From contig JANVFP010000026.1 of assembly GCA_027919835.1 (NCBI GenBank), positions 62,001 to 126,000 on the forward strand: a stretch of 64,000 nt of DNA, given 5' to 3'. The position numbers and the translations under genes were made by a program. This stretch comes from Lentinula raphanica. Lineage: Eukaryota > Basidiomycota > Agaricomycetes > Agaricales > Omphalotaceae. Below the pieces are notes generated by a model. It made no database searches, was not told the DNA's origin, and was given only the letters and a program-made list of their open reading frames with translations. Below, one piece after another: positions 1-64,000 of this stretch (position 1 is the stretch's first letter; the number at the start of each line of letters is the position of its first letter).

Positions 1-2172
1 GATGCCACCCTGTCAAAACAAAGCATGAGATTAGACCATCGCGAAGATCCTAGTACGTACTTCGGCGGATGAGAGCTGGTATTCATGTGCTATTTTGAAG
101 AATTCCATCGCCTCTAAGACTTCCGCCTTATTCTTAGATCCTAGCATTTGCTCCAGCACTTCTATAGCACCTTCCATTTGCCGGATGAATTCCAAGCCAT
201 CGGCAAAATACTTTTTCTGTAGACGCAGTTTCTCGGTTTCAGCACTGGTCAGTTTCCTGATTGCCTCGTCGTCATCAAATGCTTCGAGGTTGATTTGAGA
301 CTTTCGTGGTTTGAGCTTATTCGATTTTGCAGATTCAGCGGGCTGCCCTTCTTCGTCGACGTCCATTGAAGTGTCTTCGTCGGTATCTTCGTCAGTGTCT
401 TGATCGGCCTCTTCGTCGTCTTCCTGTTCGTCATCATCTACATCCATATCTGCTTGGGATCTAGAGGGAGCACGTTAAGATATGTCGAGAGGTGAATCAT
501 GAACATTACCTCTTTTTCTTCTTCTTCTTTTGCGTGGTCTCTCCTTCTCCCTCTTCTTCCTCGTTTGTAGCTTCCATCACCCGCTGTTGTGCTCTACTCT
601 CGATTTCATCTAGCTCTTTCTTCAGTTTGGTGTATCCTTCGTTGAAAACATCGAAAGATAATCCACCCCCATCGACCATATAATAGGGATGAGTACGTAG
701 TAGCGCAACGAGGAGGATGATTGCGTTCTTCCGTACTGTAGGTGTCTTATCCTGCAGGGCACCGACTGCTTCTCTAGTGACTTTCAGCCGTTGTTTAGGG
801 AATTTCCTCTTGATTTCGGCCAACCGGGTTAATACAGCCAAGACCTTGGTTCGCACGTAGGAGCTGGAATCCAGCATGCGTGAAAGGAGAAAGTCGTAAA
901 TCCCTTTAATCTGCTTCTCGAACTGATGTGGGTCTTCAGCAGTTCCAGCATCGAGTGCCGCAGCAAGATCGAAGATGATGAATCCCATTGATTCTATCAC
1001 AGCGTTACGCATCGGGTATGCCTGTTGGGTTCAATCAATATGGAAACAATAGAGTAGATTCAAGAAAACACCGACATCCGATTCGAGTTGGGTGAGCAGC
1101 AAACTGAGCTGCTTCAAAAGAGCCCGAGGACTATCTTCTGCGAATTTGGTGAGAAGACGGCCATAGATACGAGGAGCTTTGGTATCTTGCGCAGTGAATT
1201 CCTTCTGAGAAATTTCACGCAGGATCTCGTCGCTCAGTTGAGTATAATCATATTCTTTCGCCAATATCGTGAGGCATTCAGCTATCGGCTCGGCGAGATG
1301 CTCATGATACTGAAGACGCTGCATGAGCAAGATTTGAGCAGTAGACGCATGATTGTGGTTTTTGATGGCTCGGCAGATGACTTTGAAGAAGTTCGTTCTG
1401 ATTTCAACTGACTTCATGAACGTTTCGCTTTCTGCAATCTGGTATGCAGGACGGGTAATGCAGCTAAATGGCCAACTCAGTCACCTCGATTTTCGAGAGC
1501 ACAATCATACTCACTTGATGAATGCCTCCCGTTCTGTGTTGGTTGTCCACAAACGCTGAGTGTTCAGTTGGTTCAGCAGACGAGCTATTAATCCTAGTGT
1601 AGGGGCTACATGGTCGACCCACGACCATGCTTCGTTTTTCTTCGAGCGAGCAGGAGCACGAGAAGCTCCAGCCTTTGCCCCCCTCCCTCTACGAGCTTTC
1701 GGTACCGGAGTCGAAGGGTCCGCTTCGTCTTTGACTTTTTCTGCAGCTTGAACAAACCACTGCAGTAGAAACGCGTACATTTCCAACGGAGCTTTGTGAG
1801 TGCGATACACGTGCTGATCTTCATTTTGGATGTCCTTTCTAGCACTGTCTAGTTGAACAGCGAGGCCAGATGAGATGGAGTCCAGTAGCTTATTCATGAC
1901 AGTTCCGGGCACCACTTCGGAATGTTTCAACAGGCTACAATATAGGTCGAATATTTGAGGATCGGCGATTGAATCGCTGGACTCCGCCACAGCTTCGACA
2001 GCATCTAAATCTCGTTGAGTTGCCATAGTTTTGCGAACATTGAAGTGAACTCACCTTCAAGGAGCTGCTCAGCTTCACCTCGAGTAACATCTCTCTCATT
2101 TGGTATATCGAACTCAGAAGCACTTGATGTAAGCCTCTGAAAGGCGTCCGCGAGATCGAAGTCAGAGCCCAT
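1..2172 (-). CDS. cnd1: Condensin complex subunit 1 (Cnd1/Ycs4/NCAPD2), 5' part, truncated by window edge
   Basis: This is the HEAT-repeat regulatory subunit of condensin, which compacts mitotic chromosomes in the nucleus. The start chosen is ATG at 2172 (MGSDFDLADAF). Exons then read through about 600 residues in five blocks joined by short GT-AG introns (near 2006-2055, 1430-1515, 1025-1075 and 455-510). The conserved Cnd1 N-terminal part is visible, including ETFMKSVEIRTNFFK, the HEAT-like block with DSSSYVRTKVLAVLTRL and KTPTVRKNAIILLVALL, and LRLQKKYFADGLEFIRQ followed by EAMEFFKIAHEY just before the edge. An Asp/Glu-rich low-complexity insert lies at 350-447 and a basic KKKKKKR run just upstream of it. 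The family is normally about 1,200 residues, so the C-terminal half lies outside the window. The family call is firm; exact splice sites are inferred. Confidence 0.93.
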
Positions 2173-2281
2173 CTTCTGAACGAAAGCCACTCCCGGACGG
2201 ATTAGAGAAATCAAGAAACAAAGAGTGATGGTTGTGAGCGCACGGTTGAACGAAACACGCTTACACGTGACTTGTGCGTGA

Positions 2282-2306
2282 TTTGAGCGCCACACCGGCG
2301 CTTAAA
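2282..2306. promoter_or_regulatory. GCGC/TTAA dyad upstream of condensin gene
   Basis: An imperfect inverted pair, TTTGAGCGC and GGCGCTTAAA separated by a few bases, lies about 110 bp upstream of the condensin ATG. Very similar dyads occur upstream of other starts in this window (15236, 26221, 57061). The motif is seen in the sequence. A promoter role is inference from its repeated position. Confidence 0.4.
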
Positions 2307-4210
2307 TCCAAAATTGCCCAATGGCATTTCCTTGTTTCTGACTGGTCGTCTGCATCTGGAAATACTCTATCGCTTTCTCACTGAACAGGCAGCGGAAGAA
2401 CAGTCTATCATTTTGACTACCTGGATTGTTTTTTTCTTTCTCAGTGAAATGCTTCGATCTACTAGCAATCAAGACGTCGCGGACGTTGTCATGTTCGTAC
2501 TACCGTGTCGACTATATTGTGGTCGTTGTCCAGGGGTTCAAGTCACTCATCCCGACTCTACTCTAGTATTGGCGGCGGGCCTGTTGGTCTACTTCTGGCT
2601 TATCAGCTCGCACGCTTTGGCTGCAGTCCTTCCATCATAGGTTTGTATCGTATCACTGAACTTGCCGGGTTCATGAAGTCTTCTTCTTCGCAATTCTGAC
2701 ACCACACGACTACTTAGAACAAGATGACAAGACCCAAATTCCATCGTATGGGCGCGCTAGTACACTATGGCCTCGAACCATTGAGCTGCTCGACCAGCTT
2801 GACCTTGCTGAACCGCTAATTCAAGCAGGAATGCTCACTCGGTCGGGTCTACACTTCCATGAGTATTGAAATAGCGATAGAGCTTGTTACTTCAACAGAC
2901 CGATACTATTAACTTTACAGGGGGCGACGTGTAAAAGGTGGATTGATGTATGGCAATCGGATGGATAAATTAGGTGCGTCAACGATCCTGAAACTCAAAG
3001 TATTCAACTTAGATTTTTGCTATCCCGTTATCAGGGGACACTTTCTTCAAGTTTGCGTCAGTTGTGCCAAGCTCTGTTTTCTCTCTTTCTTAGTCCATCT
3101 TGAATCAGCCTACACCTACGCCAACGCGTCACCGAGGAAATCATCCTCCAAGCAGCCTCCAAGGCATATGGATTCTCCCCAAGGATACTTCATCAAATCC
3201 ACGGTTATTCCATCGACCCAAATGATGCTTCACATCCGGTAGTAGTTCAGATAAAAGACTTGCAGACAGACGAAATAGTTCAACTCAAATGGTTAGTTAT
3301 TTTTAAGTTTTCACTCCATGTCGTGGAAATTGTGCCGGCGTTAGTTGACGCTCGACGGTCACGGTTTTCAGCAAGTATCTGGTCGGCGCCGATGCGAGTA
3401 CATAAACTACAGTGACCATAGAATCGTACCGATAACATTCACCACAGGGTGGGAAATCGACCGTGCGCAAACTGGCTGGAATTTCTTTCGAAGGCGAACA
3501 TACGAAGAGCCGGTGGATCCGAATGGACGCCATGGTGAAGACAGACATGCCCAATTTTCGCTGTTTAAACAGCATCGACTCCGCCTCGCATGGTCAAATT
3601 CTCTGGTGCCCCCTCGACAATGGCCTAACACGGATCGGTTATGTTTTCTCTGCAGCTCTCATCGAAAAATATGGTGGAGTAGAAGGGGTCACGCAAGAAG
3701 TTGCAATGGAAGAAGCAAAGCAGGCTCTACATCCATTCAAGCTCGAGTTTCTGAGTGTCGATTGGTTCACGATCTATGTAAGTTCTTATCTCATTATTCA
3801 TCTCACTGTGCGCGCCGAAGCCGTACTATTCCAGGGGATTGGACAACGCATAGCGAGCACCTTTTGTGTTGGTGGTCGAATCTTTCTTGCTGGGGATGCT
3901 GGGCACACACATAGCTCTGGCTCAGCACAAGGCCTCAATACCGGTATACACGAGTAAGATGTTCTTTTATCTAAGCGTACGCATACTCAAACTCTCGATG
4001 ATGTTAAGTGCTGTCAATTTGGCTTGGAAACTTGCTGTATCTATAATCTCTTTCCTATCATCCAACTGGAAATCTCATGATTGCAGTTGTGTGCTCGTGG
4101 TCTGGCCAAGGAAGCCCTGCTTCATTCGTATGACGATGAAAGACGACCAGTCGTTCAAGTGGTAAGTTCTGGGTCATACTACTTCCCAACACTGCGTGAA
4201 AAGAAAGTCT

Positions 4211-4218
4211 TGTCTTGA
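4211..4218. repeat. Target-site duplication of element copy 1, left
   Basis: TGTCTTGA directly abuts the outer end of copy 1 and is repeated perfectly at 5746-5753 directly after its inner end. Confidence 0.9.
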
Positions 4219-5745
4219 AGAAATCGGGTCTATCACCTTTAAACATCCAATGGCTTGCCCATTTTTCATTTAAACATGTTTAAACAAGAGAATTTTTTGA
4301 ACATAGGAAGTGTTTTTTGCTAATTGGCTCAGATTCATCTCCATGAAGGATGTTCTGTTTAAACAAAGGTGATTTAAACAAACCATATATTTAAACAACT
4401 GGTGTACTTAAACAAAATCTATGTTTAAACAAAATGTATTTAACTAAAGTGAGCACCGAAAAAAACACAATTCTAGCCCGGCTGATTCTCTTCACCCCTT
4501 GAAGCTTGAAGTCCTGCATACTCACGGTAGTGGCACTGTGATGGCGTGACCTGATAGTTGGCCTAAATTGACGTTGTGATAACTCTGTAATTGCTTTGAG
4601 TGAAAAATTCAAACTTGAGGTCTTGAACAAATTCTCACCTTGACCCCTTGACCAACCAATAATCCTTTCTCATATCAGACCCTATGCTTGTATGGAATGA
4701 TGACAGAATGAATGAAATAAATGGACTACTTACTGCAGGCAGGGTGCAACAAGGAAGGAAGGAAGGAGGGAAGGAAGGAAGGAGGGAAGGAAGGAAGGAG
4801 GGAAGGATGAAAGAGCGAAAGGAAGAAAAATTACATTCCCACAGTCTCGGGCGCTGACATGTTTCCCACAGAAAATGTCATGTGGACTTCCATTTTCGGT
4901 CATTTTCGGTGGGAACCTCAGCCTCAGGTTGAACGGAATTCGTGGGAAATTCCATGTTTCTTTCTTTCGCTCCTCCAACATCGCCGTCGTCGCCACTTTT
5001 GCTGCTGTACTGCTCATCACCGGTCACTGCATGCCACTCCGGATTCAAGTAACCTGTTGTGCTGGTCACCCTGTTCAAGTTCTTCCACTTATCAGGTCTG
5101 GTATTGCTGCTCATACATGAGGTGAATGCCCGCAGTTTTGAATGATGTTTAGCAATGACTCACTCATTTCCAGCAGCCATGTTCTCTTGCTCCTAATACT
5201 CAAACAGATATTAGACTCCTCCAGAATTTGGATAGGTTAGATGGTTTCCATGTAAGTTGTTCAAGAATGACATTTTTTTGGACTTTGGGCTCTGATGTTT
5301 AAACAGGCATGGATCAAATAAGGTGACCTTTGATTAAACAGAATCTGATGTTTAAACATCCCCAATGATTTTGATGTAAGTTGTTTAACTTGCTTTTGTT
5401 TAACTGACTTCTGGTATTGTTTAAACAGAGTCTGATGTTTAAATATCCCCAATGATTCCGATGTAAGTTGTTTAATTTGATTCTGTTTAACTAATCTCTG
5501 ACATTGTTTAAACAGCTCTTCAAACAGATTCCGATGTTTAAGCAATGTAAGTTGATTAAATAGACCATGTTTAAACAACTTCTGATATCATTTAAACAGC
5601 TCTAAGATCATGGATTACACCTAGGCAGTACTTGTAGGTAGTTGTTTAAACAGTAGTGTATGATGTGAAATGAGAATGTTTAAACATTTTTAAACAAAAA
5701 ACGGGCAAGCCATGAGTTGTTTAAAGTGAACTCGTCAGGCTACAG
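4219..5745 (-). mobile_element. Non-autonomous hAT-like DNA transposon, copy 1 (intronic)
   Basis: This 1,527-bp element runs AGAAATCGGG to GTCAGGCTACAG and is flanked by a perfect 8-bp duplication TGTCTTGA. Its ends form imperfect terminal inverted repeats sharing TTTAAACA, ATGGCTTGCCC, a T-run and ATGTTTAAACA, although the outermost 18 bp or so are not complementary. Both subterminal zones (about 4236-4440 and 5297-5700) carry roughly fifteen TTTAAACA motifs, mostly within the palindrome GTTTAAAC. The core (4440-5290) lacks them and holds a GGAA-rich microsatellite. The longest ORFs (79-105 aa) are repetitive or unlike any transposase, so the element must move in trans. An 8-bp duplication with subterminal repeats is typical of hAT. 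No transposase is present, so the superfamily is inferred. Confidence 0.85.
4751..4806. repeat. GGAA/GGAGGGAA microsatellite inside element copy 1
   Basis: Alternating GGAAGGAAGGA and GGGA units make a purine-only tract of about 56 bp. It is reproduced without a length change in the other copy (7392-7447), although such tracts mutate fast. Confidence 0.9.
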
Positions 5746-5753
5746 TGTCTTGA
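5746..5753. repeat. Target-site duplication of element copy 1, right
   Basis: TGTCTTGA is the partner of 4211-4218. It is followed at once by TCTAG, the likely 3' splice site of the host intron, and then by the exon beginning VIDNDKVIS. Confidence 0.9.
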
Positions 5754-6444
5754 TCTAGGTTATCGATAACGATAAGGTCATTTCTACCTTGATCTCGGGT
5801 CATCATCCTCCTCAATTCCAGGGGCGCAGTGAACCAACCAGGTGAGTGGTTCTAATCTTGCGTACTATTAAGATCCCCATAGCTCATGGCATGGCATTTA
5901 GACAATTATTGACCGAATGGTTCAACGATTTAAACATGCAGCATTTTACTCTAGGACTTGGTAAGTGTCCCTCGCCTGAATCATTCACAGAGATCTCATC
6001 TACTTTGTTGTAGGAATATCCTATCGTATGTGTCGAGTTTGAACCTAGTACCATTGGCTTCTGACTGACTGGTTTACAGCGATCAATCTGCTCAATGTGA
6101 ACCCTACAGGTCTGTTCAGTGCTGCTATCGATCCTGGAGAGAGGGGGCCTGACATATATCTGACGAGTCTGGGGTTTGAAAACCTTCTATGCCTGATGGT
6201 ACATAGACCCTGATTTTTTCCCATAGCACTGGGGATCCGTTGCGGCTACAAAGAATCCTGAGCAACACAGCCAAATTCTCGTGAGTGCCGATCGCTACAC
6301 TACCTTGTACTTTTTGACCTAAAACCCCATTGAAGGATTGTAGTGTTTGCCGGCAAACCTGAACACACCGGCCCTTCTCTTACCAGCTTGAGCTATGTAG
6401 TCGCTGGGTCGGACTCCTTTGCTGATATGTTCCCCAAGGAAGTA

Positions 6445-6452
6445 TTCCAATG
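6445..6452. repeat. Target-site duplication of element copy 2, left
   Basis: TTCCAATG at the end of the KEVFQ coding block is repeated perfectly at 7980-7987, where the reading frame resumes with GGTTCACTTTTCC. Confidence 0.9.
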
Positions 6453-7979
6453 CTGTAGCCTGACGAGTTCACTTTAAACAACTCATGGCTTGCCCGTTTT
6501 TTGTTTAAAAATGTTTAAACATTCTCATTTCACATCATACACTACTGTTTAAACAACTACCTACAAGTACTGCCTAGGTGTAATCCATGATCTTAGAGCT
6601 GTTTAAATGATATCAGAAGTTGTTTAAACATGGTCTATTTAATCAACTTACATTGCTTAAACATCGGAATCTGTTTGAAGAGCTGTTTAAACAATGTCAG
6701 AGATTAGTTAAACAGAATCAAATTAAACAACTTACATCGGAATCATTGGGGATATTTAAACATCAGACTCTGTTTAAACAATACCAGAAGTCAGTTAAAC
6801 AAAAGCAAGTTAAACAACTTACATCAAAATCATTGGGGATGTTTAAACATCAGATTCTGTTTAATCAAAGGTCACCTTATTTGATCCATGCCTGTTTAAA
6901 CATCAGAGCCCAAAGTCCAAAAAAATGTCATTCTTGAACAACTTACATGGAAACCATCTAACCTATCCAAATTCTGGAGGAGTCTAATATCTGTTTGAGT
7001 ATTAGGAGCAAGAGAACATGGCTGCTGGAAATGAGTGAGTCATTGCTAAACATCATTCAAAACTGCGGGCATTCACCTCATGTATGAGCAGCAATACCAG
7101 ACCTGATAAGTGGAAGAACTTGAACAGGGTGACCAGCACAACAGGTTACTTGAATCCGGAGTGGCATGCAGTGACCGGTGATGAGCAGTACAGCAGCAAA
7201 AGTGGCGACGACGGCGATGTTGGAGGAGCGAAAGAAAGAAACATGGAATTTCCCACGAATTCCGTTCAACCTGAGGCTGAGGTTCCCACCGAAAATGACC
7301 GAAAATGGAAGTCCACATGACATTTTCTGTGGGAAACATGTCAGCGCCCGAGACTGTGGGAATGTAATTTTTCTTCCTTTCGCTCTTTCATCCTTCCCTC
7401 CTTCCTTCCTTCCCTCCTTCCTTCCTTCCCTCCTTCCTTCCTTCCTTGTTGCACCCTGCCTGCAGTAAGTAGTCCATTTATTTCATTCATTCTGTCATCA
7501 TTCCATACAAGCATAGGGTCTGATATGAGAAAGGATTATTGGTTGGTCAAGGGGTCAAGGTGAGAATTTGTTCAAGACCTCAAGTTTGAATTTTTCACTC
7601 AAAGCAATTACAGAGTTATCACAACGTCAATTTAGGCCAACTATCAGGTCACGCCATCACAGTGCCACTACCGTGAGTATGCAGGACTTCAAGCTTCAAG
7701 GGGTGAAGAGAATCAGCCGGGCTAGAATTGTGTTTTTTTCGGTGCTCACTTTAGTTAAATACATTTTGTTTAAACATAGATTTTGTTTAAGTACACCAGT
7801 TGTTTAAATATATGGTTTGTTTAAATCACCTTTGTTTAAACAGAACATCCTTCATGGAGATGAATCTGAGCCAATTAGCAAAAAACACTTCCTATGTTCA
7901 AAAAATTCTCTTGTTTAAACATGTTTAAATGAAAAATGGGCAAGCCATTGGATGTTTAAAGGTGATAGACCCGATTTCT
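6453..7979 (+). mobile_element. Non-autonomous hAT-like DNA transposon, copy 2 (exonic)
   Basis: This second full-length 1,527-bp copy is in reverse orientation to copy 1, running CTGTAGCCTGACG to GACCCGATTTCT. It is flanked by a different perfect 8-bp duplication, TTCCAATG, so it is a separate insertion event. It carries the same subterminal TTTAAACA arrays and GGAA-rich core as copy 1. It lies within the monooxygenase coding exon and, read from the upstream frame, adds CCSLTSSL and a stop. It encodes no recognisable transposase. Confidence 0.88.
7392..7447. repeat. TTCC/TTCCCTCC microsatellite inside element copy 2
   Basis: This is the reverse complement of the tract at 4751-4806, with equal length. 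Confidence 0.9.
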
Positions 7980-7987
7980 TTCCAATG
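7980..7987. repeat. Target-site duplication of element copy 2, right
   Basis: TTCCAATG is the partner of 6445-6452. The host exon resumes here. Confidence 0.9.
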
Positions 7988-8219
7988 GTTCACTTTTCCT
8001 GCAACTTCTGGCAATGGTTGTCAAGAAATCCTCGGATGTCGTCCATTTGGAAAGGTCTACCTAGACGTAGACATGAGAGCGCACGAGATGTACGGTGTCG
8101 ATGTGCGCCAGGGTGCAGTCGTTGTGTTCAGACCGGATGGATGGATTGGTACCGTTGTCCCATTGATTGGCGCCAGCGATCATTTGAAGGCGTACTTCGG
8201 TGGAATACTAGAAACATAG

Positions 8220-8552
8220 CGATTGGACCATTTCTTCGAACATATGATGCACCGTGTCGATTGAATGTTTCAAAATAAGTAGACGTTGTTAATAAAAAAA
8301 GTACTAGTCCGAACTACTACGTTTGTGCTGACCATACTCTATTACCTGAGGATCGCGGTCCACGAACTCCCATCCTCCCATTCCGCGATGATTTGCGATC
8401 ATCATCAGTCTGCATCAATACTCTTCAAGCACACATGCTTTTAAGCAACTTGTTGGAGTTCATTTATCATAGCCGTCACCACTGTGTATGCGGCAGAGGC
8501 AATCAAACCTTTCCAAAGGGTTTGTGAAAAAGACTACAGATCTATTGCCTGA
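8220..8552. other. Intergenic, convergent 3' ends
   Basis: This is 3' flank shared by the monooxygenase and the MAPEG gene. An AATAAA-like stretch (TTAATAAAAAAAG) near 8289 could serve polyadenylation of the + gene. Nothing else is recognised. Confidence 0.5.
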
Positions 8553-9219
8553 TCAACACGCACCCAGTAAGAACATCAGACTGGTCTTGGCTCCAAAGGT
8601 CCGCTGGACATTCAAAATCGAGAATCAGCTAGGAATCAGGTTCCTTAATGAAAACACCAAAAGTACCTTTTCCGGAAAACCAGACGTATAATCTCGGGTA
8701 TACACCAAACGGGCAATGGTCCATCCTTCACATAGCGAAGCTGCCAGTATGGGGTACTTGTAAGCAGTGATACAGGTTCTAGAATTCAAAGATACAGTTA
8801 GCATATCGTTCCGTGATTCATGAGGTTCGTTGGACTCGACGTACGTCAGATACAGTGCTGGGAGATATTCCAATGTGTTCAAATGCGCTCCTGGAAAAGA
8901 CAATGATTTGACCAATCAATCGAGATTCAGTTAATAGACTGATGGAATCCACATACGTTGTGCACAGTTTAACCTGAGAGCATCGACAGACTTTTCAACT
9001 TGAGCTCGCTCCGCGTATAACTGAGGAGGTTGTATTCCTGATGCTTTACGACGTGCCGAAACAATCAATATCTGCACAGAGACCAGAAGGACTGAAGATA
9101 GAAGTGCTCCGCCAACGTAAGATAGTCTGAAAGTCGAATAAGCTGTGAGCCTTGGGTATCGTACGCTCCAGTCGAGTTGGCTAACAAACTTACCCGTACG
9201 GCACAATGATTGTTGCCAT
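8553..9219 (-). CDS. MGST3: Microsomal glutathione S-transferase 3-like, MAPEG family
   Basis: This is a small integral membrane enzyme of the ER or outer mitochondrial membrane that conjugates or reduces lipid peroxides with glutathione. It starts at ATG 9219 with MATIIVPYG. An intron leads to LSYVGGALLSSVLLVSVQILIVSARRK (a transmembrane helix followed by the basic ARRK of the family). Then come YAERAQVEKSVDALRLNCAQR joined to AHLNTLEYLPALYL; the RAHxNTLE block is the MAPEG hallmark for glutathione binding. After that come YPILAASLCEGWTIARLVYTRDYTSGFPEK and, past a last intron, RTFGAKTSLMFLLGAC with the stop at 8553. About 150 residues is the usual size. The last exon is inferred from a good GT-AG pair. 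If that intron is retained, the protein instead ends at 8625. Confidence 0.88.
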
Positions 9220-9599
9220 TGGCTGAGAGGGGATTAGAAAGCTGGGTGAGTCCCAAGAGGTCCCAAGCAGCTTTAAAGCCTCCCTAGGGGAGTCACCGTT
9301 CGGCCTGGCTGCAAAACCCGTCGGATATTCCGGTCATGATGACTCTGCAGTGTGCACGGCATGACCTACGTACGCAAGCTCTTAGTAATATCTCTTCCGG
9401 AATCCGAATACCTTGCTGAGGTTTGATCACTCCTTTGAAAGCAGCTCATTCCTTCGTGAACGTGATCGAGAATGAAGCAAACTGATTCTACAATTCAGCA
9501 TATTTCACAAACAAAAACATTGGGAATAAATACGAGAACCATGCTTGGATGTATCATGAATGCCACAGACTACCAGAGACCATACAAGTCGACTCCTTC
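9220..9599. other. Intergenic, MAPEG 5' flank and AEC 3' flank
   Basis: It holds the likely promoter of the MAPEG gene (a CTTTAAAG-like stretch near 9271) and the 3' flank of the AEC gene. No coding signal was seen. Confidence 0.4.
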
Positions 9600-11759
9600 T
9601 CAGATCCTGGTCAAAATCAAACCGACTGCAACATAGAAAATCATCAACGGCGGGGTGACTATGCAATAGCTCCAGAAGATAGTACGCGAAATGAGTCGTT
9701 CGAATGCATCTCCTGACGCAGCCTGAGTGATCTGAGTAGACAGAAATCAGTTGAAGCTCATAGACTAAATGCAATGGAAAGCGGCACGGACCTGGGCAAG
9801 CGTTAAGGCGGGTGGGGAAGCAATCAGGATTACATTTGAAACAACGAAAACAGGGCTGGAAGAATGCGTGGTTAGAAAACAGAAATATGACGTATTCAAA
9901 CACAAACAACTCACTCTTCAAAAACACTATGCCAATCCTCCTTCGCCGCGAAAGTGACAAGCGGCATGAGGACCAACGGCGTCAACACCATCCTCGACAG
10001 CACTGCAATGTAGACCGTCTTCGTCTCACCCAGAAGCGGCTTATTCCCATCATTAGATCCGAGAAAAGCAGGACGTCGCTTGCGTTTCGGGTTCAACTTC
10101 ATAAACAGTTCTTTACAATGTTGAATCGCGGAAGGACGAGAGGAATGCCCGAGTGGCTTGCATCTATTGTCCACACCATCACCTTCTGTAGAAACAACAC
10201 CTGCCTCTTGTACACCTTCCATCCTGGTGGGAATGACATCCGTTTCATCGCTCGATTGCTCTTTCTCTTTGAAAAAGTAAGCGCCCAAGACCACGAGCGT
10301 TACTGGGATGGAACAGGCTCCAGCACTTTCCAAGGCACCTTTAATAGGATACAGGTGCACCTCCAAAGTATGCTGAACAGAGGGAATCAGCGCGACGATG
10401 ATCGACAGGAAGGCGGCGTATAGAGGGACCGTCATGAAATCTGTGAACCCGTGCCAGAGTTTCGACAACGGGTGCAAGAAATATCTTCGGAAGACAGTCG
10501 GATGAGCAGACACTTGCGAATGACGAGAGCGAGTAGAGCGTGACATGGACGATTGGCGGTCATCGGGTTGCCTAGTGAACACTTCAGCGTTACGAGCACC
10601 ATCTTCTTCTTCTTCCATCAGAGGGCGCTCCTCCCCCATTCTGGTGTCGTCTAGATCCTGAAGCGACAATCTCGACTGGTTGGGGGAGTTCGGGAACGAC
10701 CGATAGAAGTATGACGACCGATGAAGATGACTCTTCGAAAGATCGGGACGAGCGCGAAGAGTGGCGTCGTTGTCGTACACTTTGACTGGTGGAGGTGGAG
10801 GTGAAGGTGATGACTCCCTCGTGAACGAATCATCGATAATGATACTGGGAGTTTTGGATTGACGACCTTGTTCGGGACTGTCGACCATAGTTGCAGTAGA
10901 TGCAGAGGGCAACATGGCTTCTAGGTCGTGGATATGCGACTCATCTCCGTCCTCAGGCAAACGTATCGGGGAATCCAGAGGGTCATCAGCCTGAGCAAGC
11001 AAACGGACACCATAACTCCAGCGAAGCTGGAAGATACGTATAAGCATGAAAAGTAAGCTGTGAGAGGTATACAACATACGATCATGCCAAATGTGCTGTA
11101 CAAAACCAGATAAGTCAATGCTCGACCGAGCATCGCGTTCTTGTTGTCATCCGGGGACCATTTCAATCCATGCACGGTGACTACGAGGGATTGCATAAGT
11201 GCAACAGGTAGGGAGTTAGAATTCATGAACATAGAGGCGGCGATGGCGAAGCTCCTGGAACGTGCAGCTTGAGAAACTCGGTATGCATAATTAGATCTAA
11301 TGAGCGCACCTCTGTGATCTACTTAGCCGAAAGGTAACACCCAAAAACCACGCTACACACATCGACACTACCGTGACAATGATAAAGAAGATCGGGATGA
11401 CCCATAATTCGCGCAACTTTTCTATAGACATCAAGAGCTTGATTAGCCATTGGAACCGCCGAGATGAGACGTGTAACGGTGTCTACCTGGTGAAAGAAAG
11501 AAGGCGACTTTTGAGAAGAGCAGACAAGGCGTAAAGAGGGAAACGTTGATTCTGTTCATCTGCTTTTGCGTCTTCTTGTCGAGAATGCCTTTCCAGGCGA
11601 GCACATAGCCGGCAAGACATAACAGAAAGACTTCAAGAATTGACTAAAGACGACGTCAATCGAGAGTTAAACTGCGTTTGAATGTGAGGGGACCGGACAT
11701 ACCGCGAAAACGGTGATCAGCAGACTGCCGACATTCAAAGGACTTGAAGAGAAAATCAT
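9600..11759 (-). CDS. Auxin efflux carrier (AEC/PIN-like) family membrane transporter
   Basis: This is a fungal member of the AEC superfamily, integral to the ER or plasma membrane; its substrate in fungi is not established. It starts at ATG 11759 (MIFSSSPLNVGSLLITVFA). The N-terminal bundle follows: SILEVFLLCLAGYVLAWKGILDKK, RINVSLFTPCLLFSKVAFFLSP, LRELWVIPIFFIIVTVVSM and FMNSNSLPVALMQSLVVTV (with the NSNSLP motif). The large Ser/Pro/Asp-rich cytosolic loop, about 200 residues (10.5-11.0 kb), contains EERPLMEEEEDGA. The C-terminal bundle includes FMTVPLYAAFLSIIVALIPS, SIPVTLVVLGAYFF, VLSRMVLTPLVLMPLV, PPALTLAQITQ and, last, FYVAVGLILTRI with the stop at 9600. It is typical in length (about 600 aa) for fungal paralogues with an expanded loop. 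It is transcribed in the same direction as its MAPEG and ECM4-type neighbours. Confidence 0.88.
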
Positions 11760-13673
11760 TGTTTGCCCAGGCAAAAGTTAATTGGGATATGCTGAAAGGT
11801 GTATAAGTACCAGGTTTGCCAATGCCAAGAGTTGATTTTTGGGATACGAACGCGAGAAGAGACGAAAGGGAAGCAACTGTAATGAAAAACGTCAGAATGA
11901 TGCTCCAGAAGCTATCGAGATTGCAAATTGAAGCACCAAAAGCACCAAAGAGAAAGCGAGAGATGATAGTTGGGGACCAGCCTAGGAAAAAGCTGAACCT
12001 CGTTTTCCACAGCGAAGGTCGATCACAAAAATATCTTTCCACGCAGCTAAGCTTGGATCCGTCGCGCAGTCCGTCGGCCACACAGCTTTGCCTCAAACAA
12101 AGAAACCACCACTCACAGTGTAGTCGCTCTGACTAACAACCTATGCTTTGAAAATTTGCGTAGCAAGCCTTAAGGCTTTGCCTAATGGCGGTCGACAACG
12201 AACGTTGAAGATGTTCAGCGTCATCGGCGAGCGCTGATTGTTGTATTCTATCTTGCGCTATCTCTTGCTATTGAGATGACACTATGTTCATCACGTACAG
12301 CCTTCTCTAGACTCTGTTCTCTGTGCCAAGTCTCCCACTGTGCCCTATCATTATGTGTCCCGAGGTGTCCCGGTACTTCTGATAACCTCAAGATACGATG
12401 CGAAGGGCTCCAATTATTGGGAAACATCTGCAGAGCGTCATCGAAGATTCCAGCAAACCAAATACTAGTCGACCTTACTCGACACTGTGGCGGTCAAAAC
12501 CCGACGCGTCTCTTGGCTGACGCTCATGCGTTCCACCATTGCCAAGCGTTCCCAAGAATCATCATCCTGAATCATCGAGTAGAGTCTGGATCCAAGGCGA
12601 TGACCAAGTTCCTGATCTGTTCAGAGAGCTGTTGAACCAGCTTTGTAATGTGTTCCTCCATCTTCAACATTCTTCACCAGTCGTTCGGAATCCGGATACT
12701 AGCACTGCCAGACTTGCCTTGCTTTTCGAAGGACAACCAGATCAAGTTCCCAAGCGCGATGTGATGGAATAGAAGGTTTTGCGTGCACCACTGTGTCCTC
12801 CGAGTCATTGCTTCGCCAGTTTCTGATCTGTAGTGGACTCTGATATCCGGCTAGAAGCCTCGATTCCGTCACCAACCCGCTAACTACTCCGTGGCATAGG
12901 GTGAGTGCTAAACATGCTTTTCAGAACCAATTTTTACTATCATAGAGTCATCCAGGCTAACTTGAAGCAACCAAGCCGGGCCCGGGATTCCGCATCGTTC
13001 TCTCTCCAAACTAATCAGCCTCCCTATGTATAGCAATGGGTTCTCTTATCATTCTTCCAACAATTAGTGCAGAGGCCGGCCTTTCCAAGTATGCGAGACA
13101 GACTAACAGTCAAAGCTCAAAAGTCAAGACCCTCCACCAAGCCCACAACTCCAGCTCCCAGCTCCTCCCGAGCCCGAAGAACCATAGGGACCCATTGATG
13201 CTTGATTGATGCCTGGAAGAGGGGGCAGAGGATCCTGTATTGACGGAGAAGGTTAGTCCTATAGCCTACTTTCTCTCGTTATGACCTGGCAAGACGATTC
13301 GTTCATTTGTGCTTCTACCGCACTTTCCAAACCCCGCCTAGTGTGGCGTCAGGAAAACGGCCACCGGTACATGGGGGAGGGTGACGAAGGTCGGAGGTGT
13401 GTACAGACTTGATCGTGCTACGGATCTAGAGACCAGCTGGCCCGAGAGATGTCGTAGGATTCGGAATGCCGTTTCCGCAATATACACAGTAGAACTTCTT
13501 TACTGAAGTTTCACCTGAACTTTGCAATACTTTCGATGAACTCCGAGTCGTGAATGCGTTGTTATTCACAAGTTTCGTGGAGTCAATACTAAACCAAGAT
13601 ACAATGTTTTTGGAGGACGATATTTATGAGATTTACAAGTACAACAATATTTCGATGCTAGCTCAGAAAGTCC
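11760..13673. other. Long intergenic region, no recognised gene
   Basis: It contains the AEC promoter and the ECM4-type 3' flank. Open stretches (for example 12276-12635 and 12539-12772 on +) have no conserved motif, no signal peptide and poor splice context. I see no coding family, tRNA or repeat in it. A non-coding transcript cannot be excluded. Confidence 0.4.
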
Positions 13674-15039
13674 CTAAAGTGGTTGAATCACTGGGATAGG
13701 TCCAACGGGGACGATTCGAGTCGGATTGATCTGATGAGGTATTATCATTACGAGTTCTGGAGATTCGTATGGCCTATACTCACCGAGGGATGTGACCAGT
13801 AATAGTGCGTTTTGATATGTTCGAAGTTGGTACAATCTTTGAATGCGGCGTTGTTCCAGTACAGGTTTTTCATCCACCTATCGTTGAGGTGGGGACTTTA
13901 CAACCAGAATGTGCAAGGACAAATTAGCGACACGTACTTATTGATATTTGGATAGCCGTTACGAATGTCTCGAATGTTACACTTGAAATGGCCAACATAT
14001 ACTGGATCGAATCGAATCTATTATGCGAGGTGAAGCCATGGAAAATACCAAGGAGGAAGGATCGACGACGACGTACTATGGTGACCCAGAGTCTCACATC
14101 ACACTCTGTAAGTTGATCTCCAACGATGTACTTCTTATCCCCAGCTAAGATGGTTTCAACTCTATCGAGTGCTTCAAAGACCTGTTTCACGGCGGTAGAG
14201 TATGCTTCTTGAGTGGTAGCAAACCCAGTTCGGTAGACACCATCTAAACACCACTGACGATCAGAGACGGCCTGGAAAAGGAGACCCTCAACTCACTGTT
14301 AATATTTGGATAGATCCATTCGTTCAATTCGTCGATCTTAGGTCGCAAAGACTCCGGGTACAGGTCCACCTCCGCATACTCCTTCGGAAGCAGATGGTTG
14401 AAAGCAGTATTGAGTATACGAATGATTTCCGAGCTTTCGTTGTTAACGATGGTCTTCTCTTTCTTATCCCACAGTACCGGTACAGTGAATCGTCCGCTGT
14501 AGTCAGGCGCGGTGGAGAGATAGAGGTCCTTGATATGTTGAGAGTTGTACAACGGGTCCACATCTGCTCCTGGGAATGGGTCGACTGAGGCGAATGGCCA
14601 GCCGTTCGATCCCATGCGAGGGGATACAACGGAAACAGCTAAAATGATGTGCATGTTAGACATATGAAGCGGAATCCGGACTGGAACGCACAAATGAAAT
14701 CATCTAACCCTTTGAGCTTGCGAACAATGAGAGTTCTGGTTGCCCATGCTTTAATTGTGATACATTAGGTTCATGTAGAGGGCATTGAGCATGGACGTAC
14801 GACAAGCGTAAGAGACATAGAGATGATATCGATCTAGAGGAACCAATGATTCAGCCAGAACAAACCGAAGGAATGTCAGCTCGAGACTTCACACCTTTCT
14901 CAGGTTCAAACCTCCCCCCTTTCTCAATAACATTCCTGAATGTTGCATCCAATCTCTTGAAAGACCCATCGGACTCGGTTTTCATCTTAGCGATATCGCT
15001 TTGGTGAGACACGTCCCTCGAGTTTGCAGTAGTAACCAT
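13674..15039 (-). CDS. ECM4: Glutathionyl-hydroquinone reductase (Xi-class GST, ECM4/GTO-like)
   Basis: It reduces S-glutathionyl-hydroquinones using GSH through a catalytic cysteine; in fungi it is linked to quinone and lignin-derived phenol detoxification, mostly in the cytosol. From ATG 15039 it reads MVTTANSRDVSHQSD and FKRLDATFRNVIEKGGRFEPEKG, then [25 protein letters not shown], with the CPWATR catalytic motif split by an intron. VSPRMGSNGWPFA, GRFTVPVLWDKKEKTIVNNESSEIIRI, the helical C-terminal domain YPNINSE and NGVYRTGFATTQEAY follow, then VGDQLTECDVRLW, FDPVYVGHFKCNIRDI and NINKWMKNLYW. These are diagnostic of the family. The stop is at 13674 after PVIQPL. An upstream in-frame ATG at 15192 would add a possible presequence, but an intron or 5' UTR there is equally plausible. 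Confidence 0.93.
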
Positions 15040-15744
15040 CGTTCGAATTCGAGTGCCAAAAGGTGTTGCAAACAGAGATGTTTTCGCTGGGGAACAGTGG
15101 GGTCGATATATCTTGGGAGAAAGTTGCGCAAATTGGAAGGACAGCCTGATAAATATGCGATGACAATTCTGAACACAAATCCAAATTCTCACATTAACCG
15201 TCTTCAGACCGGGCAGTGAACTGTGACATCATAGAAAATAAGCGCTATCGAGCGCTTAAAAGCTGCTTTAAATTTCTCCCATGTACTTCCGTGTACTAAG
15301 GCAGTTTTAGACCTTGGAACGTCCACAGAGCTATACCCCGAACACTCTACACCAAAAATACTTTCCTATTATTTGCTTCCAATATGTCCCCTTCTTCCGA
15401 CGTCTTTCCGGCTACCAAGCACTCGCATGGAAACCAAATGCAAATTGGATACATATGACCACGAGCTCACATTTCAAGCATGGCTAACACAACTCTTTCC
15501 AGTCAAAGCTTCCTCACGCATCCCTTCGATCCTGCAGACCTATTTCTTTTCGCGGGCCGCGAACCTTGTGTGACCGCAGTATCCTACGACTTTCGGCCTC
15601 AAATTAGCTACTGTTTCGTTCGGACATCGTCATCTCTTGTGGGGAAGAAGCTTCCTTCCCAACAAGTGGTAAGTTAGTCAGTATAAAAAGAGCTCTATTT
15701 CTGAGTTTTCATGGAGACGTATCCATAACCATCTGGTGGTCAAC
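15040..15744. promoter_or_regulatory. Divergent intergenic region between ECM4-like and GH53 genes
   Basis: It must hold promoters for both flanking genes. It includes the GCGC dyad at 15236-15260. A TATA-like TATAAAAAGAGC about 60 bp upstream of the GH53 ATG (near 15682) is a plausible core promoter for that secreted enzyme. Confidence 0.5.
15236..15260. promoter_or_regulatory. GCGC/TTAA dyad upstream of ECM4-like gene
   Basis: AAATAAGCGCT and AGCGCTTAAA form an inverted pair with a short spacer, about 200 bp upstream of the chosen ATG, or about 45 bp from the alternative ATG at 15192. It is the same pattern as at 2282, 26221 and 57061. Confidence 0.45.
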
Positions 15745-17340
15745 ATGCTGTTCTGGCATTTCCTCATAGCCTCCATCTCGTTGCCTCTGGTCAATTCCCT
15801 CACCTATCACGGCGCGGACTACTCGTCCCTTGTCAATCTCGAAAACTCCGGCATCACCTATACGGATTCCGGAACCAGTTCAGTGGGATTCAGGTCGTCT
15901 TTTCGAAGCCTAGACTGATGTTTCCCCTTTTTTCTTTCACTACAATCAGCTGGGAAGTTTGATACCATCCTTGCTAACCACGGTGTCAATTTGGCACGAA
16001 TTCGCATATGGACGAGTACAGACGATGCCGATTATAGTCTAGACTATGGGCTTGCCCTAGCTAAGAGAGCCGTCGCCGCTGGGATGTCTCTCTTGATTGG
16101 TGAAAAGTTCATTGCCTTTTTCATTTCTATCCTCACTGACCTTGGGTCCTGCAGATCTTCATTATTCTGACACCTGTATGTTCATCTGACGTATATCTCC
16201 ATCGTCAAATACTCACTTTGTTCTATGCAGGGGCCGACCCAGGAGACCAAGCCATACCTTCCTCCTGGCCGACAGACCTCGATGGTTTGAACACCGAGAT
16301 TTACGAGTTAGTACCCTTTACTCAGTCTTGCTCAATAGTACCATGTCTAATCCGGGTTCTTGTCTCAAGCTACACCAATAGCCTGGTGACAGCCTTCGCA
16401 GATCAAGGAACTCCCATCGATTTTCTGCAGGTCAGTATAATAGTCGATTAACTTGTGAATGTCTTTGTGCAACACAAAACAAACCCGTAGATCGGGAATG
16501 AAATCAACAGTGGAATCCTATTCCCTACAGGCGAAATCTCCGTAAACGGTTACTCCCCTCTATCCCAACTCTTGCACTCAGCCGCCAACGGAGCTCACGA
16601 CGCTTCTGACACCGTCAAGGTCGTCGTCCATCTCGCTAACGGTTGGGATGGTTCCGCGATGAGCTCTTTCTACGAACAGATCTTCATCCAAGGTGAATTC
16701 GCCACGACCGATTTTGACGTGATGGGCTTTTCGTTCTATCCGTTCTACGATTCGGCTGCTACATATTCTGCGCTTCAGTCAAGCTTGAACAATCTTGTCG
16801 CGACGTATGGCAAGGTATGTATCAACACGCTTTTCCAGACAGATGTTCATTCTGGCTTATTTTTGACATGCGATCTAACAGGATGTGATGGTCGTAGAGA
16901 CCGACTGGCCTAGTTCTGGATCATGTTCTGGTGTTACTCTTTCAGAAGATTTTGCTATCTCGACTTCTGGCCAGGAATCTTGGGTAAGTTTCGCACTTGA
17001 ATGGCAAATCAATAAACCCTTCTCATTCTCGGCTATCCAAGGTATCCGGTATAACTGAGATACTCGCTGGTCTATCAGATGGTCATGGATTGGGAGTCGT
17101 CTATTGGGAACCTGGCTGGATCGGTAATGACGGTAAGTTTGCAGTTCTAGGGTGTAGCTATATCATGCTCAAGAAGTTACCACGAACAGGACTCGGAAGT
17201 AGCTGCTCAGTGAGTTTTAATGCAAGAGATCCTTCTTTATAACACTCATCTCTTGTTTTTCTCTTCTCCAGGACAATTTAGTCGTCGATGATTCAGGAAA
17301 TACTCTAGCATCCATTGACTTGTTCTCTGCTGATATGTAA
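15745..17340 (+). CDS. Arabinogalactan endo-beta-1,4-galactanase, GH53, secreted (paralogue A)
   Basis: It hydrolyses beta-1,4-galactan side chains of type I arabinogalactan in plant cell-wall pectin. ATG 15745 begins a signal peptide, MLFWHFLIASISLPLVNS, directly before LTYHGADYSSL. Further family blocks are GVNLARIRIWTS, MSLLIDLHYSDTWADPG-Q, DFLQIGNEIN (general acid/base Glu), VVVHLANGWD, FDVMGFSFYPFY, DVMVVETDWPSSG (nucleophile Glu), GLGVVYWEPGWIGN, and LFSADM at the stop at 17340. There are about nine short introns. The frame is intact, the length (about 335 aa) is normal for fungal GH53, and both catalytic Glu are present. It is strongly similar to the copy at 42742-44312. Confidence 0.95.
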
Positions 17341-17764
17341 AACACTATTATGGTCAGACTCATGGGGCCACGAATGATGAAGTTTGTTCTTTTCAATTGA
17401 AACCACCCTCCAAAATTTTGTGAATCAATTTTGAATTGACCTCTCCAATTTCTTTCGTGTTCAGGAGTAAATCTGTACACCGTATAGAACCGGACAATGA
17501 TTGTTGACGAAACACGCCCTCACAGTCACGCAAAGTTTTTCTTCCTAGTATATGTAAGTAGGCTGCGTGCATGATGAGTTAGGCTTGATAAGATTGAAAC
17601 TGTACAACATTATACGAGAGCGAACAGAGCCAAAACAGAAAGCAGAGCAAATTTTATGGACACAAAACAACCATAATTTCGAACCAAATCCAGCCGGTTC
17701 AGTCAAGAGTGGAAGAGTAGATAGCAGAGCAAAAATTTGTATCAGAATATCAAACCAATCATCT
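17341..17764. other. Intergenic, convergent 3' ends
   Basis: This is 3' flank of the GH53 gene (+) and the zinc-finger/coiled-coil gene (-). No other feature was seen. Confidence 0.4.
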
Positions 17765-20700
17765 TCAAGATTCCTCAGTCTTCGAACTAGTGCCCGTCGC
17801 ACTGTTAGCCTCAGCAGCGTCAACAGCTTCCAAAATATCCAGCTCCGCATCTGCACTTGGACCAGATGAGACCTCTTTCCCAGACATCGACCCTCCATAT
17901 GCCGACCCTCCACCAGCAGCAGCTCGTGCAGCTTGTTGCCGCCTCAACGCTTTTGTCGTCGCTGGCGTATCATAATCATCAGGGTCATCATCAACTCCGG
18001 CAAGCGCAGCAATATCCACATCTTCCTCGTTCCGAGATTTCGCATGCGGTCGTGGAGACGCCGCCTGGTCCACCAAAGCGGCAATGTCCCCTTCGACCTC
18101 TGCCTCTGGATCGTCCAAATCGGCTTCGGCGTCCCCATCCGCATCCGCATCGATATCCATACCACTCCCGGAACCGTTGGAGTGTACAGATGCATTGGAA
18201 GTGTGGTTTCGAGAGTTAGAGATGGTCATGGAGGTGGCAAGATTGGATCGAGTAGAGGGTGCAGGAGACGAACGACGAGAGCCTCTGGAGCCATCAACGA
18301 TGGATCCGGCTCTACTAGCAGCTTTGCTTGTCGGACGAGAACCAGATTTAGTAGATTTGTTAAAAGGAGTTGAAGTGACCACCCGGGCATTTGAGGTGCT
18401 TCGAATGGACGAAACCGTAGGCTCTTCAAAAGTGTGCCTTCCATTATCCACAATAACGGTATCCGTGCGGCCAATCTTGGCGCTTGCATTTTCACGTTGG
18501 GGAGTAGGAAAGCTCCCATAGGAGGAAGATGAATTCCCAATGGTTGTCTGGGAGCGGTTATGGGCTTGTTGAGCAGCGAGGAGTTGTGCTTGTTCTATCG
18601 TGCCTCTGCGTTCGACACGTTTCATTTTCTTGCGACACCTAATCGGAAAGGAAGCCCGTTAGAACAATTGAATGGAAGAAGGAAGATTTGAACTTTCCTA
18701 TCGCAAACCGTTCCGGGACCCATCGGTCCTGGGCCCCACTTTTCGACACATTTACCCTCTTTATATCGACCGGGCATGCCACACTGCCTGCATATCCTCT
18801 GTCCTTGCTCGTTTGTAGGCGGGAAGGGTGAAGTCGTAGGAGCCAAGTTGACCGAGGTGAGAGGGAGGGAACTAGTAGAATTATTAGGAGCGACCGGATT
18901 CGGATTAGCAGCAGGTGATTTTGTTTCTGCGAATCAATCGCATCAGAAGAGGTTTACATCGATTCAAGAAAAGACTCTACCTTCAACTACGTTAGCACTG
19001 CTAGCGTTTGCACTTGTGTTGCTGAATTTACTCTTTTTCACTGGTGCTCCGGTTTGCACAGGAGCAAAGACGTGTGTCTGATATTGAACTTGTCCGGGTC
19101 CAGTAGATTGAGATAATGAACCTTCCCTTCGGTCGATCTCTTCACGAAGCGTGGGTTCGCTTCTGAGCACTCGGCGAGAGGAACCTGGCCGTGAAGATGA
19201 GGTGTAAGGTGGCGAGTGAGGTCCCGATGGAGGACCAGACTGAGGATTATTATATTGGACAACATGTGGAGGTGGAGGTGGTCCTCCAAGATGCTGCGAC
19301 GAATGGTGTGCAGATAAGTGCTGATCATGTGGGGACAGGGAATGTTGAGATGGCTGGGGCGCATATTGAGGAGCATCTCTAGAATCATAAACGATCCCAC
19401 TCGCATGCGAGCCCATAGGCCGCGCTTTTGCTCGGCCAGAGACCAGGACTTGCGAGGCACCTGGCAGGCCGTTTCCATTAAGCTGCATATGCTGTTCGTC
19501 ACTCGTAGTGGCAAGTAGCATTTCATCAAGATCCATACTGCCCTCGCTTCCTCGACTGTGACTTCGTCCGGGGCTGTAAGATCGCGAACGGTCACGTCTT
19601 CGCCTCCGTCTATCATCGTGATATTCTCGGGGGTGGTCTTGCGACCGATGAGGATGCTCGTAGCTGGGCTGGTTTGACACTGGGTAGAGATTACCTGGAT
19701 GATCGGGAGCGTGCATTGAAGCAGAGTCTGGGTGGCGTCTGTCACGATGCCTGGAGCTAGAGCTAGACGAGGCCGCGAGGGGAGGAGGTGGGACTTGACT
19801 CTGTGGGTAAGGGATGTTTTGTATCATCGTGTGCTGGTGTGGTTGCATGTGAGAAGGTGAAAGGGGATGGTTCGACCCGCCTGGAGGCGGGGGTTGCTGT
19901 AAATGTGGAGCAGGTTGGTAATAGGTCGGCGAGACACCGCTGCCTGACGCATGATGCGGGTGCTGGAGTAAAAAAAAAGGTAAATAACGACCATTGAAAC
20001 CGGAAAGCGAGCACAGGAAACACTTACATCGTCTTGGTACCTGACTCGTTTGCTATTGGGCCCGATTGTGTATGCATATGCGTCCATACTACCGCTTCGA
20101 GGTCTTCGAGCCCCGTGTCTTTCTTCGCGTGAATATTCATGCCTTCGAGATGGCAGCGTCAAGACGCCGTTGGAATTATAGCTTCTGTCGTATTTCATGA
20201 GTTCACCATCTGCCATTTGTGGAAAATCTTTGAACATATGGCTGTAGTCCCGTACACCGCCGTTACCACTTTTGACGATTCGGTCAAAACCCATTCGGAC
20301 ATCTTTACCTGCACTATCGAGACGTTCGAGGTACTGGTTTAGTTGTGTCCAGAGGTCGCTGATGGCTATCCGCCTTGCGATCTCTTCGTCCCGTACCTCC
20401 TCGGCTGCGGTCACCGACTCACGCAATTGCCTGATTTTTTCTGTGGCGGCAGCGAGTTGGTTAGCTTGATCTTTGGATCGGACATCGTCCAACGAAGCAT
20501 CATTCTTGTCCTCTCCTTTTGTGATTTCTGGCTGACCCCTTTCGGATTCGGGTGTGGCGCCTTTCCCAAGAAGGTCCCTGTAGTCTTTAGCGAGTACTTC
20601 AAAGTGATCTGCCCTGCTTGTCTCTATTTTCAGCTTTTCTTTCAAAGAATCAATCTGGATTAAGGCATTGGAGAGTAAGGAAGCAAGGGTATGAGCAGGG

Positions 20701-20858
20701 GGGTTATTGGATGTCGGAGAAGGTGGTAGGGGAGGCGCAGCAGGAGCGGTAGGAGGAGACTTTGGTTTTGTTGTCGCAGGCGAAGTTACGGTAGGAGGGG
20801 CAGGAGATTTGGACATTCTAGGCTGTGCGCCTGATTGGACAAGCACGTCTACATCCAT
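17765..20858 (-). CDS. Coiled-coil, four-cysteine (GATA-like) zinc-finger protein, probable nuclear regulator
   Basis: I do not recognise a named orthologue. From ATG 20858 (MDVDVLVQSG) there is a Pro/Ala/Ser-rich leader, then a coiled coil (IQIDSLKEKLKIETSRADHF and LAAATEKIRQLRESVTAAEE). IAISDLWTQLNQYLERLDSAG follows, then a long disordered His/Pro/Ser/Arg-rich middle with RRRRRRDRSRSYSPGRSHSRG (RS-like). Next is one cysteine module, ICRQCGMPGRYKEGKC to VCDRCRKKMKRVERRGT. The pairs CxxC and CxxC are 25 residues apart and end in a basic stretch, resembling a GATA-type finger with an extended loop. The tail is Ser/Asp-rich with an alternating D/A stretch (MDIDADADGDAEADLD). In-frame sequence with a good GT-AG intron would allow an earlier ATG at 20928 (MRLLNE joined to MDVD). 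A nuclear DNA- or chromatin-binding role is inferred. Confidence 0.8.
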
Positions 20859-20928
20859 TTCATTCTAAGTCGCGTATGATCATGCACATCCAAAGGACGA
20901 ACATGAAGAGACTCACAAGCAATCTCAT

Positions 20929-22731
20929 TCAAAGGAGCATGAACGCGTAAAAGATTATTCGAAGAGAAAAATAAGGCGGGATTGGGACAAAGATGGGAAA
21001 GTATGTGGGGGGGCGCGAAGAGGGCGGCAAGGCCAAGTATTTATTGGGCCACGCCTCCTCTTATTTCCCATCGGCACTTTTTCCAAAGGCCTATCCCGAA
21101 CCAGAAATGGAATCAAGGAACCTTCTATAATGCCATAACGGCGGTGCCGACTTCCGTGCCAGACATGAGGCGCGTGCCGAGACCCCGGCCACCTCTTCAT
21201 ATTTGTTTTCAACTGTTTTCCTTCGCCGCTCTGGTTCCTTCCCGAGCATCATATATCAGATTGACCCGTGGGATAATACTGCGCCAGGAAACATTGTTCT
21301 CAAGGCCCCCGGGGACTGGCGCGATCACCGACGCTTATTTGCGGGCATGAACGATTGCCATATGGGTTGGCATAGCGGGGATCAGTAACGTATCCACGTC
21401 TTGCCTTTTCTCCTTTTGTTCATTTTTCGGGAAAAGCTTGTTCTTCAGACCAAGGTAAAGCGCATCCAACAACATCCATCACAAAACCTCCGTGGCATCA
21501 AAAAGAACGAAAGAAGAATCATGACGGACATCCATCGAAATCCTTCATCACAAAAAAGCCTCCATCAGCATCAGATAAATCAGCGCTCCGTCACTGGCGC
21601 TCCGCTCCCGGAGGTGTACGAAAAAAGGTAGGACTTTGCATAAGCTCACAATATTGGCGGGTGATCTCCTTCTACCTGAATGGTCAATAACATTTCACGG
21701 AGCGGGACTCTTGCGGGTTTTATGGCAAGGTAAATCTTGTCACACTAAAACCGTTGAATTAGCTTACGACACTGGTACGCCAGAGCCGTGCACTATTCGT
21801 GCACTAGAAGCTTCACTGCGCGCTGCACGTTGCACGAAGCTCCGACTACATCGCAGCCAATGGTACCAGAAAAAGCTCACACAAAATCCAATGAGCAAAT
21901 GTTTTGAGACCGTTGAACAAGGATGTTTGTTTTCACCAATTTTACAGCAGTACAGCAAGACTCGGGGTTGGTAGTGTAAGCCACAGAAAACCCCGATGGC
22001 TGATATCGCAGACTTTGAGAATGGTGGCTGCGGGAGAATCCTTGAACATGCGAAGCACTGAAGGTGGGCCGCCCTGATACTAGAACTCGTGATTCCGCAT
22101 TCTGCTTCTTGGTAATATTCTGCAAGCCATGGGATATTGAATGCGTTGCGGAACATGGGAGGTTGGAGGTTCGGGAAATCGGATACTGTGATAGGAAATG
22201 ATGAAAAAAGCTGTCGGTCGAAGATCGATAAAAAAGAACAAACGAACATACAGAAATAGAAATCAAAGTGTCCTCAGAAGTTTAATAGCGTCAATCGACT
22301 GTCAGGCCCAAGGCGCGAGGCAACCTCCAATAGCATCATCTGATCGATTTTGACTTGAAGAATGCCGCCACTGCAGCAGTAAAGTAGTTGAGTGCACTGG
22401 TCTATCCTCTTCTATCCTCGATTCTTTGGCGCTACTCTATCTTGGAAAAACAAGTGACAGATTTTCATTTCACAGCTTTCCAAGCGTCTCTCAAGTTTGC
22501 CACGAACGCCGCCTTCAATTTCGTTGTAGAACGGTAAAGAAGCATGGACCCTCGCGAATGTTGATCGCTGTTGAGGACGATGAACGAACCCTGGTTCACG
22601 CGATGACAAATACGTGTGACTGGTCAATGGACGGATTTACCGTCTCCTACTCGATTGAATAGCTACCATAAGCGGTGAATCCGGTGTCCTCCAAGCTCCT
22701 CCAAGCTCCTCCCAAGCTGCTTCTTTCTTTC
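20929..22731. other. Divergent intergenic region, no recognised gene
   Basis: It holds the promoters of the zinc-finger/coiled-coil gene and the bestrophin gene. Open stretches (such as 21636-21974 on + and 21877-22266 on -) have no family resemblance. A direct duplication of TCCAAGCTCCT lies just before the bestrophin ATG (about 22689-22712). Confidence 0.4.
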
Positions 22732-24902
22732 ATGTCTAAAATGCCTCTCAAACCGCCCAACACCCGATTCTCAAGCGGCCGTCACGCGCTCGAACCCGCC
22801 ATGCGAGTAGCCAGTGGAGATAACATTCCGTTGTATAGCAAAATAAGGTGGACTTTTGGCCGCGGCTCTGTGGTGAGTACTATAGGATGACCTCAGGTTC
22901 CACATATGTCATTTATCACTCTAAAAACATGATAGATCAGGACTATATGGAAATCTGTCCTCTTGCATACATTGCTTGCTATCGGTGAAGATCCATGTCC
23001 TTTCAGACTGAAGCCAATAATTGATTCGTGTTCGGAACATTCAGTGGTGGTCGTACTAACCATGACCACGAGCCTTGAGCTTGCTATACCTAAAGTGATG
23101 CTTACAGTCATTGGTGAGAGTCTGTGACTCTCGAAAGGTGCCTCCTATTGAATCCCCGTTCCCTATCTTTTCCAAAATTGAACCCAGGCGTCGTTCTGGG
23201 CTTCACCATATCCTATAGAGCGGCGAGCGCGTGAGCCCCGGATTTTCCGTAATGTTTCCGCTTGAGTCTAATCTCGTTCTTCGTGTAAAGCTACGAACGG
23301 TACTGGCTCGGAAGATCCGCGTGGGGTGATTTAATGAAGACCTCGCACACCATTTCTCGTCTGATATGGTATCATGTCCCACCGTGCAGAACCCCACGCA
23401 CTTCCGAAGAACGGGCAACCGGGGAATGGAAAAGACCTGAACAAGAGCTATTAGATGTGATGGAAGAAAAGAAACTGTCATTAGATCTTGTTGAAGGTTT
23501 CAGTGTAGCCGTGAAGCATCACCTTCGAGGTACATTTGCACTGCTTCCGTGCTAATTCTTCCTGTCTGACTGAGAATGTACTAGGTGAACCTGGTCTTTA
23601 TTACGACGACCTTTACGACCTTGTTCGCCCACTGTGGACTGTACGTATTCTTCGGTCCCACTCAACCTCTTGTAACGTTTATTTTCAGCAGCGAAGTTCC
23701 AACTCTGACTATCCTGGTAGACTGTTCACATCAGTAGAAAACCTGAGCGCATTCTCTGCGCTGAATGGAAAAAATCAGCAGATGCTGGAAGATGATGTCA
23801 ACCCTGTACTCAATTCGTTGACGAAAGTGACTGGTCTTGAGCCCTCTTTCGAAGGTTCCGTGCTCGAGAACGAGAGCGAGTTATACTTAAACGTGGACTA
23901 TAGCGTCGACGATGCGGGTGCAGACCATCAAGGACCTTGGAAGACTGTATCCCGAGCGTTCGTCGGTAGTCGCTCAAACCATAGACTCAAAGTAGCGAGT
24001 GAAGGCAATAACCTTCCCTTGGAGGTCTTGCACTGTCTGAGCGAATGGTGTAGTGTGTTGGAGGACAGAGGCACGGTTCCAGGTCTGTGGAAATTTATTC
24101 GTGCCAGCTAATTTCTTCTCGCTGATGAATGCACAGGATCAAGTTTGGGCTCTATCATGGCTTGTATATCTGCTTTCGAAAATCATCTAACAGGTAACGT
24201 GTATATTTGCCTCGAGGTCGTTTCGGGCTTTTTAATTTCTCGCCCGTTCAGTGATGGAAAAAATTCTGACTACGCCTATACCATTGTGAGTAATCATGGA
24301 CTCAATCCACTGTCTGCATAGGCGATGTCTGAATCTTGAACAGCTTATACAGCGCTCATATCAGGTACGTTGGATCCGCTGTTTGCTTGGAATGCTCATG
24401 TTTTGTGACTGACTTGCTCAGACAGTGTGTTTTCTTTTTGCTCTTCCATTCTATGGTCGCATCTTAGGCGCTTCTGTAGCACGGTATGGCTATTCTTGAT
24501 TTTTCTCCCATTCCAACTGGTTGGAATGTTTGGCTGGTATTCAATCACGGGAGTCCTCATTGCCTCCTTTATATATCTTGGTTTCCTTGCAGCGGGCGAA
24601 GAAATCGAACAACCTTTTGGTATGTCTCGTCTTCATTGGCTCTAGTTGTTCACATAGTGAGTTTCATCTATAGGTTATGATGAGGTACGTCCTCAGTAAG
24701 CATAGATCGAAAATTCGGGAGCTCAGAGGGACCCCGCACGTAGAATGATCTCGATTTGGATCTGTTCTGCCGCTCAATCATCCACGCGGATATCCAACAG
24801 CTGCAGCATGCGACATGTCTTAATGCGTATGTTTCTCGCGACCAGAAAGCCAAGATGAATCATCGCTCCATGACTGTTGTGGAAGCGACTTGTCTTGCTT
24901 AG
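22732..24902 (+). CDS. Bestrophin / UPF0187 family membrane channel
   Basis: This is a fungal bestrophin-like protein, a predicted anion channel of four-helix membrane topology. ATG 22732 gives MSKMPLKPPNTRF and DNIPLYSKIRWTFGRGSVV. Later exons give KSVLLHTLLAI, VVVVLTMTTSLELAIPKVMLTVIG and VVLGFTISYRAASAYERYWLGRSAWGD. The last of these spans an intron in the family-typical RAxxAYERYWxGR motif. RLIWYHVPP, DLVEGFSVAVKHHLRGEPGLYYDDLYDLV and an inserted acidic loop follow. Then come LPLEVLHCLSEW, MEKILTTPIPFAYTAHI, LVGMFGWYSITGVLIASFIYLG, and the C-terminal GEEIEQPFGYDENDLDLDLFC, ending at 24902. The acidic PFGYDENDLDLD motif matches the family. More than ten short introns are present and no disruption is seen. 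Confidence 0.9.
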
Positions 24903-26220
24903 TAGAGTGAACGCTCAGATACCCAATTCTGGTATAGTAGAATTGTATGATCAATTATACATAACTATCGATGCTTAATATTCTACACAGTCTCGTTCGT
25001 CGCTGCAGAATTAGTATGATCTTTAGACGGGCGGGTCAAGCTTATTCCTCAATACGTCTTCGATCAACCAGACGATAATATGAGCGTTCTTGCCATGTCG
25101 TTGAGGATCCGTCGCCCGAGGACTTCCATCCAAACATCATTGAGTACTTCAACTTGTCAAAATTTCGGAACCTGAAGTGAACACCCAAGTGCCTTATCTC
25201 TGCCCTGCCCCCTTCTGATATCGACCTACCAAAATTCTGCATATACCATAAAAGTCAGAAGGAATACAGTATCACGCGTACGTTCATTCCTTATATCCGA
25301 CCGGTGCTCAGTGATCTGGCTCAATGATTTTCAAGTCTTCGAAAGAATCTTTCACATCTGAGAAAAAAATGAAAGATGGCCAGATCGTCACTACACATCA
25401 TCAAATTCTTTGTGATATTCGATGAACTACGGACCACGATCCAGGTGATGATTTGACACTCGTTTATCCTCTTCTCAGTTCTCAGTGCTTCTTCATGCCG
25501 CTTGTGAGTACATGCGTAGTACACGCTCCCTTGAACAGCAGATGACCGTAAAGAAGAATGCGAAGAAGCATGAATGTATCTATAAGCTGCGCCCACTGCA
25601 GATTGGGTGAGTAGAGTTTGTTACGAGGCCTTGGAATATCTCTCGCCCAGCCTCCAAAATTACTACGTCTCACATTCGTGGCTCTCCTTCGTAGCGGCTG
25701 CGCATATGTGAGCACCATCTGGCTTCAAGTTCTGACCTTGCTCAAGGCTCGGACTTGTTAGCCACTACCATCCTCCAACTTGTAAGCCTTTTGCGCCCTC
25801 GGGACGCTGAGTTCATGCAATCATGGCAGTCAGGACAATTGAACAACGTCACGGTCCTCAAACAAATCTGGCGACGGTCGGTATATTATTTGTCCTTATG
25901 GTCACCATTATAGCCGAGAAGACTCGACGATAGCAGAGATGGTAGGTAAAATTGGAGGTACATAAGAGATCAGTAGACTACACCAGACGGGCCAGGTAGT
26001 AGTACATGTCTCAGACTACTACTATACCTCCAACTTCTCGTTCTTGAAAACGATGATAGTTGTCACCAAAGCGGTACAAGGGTGATAAACATTGAGCTAT
26101 ACCATTCGCTCTTAAAGCAATAACGGTAAGAATGAATCAACGAAGTTGAATAGTTTTGCACTGACAGCAACTTTGAACTCATTTGGCAAGGGGTAGAGTC
26201 TGTGTAGGTCCTTGGTCGGC
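24903..26220. other. Intergenic region, no recognised gene
   Basis: Minus-strand open stretches (25042-25242, 25321-25596 and 25482-25718) look mildly coding-like (for example DIPRPRNKLYSPNLQWAQLID), but I cannot join them into a gene or name a family. They may be relics or chance. Confidence 0.3.
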
Positions 26221-26242
26221 ATTTAAGCGCCGGTTTAACGCG
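26221..26242. promoter_or_regulatory. GCGC/TTAA dyad-like motif upstream of the SIM-bearing gene
   Basis: ATTTAAGCGCCGGTTTAACG lies about 85-100 bp upstream of the ATG at 26323. The left half-site is as in the other dyads. The right half is degenerate (TTAACGCG). Confidence 0.4.
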
Positions 26243-26322
26243 ACAAAAGAATATTTTCTCACGCGTAGAACTCTTTCATCTTGAACGGTCAACCACTCTG
26301 GTGTAATCATTTGCACGACTCA

Positions 26323-28960
26323 ATGAGGAATTATCCAGGTTCTGGCTCACAAACATCTCCAATCTTCATCTCCGATGATGAAGATGGAATGTCAGCTAGT
26401 TCAAGACGGTCGTTCGACTCGGAGAGTTCTGTCAAAACGGGATTCAAACTCACAATACCTCATTCACCCTCTCATAGGGGTTCTCACAAATACACCTCGC
26501 AATCTGCAGACACCAAGAGCAAAATGATGGGGGGTAGCTCGCAGGGTCGACAAGTGGGCGAGACTGGTAAGAGCCCCTCGTATATCAGTTCCGCGAGCTC
26601 AAAAGCTACTTAGTCTCAAAAACACGAAAGCGTAAACGAGACCAGTCTGACCTTTCAGCTGATACAACGGTCTCGAGATCTACGCACCCTTTGCCGTCCG
26701 AACCCGCCTTTACTGCCTCAAAAAGTAAACGAAACAAGTACGCGGAGCGTTACAATCGCCATTCAGGGAACGAAGCTCACCACCGTCAAGTCTTTGACGA
26801 CGCAGCATTCGAACCTGAATCCTACTCTTTACCTTACTCTCTAGGTACAGCTGGACCTTCTGGGTCCTCTGTCCCTGTCTTAGAAGACTTGCCAACATTA
26901 TCTATGGAAAGTCCAGCCTTTTCGTCTTCTGAATGGGTCAATTCAATGGCTCAGGCTTCAGATTCGTCGTATATGCAGAGTTACACACCTGCTCCTTGGA
27001 ACACCTTTCTTTCCCCTCCTTGGACTTGTCAACCTTTACTCCCAGATTTTGATCAGCCCCTAATTTTACCACCTTCGTCTTCCATTTCCATATCATCTCT
27101 TCCGGAAAAACCTGTGCGGAATATTCGTACCATTCCAGCACAGAAGTCACTCCCCACAAACACCATTGGTATGCCTTACACCAAGGATCCAGAAGGCAGA
27201 CGAGGAGACTTCAAGCCATCTAGTCATACCGTCTTTGAGTCGAAACCGCATATAACATATCCACATAGACCGGAGCCTTCTCGCTGTCTTGTCATGGATC
27301 AGCTTCCGAAACTTTCTCGAACACCGCAATGGCTGAATGACTGGAGTCAAAATGCGTGCGGCGCCGAGCCAGTCTTCCTTGCCATTGACTCCAGTTCTGC
27401 CAAAGCGCTGTTGGAGTTTTCCTCTTCAGACCATGCTGAAAAAGCTTGGGGCAGTCCGATCTTAGGAAAGGACCTTCGCAATCTGAGTATCGCTGAACTC
27501 AAGGGCAAACCTAGAGTGGACTTGATTAAAGTCTGGTGGTATCGCAGCACTTCCCTAGATCTTATATTCGCTCGTAAGGAGCTAGAGGAAGGTGAGATCG
27601 AGGATGACGAACCTTTGGTGGATGGTAGAAAGGAGTCCAAAAAAGAAAAGCGGGCCAGGCTGGCGAAAATGGTCAAGGATGACAAATTGAAGCTGGTCGA
27701 TTTTGCACCCAAGCGCGGGAGTTCTGCACTACCAGATTCGCCCTTGGATGCAATGGTCACAGAACCCTATCCTTTGAAGACGAACATGACCGCGTCTCCT
27801 CCTCTTCCTACTCGTGTGCCCATCGTCAATGCACCAGTTGATAGCCTTACTCCGTCCCATCAGACCCATGAAACTGGCTTGAATCCTCTCGGTTTCCAAC
27901 CACATCCTTCAACGTCTGCTCATAAACCGAGTGCACCTAAAAGCTCCCCTGTCCTCACCGCTAGACCAGTCCTCAGTTTGTCTTCTCCTTCGTCCACAAC
28001 GCCTTCCACTGTCCTCGCAGATTCGTCCGCAGCAAAGATCATGACGCCAGATTCTTCCGTTGTCATGCGTTCTCTTTTGGAGCGTCAGAGGGAACTCCAG
28101 GAACGGATAGCACAAAGTAAACAAGAAATTGAAAGGAAGCAAGCTCTAGCAAGAAAATCATCAGACACAGCGATGCAGCCGTTGATCGAACAAGTTGCAT
28201 CGCCTGCACTCCTCGACGAACCGCCCTCTACATCTACATCTATATCTACATCAGAATCACCTCAACTTGATACACACGATCTGCGGCGTATGGCTCTAGC
28301 CAGTCAGCAAAATAAAAACAGAAATGTCGAAACAACAACAACTGATCCTACGATTTCTCGGACGGGCTCAGACTTCGCGCGTACATCCAACTCTGGTTCT
28401 CCTGACGCCAACAGTGGAACACCAATAACCTCCATAATCGCCGACATTGGACTAGACGATCTTGCGGTTACATTCATAGAAGAGAGTATACAAACATCGA
28501 CATCCAGATTCATGCCTCCCCCGCCTGCACCTCCGGCTAGCGCAGCCATGCATCATCCCAACCGTTCAAACTTGATGGCAAGACGAGAGCAACTCGAATA
28601 TCAGATTGCAGAAACGAAGAGGCTTATGAATATGCTATCTCAAACAACTACTCAGCAAGGCAAGGATCAGATTATGGCTCAAATACGTCAGCTCAGCCGG
28701 TGCGTCTGAAATGCGGGTTTTCTGATTTGTTCTACGGTGGTTTTGGTCGAGCCACTGAGCTTGTAATATCTGTTTGTAGGTCTCAAGAGCAGCCTCCACC
28801 TGAACCTGCACCTCCACCATTGATGTCAAAATCCGCTTATCCTTCTTTCCTCGTGAAGTCGATAGAGCCCATGAAGTCTCTCTGGCCTGAAAGTATCCCC
28901 GACGGTGGTATCCTCATTCTGAGTGACGACGAGGACGATGACTCGGATAACGATGATTAG
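26323..28960 (+). CDS. Unrecognised nuclear-type protein with RRM-like fold segment and SUMO-interacting-like motifs at both ends
   Basis: I do not recognise a named family. ATG 26323 gives MRNYPGSGSQTSPIFISDDEDG. A short intron (donor GGTAAGAG near 26570) joins to SKTRKRKRDQSDL, a likely nuclear signal. After a Ser/Pro-rich stretch, YPHRPEPSRCLVMDQLPKLS to GKPRVDLIKVWWYR looks like a divergent RRM: a beta strand with CLVMDQLP, helix TPQWLNDW, then AVFLAIDSSSAKALLEFSSSDHAEKAW. A charged helix KESKKEKRARLAKMVKDDKLKLVDF, a long disordered region, a coiled coil (LLERQRELQERIAQSKQEIERKQALA) and a second one near 28570 follow. A last intron leads to the terminus GGILILSDDEDDDSDNDD. The IFISDDED and ILILSDDED ends both fit the SUMO-interacting consensus. 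The RNA-binding role is inference. Confidence 0.75.
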
Positions 28961-29116
28961 CCGGATGTACCGGTATCATTCCCTCTTATTCCTTTTCTAG
29001 TTGATATTTCATACCACAGGTGCGGCGAGTCTCTTTTCTGAACTCGTCAGAACCTGCAATCAACGTACCCCGGTGGGGTCCAACACCTTGCTTCTGAGAC
29101 TGCATGCATACTGATC

Positions 29117-29194
29117 CAAGCGACGAAAGTGTTGTACGCGATGAAAATGTTCGAAGCGACAAAAATGTTCTAAGCGACTCCAATGAAAGTGTTC
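29117..29194. repeat. Degenerate short repeats, AAGCGAC-(G/A)AAA-TGTT type, cluster 1
   Basis: Four adjacent degenerate units are visible: AAGCGACGAAAGTGTT, GCGATGAAAATGTT, AAGCGACAAAAATGTT and AAGCGACTCCAATGAAAG. The spacing is about 17-22 bp. The region is non-coding. Confidence 0.6.
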
Positions 29195-29556
29195 CATAGG
29201 TGACCAAGCAATGAACTGATCTCAAGCGAGGAGAGGTGACTGCTGGGTGATTGATACAGCCACTGTGTTATTCAACGAACGCGTTTACTCTTCGTTGAAC
29301 TATCAGATTGGCTAGCGAGGCTACAGCCACTGCGGGTCAAGCAAAGTGAAGAAGCAGGAAGAAGCTTGAAAATTGAAGACAAAAACCTACAAAAACATAG
29401 TCTTTTAGAACTACATTGTCAATTTGGGCATGAGGAAGAGGCCCGAGGTTGAGAGTAAGTGCCAAAGCATCCAAGCAAACGAGCATGACCAGAGTACAAC
29501 CGACTTTGAACCGACACATGGTTGACAACCGAGACGATTCACAAATGTCAAGCCTT

Positions 29557-29630
29557 GAAGCGAGAGAAGTTGCAAGCGACAAAACAAGTAGCAAGCGACG
29601 AAGTACAAGCGGCGAAATTTGCAAGTGCTA
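29557..29630. repeat. Degenerate AAGCGAC repeats, cluster 2
   Basis: Units GAAGCGAGAGAAGTT, CAAGCGACAAAACAAGT, CAAGCGACGAAGTA and CAAGCGGCGAAATT follow one another at about 17-19 bp. They are related to cluster 1, some 440 bp upstream. Confidence 0.6.
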
Positions 29631-30543
29631 AGAAATAATCGCGTAGAGCAGAAATCATCTGAGATAGAGGCTTGAAAAGGGAGAAGAGGTGCGAAAGATG
29701 GAAAAGAAACACCAAAGAAGGGAATTTTGCACGGGCGCTTGAGGTCATGGACGGGCAATGACCATTGCAAGCAAGGTGATAATATAGACTAGCGTCAGGT
29801 AAAGTATTCCTTTCTCTTTCTAGACATATTGGTCTGAAGATGTTCTTCTCCCTTGGCAGTGTTTAAAATAATTGTACGTCGTCATTTGATCAGATCTACC
29901 GTGTAGGTCGTTGATCCTTTTCAGTGTCGTTATCCACGCATACGAGTGCCATGCTCAAATTGTTGACATGCGCCCATCCACTAGGGTATCCAGTGGATAT
30001 CGCATGTCGCATTCGAGCACTGTCTTTTTTTGGGTATCTTGATCAGGAAAGCATCCTGCGTTGAATCACGCTTCTTCTTATCTTGTACTTTTCCCAATGC
30101 GTCGCTTCTAAGCTCAGAAAACCTATGTATCTTGAATATGAGATAGTCATGGTTTCCATCGATAACAGAGAGTTGAACCTTGTACTTGACTTGAGACCGA
30201 GGCGGTGAGTACTGGAATGCTCGCATAAGCGTGGTTTCCGTAAGCGCCTTATCAAGCATAACCGCTAGCGCTGATGTCCCGTGAACAAAACAACCCCCAA
30301 CTACCGCCGCAACACCTTTATCCTTTACCACCACCTGTGTGCTTATTGGACTTGTTCTCTTCTTCTTTCTCTACATCGTGAGTGAACCTTCTGGTGCTTG
30401 TGGCATAGTATGAGGACTCACTCGTTGCTGCCACTTTTCTCGCCGCAAATTTCTGGATGCCGTCGTCATCGTCGACTCATCGTGATCCTCGTTTGACCTT
30501 CCGAAAAACCGCAAGTTCCTGCACATAAACAGTTTCCATTTCA

Positions 30544-31281
<738 letters not shown>

Positions 31282-32353
31282 GACATGTGATAGTCTGGTG
31301 ACCTTAGGATATGTTCCTGTTGAAGGCCTTGCGGTCAATGTGTTCAATATGCCCCGCTGTAGTAACATCCATTATTCAACTTTCCAGCACTGTTCTTTCT
31401 GCATCTGCACGGTCGCCTTCAGTACTGCTCTGAGTCATCTTTTGAGAATCAGAACTTAGGATTTGAGGGTAAGCTACTGTTTTTCATGTCTGTCGTTTTA
31501 AATGCAGGATATAAGGGCAATTCTTCGTACGTTCAGTGCAGTCTTCTGAAGACCGTCTGAAACTCATGAAAAATTTCACCGCTTTGACGTGCACTGTTAT
31601 CAGATCTGTTCCGATGGCAAATCGGCCGTTTCACGGAGGACTGAAGCGCACGAATGCGACAGCTTCAACTTTGATGTCGATGCACATGTATCGGCGACTT
31701 TGAAGCAGGAATAGGCAGGTAACTCGACGGATGAGCGCTGACTATGAATGATCATGCACATCAGTCTCTGATCCGCATCCAACCCATAGTTGTTCAAGAG
31801 ATTTTGAGTCCTTTGACACAATGTTACTTTCAGCACCGAAAAAATTCCATGGACGCCTGCCAATGCTCGAAAACTCGCCTTGTGACCAAAATTCACAAGA
31901 AGAAACTCCACTCGGACCACCGGTGTTCTAGCCTCTCGCACTGTAAGGACCATTCTTGACATTGTCTTTTCATTGATATATCTGGTCTATTCCTTGAAAC
32001 AGCCTTACAACTCGGAACTCTCATATGCATCCGATCTTGGCTTTCAGTTGGTTCTTCCGAGGCATCATTTTTTTGGAATCTTACTGGTGCTGTAAGTACT
32101 TCCTTGTATGCTTCCCTCTTTCAACTCTCTCCCATTGAAACATGAATCCGATGGACTCACGATATCCGGATCCTAGACTGGTTCAAAGAGTGAAGGAGCC
32201 AAGAACAACGATTATACTTTCATATCGTGTTGCAAGTCTCCACAAGAGGAATACTATTCTTCGGATATTCGCATACTTCAAAAACGGCAACAGGAATATC
32301 TCCAGCTCGTATAAAAGATCCTAGGCAATTGGCACATCGACTCTCAAGCAACC
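31282..32353. other. Intergenic region, GH16 promoter side
   Basis: No gene was recognised. TATAAAAG near 32310, about 45 bp before the GH16 ATG, is a good TATA-like candidate. Confidence 0.45.
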
Positions 32354-33892
32354 ATGGCTATCTACTCCATTTGGTCCTTGAGCTTTTTCCTCGTCTTCGC
32401 GTCCATGGCATGGGCTGCAACATACACTGTATCGGAAAAATACGTCGGTCAAGACTTCTTGAACGGTTTTACAGTACAAAACATTGCCGACCCGACTCAC
32501 GGTAGAGTGTATGTGCTCCTTGGTCGAATTGGTATCATTGAAATCGTTGCTCACCTCCATTATATGCAGTAACTACGTCGATGCGGCGACGGCGGCGAGC
32601 GACAATCTGACGTTCGCTTCCTCGACCAACTTCGTTGCCCGTGCAGACTTCACCACAGTCTTGGATCCCAATGGGCCAGGAAGAAACTCTGTCAGACTCA
32701 TGTCTAACAAGCAATACGGAATTAGTTCGGTCCTAGTGTAAGACTGCACCTGGCATATTCTCGTCTCTGGACTAAACTCAAACTCAAACACCACAGTGCG
32801 AATCTCAATCATATGCCGGAAGGTTGTGGGTCAGTATCATGGGTGTCGTTGACGAAACTGTCTTGTGTGCTCAATTCATTTCAACCAGTACCTGGCCCGC
32901 TTTTTGGACTGTTGGGGACCAAGGCGACGATTGGCCCAATTCTGTGAGTTGTTTCCCTTCACGCATGGAAACTCCACGCAATATCTCACACAATCCCCGG
33001 TGCATAGGGCGAAATTGACATCATAGGTCTGTATGCTCTTGGATGTGTTTCCCCATCCAGCTAACTAAATTTACGCAGAGGGAGTCAACAATGTGGGCAC
33101 AAATCAAGGGTATGTCTAATTTGACTGTTGCATCTTTCCTGTGATTGCTGATGCTTGGATTAGAACTCTTCACACTAGCCCGGGTTGTACGATGCCCGCC
33201 TCTCGAGCAGAGACTGGAACCGCTCTCCAATCAGACTGCGACACTGCAGTTAACGGCAATGCAGGATGTGGTGTCTCTTTCAATGATGCTCGTAGCTTCG
33301 GCCCTACATTCAACAGCAATGGGGGAGGATGGTAAGCATACGCTTCGTTACACTATCGAAAGTCTGGAAACTAACCAATTTAATGTTAAGGTATGCCATG
33401 GAACTCACCGGCGACTTCATCAAAATCTGGTTCTGGCCCCGTGGTACTTCTGTCCCTTCCGACGTCAGTTCAGATAGTTCATCGATCGACACGGATAACT
33501 GGGTACGTGATTCAGCCAAAATGCTACATGCAACGATTTAACCGAAATTTGTTCAAAGGGCACACCCGTGGCGTATTTCCCCAACACATCGTGTTCTTTG
33601 ACCTCTCATTTTGGACCTCAAAACATCATCATCAACTTGACTTTCTGTAAGCCAATATCTCAACTTGGTGGCGCCTTCAAAATCTGAATCTGATTGTCCT
33701 AGGTGGTGATTGGGCTGGTGCCGTGTATTCATCGTCGGGATGCCCATCAACGTGTGTTGGTGAGTTTCAGATTACAGTGAAGTAAAATTGCTACCGATGC
33801 TTACCTACGCTTTTCTAGACTACGTTAACAACAACCCAGCAGAGTTTGAGAATGCCTACTTCGATTTCCTCTCTCTCACGGCCTATACTTGA
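32354..33892 (+). CDS. Secreted GH16 endo-1,3(4)-beta-glucanase-like hydrolase (tandem copy 1)
   Basis: This is a glycoside hydrolase acting on beta-1,3 or mixed-linkage glucans, in fungal wall remodelling or plant polymer degradation. ATG 32354 opens a signal peptide, MAIYSIWSLSFFLVFASMAWA. The mature part has ADPTHGRVNYVDAATA, GPGRNSVRLMSNKQY, GTWPAFWTVGDQGDDWPNSGE and the catalytic EIDIIEGVN (ExDxxE: nucleophile, assisting Asp and acid/base). It continues HTSPGCTMP, GCGVSFNDARSFGPTFNSNGGGW, KIWFWPRG, VAYFPNT, FGPQNIIINLTFCGDWAG, CPSTCVDYVNNNP and AYFDFLSLTAYT, with the stop at 33892. All introns are canonical and the length (about 310 aa) is normal. A paralogue follows 488 bp downstream on the same strand. 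Confidence 0.95.
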
Positions 33893-34380
33893 GATGGATA
33901 TTATCTGAATAGATCGGGTCCGATATAGCAGATAACGAGGTCCTTCTTATCTCTTTGTATGCTAGTACTCCGTCGTGCGCGTGCAAATATCCAATGATCT
34001 TTTCTCCCACCATCCATCCGCCACGGTGTTCTGCTTCTTGAGATCCTGCCATATCGATGACACCTGGGCTCACCTGATTCAACTAGCGAAAGTCAATGCA
34101 CATAACGGAACCTAAGTTTCCTTCGCACTTTCGCATCGTCGGTGCGAACACCTTGTATCGGATGCCCAAAGCGACGAACACCATATGGATCTCTTGCCTG
34201 GCTTCAACTCCCTTCCGGACTGGTTGTGTCCGAGTGATACTAACCTGAGGGACTTTGAGTGTAACCGAGCACTGGGCGAAGACTTCTGCGCAAACTATCA
34301 TCGTCAGAATGGCTCGCAAATTCAAGTATATATACGCCGCCAGCATGAATACAGAATTGCCCACAGATCTTTAGCTGAGG
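33893..34380. other. Spacer between tandem GH16 genes
   Basis: It holds the 3' flank of copy 1 and the promoter of copy 2, with a TATATA stretch near 34328 about 50 bp upstream of the second ATG. Nothing else was seen. Confidence 0.45.
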
Positions 34381-35975
34381 ATGTTTCTCTACTTCACCAG
34401 TGTCCTCCTCGTTTGTCGACTAGTGAACGGGGCATGGTATACTCAATCCGATAGTCATACTGGCGCGGACTTCCTGGATGCTTTCTCATACCAGGCCATA
34501 CCTGATCCCACACATGGCCGTGTGTGAGTAATTTCTGGCACACTCCGAGTCTGAACAGCTTTCCTTATACGTATGGTACACAGGAACTACGTCGATGCTA
34601 CCACCGCAGCGAGTGAAGGCCTCACCTTCACATTGGAAGACCATTTTATCCTCCGTACAGACTACTGGAGCACCCTCGACCCATATGGACCTGGAAGGAA
34701 TTCCGTCCGTCTTCAGTCCTACGAGCAGTATACCACTTCCGTTATGATGTGAGTGAAGCTCGGGTTGGGTTGGTGATTCTTCTGAAACTTTGTTGAACCA
34801 CGCTTCGTGGCTGCTAGATTTAACATTTGGCATATGCCTCAAGGTTGCGGGTGAGCTCCTGATGACAAAACCGAGATGATAAGGAAACATTGACGTGACC
34901 TCACTATGCAGAACATGGCCCGCGGTCAGTATCTTTCTTGTTGTGCTTCTTAGTACAAGACATAATAGTCCCTTCGCTATACGATAGGTATGGACTGTGG
35001 GGGACGACTGGCCTAACAATGTAAGTGGGTCTGGAAATGGGCTCTTCGTCCACTCACCTCTCAACGTGATTCTTCAGGGAGAAATTGATATCCTGGAAGG
35101 TATCAACGATCAAGGAACTAATCAAGCAACACTGCACACGACCCCTGGTAGGTGTTTCCAGATTGTTTGTCCGACTTACATAAATCGAGCATTATGCAGG
35201 TTGTACGATGCCGGATTGGAGGTACCAACAAGGGTGAGTGGCAATGACTGACAGTCTCTGGTACACCGAATGAGCATTCTGAGTCCCGATCCACAGATAT
35301 GATGTCCTCAATGATTGCGACACATTCATAAACTCCAATTCTGGTTGTGGTGTGAAATTCAACGATGCGACGAGCTATGGACCTACGTTTAACGATAACG
35401 ATGGTGGTTGGTGAGTCGCCCAGAAAAATTTCCTCGGTCATGTACATCCTCATAGCGCCTAGGTATGCAGTGGAGAGGTCAGAAGCTGGTATCAGTGTTT
35501 GGTTCTGGTCTCGATATGCGGGTACTGTTCCTCAAGAAGTGGAAGCTGGATATGAGGGCGTTGATACTGACAATTGGGTACGTTCTCGAGCGGCCAGAAC
35601 TCCAGTCAGTCTTTTAAACATTTCCCAGGGAGAGCCGTCCGCGTATTTCCCCAACACAGACTCCTGCGATATAGCTTCAAAATTTGGCCCGCATAATATT
35701 GTGATCAATCTAACGTTGTGTGAGTGCTAATTCAAACGATGATGATGAGACAACCACCATCTGAATGGTCCAACGATACCAATTGCAGGCGGAGACTGGG
35801 CTGGAAGTGCTTACGAGGATTCAGGTTGTCCATCTACCTGTGAAGGTACGATCCTCGTAATTTGACGCGTTCCATCTGCTGAGTTCTGACGAGGTATTCA
35901 GATTTTGTCAATAATAATCCAGGGGCGTTTGAAGATGCTTACTTTGACTTCGAATGGTTGAAGATTTATACTTGA
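34381..35975 (+). CDS. Secreted GH16 endo-1,3(4)-beta-glucanase-like hydrolase (tandem copy 2)
   Basis: This is a paralogue of the upstream gene in the same orientation with closely matching intron positions. ATG 34381 gives the signal peptide MFLYFTSVLLVCRLVNG. Blocks are IPDPTHGRVNYVDATTA, GPGRNSVRLQSYEQY, GTWPAVWTVGDDWPNNGE and the catalytic EIDILEGIN. HTTPGCTMPDW, GCGVKFNDATSYGPTFND, VWFWSRYAG, SAYFPNTDSC, FGPHNIVINLTLCGDWAG, CPSTCEDFVNNNP and AYFDFEWLKIYT follow, with the stop at 35973-35975. All ExDxxE residues are present. One intron around 34914-34990 contains an extra very small exon (TWPA), so the exon model there is less certain. Divergence between the copies is substantial, so the duplication is old. 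Confidence 0.94.
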
Positions 35976-36081
35976 GGAAGCCATGATGATACATATTTTG
36001 GGTTTATGGGTTTTATTGCGTACTTTTTGTGCTGCGTTGGTCCAAGTGAAATGTAATTCTGCAACCGCGATCGAAAAAAAA

Positions 36082-36107
36082 TAGCGCCACATAACGCGAA
36101 CGCGCTT
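36082..36107. promoter_or_regulatory. GCG-rich motif cluster upstream of Nup96
   Basis: TAGCGCCACATAACGCG followed by AACGCGCTT lies about 90-115 bp upstream of the Nup96 ATG. It resembles the dyads at 2282 and 26221 in half-sites only, so the link is weak. Confidence 0.25.
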
Positions 36108-36198
36108 GTTCTCACGAACAAGATATTCAAGCACGTGGCTTGTTGCTGGAATTTTGTTCTTCAAGTTCTTTTGTCCCGACCACCTTGTCTTCCATGCC

Positions 36199-39035
36199 AT
36201 GACCCGGTTTCGTGCGTTCAGCGACGGCGGCAGCAGCAGTGAATCTAGCTCAGAGTCTGAAGACGAGCATCTCCCACCCGTTCTGCAAACTCAGCGCCAG
36301 GCACCGTACAAAAACCAAAAACTTCCGATAGATGATGAAGAGGAAGACAACGAAGAGGATGTAGATTATGAGGACCCAGACTTCGTGGACGACGAAGACG
36401 AGGACGAGGATGAAGATGAAGAGGATGAAGATGATGACGACGAAGACGACGAAGATGAAGAAGGATCAGACACTGGATCATCGGAGATGCAGGAAGATGA
36501 GCTGCAGTTATCAAGAGACCAGAATCCGACACTCCCTAAAATAGGACGTGTAGACTCTCAGAGAATGCATGTAATGCAGACGTCTTTGTTCAGGATGCCA
36601 GAGGAGGCTGCTGCGTTGAAAGCAATGAACCAAATCGCGGATTCTTCGCTACGGAAACCCACCCCGACGCTCCGTAAACATGGTCGAGAATCAGACGGTG
36701 ACATTCGGAGCTGGGATAAACGTCCTTCGTTCGCGAATGACGTCCAGCCAACATTATCTCGACCGTCGCACAAATATACTCGGGTGGACAGCACAATGTC
36801 TATAACCAACGGTGCGGAAGGTGCACGAGCCGACGCAGGACTCTCAATGGGAAGGTCTTTTCGCGTTGGATGGGGACCCGGAGGAGTCCTCGTTCGTCCC
36901 ACCTCTGGAACCACAGTGGTCAAAACCCATTTGCCACTAGCTTCAAGCAACTCATTGTCGTCCAAACTCCTACAACACCAACTCTCTCATTCCCCCATCT
37001 CTCCGGATGATGACGGAGTACCCTTTGCTAATCCCTCTCCCGAAGCTCTGCGCTTTTCTTCATTCGCGTCTCTTTTCCCCTCCACGGACACTTCCGAAGA
37101 AGCATCCATGTTCCAACTCGGGTCAGCGCTGTTTGACCCGCTTTCCCTGCACCTCTCTCCCAAAGCCGCTATCCCAGATGTTCGGCACCGAGTCAGTCTA
37201 CTTACTCGGAAAGCCGCCCTGTCGAATTGGCTACAAGCTACTGTTGCTCCCACAGTGCAGGAATACTTGCAATCACACCTGGCAGCTAGTGCGACAACTG
37301 TTGCTTTCGCTCATCTGACTGGTCATCAGCTCGAGCGGGCCTGTGACGCTGTAATGGATGGTGGATACCCTACGCTTGCTACCCTGATTGCACAAGCGGG
37401 AGGAGACAGCCAATATCGTGCTGATCTCCTTGAACAGTTGGATGTCTGGATCAGTCAAAAGGTTGACACGTTCATTGACAGAGACTTGCGTAAAATCTAT
37501 GCCCTGCTTGCTGGAGATCTTAACTCGGATGTTGTCTACGATCTTGACTGGAAGCGTGTTTTTGGGCTCTATCTCTGGTTCGTGGAGCCAATGCATACCC
37601 CCGTTGCTGAAGTATTCAGCTCTTTCGTGGGATCGACTAATGGGGGCTCTGAAGATCTGATATTCTCACTGTTGCGACTCTACTCCGAGGAAACTTGCTC
37701 CCTCTCCCAGATAATACAGCCTCGAACTTCCGCCGGTCAGCTAGACTATACGATATCTTGGCACCTCTACATCATTCTCTCTAGATGCATGCGTGTCAGA
37801 GATTTTCCCGATCGTAGCGATGTTCGCAACAACTCCGCCGACAGTGATGAGCCGGAGCCTGAACCCGAATTCGAGGGACACAGTCCTACTGCTGATCTGC
37901 TGACAAGCACATATGCTCTGCAGCTTGAGCAGCAGGGTATGATACAGGAAGCAGTCTTCGTATTGCTTCATCTGGAGGGATCTTCTGGGTCAGTGCAACA
38001 TGTGTACTTCATTAGTCCTATTCTGTTCTGTTCTCTAACCTGGTCATCTTCAGACGCCGCAAGGCTATCCAGGATCTACTCATTCGTTCGGCACCTATGC
38101 TGGATGAATGGAACATTCGAGGTCTCGTGGGAAGCCTCAAAATCCCATTGAGATGGGTCAAGGAAGCTCAGGTATGATTCAACTTCACATTCCACTCATT
38201 CATCATCTGAGATCATTACAGGCAATCTATGCTCTCAACTCCTTTTCACAACCACCTGGACACCTTACTTCACCGACATCTGATCCTTCATTGTCCACTG
38301 TTTATCCGGCCTACACAGCTTATGAGCTATTTCTTGCAGCTGGTAACCTCGACCGCGCGCACGACATTGCAGTGCTCTCCCTTGCGCCAGATGCCGTTAT
38401 TCGTAACGATTATGGGCTTCTGAATGAGCTTTTCTCTCCTTTCATTCCATTCTCCGATGACTCTAATCATGGAAGAGTCGAAGGTTGGTATGTCCGGGGC
38501 AAAGTGGGTGGAACCAAATATCTGACATTTGTGAATAATCGCTTATTGAAGTGTATCTACAAAACTTTCTACAGGCATTCCTTGATTACGCGAATATCAT
38601 GACACGAATACCAGCCCTTCTTCCCTCAGAGACCAATCCGGTCGTCGATGGATTCGAGCCGGACGCTGTACCAGACGCTTCTCGTTCAAAAGAGCTAGAC
38701 GACCTTGTGCGAGGAATACCACGACTGATCGCACTACTGCCGGACGTTCTAACGCTCGCACAAAATATCAACAAGGGTGGAAATAAAGCAGACCCAACAC
38801 AATTGAAGTTGAAACACCGAGTGGCCTTACAAGAGATGACCGCGCGATTAGTGAAGGTGATGGATCGGGTTAGACCAACAGCCATGGTAGATATCCGTCT
38901 GGTTTGTCTCCTATTCTGTTCTCATTTGAATTACAGGAACAGGTGCAACCTCAGCTTCTGGATGAAGCCACAAAGTTGCAGCACATTCGTGCTGCTGCTG
39001 TCTCTAATTTCATTAATAGTATAGAGGGTGGATAA
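36199..39035 (+). CDS. NUP96: Nucleoporin Nup96 (Nup145C-type Y-complex scaffold), stand-alone
   Basis: This is a scaffold component of the Y/Nup84 complex of nuclear pores. ATG 36199 gives MTRFRAFSDGGSSSES. A long Asp/Glu tract (36330-36470) follows, with the end of the Nup96 leader GRSFRVGWGPGGVLV (about residue 215). The helical domain contains RKAALSNWLQATVAP, LTGHQLERACDAVMDGGYPTLATLIAQAGGD, YRADLLEQLDVWIS, DLRKIYALLAGDLNSD and DWKRVFGLYLWF. After introns near 37989 and 38165 come KAIQDLLIRSAPMLDEWN, IPLRWVKEAQAIYA and YELFLAAGNLDRAHDIAV. It ends with ARLVKVMDRVRPTAM and VSNFINSIEGG, stop at 39033. There are no GLFG repeats and no autoproteolytic HFS domain upstream in this gene, so it is not a Nup98-96 fusion here. 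Length is about 860 aa. Confidence 0.9.
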
Positions 39036-39404
39036 TCACAGCTTCGTACTGACATTTGTACAAAACATCATGCATCAGTGTGCTGGCTTGGCCCTCTTGA
39101 GCAAACCTCTTGAAGCAGTGACTGGAGACCGAGAGGAGAGGCTAAGGTGGTAGATTACAGATATTCGGAGTTATAGGTTAACCCTTGACAAGTCTCGCTC
39201 TAGCGACTCTGAAAATCGCTGTCATCCGACATCCGACTTCATTGCCAACTGCTCACTGTAGTGAGTCATATCATGTTTATTATTATCTACTGCTGAATAT
39301 TACACCACCCTTCGCGCAAGGTGCATCTACATCTAAGATGTTCATGATCTAGGAGTATACTCTATGTACTAGCAAGTTCGAGTTTTGAATGAGTCGTAAA
39401 AGCC
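39036..39404. other. Intergenic, convergent 3' ends
   Basis: It lies between the stop codons of Nup96 (+) and the MFS gene (-). No feature was recognised. Confidence 0.4.
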
Positions 39405-41563
39405 TTACAGGCTCTCGTTATCCACCACCTCCTTCTTTTCAGGATCATCAGAATGCTTCCTCTTGGCTTGTGAAGCTCTCGCACTCTTGCTACGTATGCG
39501 TTCTCCATATTTATAGAAAATGAAGGGTATCGGGGCTATAAGTACACCAACGAGGGCCAACAACAGTCCCGCATACTGGAAACCCATGTTGTTGAACATC
39601 TGGTTGACGTAAAGAGGGACCATGGCTCCGATCTCTGAACGAACGAGCGTTTTCGCGGCGATAGCAGACGCAGCGTAGTCGCTGTAGCTGTCGACTATGT
39701 AGGAGTTGCCCGAAATGTAGATGATGAGGAGTGCAAAGCCAAACATGAAGCCGGAGACGCAGACACCGATCCAGTGGACCCATGAGTATGCGCCAGTGAA
39801 GGCAAAGATGAATAGAGCTGACGGTAAGACACTATTTAAAATGGTAAGTGAACACTACCGATGGGACCAAACTGATTAGTATATACTCACAGAGCTCCAA
39901 GCATCATAGGGAACAGTCTAGCCTCAGGGAAAGCACCAAAGCGAGTGATACGGTTGTATAATCGTTCTTGGATGGGCATCAATAACATTGCGAGGCAGAT
40001 ACCAAGCTATGAGTAGAAATCATCAGAACTTGTCTACAAACTGACCGATTGAAAATCCTACCATGATGCTGACAAAAGTAACACCAGCAAGTCCTGCGGA
40101 GAAATTCCTTATGTTGACGAACGCTATCGGGAAAGCGAAGAACAGGAGGTCTACGAAAGGCGGTCAGCATGGAACTTCGTAGATGTGTAGAGAACTGATC
40201 AACTCACATAGAATACTGTAGATGAACGAGAGGTCTGGACACGGCGATGAGTATGAACCAATGCTCAATTGTACGACAGAAGACTTACACATGGTCATGA
40301 AAGCTAAGATTGGTTCAGTGAAAAGCATCTGCAGAGGCCGCCACAACGCGGTTGCCATCAGTTGCCCAAACGATGGACCCTCAAGCTCTTCTAGTGTTCG
40401 GTAGTTGGAATCTCCGGTCTCTTCGCGTAATTTTTTGGCCTTCTTCTTAAGCAAGGCAGAAGCAAGAGTCTCGGGCATGAAGAGAGTCAAGACGAATGCG
40501 CAGCCGGTGAAGATAAACAAAACCCAGTCTAGGAACATAAGGAAGGGGTATCAATCATCGGCTGTTGTCGAAAACACAGATAATTTTGACTTACAGATCC
40601 ATCGCCAACCAACCTCTTGACCGATCCAAGAACCAAGGATAGGCCCTAGACAAGGTCCGATACTGGAATGATAGCCTTGTGAGCAGAGCAAACACAAAAG
40701 TAGGAACAGGGCGACGACGTACAAGATTGCAAAAGAGAATGTAGCCATAGGAAGACCACGTTCCTCCACGGCCCAAATATCGGCCATACTTCCACCAACG
40801 TTGCATATTGGTGCTGAGGCGGCTAAGCCTGCTAGCTGTCTTCCTATGACGAGTGTGGCAGCGTTTCTGGCGAGGGCACTCGGTAAAGTGAATATGAAAA
40901 AGAAGAGGATGCTGAAGATATAAGGTAGACGTCTTCCAGATACTTCGGATAATGGTGCGAAGAATAAAGGACTGGATTCGAAGACTTTGTGATTAAACCG
41001 ATGAAGGGAAATGAGAAGGACAGTTCGATATTTACCCAATGCCAAAACCAATAACGAAACATGTTACAGTCAGGTTGACTATTTCTTGCGTGGTGTTCAA
41101 GTCTGACACAGGTCCAGTCATACTGAAGAGGTTAGCCAAGTCAGAGCAGAAACAAAGAGCAACTTGGAGCCACTCACTCTCCCGTAACGATAGACGATCC
41201 AAGGGCGGCAGACGTGCAGAGAAAGGCAGTAGTGAATGTGACGAACCTCAAGGAATTATATAAAGTCAGTGAACAGAACTGCATGCACTGAGGTATATCC
41301 TGGTAGCTTACCATTTTCGAGACTTGGACCACTCTCTAGGATCTTCGCCTTTACCCTTTTCAAATGTACGATGTGTAAGCCCCGGTCAGAATATGACCGT
41401 TCTAGGGCAGCAAGCGTCCAGTGTTCACCCTCAACAACGGTGGAGGCACGAGACAATGGGAGCTCAGGACCGTGTTCACGATCAAGGTCCCGGAATTCTT
41501 CTTCCTGCTCTCGAGTAAGAGCAGGGGGAATGCAAAGGTTGCTTCAGCGGGTTCTGAAGCCAT
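39405..41563 (-). CDS. MFS multidrug/polyamine-type transporter (DHA1), with two apparent single-base frameshifts near the N-terminus
   Basis: This is a plasma-membrane proton antiporter of the DHA1 class. From ATG 41563 it begins MASEPAEATFAF. The cytosolic tail REQEEEFRDLDREHGPELPLSRAS is in a different frame, and TFEKGKGEDPREWSKSRKW in a third. One extra C in the run at 41524-41528 and one extra G in the run at 41380-41383 (bases as read on the minus strand) would join all three. From KW onward the frame is good: FVTFTTAFLCTSAALGSSIVTGE, PLFFAPLSEVSGRRLPYI (family motif A-like), NAATLVIGRQLAGLAASAPICNVGG, IGPCLGPILGSWIGQEVGWRWI, MPETLASALLKKKA, VSIMLGICLAMLLMP and MFGFALLIIYISGNSYIVDSYSDYAASAIAA. 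It ends in a basic tail, stop at 39405. Whether the shifts are sequencing errors or real lesions is open. Confidence 0.85.
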
Positions 41564-42187
41564 AGATAAGAAAGGAGGGAGGCGAAGAATTAGTTGGAAT
41601 AAAATTTACCTGAAAATGTCGTCTCTTATATACTCATCGTATTCGGCATGGTTGTTCTTTGTTGAAGCGCACGGAGCGCAAGATAATGGAAGCGCATCAA
41701 AGATGTTTGATGCCGTTTCGGCATTTGGCCGAGAGCAACCGGAGGCTCCTTAACGGGATAGAGTCGTGGCCCGCGGGTCTAGAGCAGTAGTCGGCATCTC
41801 GGCCTATGCGCGCTTCAGCGCCCCGCACTATCTACTCCTTCCTCAAGAGTCACTCAAGAGCAACTACGGATAGCTACAAACGAACAGAACCCCGAAAGCG
41901 ACTCGAGGCCCAGCTACTTGATAGAGCCGACACGAATCGGTACCTACCAACTTACGTCTTGTAGTTTATCAATGAGGCAAGCGAGGCTAAATCAAACGTC
42001 CTTCGGCGGCTTCATCTGGCTTCATCAATCGTCTACTGAAATCTGGAGCCACAATTATCAAAGACCGTATTGTGCGACCGTCTGGCAGGACTTTCATTGT
42101 ACAAACTTGTGTGTCATTCATCACTATGGTACAGTTAAAATGTTGGACAACAAGAAAAGTATGAAGAGATAGTAGCACAATCTTGCA
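41564..42187. other. Upstream region of the MFS gene
   Basis: This is the probable MFS promoter. A GCGCGCTTCAGCGCC stretch near 41808-41822 weakly resembles the GCGC dyads. No gene was recognised. Confidence 0.35.
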
Positions 42188-42553
42188 TTACTGCTTGCCG
42201 TTGCCATTAGGATTGCCCCTGGAGGCTCTTTGCGAAACAACTTCGCTGACTTCGGCAGAGCTCAGATGTGCGTCGCCGCTTTTTCCGACCGTCCTATCTG
42301 AATCTCCAGGTTCTGTCAAGATAGCAGGATTAGTCATGTTCAGCCATGAAGTACCCGAATGGTACGCACGAAATATAGATGCTTGTCCTTCCTTGCGTTT
42401 GGTATCTTTCTGCATGGCAAACATTGCGCCGGCAGAGATAGAGATAGCTGTTGCAGCTGCAATAGCCTTTTCAAGATCAGATATGAATCTGACGCACAAA
42501 CTTCAACATCGCATCATGGCACGTACGAGACCAGGACTTCGAGAGGCTGCCAT
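42188..42553 (-). CDS. Possible small protein gene, one in-frame stop unresolved
   Basis: From ATG 42553 the frame reads MAASRSPGLVRAMMRC, resembling a mitochondrial presequence, then meets a single TGA. The same frame continues CVRFISDLEKAIAAATAISI with a hydrophobic AIAAATAISISAGAMFAM segment, then a hydrophilic tail QKDTKRKEGQASIFRAYHSG to NPNGNGKQ, stop at 42188. No canonical GT-AG intron that I can find removes the TGA and keeps frame. It may be a small membrane protein with an undetected intron, a decayed gene, or chance. No family is recognised. Confidence 0.3.
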
Positions 42554-42741
42554 GATTTCAAGATTGTGTATCAGTGAGTTTGAGTAGTTGAGGGTAGAGA
42601 GTTGAATCCGTCGAAGGCTCTTATACGGCGTATGAGTAGATTTTTGAATTTGCGGAGCCTTACATTCATGATGTCATAACTTCCTCACCAAGTACTCTAC
42701 TCAAAAGCCAAGTGACAAATTGAAACAAACAAAGAAATTAT

Positions 42742-44312
42742 TTACATGTCTGCGGAGAACATGGATATCGAGGCCAGAGTGTTTCCTGAATCGTCCACAA
42801 CCAGATTATTCTACAATTTTCATGTTAGCAAAGTTTTCATCCATCGCCGATTCGATTCACACATACCGAGCAACCAGAGCCCAAAGCTGGACACAGAATC
42901 AGTCTCAGCATCAAAAAATGCAAGTAGTACTACCGACCATCGTTACCGATCCAACCAGGTTCCCAATAAACAATGCCAATTCCATGTCCGCCAGAAACTT
43001 CCGAAAGTACATTCTTGATCCCGCTCACCTGCAGATAGTTTTGTCAGCATTCCACAACCGAAGATGTCCTTCATTAGTCTTACCCATGTTTCCTGGCCAG
43101 TCGGGGAAAGAGGTATGCCACTTTGTGACAAGGTTACCCCAGAGCAAGAGCCGGATGACGGCCAATCAGTCTCTACCACCATGACATCCTTTTCAAGAAG
43201 TTGGATGAGCAGCATGTCCGTTACGCAAACCAAGCATAGTATACATACCTTTCCGTACTTTGACACAACATTGTTCATACTCGCCAACAACGCAGAATAC
43301 GTAGCACCAGTGTCATAGAACGGATAAAAGGAGAACCCCATCACGTCGAAATCAGTCGTAGCAAATTCACCCGCAATGAAGATCTGCTCGTAGAACGAAT
43401 TCACCGATGATTCATCCCAACCGTTGGCGAGGTGCACGACAACTTTGACAGAACCGTCAGCATCATGCGCTCCATTGGCAGCTGAGTGTAAAAGTTGCGA
43501 GAGAGGAGAATACCCGGCGGCAGAGATTTCGCCTACTGGCCAAAGTAGTCCGTTGTTGATTTCGTTACCAATCTGAGGGAAAGGATCTTCCGTTGAAGTA
43601 CATGCTCCAAACATGGCAGCGAATTAAACTGACTTGCAAGAATTGGATCGGTGTTCCCTGAGCGGAGAAAGCAGACACCAGGCTGTTCGTGTATCTGCCA
43701 ATTCAGCTGTCCGTTAGACGAGAATGAAAACAAAATTTGACGTTCAGAGAACTAACGTGTAGATTTCCGTGTTCAAACCGGACAAAGTGGTAGGCCAGCC
43801 TGAAGGAATAGCCTGGTGACCAGGATCTGCCCCTGTGAAAGCATATGATGTTCACTAATCATTAAAACAACTGGGTTTGCCTTGACGCCTTACAAGTATC
43901 GCTATACGGAAAGACCATTGATACTCTTGCATTCTGAAAGGATAACAAAACATCATTCACCTGTAGTGCAAATCTATCAACAACTCCATCCCGAGAGCCA
44001 CAGCTCGTTTCGCCAACGCCAATCCATAACTCAGACTATAATCAGCGTTGTTCGTACTCGTCCAGATTCGGATCCGCGCCAGATTGACACCGTGATTATG
44101 AAGGATGGCATCGAACTTTTCCGCTAATTCCCCGAGGTCAGGTCAAGAACAAGAGTTGTTAGTTTCTACCACTCACTGGTGCCACCGTCCTTGTAAGTCT
44201 TGCCTGCATTCTCGAGATTCACTAGGGATGAGTAGTCTGCTCCGTGGTATGTCAGACAAGTCGCGAACGGCAGGAGGAAGCTAGCAAAGAGTAATCCGTA
44301 GATGAAGTGCAT
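42742..44312 (-). CDS. Arabinogalactan endo-beta-1,4-galactanase, GH53, secreted (paralogue B)
   Basis: This has the same activity as the copy at 15745-17340 and lies in opposite orientation 25 kb away. ATG 44312 gives the signal peptide MHFIYGLLFASFLLPFATC before LTYHGADYSSLVNLENAGKTY. Blocks are GVNLARIRIWTS, SLSYGLALAKRAVALGMELLIDLHY, WADPGHQAIPSGWPTTLSGLN, FLQIGNEINNG (acid/base Glu) and QLLHSAANGAHD. VVVHLANGWDESSVNSFYEQIF, FDVMGFSFYPFYDTGATYSAL, DVMVVETDWPSSGSCSGVTL (nucleophile Glu), GGHGIGIVYWEPGWIGN and FSADM follow, with the stop at 42742. The intron after GGT near the N-terminus matches paralogue A. It is intact and of normal length. Similarity between the two is high over the whole length. 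Confidence 0.95.
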
Positions 44313-44867
44313 CTCTCACAGAAACAGCAATGGCTGGGGAGGCAGAGAATAATACCGGGATAATTCAACTTTATATGCCCAAAAATGAGCATGGGGGTTT
44401 TCTTCTTTTGCCACATTTGTGTGACCCATGTGTGTTCCTTGGATTCTCGGGATAGATCACAGAAAGCGGCCTTGTTTCAATCATCCTAAGCTGTCTGGTA
44501 AGTATCTGGAAAGTTATCGGATTACCTCTGGAGGGTCACAGTACTTGCTATTCAATGGCCACTTACCTCGAATATCTCCGCACAATGGGTCGTGTCGTGC
44601 ACGACGCAACCTTTTGAGAATTTGTATCCTGTTTCAAACTGGATGGGGTGGGCTGGTACAAGAGAGCATATGCTCAAGGAACAGGCATTAATTTGATGAT
44701 TCCGTGTGATTGATCTTTTTTCTTTCTGCTCAGCCCCATACAACTTCAGGGTGAAGCACAGGAAGTGAGCAAAGCAAGTGGTGATTAGTTTTCAATTACG
44801 GAAAACAACTGGCACCTATAGATTAAGCTAGATGAAAGTCCTTGGGAAGCATGGAAACATCACAGCT
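44313..44867. other. Intergenic between GH53 paralogue B and TFIIE-alpha
   Basis: This is the GH53 promoter, with a TTTATATGCC sequence about 55 bp upstream of its ATG (near 44370) as a TATA candidate, plus the 3' flank of the TFIIE-alpha gene. Confidence 0.45.
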
Positions 44868-46669
44868 TTACACTTCCAAAGACTGCATCACCTCAAAGTA
44901 AGCGGTATACTCTTCCGGTGTCATCAACTCGTGATCCTCTTCCGTGACCTTGGAGAACGCGACCGGGTTTCCGTTCACTGAAAAACCGTGTCAGTCGAAT
45001 TCAAGAACGCATGTCGCACGGAAAACGGAGCGGACCATATACGATAGGATCTTCTTTAGGAGCAGCCTCAAGCTCCTGCACTTCAACAGCGATATCCATG
45101 GGTATTCCTTGAACAACACCATTCTCGATGCTATCAGTTTTCGCAATCTTGCTTCTACCTGCCGAACCTTCGTCCTCCTGTGATCGAGACCGTTTCCGAT
45201 AATCATTCAACGAATTGAGGTATTCCAATGAAGGTTTTCGATCCTCCTCGTCTTCCCCAAAATCATCCATGTCAGAGGTTCCAGGAAAACTGCCGGATGG
45301 AGTAGCTTGAGCAGAAGCCGCGGCAGAGGCTGCAAGTGATGCATAGTATTGTTCGTAGTCTGAGAGGAGGTGAAAGAGAAATCAACAAAGGATCTCCTGC
45401 AAAAGAGATGATACGAAACACCTACAGTCTGCGTCAGGATTTGTGATAGGTTTAACTTCGCGTTTCTGCTCAATGACTAGAGTGGCTGTGGGTTGGGAAG
45501 GTTTCGCGCCTACAACACCGAGTCCACGCAGGATATCATCGTTTGAAGTTGGTGCAGCGCCATTCGCGACGGCGGCTTCCGCTCGAGCGTTTTCCTTGAC
45601 TCCCAATGCAGTCAGATCACCAGAGATCGTACTCTTCAAGTGCCATGAAGGAAGAGCGTTCTGCTGTCTCTTGAGCTCTGCTTGAGCATCCCTCTCCATC
45701 TTCCTTGTAGCTTCGTCCTTATCTGACGCGATAACCACACCAACACCCTCGTCCTCTGGCTTGTTCGGATCTGATCCGGCGATTTTGAGACCCGCACCAG
45801 GCGCGTCAGAATTCCGTTCATCTCCTCCGGTGAGGTTTGTTCTGATCCAAGCCGCTACATCGAATCTGTTGCTGTGAGATAAGATACATCGAGACGGAAA
45901 CAGACATCACACACGGTGGTAGCACCATCCCTTCGCTCTTTTGCAGACCAGCGCGTATGAAACGCATTTGGTCATTGAACCGTGACATGCGGTCCTTCCC
46001 TCCCTGCACTGTCTCGGGATTCTCGTTGTCTATCACTTCAGCCTGGCAAATTTCGCACACAAAACATCCTCGAACCATATCCATTAGTTTGTCGACATCT
46101 AGAGGTGTATAGGTCGCCTTGCATTGAGGACAGATATAGCCCTTGTTGTCCAGCTCCTAGGGCATGTTCAATCCCGGGACACTTTGCGAATGGGACGAAG
46201 GGATCACATTACGCAGATTAGAGTCAATCTTGTGGCGCATCTTCGCGATGCGCCATTTAACCACATTACAGAAATAAGCATAATCGATATAGTAGTATTG
46301 TTTGCCGACAGCACGTTGTGCACCCTCCTTCAATTCGTTTTGCCTATAACTAATCGACGACGTGAGCACACCAAACTTGTTTGAACATCAAGCATGGAAC
46401 TCACATCTTGACCAGACAATCATTTGCTAGTACAGCGATGACTTTGTTCAACTCCTTCGGCTGCCAACCCATCCTTGCCGCAAGGTCATCATCCTTGATA
46501 CTAAAGCAACGAGTTCTTTCAGCTTCATCGCGAGAAGCTATCAGTTCACCACTTACACCGGATGGCGCGCAAGCTGATCGAGGATAATGACATACTTTGC
46601 TTCGTAGAAACCACGAGCAACGTGCTGAACTAAGAGTCTGAGAGTGTCCTGTTCCTCTGGGGTTGCCAT
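44868..46669 (-). CDS. TFA1: Transcription initiation factor TFIIE subunit alpha
   Basis: It recruits and regulates TFIIH at RNA polymerase II promoters. ATG 46669 gives MATPEEQDTLRLLVQHVARGFYEAKYVIILDQL. The winged-helix part includes IKDDDLAARMGWQPKELNKVIAVLANDCLV, and RVGKQYYYIDYAYFCNVVKWRIAKMRHKID follows. The zinc ribbon is YICPQCKATYTPLDVDKLMD with FVCEICQAEV, giving CxxC pairs. Then come RFNDQMRFIRAGLQKSEG, a charged region, KDEATRKMERDAQAELKRQQNALPSWHLKSTISGDLTALG, the Ala/Ser patch YYASLAASAAAS, the acidic MDDFGEDEEDRKPSLEYL and a C-terminal VTEEDHELMTPEEYTAYFEV, stop at 44868. Short introns are at 46385-46400, 46155-46170, 45895-45915, 45360-45425 and 44980-45035 (approximate). Length and domain order are normal. 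Confidence 0.95.
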
Positions 46670-47114
46670 TATGTCGATTCTGCAACGCGCAAGTGCAGCA
46701 GCAGCAACTTGAGCATGAATAGACCAAAGAGGCCGTGGAAGACTTAGAGGTTGTCAGATATCGTTGTAGCGATGCGAGGGTAATCTAAAGGTAGACAAAA
46801 ACGAGAAGATCGCGGTACAAGAACAACGCGCAGAAAACTTACACTGCAGCGAAGACAACAATTCATTGCTTTGTCAGCACTCGTGACTTGCTTGATGTGC
46901 CATCAAAGACCACAGACGCCCATAATAATAAGTAGTCCTTCAGAGCTTCAGACTCCAGAGTGAAGTTTCCAAACTACATATTGAATACCTCGAGAAGACC
47001 CTCAGAGAGCGAGTAATACATGTAATACTATTTCAGATACTATTTGCGAGAGCAACACTAAGCTACAGGTAGTCCACAAACAAATACAGTAAGGAATAAA
47101 CAATTGCCCTTCAG
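46670..47114. other. Intergenic, TFIIE-alpha 5' flank and LRR gene 3' flank
   Basis: No distinct motif was recognised. It must hold the TFIIE-alpha promoter. Confidence 0.35.
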
Positions 47115-48584
47115 CTAACCTCCTTCAGTCCTTGGGTCATACGCCAAGCAACCAACTTGCTCCAGCCACAAATTTCTGTGATGGTCTAAATTACACAACA
47201 AGCTGTTCCTCCCCATACATTTCCCCGGAGCACATCCAGCTTCTCCTGAGTTGTTTATCGCCCAAACGGGGACCGAACGTGAGCTCGCCATAGTGATTGA
47301 GGGATCCGGAACGCACATGGAAAAAATAGCCGGCTCAGTGTACCTAGGAGGAAGGCCGGGCATGGATGGCAGTAGAGGAGGAAGAGTGGATGCAGACGAG
47401 GCGTAGTCGAATATTCTAGCACGCTGAGACGAAGATAGTGTAGGAGAAAGGAAAGAGAGAATATGAAGTTGAATTTCGATAGGAAGGCGTTTAAACTCAA
47501 AGCCTGTTGTGTAAGTACGCGCCACTGATATGATGGAATCAGCATACTCGGAAGGGTGCTTGGTATCAAAGAGAACAGCACGGGAGTAGACCAAAAGATG
47601 TAACGCCTCCCGCTTAGTCTGCTTCATGAGATGAGTGTTTCGTCCGAGCACCTGCTTGAGTAATTTCTCTACGTCTTTCCATGCATCCGGGTTATAGCTC
47701 CGCGCCTCTCCGTCAGCATCGTTGTCAGTGTCCTCGCTATCCGCGCCAGATACAACACAGCGGTTCGAGTACAACTCAACTGCTGTTAGACCAAAGTTCG
47801 CCCGTTCGATACCAGTCACGATCATACGCACACCACGGAGTCCCAGGCTGTTACCGTTACATTTGAGGGTGTGTAACTTGCAGCGATCTACAGAGGTGAT
47901 ATACTGGGCGATATATGGGGCGGAACGTGGTGTCAGGCCAATAGCCGAGAGGTGTAGCTCATGAAGATACTGAGAACGTAGAGCGGGCAAAAATGTTTCG
48001 CAGAAATCGTCCGCCAAGGAACGATTGGTAGTGAGCGAGAGAAGACGAAGACGTGATTGGTTGATTGCATGAGCAAACTCTGTCACTGTGCTAGGATCAG
48101 AAGTGAATAAATTCTGTAAGATATTTCCATCAGCAATTGCACTCGTTTGTTTAGTCTTTAAGCTCACATCTTGGAGGAATAGCTCAGTGAGAGTAGTATT
48201 ATCTATAAGATACGAAGAAATCGCTGCGAGTCCTCGGTTACCGATGCTGTTCGTATTGAGACCCATCTCCGCGATCGGGAGTTGTCGGCCAACGGGGGAG
48301 CCCAGAAAAGTGAACAGATGAACACAGCCGTCGTCTGAGAGAGGATTATGGCCCAAGACCAGCTTTGTGACGGTTCTACGGGAGAGTAATAGATCGATGA
48401 TATGCTGTGCGCCTGAACATTGTATTCTTGAGTCGGATATCCACATTGAGATGATACTAAAGAGAACCGCACCTTTAACAGACCGAAGCCCACTATCTAT
48501 ACATTCTAGAGTTCTCCCAGGGAGTGATAACAGCTTTGAGGGCGAAGAATGGTATCGCGAGGATGGTCTGCTGAACGAGAACAT
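47115..48584 (-). CDS. Leucine-rich-repeat (RNI-like) protein with F-box-like C-terminal segment
   Basis: I recognise the fold but no named orthologue. From ATG 48584 (MFSFSRPSSRYHSSPSKLL) two probable in-frame introns (about 48414-48473 and 48114-48167) contain no stops. Leucine-rich ribonuclease-inhibitor-type repeats include VTKLVLGHNPLSDDGCVHLF, IAEMGLNTNSIGNRGLAAIS, LRLLSLTTNRSLADDFCETF, LHELHLSAIGLTPRSAPYIA, LHTLKCNGNSLGLRGVRMIV and LTAVELYSNRC. After an acidic linker and helices there is LPIEIQLHILSFLSP, which matches the F-box core, and a Pro/Ser-rich then Cys-containing tail (GCAPGKCMGRNSLLCNLDHHRNLW). The order LRR then F-box is the reverse of typical F-box-LRR proteins. Function is unknown; ubiquitin-ligase involvement is only a guess. 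Confidence 0.75.
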   Translation of the reverse strand: MFSFSRPSSRYHSSPSKLLSLPGRTLECIDSGLRSVKGAVLFSIISMWISDSRIQCSGAQHIIDLLLSRRTVTKLVLGHNPLSDDGCVHLFTFLGSPVGRQLPIAEMGLNTNSIGNRGLAAISSYLIDNTTLTELFLQDVSLKTKQTSAIADGNILQNLFTSDPSTVTEFAHAINQSRLRLLSLTTNRSLADDFCETFLPALRSQYLHELHLSAIGLTPRSAPYIAQYITSVDRCKLHTLKCNGNSLGLRGVRMIVTGIERANFGLTAVELYSNRCVVSGADSEDTDNDADGEARSYNPDAWKDVEKLLKQVLGRNTHLMKQTKREALHLLVYSRAVLFDTKHPSEYADSIISVARTYTTGFEFKRLPIEIQLHILSFLSPTLSSSQRARIFDYASSASTLPPLLPSMPGLPPRYTEPAIFSMCVPDPSITMASSRSVPVWAINNSGEAGCAPGKCMGRNSLLCNLDHHRNLWLEQVGCLAYDPRTEGG

Positions 48585-48750
48585 GAGCTGACGAGTTGGA
48601 GTTGTGGAACTTATTTGGATGTGTGACCATCATGATTCATGACGAGTTGAGAAAATTAGCGCGCATAATCAATTGCTACTTTACAACCACCATCTCGTTT
48701 TTTCGGGAGACCGCTTGTTCGTCTTTTTTCTTTGGGACCCTGCCCGTGGG
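48585..48750. promoter_or_regulatory. Short divergent promoter between LRR and OYE genes
   Basis: Only 166 bp separates the two start codons, so the genes likely share a bidirectional promoter. AGCGCGCATAATC near 48659 is the only GC-rich element. Confidence 0.5.
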
Positions 48751-50509
48751 ATGGTCTCCAATGAGCTGCTTTTTTGCCAACAACTGCTGCCTTGTGGCAA
48801 GGTAGTTCCGAACAGACTTGTCAAAGTAAGTTTTGTGTCCAGCGTCATACGCGTCCAGTTCATCTCAGCTCACAGGTTGCGATGTACGAACATCTTGCCT
48901 CAATTAGAGGCGGACCTCCTAATAGATATCACTACGCACTCTATTCTACTTGGTCCGAACATGATTGGGGAATGATAGTCACAGGAAATGTCATAGTCTC
49001 TCAAGACCATCTAACACTCGGTCGCGATATGGTGGTGCCCAGAGGTCTAGATGACCAGACAATCCGACCGTTCCAAAAGCTTGCTGAAAGCATACATGGA
49101 AACAAGGCAAACCGCCCTCTAGCTATCATGCAGCTCAGTCATGGAGGCCGACAATCCAGCAACTTTCTTGGAGGAAGACTTCCGTTTGTTCCCCCACTTG
49201 CACCCAGCGCGTTAAGATCTGGTCAGACTCTAGAGAACGAGGGCATCATTTCCAACATCTTCCACCTACTCCTTTTTCAGAAGCCGAAAGCAATGAGCTT
49301 GGCGGATCTTGATCATCTGGTCTCCGAGTTCGTTCGAGGTGCTGTGCTCGCTTCACAATCCGGCTTTGACGGTATACAGCTTCATGCTGCACATGGATGT
49401 AAGTCTCTTAGCCTACTTTACCGGATCGATTGAAGATTCACGAATAAACGAACAACAGATCTCCTAGCCCAATTCCTGTCTCCCAAGGTCAGTAATCAAA
49501 GAAATATCCAAACTCATTCTTAACTGATCGTGGTTAGTCTAATATTCGAACTGACGAGTATTCTCATGACTCCCTCCTTCTGTTGAATCGCATAGTGAAC
49601 GCTATCCGAAAAGCCGTTCCTGCCTCTTTTATCCTCGGTATCAAGTTTAACACCGGCGACTACAGTGGAGTCGAAGAGAGCAAAGCACAGACCACTCAGG
49701 ATGAACGCGCTATCTCTCATCTGCGTGAGATAGTGGCATGGCGGACAATTGACTTCATCGAGATCACCGGCGGTGACTACGAAAACCCTAGTATTATCTT
49801 TCTCAAACCTACTCCTTGTTACAATCATTGACTCTTTGTTCTTATAGATTTCGTGTTCAGTCCTGGCTCTACTCAAAGTTCCCGTAGTTCCCGTCAAGCA
49901 TTTTTTGCCCGTTTCTCTGCACGATTCATGAAGGAGTTGTCATCCATGTCTTCTCCCAACGACCGGCTCCCTCTTGTCCTGCTCACTGGAGGCCTTCGTA
50001 CCCCAGCTCATTTGTATAATGTCATTGCATCTAATCACGCCCATCTCCTAGGCATAGGTCGATCTTCTGTACTCTGCCCAGAGTTACCAACAACGCTCAA
50101 AAATAATCAGACAACCGAAGTTGATCTCTTTAATGATTTCACGCCCTTCAAACCTGAACCTGATCTCAGCTTGTCGTTTACAAAACGATGGCCTTGGACA
50201 TATATTTGGAGGTTCGTCCCAAGAATCAAGCTAATTGGCGCGGGCGTTGGGATTGCCTGGTATGCCTTGATAATCCGTCAGTTGGCAGAGGGGCGTATAC
50301 GACGGAATGATGAACGAGATATCAAGAAGAGTGATGAACAAAATGCTTTCGATCTTGATTATAGTGTTACAGGAATAGGTGCTGTCGTCAAGATGTGGGT
50401 ATGGGTCAACGCACCTGAGATACAGAAATCGTACATCGTTCTTCTTCTACTATCACTGTTACTGATGGTGTTGTGCTTGGCCTGGTCGGTAGATGTTTTT
50501 AGACTATGA
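48751..50509 (+). CDS. NADH:flavin oxidoreductase, old-yellow-enzyme family, with C-terminal membrane anchor
   Basis: This is an FMN-dependent ene-reductase-like enzyme that reduces activated alkenes or quinone-like compounds. ATG 48751 gives MVSNELLFCQQLLPCGKVVPNRLVK. An intron leads to VAMYEHLASIRGGPPNRYHYALYSTW, SEHDWGMIVTGNVIVS and RPLAIMQLSHGGRQSS. Then come [41 protein letters not shown] (active-site His pair region), GIKFNTGDYSG, TIDFIEITGGDYENP, LVLLTGGLRTPAHLYNVI and LLGIGRSSVLCPELP (phosphate-binding loop). Past the barrel there is an extension with two hydrophobic segments, IKLIGAGVGIAWYALII and SYIVLLLLSLLLMVLCLAWSV, stop at 50507. This suggests a membrane-tethered form, as in some basidiomycete homologues. 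All introns look canonical. Confidence 0.92.
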
Positions 50510-51439
50510 TACCCTGGTGAGTCTATAACGCTTGTACCGATGTATCTATACTCAGTTCGGGTAATTCGCGTTTGAAGAATGATCATGGCTGACCTGAAAA
50601 CTCCTGAAAACTGCGAGCGATTTTAGCTAGTCTTTACCAAGGCTACTACCACTCCGGAGTCTGAGTGGTGTTGTAACGAATCATCGATTACTATCTCGTA
50701 CCTTAATCTTCATTGGTGGGCTTTACCCAAGTTGCATCTCTCAAGTCAAGACCCATCCAACGTTCGTGCATCTTTGTTCACTCCGTACTTTCTGTTCTTT
50801 CTGTTAGCTGCGACCTTTCTATCTGTCCGGTCGCCAAGTGGTTCAATGATCTCGATATACAATTGAAGCTCGAGCTAGCATTCGGCTGGAATCTGTTTCA
50901 GTGACAAAGACTGAATCGGCTTTCTATACTATTCTCTACATAACACGCCAGTGATATCTCAAATGTCTTTCGTTTTCGTTCACTTGACGCAGTTGGTATT
51001 TCATCACGGACACCCCTGAGTCCCCCAGGTACTTAATGTGTCCAGTGGTCATAGGCTGTCTGAACCTTCTTAGACTGTTAGCTACTGTTAGCCCAATCTC
51101 AAACCACACAAATCAATCTACCTGTCGATATTCTCTGCAGCTGCCTTCCGGGCATACCGCATTTATACTATATCTATTGAGAATTGGAACGTTTAGTACA
51201 CTGGCAAGCTTCGGTGAACGGTACCGGTGTTGAGTTAAACAACCAAAGGCATTGAACAGCTCAGGAGTTTGAGCTAGTCGGTGGAAAAAATCATGTCCCA
51301 TTCGGCGCTCTTGCGAACCTGAAGTTTCAAGTTACTCGATCATATCGCAAATCAATATTTTCTGTCTTTGATAAATAGCTCAGGGCCCTGTCTCGGAGGC
51401 TCTACAACAGCTTGCACCCTCAAGCTCATCACCTTCGCG
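50510..51439. other. Intergenic, DUF3455 promoter side
   Basis: No gene was recognised. Open stretches on + near 50713-50904 and 51036-51233 are probably chance. Confidence 0.35.
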
Positions 51440-52312
51440 ATGATCTCCAACGCCGCCTTCGTGATCCTGGCTTCCCTCGTGCACAATACCTTTGCGTCTC
51501 CGGCAGCTCGTGGTGCTAATGCTCCTCTTTGCGATGTCTCCTCCGCCGTCATAGAGACCAACGGAAGCACACTGCCTGCTCCAAAATATACTCCCTCATT
51601 TGTTGGCTTGGGAGTCGGTACCCAGAACTATACTTGCACGTCCAATGGAACATATTCGTGAGTTGTCGAAGCATCTGCAAGCAGAGTCATGTCATTGATT
51701 CTTTTTTCCTGCCAGAAATGTCGGCGCCCTTGCGGAATTGTTCGATATCTCCTGCTTGTATGGCGAACCTGGTTTTGATGAGCTCACCTCTGTCACGTCT
51801 CTTCTATGGAATGCTGCTCCACCAGCTCTCACACCTGCCGAAATCATCTCGTTCGGAGAAAAATACGATTTATCCTTCGTCTTGGGCGAACACTACTTCG
51901 TGGTCAATCCCGTTACTGGCTCCGGCCTTAGTCCTAAATGGGACTTTACATCGCATGCATTCGCTGGCAATCCTAACGCGTATGTCGTTGGATCCAAGGT
52001 CGACGACGTTCCTGCCGTCACAGGATCATCCGACATCGACTGGCTCTACTTGACGAATTTGACGGGATCCCTTGCCAATGAGATATATCGTATCGAAACC
52101 AGAGGAGGTCAACCTCCTTCGTCGGTATGGACTTGTACTCACCATCACTACAACTGTGTGCTGAGATGTCATTTTATAGTGCACGCCCGGGTCGAACAAC
52201 ATTACTGTCAAATATACATCTCTGTACTGTGAGTTTGCTTTCGTGCTCGTTGTAAAACACACGTTTGATTAACGGCTACACTTCAGGGTTTACGGGCGGT
52301 GAATTCAGCTGA
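51440..52312 (+). CDS. Secreted DUF3455 protein
   Basis: This fungal family has no established activity (it is often mislabelled malate dehydrogenase in databases). From ATG 51440 the signal peptide is MISNAAFVILASLVHNTFA. The family core reads LPAPKYTPSFVGLGVGTQNYTC, an intron, NVGALAELFDISCLYGEP, LGEHYFVVNPVTGSGLSPKWDF and VGSKVDDVPAVTGSSDIDWLYL. It continues ANEIYRIETRGGQPPSS, a last intron, then CTPGSNNITVKYTSLYWFTGGEFS, stop at 52310-52312. Length is about 240 residues. Several N-glycosylation sequons (NGS, NYT, NGT, NLT, NIT) fit a secreted protein. An upstream in-frame non-ATG stretch is ignored. The last splice sites are inferred. Confidence 0.9.
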
Positions 52313-52634
52313 AGGTCGCGTCCGATGAGTTCGAGGGTTTTGGAAAAAGCACCTACATATATTATGTAGAAAAAGTTTCTCTTACTTACGTGTTTTGTAC
52401 CGACCACAGATATCAAATCGTCGAAATGTTCTCTCCGACTCAGTAAGAATGCGGAACGTTCCATAGTTTGACCTTGTTCGGAGCTGGCTGTACACAGGAT
52501 ATCGGCCACTGGACGGTCATAGAAGGCATTTGAAGGAATCACTCAATATTGATCGGTCATTGCGCCTTATCATTTTGATACTCCACCGCGATGCTGGCAG
52601 CTCGCTACACAAAGCTTTTTTCTTTCTTTCTGTC
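52313..52634. other. Intergenic, DUF3455 to MFS
   Basis: No feature was recognised. It holds the promoter of the MFSD5-like gene. Confidence 0.35.
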
Positions 52635-54329
52635 ATGGGCGAAGGTTTCTATGAAACGCAGCTCATAGTTCTAACATCTTGTTGTGCTCTTTTCCTACTT
52701 GCTGAACACATCGTCTCAAGAAGGAAGAAAGTCGTCAGAGATGCGGCCGAAACACGGTTACTAGAAGATGGAGGGTATCATCCATCTTTGCTGGGTAAAT
52801 TGACGCGACAATACCTCTTTGTGTACGCTCTGGTAATGGGTAAGCACTTCAGTCTCTTGCAAAGTCAATTCGAGTCTCTATAATCCAAACCTCGTATTTC
52901 TAGGTGCAGACTGGCTGCAAGGGCCCTATGTTTATAGCCTATACAGAGAGCAATACAAGTTTCCAGAACGACTCGTGGCCTTACTTTTCGTCACCGGATT
53001 CTCTTCCGGAGCATTGACAGCGCCTCTGGTAGGAGCTTGGGCTGATCAGTAGTCAGTATCTCAAAGTTTTACTTCCCCGAATGCGCCTAATAAACGTGTA
53101 GTGGACGCAAAAAGATATGTTTGGCTTTCTGCATCACTTATACCCTATCATGCATCTGTATCTTCGTCCCATATCTTCCTATTCTCCTGATTGGACGATC
53201 ATTTGGGGGAGTTTCGGGGTCAATCCTGTTTTCTGCATTCGAATCTTGGCTCATATCTGCCTCGAACGAGGCAGGACTTGCGGACTCTGATCTCTCTCGA
53301 ATCATGGGCCGTGCTTCATTGGTTAATGGGCTCGTGGCAACTGGCGCAGGTATCGTCAGCAACCAGCTTGTTTCTTCCACTGGCAACTTTGGGTCCCCAT
53401 TCCTGCTGAGCGGTGCGATCCTCGTTCTTTCCTGGTTTGTGATAGCTAGCTCGTGGAAGGAAAACTTCGGCTCCACAGAGGCCAATGTCCAAAATGTTGG
53501 TATCTTCCAACTGGACCGCTTGTCACAAGCTTGGAACATCGCTCGTCAAGGTGCATTTCGTTTTAATGAACTCCCTCTTGTCTCTTTTTTTCTAAATTTC
53601 CTTCCAGACAAAGTCTTATTGATTCTTGGTTTGACCCAAACCTGCTTTGAAGGATCTATGTATCTATTCGTCTTTCTTTGGGTCCCATCGCTCCAAGAGG
53701 CGTCCCGCACCTCAAATATATCACCTCTTCCTCTTGGATACATTTTCTCAGCATTCATGATCAGCATGATGCTAGGATCTTTATTGTACACTGCTATAAC
53801 CTCTCATTATCTCACCTCGTCCCCAAGATCCAATGACAATTCGCTCACGGTTCACGCCAAGCTGAGTAGTCTAGTCTGCGCCATCAGCGGTCTAGTCCTC
53901 GCCGCAAGTGTCACATCACGGAATGAACAAGTCCGTTTCTGGTGCTTTTGTGTATTCGAGGCCTGCGTAGGAATGTACTACCCCGTTCAAGGCATGCTGC
54001 GAGGGTCGTTGATCTCCAATGAGCATCGGGCGACTGTGAGATCCAATGTATCTTTTCATCTATCTGTTCTGACTCATGCATATTTCTATTTGTAGCTTTC
54101 CTCGCTATTTCGCGTTCCATTGAACATTTTCGTGGTCGTGTCACTCCTGACCGGTGTGTCGTCCGCCCGATATGCCGTGCTCTCCGCAGGTTCTGTCATG
54201 CTGGGATTCTCTGCCATTATGACGGGATTTGTTATCGTTAATCATGCTGATCACTCAAACTGTAGAAATGTAAGTCATGGTGTTACGAGGATCCTAATGA
54301 TTGGCTGATTCACTTCGATGAAGTGCTGA
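52635..54329 (+). CDS. Molybdate-anion transporter-like MFS protein (MFSD5/MOT2 type)
   Basis: This is a twelve-helix major facilitator related to algal MOT2 and animal MFSD5. ATG 52635 gives MGEGFYETQLIVLTSCCALFLLAEHIVS, then KLTRQYLFVYALVMGADWLQGPYVYSLY (the DWLQGPYVY motif is diagnostic). FVTGFSSGALTAPLVGAWADQ, GRKKICLAFCITYTLSCI, LPILLIGRSFGGVSGSILFSAFESWLISA, VATGAGIVSNQLV and FLLSGAILVLSWFVIASSW follow. Then come DKVLLILGLTQTCFEGSMYLFVFLWVPSL, LPLGYIFSAFMISMMLGSLLY, FCVFEACVGMYYPVQGMLRG, NIFVVVSLLTGV and MLGFSAIMTGFVIVNHADHSNC. The final tiny exon ends N-C at 54329. About 450 residues is normal. The molybdate substrate is inferred from the family. Confidence 0.9.
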
Positions 54330-54554
54330 AGAACGCTGTGTGTGAAGAGAGCTTTCAGATTACTATGTAGACTTCGATTCACCTCTAGATTTTCGGACGT
54401 TTCTTAATTAATCACAATCAGTACTGAATCATAATCATTCCATCGGATTATCATCAACGCGCACACTGCAACGTTGGCGTAGATATAGTAATGATAGTTA
54501 TCGTACAGATGTTGATCCATATGCTGGGCATTTCTATGTATCATGATGACCACC

Positions 54555-55134
54555 TCATGCCGTAGCCAAAGGCAGGAGGAGCAAAGGGGATCCCGCAGCG
54601 GAAATCGTCCGCTTCCTGGGAGCTCTCCAGCTCTCATCTATCTTCTTCGTGTACCTCCGCCTTTCTGGGAGCCTTCCCTGACGAACAGTGCGTCTTTGTG
54701 GCACCACAATTGGCTGGGTGGGAGACAGAGGCTGACGAGTGTCCTCTCGGGCGACAGGAGTGGCACGGTTCTTCAAATAGCGCTGGTGTTGTATGGCTTT
54801 CTTCTGTTTGTGGCTAAGAAGAATTTCGGGTGCAACGTCCTTCAAGTGATCTCGTTGTTCAGTAGAGGGATGGGAGAGAGGAGATTTGGAGAGCATGATG
54901 AGATCTTGAATCGAATACACGGGGAGTGCAGATGAATCTGCAGATGATGGTTAGAAACGGCTTCTAAATAATATGAACCTAATATAACAAACCTAGGCTA
55001 GAATCATCTACACTAGAGGGAGTAGTGGACCTATTGGAAGTGGCACCGCGACTTGTAGCCCGTTTGTGCACCGGAACGTACAAGGCTGGATGAGCGGCAA
55101 AGGCTTCGGTGTTTATGGTGGGTATCGAAGACAT
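54555..55134 (-). CDS. Small basic protein with canonical eIF4E-binding motif (putative translation regulator)
   Basis: It has two exons and about 174 residues. From ATG 55134 it reads MSSIPTINTEAFAAHPALYV and PVHKRATSRGATSNRSTTPS, then an intron (GTTTGTTATATT to CATCTGCAG), and DSSALPVYSIQDLIMLSKSPLS. The stop is at 54555 after SPLLLLPLATA. Tyr55-Ser-Ile-Gln-Asp-Leu60-Ile61 fits YxxxxL-phi, the motif by which 4E-BPs, eIF4G, Caf20 and 4E-T bind the dorsal face of eIF4E, and the flanking LSKSP is typical of 4E-T-like motifs. The rest is Arg/Lys-rich and disordered (RRRYTKKIDESWRAPRKR). No named orthologue is recognised. The translation-repressor or mRNP role is inference from the motif alone. 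Confidence 0.75.
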
Positions 55135-55813
55135 TGTTGTGATGAGAACTGGGGAGGTCGACGATATTCAGGAAAGAGCAGGTAGCTGTGGGACTGGGAT
55201 AGAATGCGAGTACTGTTTATGTACTGGTTGCGCAGGAGTCATATTACAATAGCACAATAGTGAGGACATACGTGGCCTTCGGACGCTTTGACTCTTCATG
55301 CACAGGACCATTACAGTTATCGAAAGTTCGCGAACAGTCGAGCGCTTTCCATCCTTTTCAGGAAAGCTCGGCCTTCGGTCATCTGTAATTCTCTTGTCTT
55401 CCTATTTCTTCCTTGTTGTTCCTCATTGTTCCTTATTCTTCCTTGTTTTTCCTTGTTCTTCTTCCTTATTCTTCCTTGTCAATGTTCTCGACCTAACAAA
55501 AAATATTCATGACAATTGTTATGGTCGGGACACCATCTTACATGCAAATAGACCCTGTCGATTTTACGACTGAACGACCCGCGGACTTGCGTGAATAAAA
55601 CATCCTGCATGGACCATGGACTAACCCCACTTTGGCTGACAAGCCGTCATCGACAAGATGCACGCATGAGTGGTGATGATCCATTACGAATATGAGAGCA
55701 TTATAAATGAGTATATGCAATGGGGAATGCGATAGAATAAGCAAGCATGGACCAGGGTCCTTTTGGATGGAGACAGACAGACAGGGCATCGGCACACGGA
55801 ACATCGATGGTCC
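55135..55813. other. Intergenic with pyrimidine-rich repeat
   Basis: It holds the promoter of the small basic protein gene and the 3' flank of MAM33. The only notable feature is the TTCCTTGTT repeat at 55394-55480. Confidence 0.4.
55394..55480. repeat. Pyrimidine-rich minisatellite-like tract, TTCCTTGTT/TTCCTTATTC units
   Basis: About eight imperfect 9-12-bp units of TTCCTTGTT, TTCCTCATT and TTCCTTATT type run in tandem on the + strand, nearly purine-free. Confidence 0.7.
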
Positions 55814-56962
55814 TTACGCATCAACAAAACCCTTGACACCTTCAAGCCACCTCACGTACTCCTACAGCAAGGCTCTATGAGCAATAGAAATCAAGATGAA
55901 AACAACGCAAAACTCACCCCTTGTTCCTTGAACTCAGCGAACTCTGGGATGAATAATGCAAGGGATTGATCGATTCCGCGCTCCTGCAAGAACTTGTCGA
56001 ACTCCTCTTGAAGGCCAATGTCAAGTGTGTCAAACTATACGGGAAAACATCAGTCAGCCCAGTGTTGGTCTGGAAGAGAGATGAAGCAGACTTGAGGGCC
56101 CATATAGATTCCCCTCCGTTTCCAATCAGCCTCTGCCGTCAAGTCAGAAGCTAGGCTACCTTCCTGATAATAGGTGATGTTGTCGATAACAAACTGGCCT
56201 TCTTGACACATCATGTCAACAGCCAGGGAACCAGGAGTGCTTGACTACAAACATTTTAATAAGATGAACGAAACCCAAGGATCTAGATCAACTATCATGC
56301 ACGAACCTTGGTTACAGTGAGTGAAGCGCGAATGGGGTAAGTATTCAAAACTTCCTCCTCTTGTGAACCATCCTCATCATTTTCCTCGGATGCTGCCTCA
56401 TTATCAAAGTCTTCTTGTTCGCCGCGTATATCAACAATAGAGAAAGTGAGGCGAAGGCTAGAGTTTGTGATGTTTATGAGAAGGGGAGTATTTGGTACGA
56501 AGTTAGGATGTAACATTTACTTTTCGTTGCCAAACTTTCGGGTGAGTGTTACCTCGTCGTGCAAAGGTGTGTCCTCGATCTGTCGAGAGCTGGATGAATA
56601 TTCGAAATGGGGTACGAAAATAATCCACAAACCTGCCATCTTCCCTGTGCCTTGAATCCTTGTAGAAACTCGGGTTCTTTGGGTAAGTCAACCATGGACT
56701 CTTTCTCATATTTCAGCTCTTCCTGTAGCTTATTTGACAGAGCAACATCAGCTTCAGAGGTAGAGTCAGAAAGAGGTATGCAAGTTCAGGTATCACGTCA
56801 CTCGCCCGTTCCCTGACCAAAAGACCTAGCAGACACAGAGAACGCCCTTGGAGACATCAACCCAGAGACTGAACGAGCGCGAACGCCAGCGGAAGTTGAG
56901 CGAAGCACGGCTGCGCGCGATGACGCGGTCGTGAGTTGACGAAGAGCACGGATAGCAGACAT
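55814..56962 (-). CDS. MAM33: Mitochondrial matrix acidic protein MAM33 (p32/gC1qR family)
   Basis: This is a trimeric acidic matrix protein needed for mitochondrial translation and respiratory growth. ATG 56962 opens a clear presequence, MSAIRALRQLTTASSRAAVL, followed by RSTSAGVRARSVSG and AFSVSARSFGQGT. The mature part follows an intron: DVALSNKLQEELKYEKESM, then PKEPEFLQGFKAQGRW and DEVTLTRKFGNEKLRLTFSI. An acidic loop (EDFDNEAASEENDEDGSQEEE), YPIRASLTVTKS, LAVDMMCQEGQFVIDNITYY, FDTLDIGLQEEFDKFLQERG and FIPEFAEFKEQ complete it. A last intron leads to EYVRWLEGVKGFVDA, stop at 55814. Domain order and length (about 275 aa) match the family. Confidence 0.93.
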
Positions 56963-58669
56963 AGTGTTTGGTTATTGGTGAAGGCGAACTGCAGCTTCGA
57001 GCAGTTGGAAATTTTTGAGCCGGCTGTCCGTAATTACGTCAGTGCCGAAACGGTGCCGGAAATAAGCGCTTGAGCGCTTAGCGTGTAAGTGCAAGGCTCA
57101 AGCCAGAAAAAGCACCGTCATACTGGACTCTCTCAAAATAGGGATTTACACCGTAGATGTACGGGACTGTCTGAACTTTAGGATGACCCCCCTCTGAGTA
57201 GATGAGTCCCTCCCATAAACTTTCGTTCTTTTCGGTAAATTTCCGAGTTCATGTCAGTCTGGTTTCGCGATTTGACGGAGATTTGGTGGAAAGAAAAAAC
57301 AAAATAAATTTATGCCTTCATGGTTCTCCGTTCTCCATGAATATCCGAATGATGGATCCACGTAAGGCTGGTCCATAGGCTTCCATAGGCCTCTCTACAG
57401 AATTTTTTGGCTCGTTTGGGTTAGAACCATCCTGAATATCACCCAGCAGGATTGAGTTAGAGTTTGATATTGCTGCTAGAATGCATCAATTTCGAAGCTG
57501 AGAGTGAGGGATATAGTTGGGAGTTTAATGCATGTGCTCGAATGTCTCCTACTGGCATCATCGATGGCGGTAATAACTCCAGCTCACAGCTCAACAGCTT
57601 CAAGTTTGAGAATCACACTCTCAATTCGCCTTCAAATTTTTCCGATGACACTGAGCGTCGATTGATGTTCAACTTGGTATGACATTTCACTTCCTGGAAC
57701 CAACTGGAGGATCTATTAGATACAAAACTATTATAACGACCAGATTGTAACTTCATCTATCACGAAACAACAATGTATGAAAAACGCAGGGGAGGATAAC
57801 AGTGGGAAACGTTGATAATTAAATATAGAAGCAGCCTGACCTCTGGGCAAAATTTCGTCTACCATATGCAACTGGAATGGACAGGTCTCTCGTAGACAAC
57901 CACATCAATCGTGTTGGCAGGCATAACTGGGACCTTACTCGAAAGGACACTTGTCCTCACGCGCACGTCCAGTTCTGCTGCTGGATGAAAGGACCAGGCC
58001 TGGAAAAAATATTCCTCGGGAACTACGTTTGCGCAGCCCGAGCCTGGCATTCGATCCCCGAGCTCCTCCACGATGCGGACCGCTGTGAGACCGCCGTAAA
58101 CACTCGTAACAATCGCCGTGGAATCAAAGCACGGAGACTATAAGAGCTGAGCGCTGAGCATTCGGTTCCGGCTGGACAGGATTGAGTAGGAACAGGCGAC
58201 AGGTATATGCAGAATTCCGGTGACAATATGGCAGGACTTCTCCAAAGGACGCGGACCCCTCCGATAAGCCGAATTGAGGATTGAACAAGTGTACAGACAA
58301 TATGAGATGGCCTAGACAGAGAATGCAGACATCAAGCCCAACTGTCTGAAGCATCCCATTGATGCAAGGAGTATTGATGGAATTCCGGAACGCACTAGGT
58401 CACAATGTGTTTCCCAAGCATGAAAAGTATGTAGCAGTAAGGATCTAATGGCGAAAAGAAGTCGGAAGATCAACGATCTAGTGCTATTTCACGAGCCAAT
58501 CGAATTAGCTCAGACATCAGAGCCCATGATATGTGGAAATTCCCATTCAATGGGAGAGAGGATACAACGTATGTATCCCAGATAAGTCACAGGTGCCTAG
58601 GTGACCAGAAGCCCGCAACGTTACCATTCAGATGGCGATTCGTTTGGAACTCCCAGGCAGCTCCGGACG
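56963..58669. other. Intergenic region, no recognised gene
   Basis: It contains the MAM33 promoter. An open minus-strand stretch at about 57859-58120 (STAIVTSVYGGLTAVRIVEE to VVVYERPVHSSCIW) looks partly coding by composition, but it has no start, no family and no obvious partner exons. It could be a gene relic. Confidence 0.35.
57061..57080. promoter_or_regulatory. Perfect AAGCGCT/AGCGCTT dyad upstream of MAM33
   Basis: AATAAGCGCTTGAGCGCTTA is a near-perfect inverted pair TAAGCGCT-TG-AGCGCTTA, about 100 bp upstream of the MAM33 ATG. It is the clearest instance of the dyad seen upstream of several genes here. Confidence 0.5.
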
Positions 58670-59560
58670 TTATTCTGCAGGATTTAATAGAACCTGCGAT
58701 TTCCGCATGTGCACTGCATTCCTGGGCAAAGACATTCCCTTGAATACAGACGTCAAAATCATCAATGGGTATCTCATGAAACGTCGTACGCACCCAGCGC
58801 CGTAATGCCCCTGAGAAGCATTTGGAGCCATGTTCCAGTTTGCATAGCTGGGATCTCGATTGAAGTAATGGTTTTGGTCAGGCAACGAGTTCAACACCAT
58901 CCCAGGCATCCCAGAGCTGAAATTGCCATATTGTGGCGTAGATGACATCGCTATGTTGGGCATCTGGCCCATGTGAGACCCACTATGCATCATGGAGTCG
59001 CCAAAATTATCTGAGGTGCCATAGAAGCCGTACAGTGGCGAGGACAGATGGCTGTCCATGCCCGACGATGAATCGGAGTAGGAACTGTTTGAGGATGGGT
59101 ACTGGGACACGTCGAAAGGATGGGGGTATGAATCAGACCGTGACGAGCTGCGCGAGTGCAGTGAAGTCGAGAGTGGGGAATACCGAGTTTGCAAGTGAGG
59201 TGAATTGTTCGCAACCTGAGATTTGCCGTTGGAGTCGTGGAGTAGGGCAGAGGGATAACCTGGAGCGGAACTGAAGGACCCAGATCGACTTCTTGTATCG
59301 TTGGGAGGAGCGTGAGCAATTGCCACATATTCGCAGACTAGTTTTCTGTTAACACAGCGCTGGCAAGGATGGTCAGGATAGCGCTTGTTTGAATCGCACT
59401 GTCAAACGATGAGCCGAAGAAAGGCTTGCAAACTTTAGATACTCGCCTTTATCTTTCTAGCACGGCAATTAGTACAGGCCATAGGGTTCCGTTGGTGGCC
59501 TGCTTTTTTGGAGGAAGAGCCGGTGGTTGAAGTAGTAGGACTTTGCTGGCGAGAAGGCAT
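58670..59560 (-). CDS. Small Zn2Cys6 fungal transcription factor
   Basis: ATG 59560 gives MPSRQQSPTTSTTGSSSKKA. The zinc cluster MACTNCRARKIK joins CDSNKRYPDHPCQRCVNRKLVCEYV across an intron, with spacing Cx2Cx6Cx10Cx2Cx6C. That intron uses a GC donor (AAG|GCGAGT) and an ordinary CAG acceptor; no GT donor keeps the cysteine pattern. The remaining 200 or so residues are Ser/Pro/Tyr/Met-rich (LHSRSSSRSDSYPHP, SSYSDSSSGMDSHLSSPLYG, GMVLNSLPDQNHYFNRDPSYANWN), a probable activation region. No fungal-specific TF middle domain is present. The 3' end is uncertain: a GT-AG pair after HYGAG could replace the CVRRFMRYPLMIL stretch. The stop is at 58670 in either model. The target is unknown. Confidence 0.85.
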
Positions 59561-61059
59561 GATAGTGTGAATGTGAATTGAGGTCAAGGAACTGATACAA
59601 GAAGAAGAGTATCACCATGAACCCACTTTATACCTTTTACACACATTCCCATAACAAGTTCGGGCGATTGGAGAATTAATTAGAGAGTACAAACAAGCGT
59701 CACTTGAAACGCATTGTCAAGTTGTTTGAATCTATCAAGATATACACAGGTATGGGTTAACGAAACGGTGGAATCTTGAGCTGCTACATACGTCAATAAA
59801 CTGTTAACACCTGTTCCTTCCTAAACAGTGGTCGATTCCAATACCGGATCATATTTTTACCGCCTGCAAAGGACTATACAGATCGGGCGAAGCCATTCGG
59901 TTGAATTTATGTGTTCAGTTAAACTGCTTTGATAGATAGACTCACTGAAACTGGAAAAGAAACAGTGTGAAGCACCGGTACCTTGGTGCCTAACTGAAAA
60001 CTTCCAGCACTTGGAGAGACCGCAGTTCTCAATGCTCAAGTAACAATTGTACAAAATACTCTGTACTATTCAGTCCAGATCTTTGATGGTCGCGCTGGTC
60101 AAACCTCGGGGATTCTGGACAAAAACTTCAAAAGGGTATTTTTGGGACCACTCTAAAGAGTCTTTAATTGAACGACGCACCACAACACCAAGGCGAGACC
60201 GCTGAAACAACAGCAGTGACTACAGAGATCATGCGGCGAGCTGCGATTATCACGGTATAGATATAGAGCTGTTTATGTATAAGTGGGGTTGGCTACCAGT
60301 ATCACTGAGAGCATCACTCGTAGTTGGGTTGAACAGATCGTGAAAGATCAATCTCGGAGGCGCATCACGAAGATTGGTAAGGTGGACCGAGATCATGTGC
60401 TGACCAAAGTTAACGACCGCGGCGGCGCGGCCTCCACATTTCGTCAATCCATGAAAAACCTTCGACTTTTTACAAAAATTCCGAGCTGTTCAGCGCTGAT
60501 GCGTATGACTTTCTGTCTTGGTCTCATCAAATACAACGTGCATTCGCTGATCAAACCAGGGGGACAACGGGAAAACGGGGAAATCCCTCTGCAGTCGGAG
60601 CTGCCAGTGTATCAACCATCTCGCGTTCTGGATGTTCACTGGAAGTGGCTGAGCAAGTTTGAAGGCATGAATCATTCAAAGTTCACAACCGGTCTCATAG
60701 CATGTACATACATATATAGAACGAACAGGCGAAATGATTGAGTTTAAACCATATAGCATCAATGGATACAGAAAAATACAAAGTTACACCTACAGACCAA
60801 GCGTTTTTGAACCAACAAACGGGTCCAGATGTGGACACAAATAGGCCCGGTATAAGGTCGAAAAGCACAAGGGACGTACGGAACCTCGAAGTTGAACTAG
60901 CAACATGGTCGAGACTGATTCAATATTCAGCAAAGAAAACACAGACAGAATACAAAAGTCAGAAAGGAGAAATTACAAAAGACAATCATGGAATCTCAGA
61001 AGGAAATAGAGGCAAAATGAAGATTGTGAAGCATAACTTGGAAACCGTGCATCTAGGAA
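59561..61059. other. Intergenic region, no recognised gene
   Basis: It contains the promoter of the small Zn2Cys6 factor and the long 3' flank of the next one. Plus-strand open stretches 60283-60741 and 60738-61094 are low in coding character and unlike any family, and I treat them as chance or 3' UTR antisense. Confidence 0.4.
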
Positions 61060-62234
61060 TTAATTACCATTGGAAGACCTATCATGATCCATGATAACAT
61101 CATCTCCTTCGGTCTGATCCTGATTATTCAGGTTGTCTCGAACCTCAGATTCCGTTGGCATTGGACCTGGATCCACAGTGGCTTCAGTCATAACTTCAGA
61201 TGAATTCTTGGCAGCTGCAGGTACAGTCCCAGCCTCCACCGTCGCTGGCTGCGAGGCTGGCGGAGGAGGAGGGTGTGTGCCTGGCGGCGGAAGTTGGAAA
61301 ACTGCTCCGGGTGGAAATCCATAAGGTGCAAATCCACCAATGTAGAAAGGCACTAAAGTGGGCCCAGCTGGCGTAGATCCATCTCCATTAGGCTGAGAAT
61401 CCGGAAGGGCATATCCTGGGGGAAGATACACCTGATAAAGACCTTCAGGTACAGGAGGCAATGGCGCAACAGGTATTGTCGTCGACGTCGTAGCCGTACT
61501 CGGTGGAGTGGGAGAGCCTTGGGACCATTCTTCAGGCGAGGGTTGTGCTGGATATTCTCCTGAGTGTGGGTGAGCACCGATTTCGATCGCATTCATCTGC
61601 ACACGAACCAGAGTTATCTTCTGATGATTTATTTTTCCGTTTGTAAGGGCCTCTTTTGATACCCTTTTTCCTTTCTTTACGCTGACCATCGACACATCTG
61701 TCCGCTATGCCATACTTTTTGCAACGTTCGCAAGGACGAGCTTCATCACAACGTTTGCAGGCAGCGGCACAATTGGTACACTGGAAGAGGGATGAATCAG
61801 GCACAGAACAAACATAAATTGAGAAAAACCAATCACCGCCATCTTCACCTGTCTCCTTTTCGGCCGTGAGTTGAGTTCCGAAGTTACCGCAGGCGCAGGA
61901 GCAGGAGCTGCTGTAAGAGACAGCGAATTAGATACAGATTTTGAAGGAGTAGGAGTTGTGGCACACGTTGGGGTGGAAATGCATATACCATTCCAGGAGG
62001 ATAGAGCAGAGGATAAGGTAACGGAGCGGGATTCCCTTCTCCTTGCTGGCCATCTGAGACTGGCGGTGGATAGGCGAAAAAAGGAGAGTAGCCAGGAGGC
62101 AGTGCAGGAGGATACGGAGCAGCAAAATGAGGGAAAGGATGAGGAGGAACAGAAGTTGAAGTCGAATTAGCAGTAGGAGGAAAAGGATGTTCTGAAGTAG
62201 CAGGGGAGGCCGTCTTTGATTGTTCTGTTGTCAT
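61060..62234 (-). CDS. Zn2Cys6-type transcription factor, Pro-rich, with KERKKGIKRGPYKRK tail
   Basis: This is a basidiomycete-type zinc-cluster regulator. ATG 62234 gives MTTEQSKTASPATSEHPFPP, then the Pro/Tyr/Phe-rich FPHFAAPYPPALPPGYSPF. After an intron comes PAPAVTSELNSRPKRRQVKMA. The next intron leads to CTNCAAACKRCDEARPCERCKKYGIADRC (given in part: Cx2Cx6Cx5Cx2Cx8C), followed by VDGQRKERKKGIKRGPYKRK. A further 49-nt intron (61563-61611, GTTCGT to CTCAG) joins KNKSSEDNSG to EYPAQPSPEEW and keeps the frame. The Pro/Gly-rich C-terminal half (YQVYLPPGYALPDSQPNGDG, FYIGGFAPYGFPPGAVFQLP) ends in an acidic tail, DQTEGDDVIMDHDRSSNGN, stop at 61060. The target is unknown. Confidence 0.85.
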
Positions 62235-64000
62235 TCTGGTTCGTGAGACTGTGAGCTGGCGTTGAACGCGGAGACAGGCTAGAATAACAAGTAAACATTG
62301 TCAGCGAGGAGGACATTGAGCAGAGAAAGGATGAAAAGTGAATTTAATTCTCAAATAAAATAAAATATGAAGAACTGTACAAGCGAAACTCACTCCGACT
62401 GAAATCCTAGCGCCGCTCAGACTTATTTCAGGCTCAGCAGTTTTCACAGACCGACCGTTTTGTCACCCAAACTACCTATCACTTCCACAACCTGCCACTG
62501 CGAAAACGGTTTTGAACTTTTCAGCTATAAGAGATACGTCGAACACACAAGTAGAGGAAAAGAAATTTTAGCACTAGCTGACCACAGCTGGCCCAGTGGC
62601 TGCTCGTGTGAAAATCAAAGCTCAAGTCAGAACCTTATTCTCAACGGCTTCCTATCCCCATCTTCGAACACTCCGGCCATCCTCGCTTTCTCAAAATCTA
62701 CTCTGATTAATTCATCTACCATTCTCCGCTTGGATGTCTGCCAGTCTACAGCGTCTGTCATTGGTGGTGAACATTTCCAAAAATACATACATTGATCTGA
62801 CGCCGCTGTAAGATACCAAGCACGCATTACGAAGTATTTCTAACCAGGTGAGTATTCATTATTGATCAATGATCTCTATACATGTGCTCTAGCATTCTGA
62901 CTTGATTTTGAGTCTTGACGTGAAAACGTGAAGGCCAAAATGAATTGTTTCCGCGATAATGCCTGAATATAGGCTGCCTACGGCTCAACCTCAGTGGCTG
63001 TTAGCCAAAAAGAAGTCAATATCCGATTAGAAATCTCTCCGTTGCGTTTTCGTTTGAATACGCGCTGAAGCAAGCTAGTCAGTCATTAGAAAGAAACTTC
63101 TTCAGGTTGGCATTTTGTATTGATTGATTCTATTCCTGTTACTTCTGCAGAAACTCACACCCTACCCCAAGTATCATGTCGTGAGCACCTTGGCTTTCCA
63201 TCACCCCCCGAAACAAATAATTTGACTAAATACAAATCCGTAGTTTCTCTTTCAATCCTCTGTGTGAGGACATGGACAGTGTCCTATCTCCGAAAGTCAG
63301 CGAATAACCACCTCATTTCAAGTTACCGCGGCGGCTGCACCAGACTTGCACCGCAATGATCTGTGTATGCTTCGTTGCATTCGCTCTCATTCGGACATTG
63401 GTACGTGATACTCCAGTCCCATCCTTGGGCTCTGGAGTTTCAGTAACAAGTCACTTGTGATTCAACTGCTCATAATTCCTTAAAAGTTCATGCTTACAGT
63501 TCGATTATTCGTCTCAGTCCTGTCGGCGATTCCCGCAAGCGCACAACAACCAGTATCATCACTGTACTATCCTTGAAAGTGCCATTAAGTAACACCTCGA
63601 GGCCAGTCCAATGCTGTATTTCATCTCTTCATCGCAATATTGATATCGAGATCTCCTTGTAGACATTGTTCAGACCTCGAGGCTCCTAGATTGCTTCTTG
63701 ATTCCCCTTTTCACTGAACTGTAGTCTGTCAAGTATCTTGGTGCCTGCATAGTAAGTTGTAACCATAGGCTACCAAAAATCAGTTGGCAGATTATTGCTG
63801 CCTCTAAATATCAAGAATCTCGTGACGGAGGGGGCGCTCTCAACCATCATTGGAACAGGCAAATGAAGGACCTCTTCGATCCTCAAAGAAATAACTTGCA
63901 TTCTATCACTGCGGTCGTGTCGACTGCTACAGCTCATTTATGTTACTACCAACAAGAGCGGGCCGTCGTGAGTAATATTCTATCCCTGTGCTTCTTGCTC
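62235..64000. other. Right-end region, no firm gene
   Basis: It holds the promoter of the Pro-rich zinc-cluster factor. A minus-strand open stretch 62627-62827 (DWQTSKRRMVDELIRVDFEK) and a plus-strand one at about 63865-63970 (MKDLFDPQRNNLHSITAVVS, followed by a good GTGAGT donor) could be parts of genes, the latter running off the right edge. Neither matches a family I know. Confidence 0.3.

Follow-up and report, generated by a model that had tools for sequence, protein, structure and literature searches.

Two identical insertions, best filed as gene-less KDZ elements, lie in opposite orientation within one phenol-2-monooxygenase-like gene

We identified two identical copies of a 1,527-bp element in opposite orientation within a single FAD-dependent phenol-2-monooxygenase-like gene, and by sequence comparison these copies are best filed as gene-less, non-autonomous KDZ elements. 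The reading that we favor, with a probability of about three in four, is that a KDZ transposase moved the pair and that the second copy is a recent local daughter of the first. The window, i.e., the whole stretch of DNA that was analyzed, comprises 64 kb (C26:62001-126000; GC content mostly 45 to 50%) of a possibly incomplete assembly of 49,059,867 bases in 75 contigs. Introns look short by eye, and this gene structure, along with the KDZ and CxC2 content, suggests a basidiomycete, probably of the mushroom type. Within the window, the host gene, the two copies, and their flanking duplications are arranged as follows.

2449 to 8219, + strand: host gene, similar to FAD-dependent phenol 2-monooxygenases (start and most exon boundaries set by eye)
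4162 to 5758, + strand: 1,597-bp intron that houses copy 1 (62 bp once the element and one of its 8-bp duplications are subtracted)
4211 to 4218, no strand: left target-site duplication of copy 1, TGTCTTGA (TGTCTTG in the 7-bp reading)
4219 to 5745 (4218 to 5745 with the constant A), + strand: copy 1, probable non-autonomous KDZ element, AGAAATCGGG...GGCTACAG, within the intron
5746 to 5753, no strand: right target-site duplication of copy 1, TGTCTTGA
6337 to 8219, + strand: last coding exon of the host gene, split by copy 2 (start approximate)
6445 to 6452, no strand: left target-site duplication of copy 2, TTCCAATG (TCCAATG in the 7-bp reading)
6453 to 7979 (6453 to 7980 with the constant A), - strand: copy 2, identical to copy 1 and opposite in orientation, within the coding exon
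7980 to 7987, no strand: right target-site duplication of copy 2, TTCCAATG

The segment of the host gene that follows copy 2 matches PF07976, the C-terminal domain of phenol hydroxylase (46.3 bits; cutoff, 24.9), as well as phenol 2-monooxygenase structures (best E value, 4.1e-8). Two upstream segments match the FAD-binding domain weakly, under the curated cutoff, and the 37-amino-acid stretch preceding copy 2 matched no Pfam family. Coding sequence carries on at both sides of each copy, and the 707-bp spacer between the copies is itself host gene sequence. The right duplication of copy 1 stops 5 bp short of the intron end. The host reading frame runs into copy 2, where the ninth codon is a stop, and the function of the host gene has presumably been lost. 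Judged by eye and with no formal gene model, the host exons showed no further stops or shifts, and copy 2 displays a fresh gene disruption. The 1.9 kb of the host gene upstream of copy 1 has a single match in the assembly, namely, itself, with no second allele there.

That two identical 1,527-bp copies face in opposite directions had been proposed in the initial annotation of this DNA, and a direct comparison of the two units yielded an exact match. A repeat search returned inverted arms at 4218 to 5745 and 6453 to 7980, each of 1,528 nt, 100% complementary and separated by a 707-nt spacer, and all five inverted pairs listed in the 64-kb window (seed 14, minimum 60 bp) fall inside these arms. 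Chance similarity of the two copies was rejected, as a perfect 1.5-kb match far exceeds chance. Together, copy 1, the spacer, and copy 2 have the overall outline of a 3.76-kb inverted repeat; such a long inverted repeat may plausibly be unstable and may give rise to hairpin transcripts.

Two different duplications surround the two copies at two unique sites, which indicates two separate insertions. The annotation had assigned each copy its own 8-bp duplication, and both duplications are present, even though we prefer to read them as 7 bp. With two duplications and zero differences between the copies, its view of separate, recent insertions within one gene also holds. A 3.76-kb outline of this kind would also arise from one fold-back or palindromic element or from a segmental duplication in inverted orientation, but the middle 707 bp belong to the host gene, each arm has a different duplication, and lone copies with the same ends are found elsewhere in the assembly. 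As the annotation had already argued, the two duplications refute such an origin, provided that the assembly is correct, and we regard its probability as vanishingly small. The assembly could be wrong in that one copy is real and its mirror image a misjoin, and other perfect or near-perfect inverted repeats longer than 2 kb do occur in it. Nevertheless, the copies occupy two different unique sites, with their own duplications and with coding sequence continuing around each, and a hairpin-type misassembly should have mirrored their flanks too; an artifact of this kind is therefore highly improbable.

A search of the assembly with the 1,527-bp unit, in which the best candidates alone were scored, yielded at least four full-length copies, i.e., the two in the window plus C44:72489-74029 and C27:154819-156347. 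The same ends also delimit other short elements, on C16 (1,732 bp), C1 (1,986 bp), C4 (1,671 bp), and C25 (2,026 bp), and large elements, on C2 (7,720 bp), C24 (18,985 bp), and C43 (16,681 bp); the 19-kb C24 element contains an LTR element, recognized by eye from its open reading frames. The boundaries of other genomic copies were a point on which the annotation had allowed itself to be proven wrong, and those of the other family members do correspond. Two half-elements, on C24 (from C24:353337 onward) and on C58 (up to C58:11027), are treated as one insertion on the strength of a common 8-bp flank, TTTTATCG, and of their 97.4 to 99.7% identity to the 7.7-kb C2 element. Pattern scans retrieved 13 exact right ends and 16 mismatch-free left ends, of which 1 right end (on C49) and 4 left ends (C1:17843 and one each on C8, C17, and C39) had no identified partner. 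The left-end pattern gave zero control matches. With two mismatches allowed, the 17-base right-end pattern gave 21 matches against 13 for its reversed control, which is chance level, and only the 13 exact matches were used.

Flanks were compared for 12 insertions, including the one assembled from the half-elements on the two contigs C24 and C58 (n = 11 without it). They match over at least 7 bp in 12 of 12. The expectation that other copies would have 8-bp duplications was therefore borne out over the first 7 bp throughout, but the eighth position fails in four insertions, on C44, C16, C1, and C43. In the strand-normalized table, every AGAAATC end is preceded by an A, and in the same four insertions this A is unmatched in the opposite flank. 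If this A is counted as part of the element, the duplication is 7 bp in 11 insertions and 8 bp in one (C27); if it is counted as part of the duplication, 8 bp are matched in 7 insertions and 9 bp in C27, and the remaining 4 fail at that position only. Since the A is constant in 12 of 12 but unmatched on the other side in 4, we prefer a duplication length of 7 bp, occasionally 8, an A adjoining 8 of the 12 target sites. The element may then span 1,528 bp (4218 to 5745 and 6453 to 7980) with 7-bp duplications.

The superfamily is indicated by larger elements that share these ends. In two of them, the 7.7-kb one on C2 and the 16.7-kb one on C43, each with both ends present, Pfam detects KDZ (PF18758) fragments at 81 and 38 bits, respectively (cutoff, 26.6), and the C43 element also carries CxC2 (PF18803; 103 bits). 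A genome scan for the KDZ domain returned at least 158 matches, among them matches in the C2 element (121.1 bits), the C43 element (79.5 bits), and the C24 half-element (121.1 bits); presence was scored among the matches listed, so that other elements cannot be called empty. The ends of the window copies are only moderately similar to those of these elements (about 79% for C2 and about 83% for C43), and no closely matching transposase source was found among the elements with the same ends. The duplications of 7 to 8 bp in 12 of 12 insertions agree with published KDZ values.

Duplications of 8 bp are also typical of hAT elements; the window copies match over 8 of 8 positions, and 4 of the 12 family insertions match over 7 bp only. 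The 8-bp length had made a hAT label tempting, on duplication length alone, and the annotation had adopted it. Genes with a hAT domain do exist in this genome, but of the 78 PF05699 matches, none is enclosed by paired ends of the twin-element family. We therefore correct the label and file the window copies as KDZ, given that their ends recur on larger, KDZ-encoding elements and that the paired ends enclose no hAT match (0/78); the chance that they are hAT elements is slight indeed. One hAT gene (2 of the 78 matches; C1:15110-15401) sits 2.4 kb inside the unpaired left end at C1:17843. It falls outside the KDZ-like stretch, which stops at C1:15851, and is read as a nested or adjacent insertion. 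MITEs are very short, high in copy number, and without coding capacity. The window copies have no apparent coding capacity (longest stop-free stretch, 134 codons, repeat array included), although they are 1.5 kb long and four full-length copies were found, and a MITE assignment was rejected.

Each copy contains a subterminal inverted repeat and a repeat array, at the following positions.

4237 to 4286, + strand: subterminal inverted repeat of copy 1, left arm (50 bp, 86%; partner at 5677 to 5726)
4753 to 4807, + strand: array of the 16-bp GGAAGGAAGGAAGGAG unit, GGAA-type, with a 32-bp expansion (mirror in copy 2 at 7391 to 7445)
5677 to 5726, + strand: subterminal inverted repeat of copy 1, right arm
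6472 to 6521, - strand: subterminal inverted repeat of copy 2, one arm (partner at 7912 to 7961)
7912 to 7961, - strand: subterminal inverted repeat of copy 2, other arm

Over their outermost 18 bp, the two element ends do not form an inverted repeat. The motif GTTTAAAC occurs 10 times in each window copy, where mononucleotide shuffling, a weak control, predicts 0.06; it occurs 3 times in the remaining 60,946 bases of the window and 7 to 22 times in each of the seven other elements counted. We regard it as a putative binding site of the KDZ transposase.

With respect to the age of the pair, the count of differences between the two window copies is 0 in 1,527 positions (95% upper bound, 0.2% divergence). 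They differ from the C44 copy at 39 of 1,495 sites (gaps excluded) plus 4 gap events (93% identity with gaps counted) and from the C27 copy at 42 of 1,480 sites (gaps excluded) plus 8 gap events (91% identity with gaps counted), and a comparison of C44 with C27 gives 51 differences in 1,519 sites. Among the four full-length copies, the 32-bp array expansion is exclusive to those in the window. The expansion and the identity together indicate that the window copies have a common ancestor not shared with C44 and C27. These data point to one very recent source for the pair, most simply by a local hop, and local hopping, already suggested in the initial annotation, is kept here as the simplest account. 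Two unlinked insertions from a third donor, since lost or left unassembled, could also have reached the same gene by chance or because it is a hot spot. Such insertions would likewise leave a separate duplication at each copy; cut-and-paste donors can be lost, and the assembly, in 75 contigs, may be incomplete. No third copy of the window type was found, however, as C44 and C27 lack the expansion and differ at the sites given above, and for four randomly placed copies only about 0.0005 pairs this close would be expected (a post hoc figure), so that we consider unlinked insertions unlikely. Close inverted repeats can also convert each other, and older insertions might have been held identical through arm-to-arm gene conversion. 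Against this, the host exons, free of additional stops or shifts by eye, suit a recent breakage, and conversion adds an extra step that no observation requires; it seems very unlikely. Among the KDZ matches listed, seven groups of equal-scoring matches were recognized by eye, and only one of them, on C36, is confined to a single contig, which argues that local hopping is not general for KDZ elements in this genome.

We propose the following model for a recent local hop. A KDZ transposase supplied from elsewhere in the genome would recognize the ends through the numerous GTTTAAAC sites together with the subterminal inverted repeat, excise the element, and reinsert it with a staggered cut of 7 to 8 bp. 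The first copy would have entered the phenol hydroxylase-like gene, and a daughter of it would have landed in reverse orientation at a distance of about 700 bp, too recently for any base change. Copy 2 breaks the reading frame, and copy 1 stretches an intron of 62 bp to 1.6 kb. We infer both that a KDZ transposase moved the window copies and that the hop between the two sites was local. The available part of the Cryptococcus KDZ paper contains no mention of local hopping by KDZ elements (PMC12810828), and the two sister insertions offer a clean natural case in which to test for hops of KDZ elements to neighboring sites.

The window copies resemble fungal KDZ elements (Kyakuja, Dileera, and Zisupton), as far as these are described in the accessible part of the source, in the KDZ transposase of their same-ended relatives and in their 7- to 8-bp duplications (PMC12730594). 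Kyakuja is described there with a 7-bp duplication, CA..TG ends, and no inverted repeats, and Zisupton with an 8-bp duplication (Kojima 2025, PMC12730594). The duplication length fits Kyakuja, but the window copies are gene-less, end in AAGAAATC...CTACAG rather than CA..TG, and have a subterminal inverted repeat (PMC12730594). As for Zisupton, a lineage characterized by terminal inverted repeats and its own type of transposase, the eighth position of the duplication matches in 8 of 12 insertions, and the outer 18 bp are not inverted. In Cryptococcus, partial information on KDZ1 (8-bp duplication) and on KDZ2 and KDZ3 (4 to 8 bp) shows similar duplications and insertion into both exons and introns, there of a reporter gene (PMC12810828). 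Those elements differ in being about 9 to 11 kb long, with a transposase, CxC1, and inverted repeats of 139 to 241 bp, and clearly non-autonomous KDZ copies are reported there as not seen moving (PMC12810828). In the window, gene-stripped KDZ elements of a fungus were apparently still mobile very recently. Short gene-less elements that have ends in common with an autonomous partner and move in cultures are described, in the portion consulted, for Marasmius oreades hAT elements, which belong to another transposase superfamily (PMC9674265).

A comparable pair is found in Pleurotus ostreatus, where, in the sections available, an insert that breaks MSH4 recurs as an identical copy at a distance of 23 kb and another pair lies tail to tail 6 kb apart, multiplication near the first copy being one possibility considered by the authors (PMC7641404). 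The MSH4 case differs in its much wider spacing and in involving a CxC5/CxC6 cluster with a possible Copia link, and its KDZ nature is not shown in that part of the paper (PMC7641404). In the literature listings, consulted mostly at listing level, we recognized no description of a non-autonomous KDZ or Zisupton element in a mushroom. The kind of event is already known; the KDZ family and the tight spacing are the new details.

Ac/Ds elements belong to the hAT superfamily. In maize and rice, their ends, when closely linked, are described, in the excerpts at hand, as able to act together and rearrange the chromosome. The window pair is similar in its close linkage but differs in superfamily, and rearrangement by it is a prediction. 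That KDZ elements hop locally and that the pair forms a composite, able to carry off the piece of host gene between its outward AGAAATC ends or to rearrange the locus through its facing ends, is a possible but doubtful extension.

A further feature of the copies lies near their middle.

4888 to 4965, + strand: central core, element positions 670 to 747 (mirror in copy 2 at 7233 to 7310), alignable in 7 of 7 short family members compared

Our guess is that this core is a remnant promoter. It had no match in the 7.7-kb (C2) or 16.7-kb (C43) element (blastn, E value of 0.01), and about 80 bp align weakly in the 19-kb C24 element.

Besides the window pair, the same assembly has perfect or near-perfect inverted repeats around hAT-domain matches at three loci (contigs C13, C2 and C35; L071 to L073), with the arm lengths on C13 and C2 being lower bounds, as the arms reach the edge of the stretch analysed.

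Inverted repeats at hAT-domain matches
C13:190829-198700 (L071), arms of at least 2,442 nt, 0 mismatches, spacer 2,988 nt
C2:1918304-1924900 (L072), arms of at least 3,221 nt, 1 mismatch, spacer 155 nt
C35:480210-486707 (L073), arms of 2,705 nt, 3 mismatches, spacer 1,088 nt

Comparison of the outer flanks of the C35 repeat yielded no matching duplication. Each of the three structures may have arisen as a pair of twin insertions, as one palindromic element or by inverted duplication.

Among the larger elements that carry the ends of the window copies, what look like the halves of a single 7.7-kb KDZ element lie on separate contigs, from C24:353337 onward (loci L046 and L018) and at C58:7269-11027 (L043). 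The two halves have the 8-bp flank TTTTATCG in common. Their separation may be due to rearrangement, to another insertion nested in the element, or to a break in the assembly within it. Several elements with window-type ends (L037, L040, L042, L043 and L069) hold an additional gene besides the transposase, which in the 7.7-kb element lies on the strand opposite to the transposase; three pieces of its C43 copy were run against Pfam, none scoring above the cut-off.

Two left ends, C39:349745 and C8:1037227 (L044 and L045), share their flank, with 99.3% identity across 3.3 kb; this is a copied segment that takes in sequence beyond the element end. Six further sites (C1:2077287, C9:253087, C20:630015, C33:349796, C34:202950 and C50:49984) have a related left end, AGAAATAAGCTCTATAATACTTAAACATC, and possibly represent a sister family. 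Seven short members can be aligned over a central core some 80 bp long (window 4888-4965, mirrored at 7233-7310), outside which most of them are dissimilar.

Finally, two KDZ genes at C36:100106 and C36:120409 (L047 and L048) share one strand and are separated by 20 kb; they are 99.7% identical across 3.7 kb, and both have open frames of more than 800 codons.
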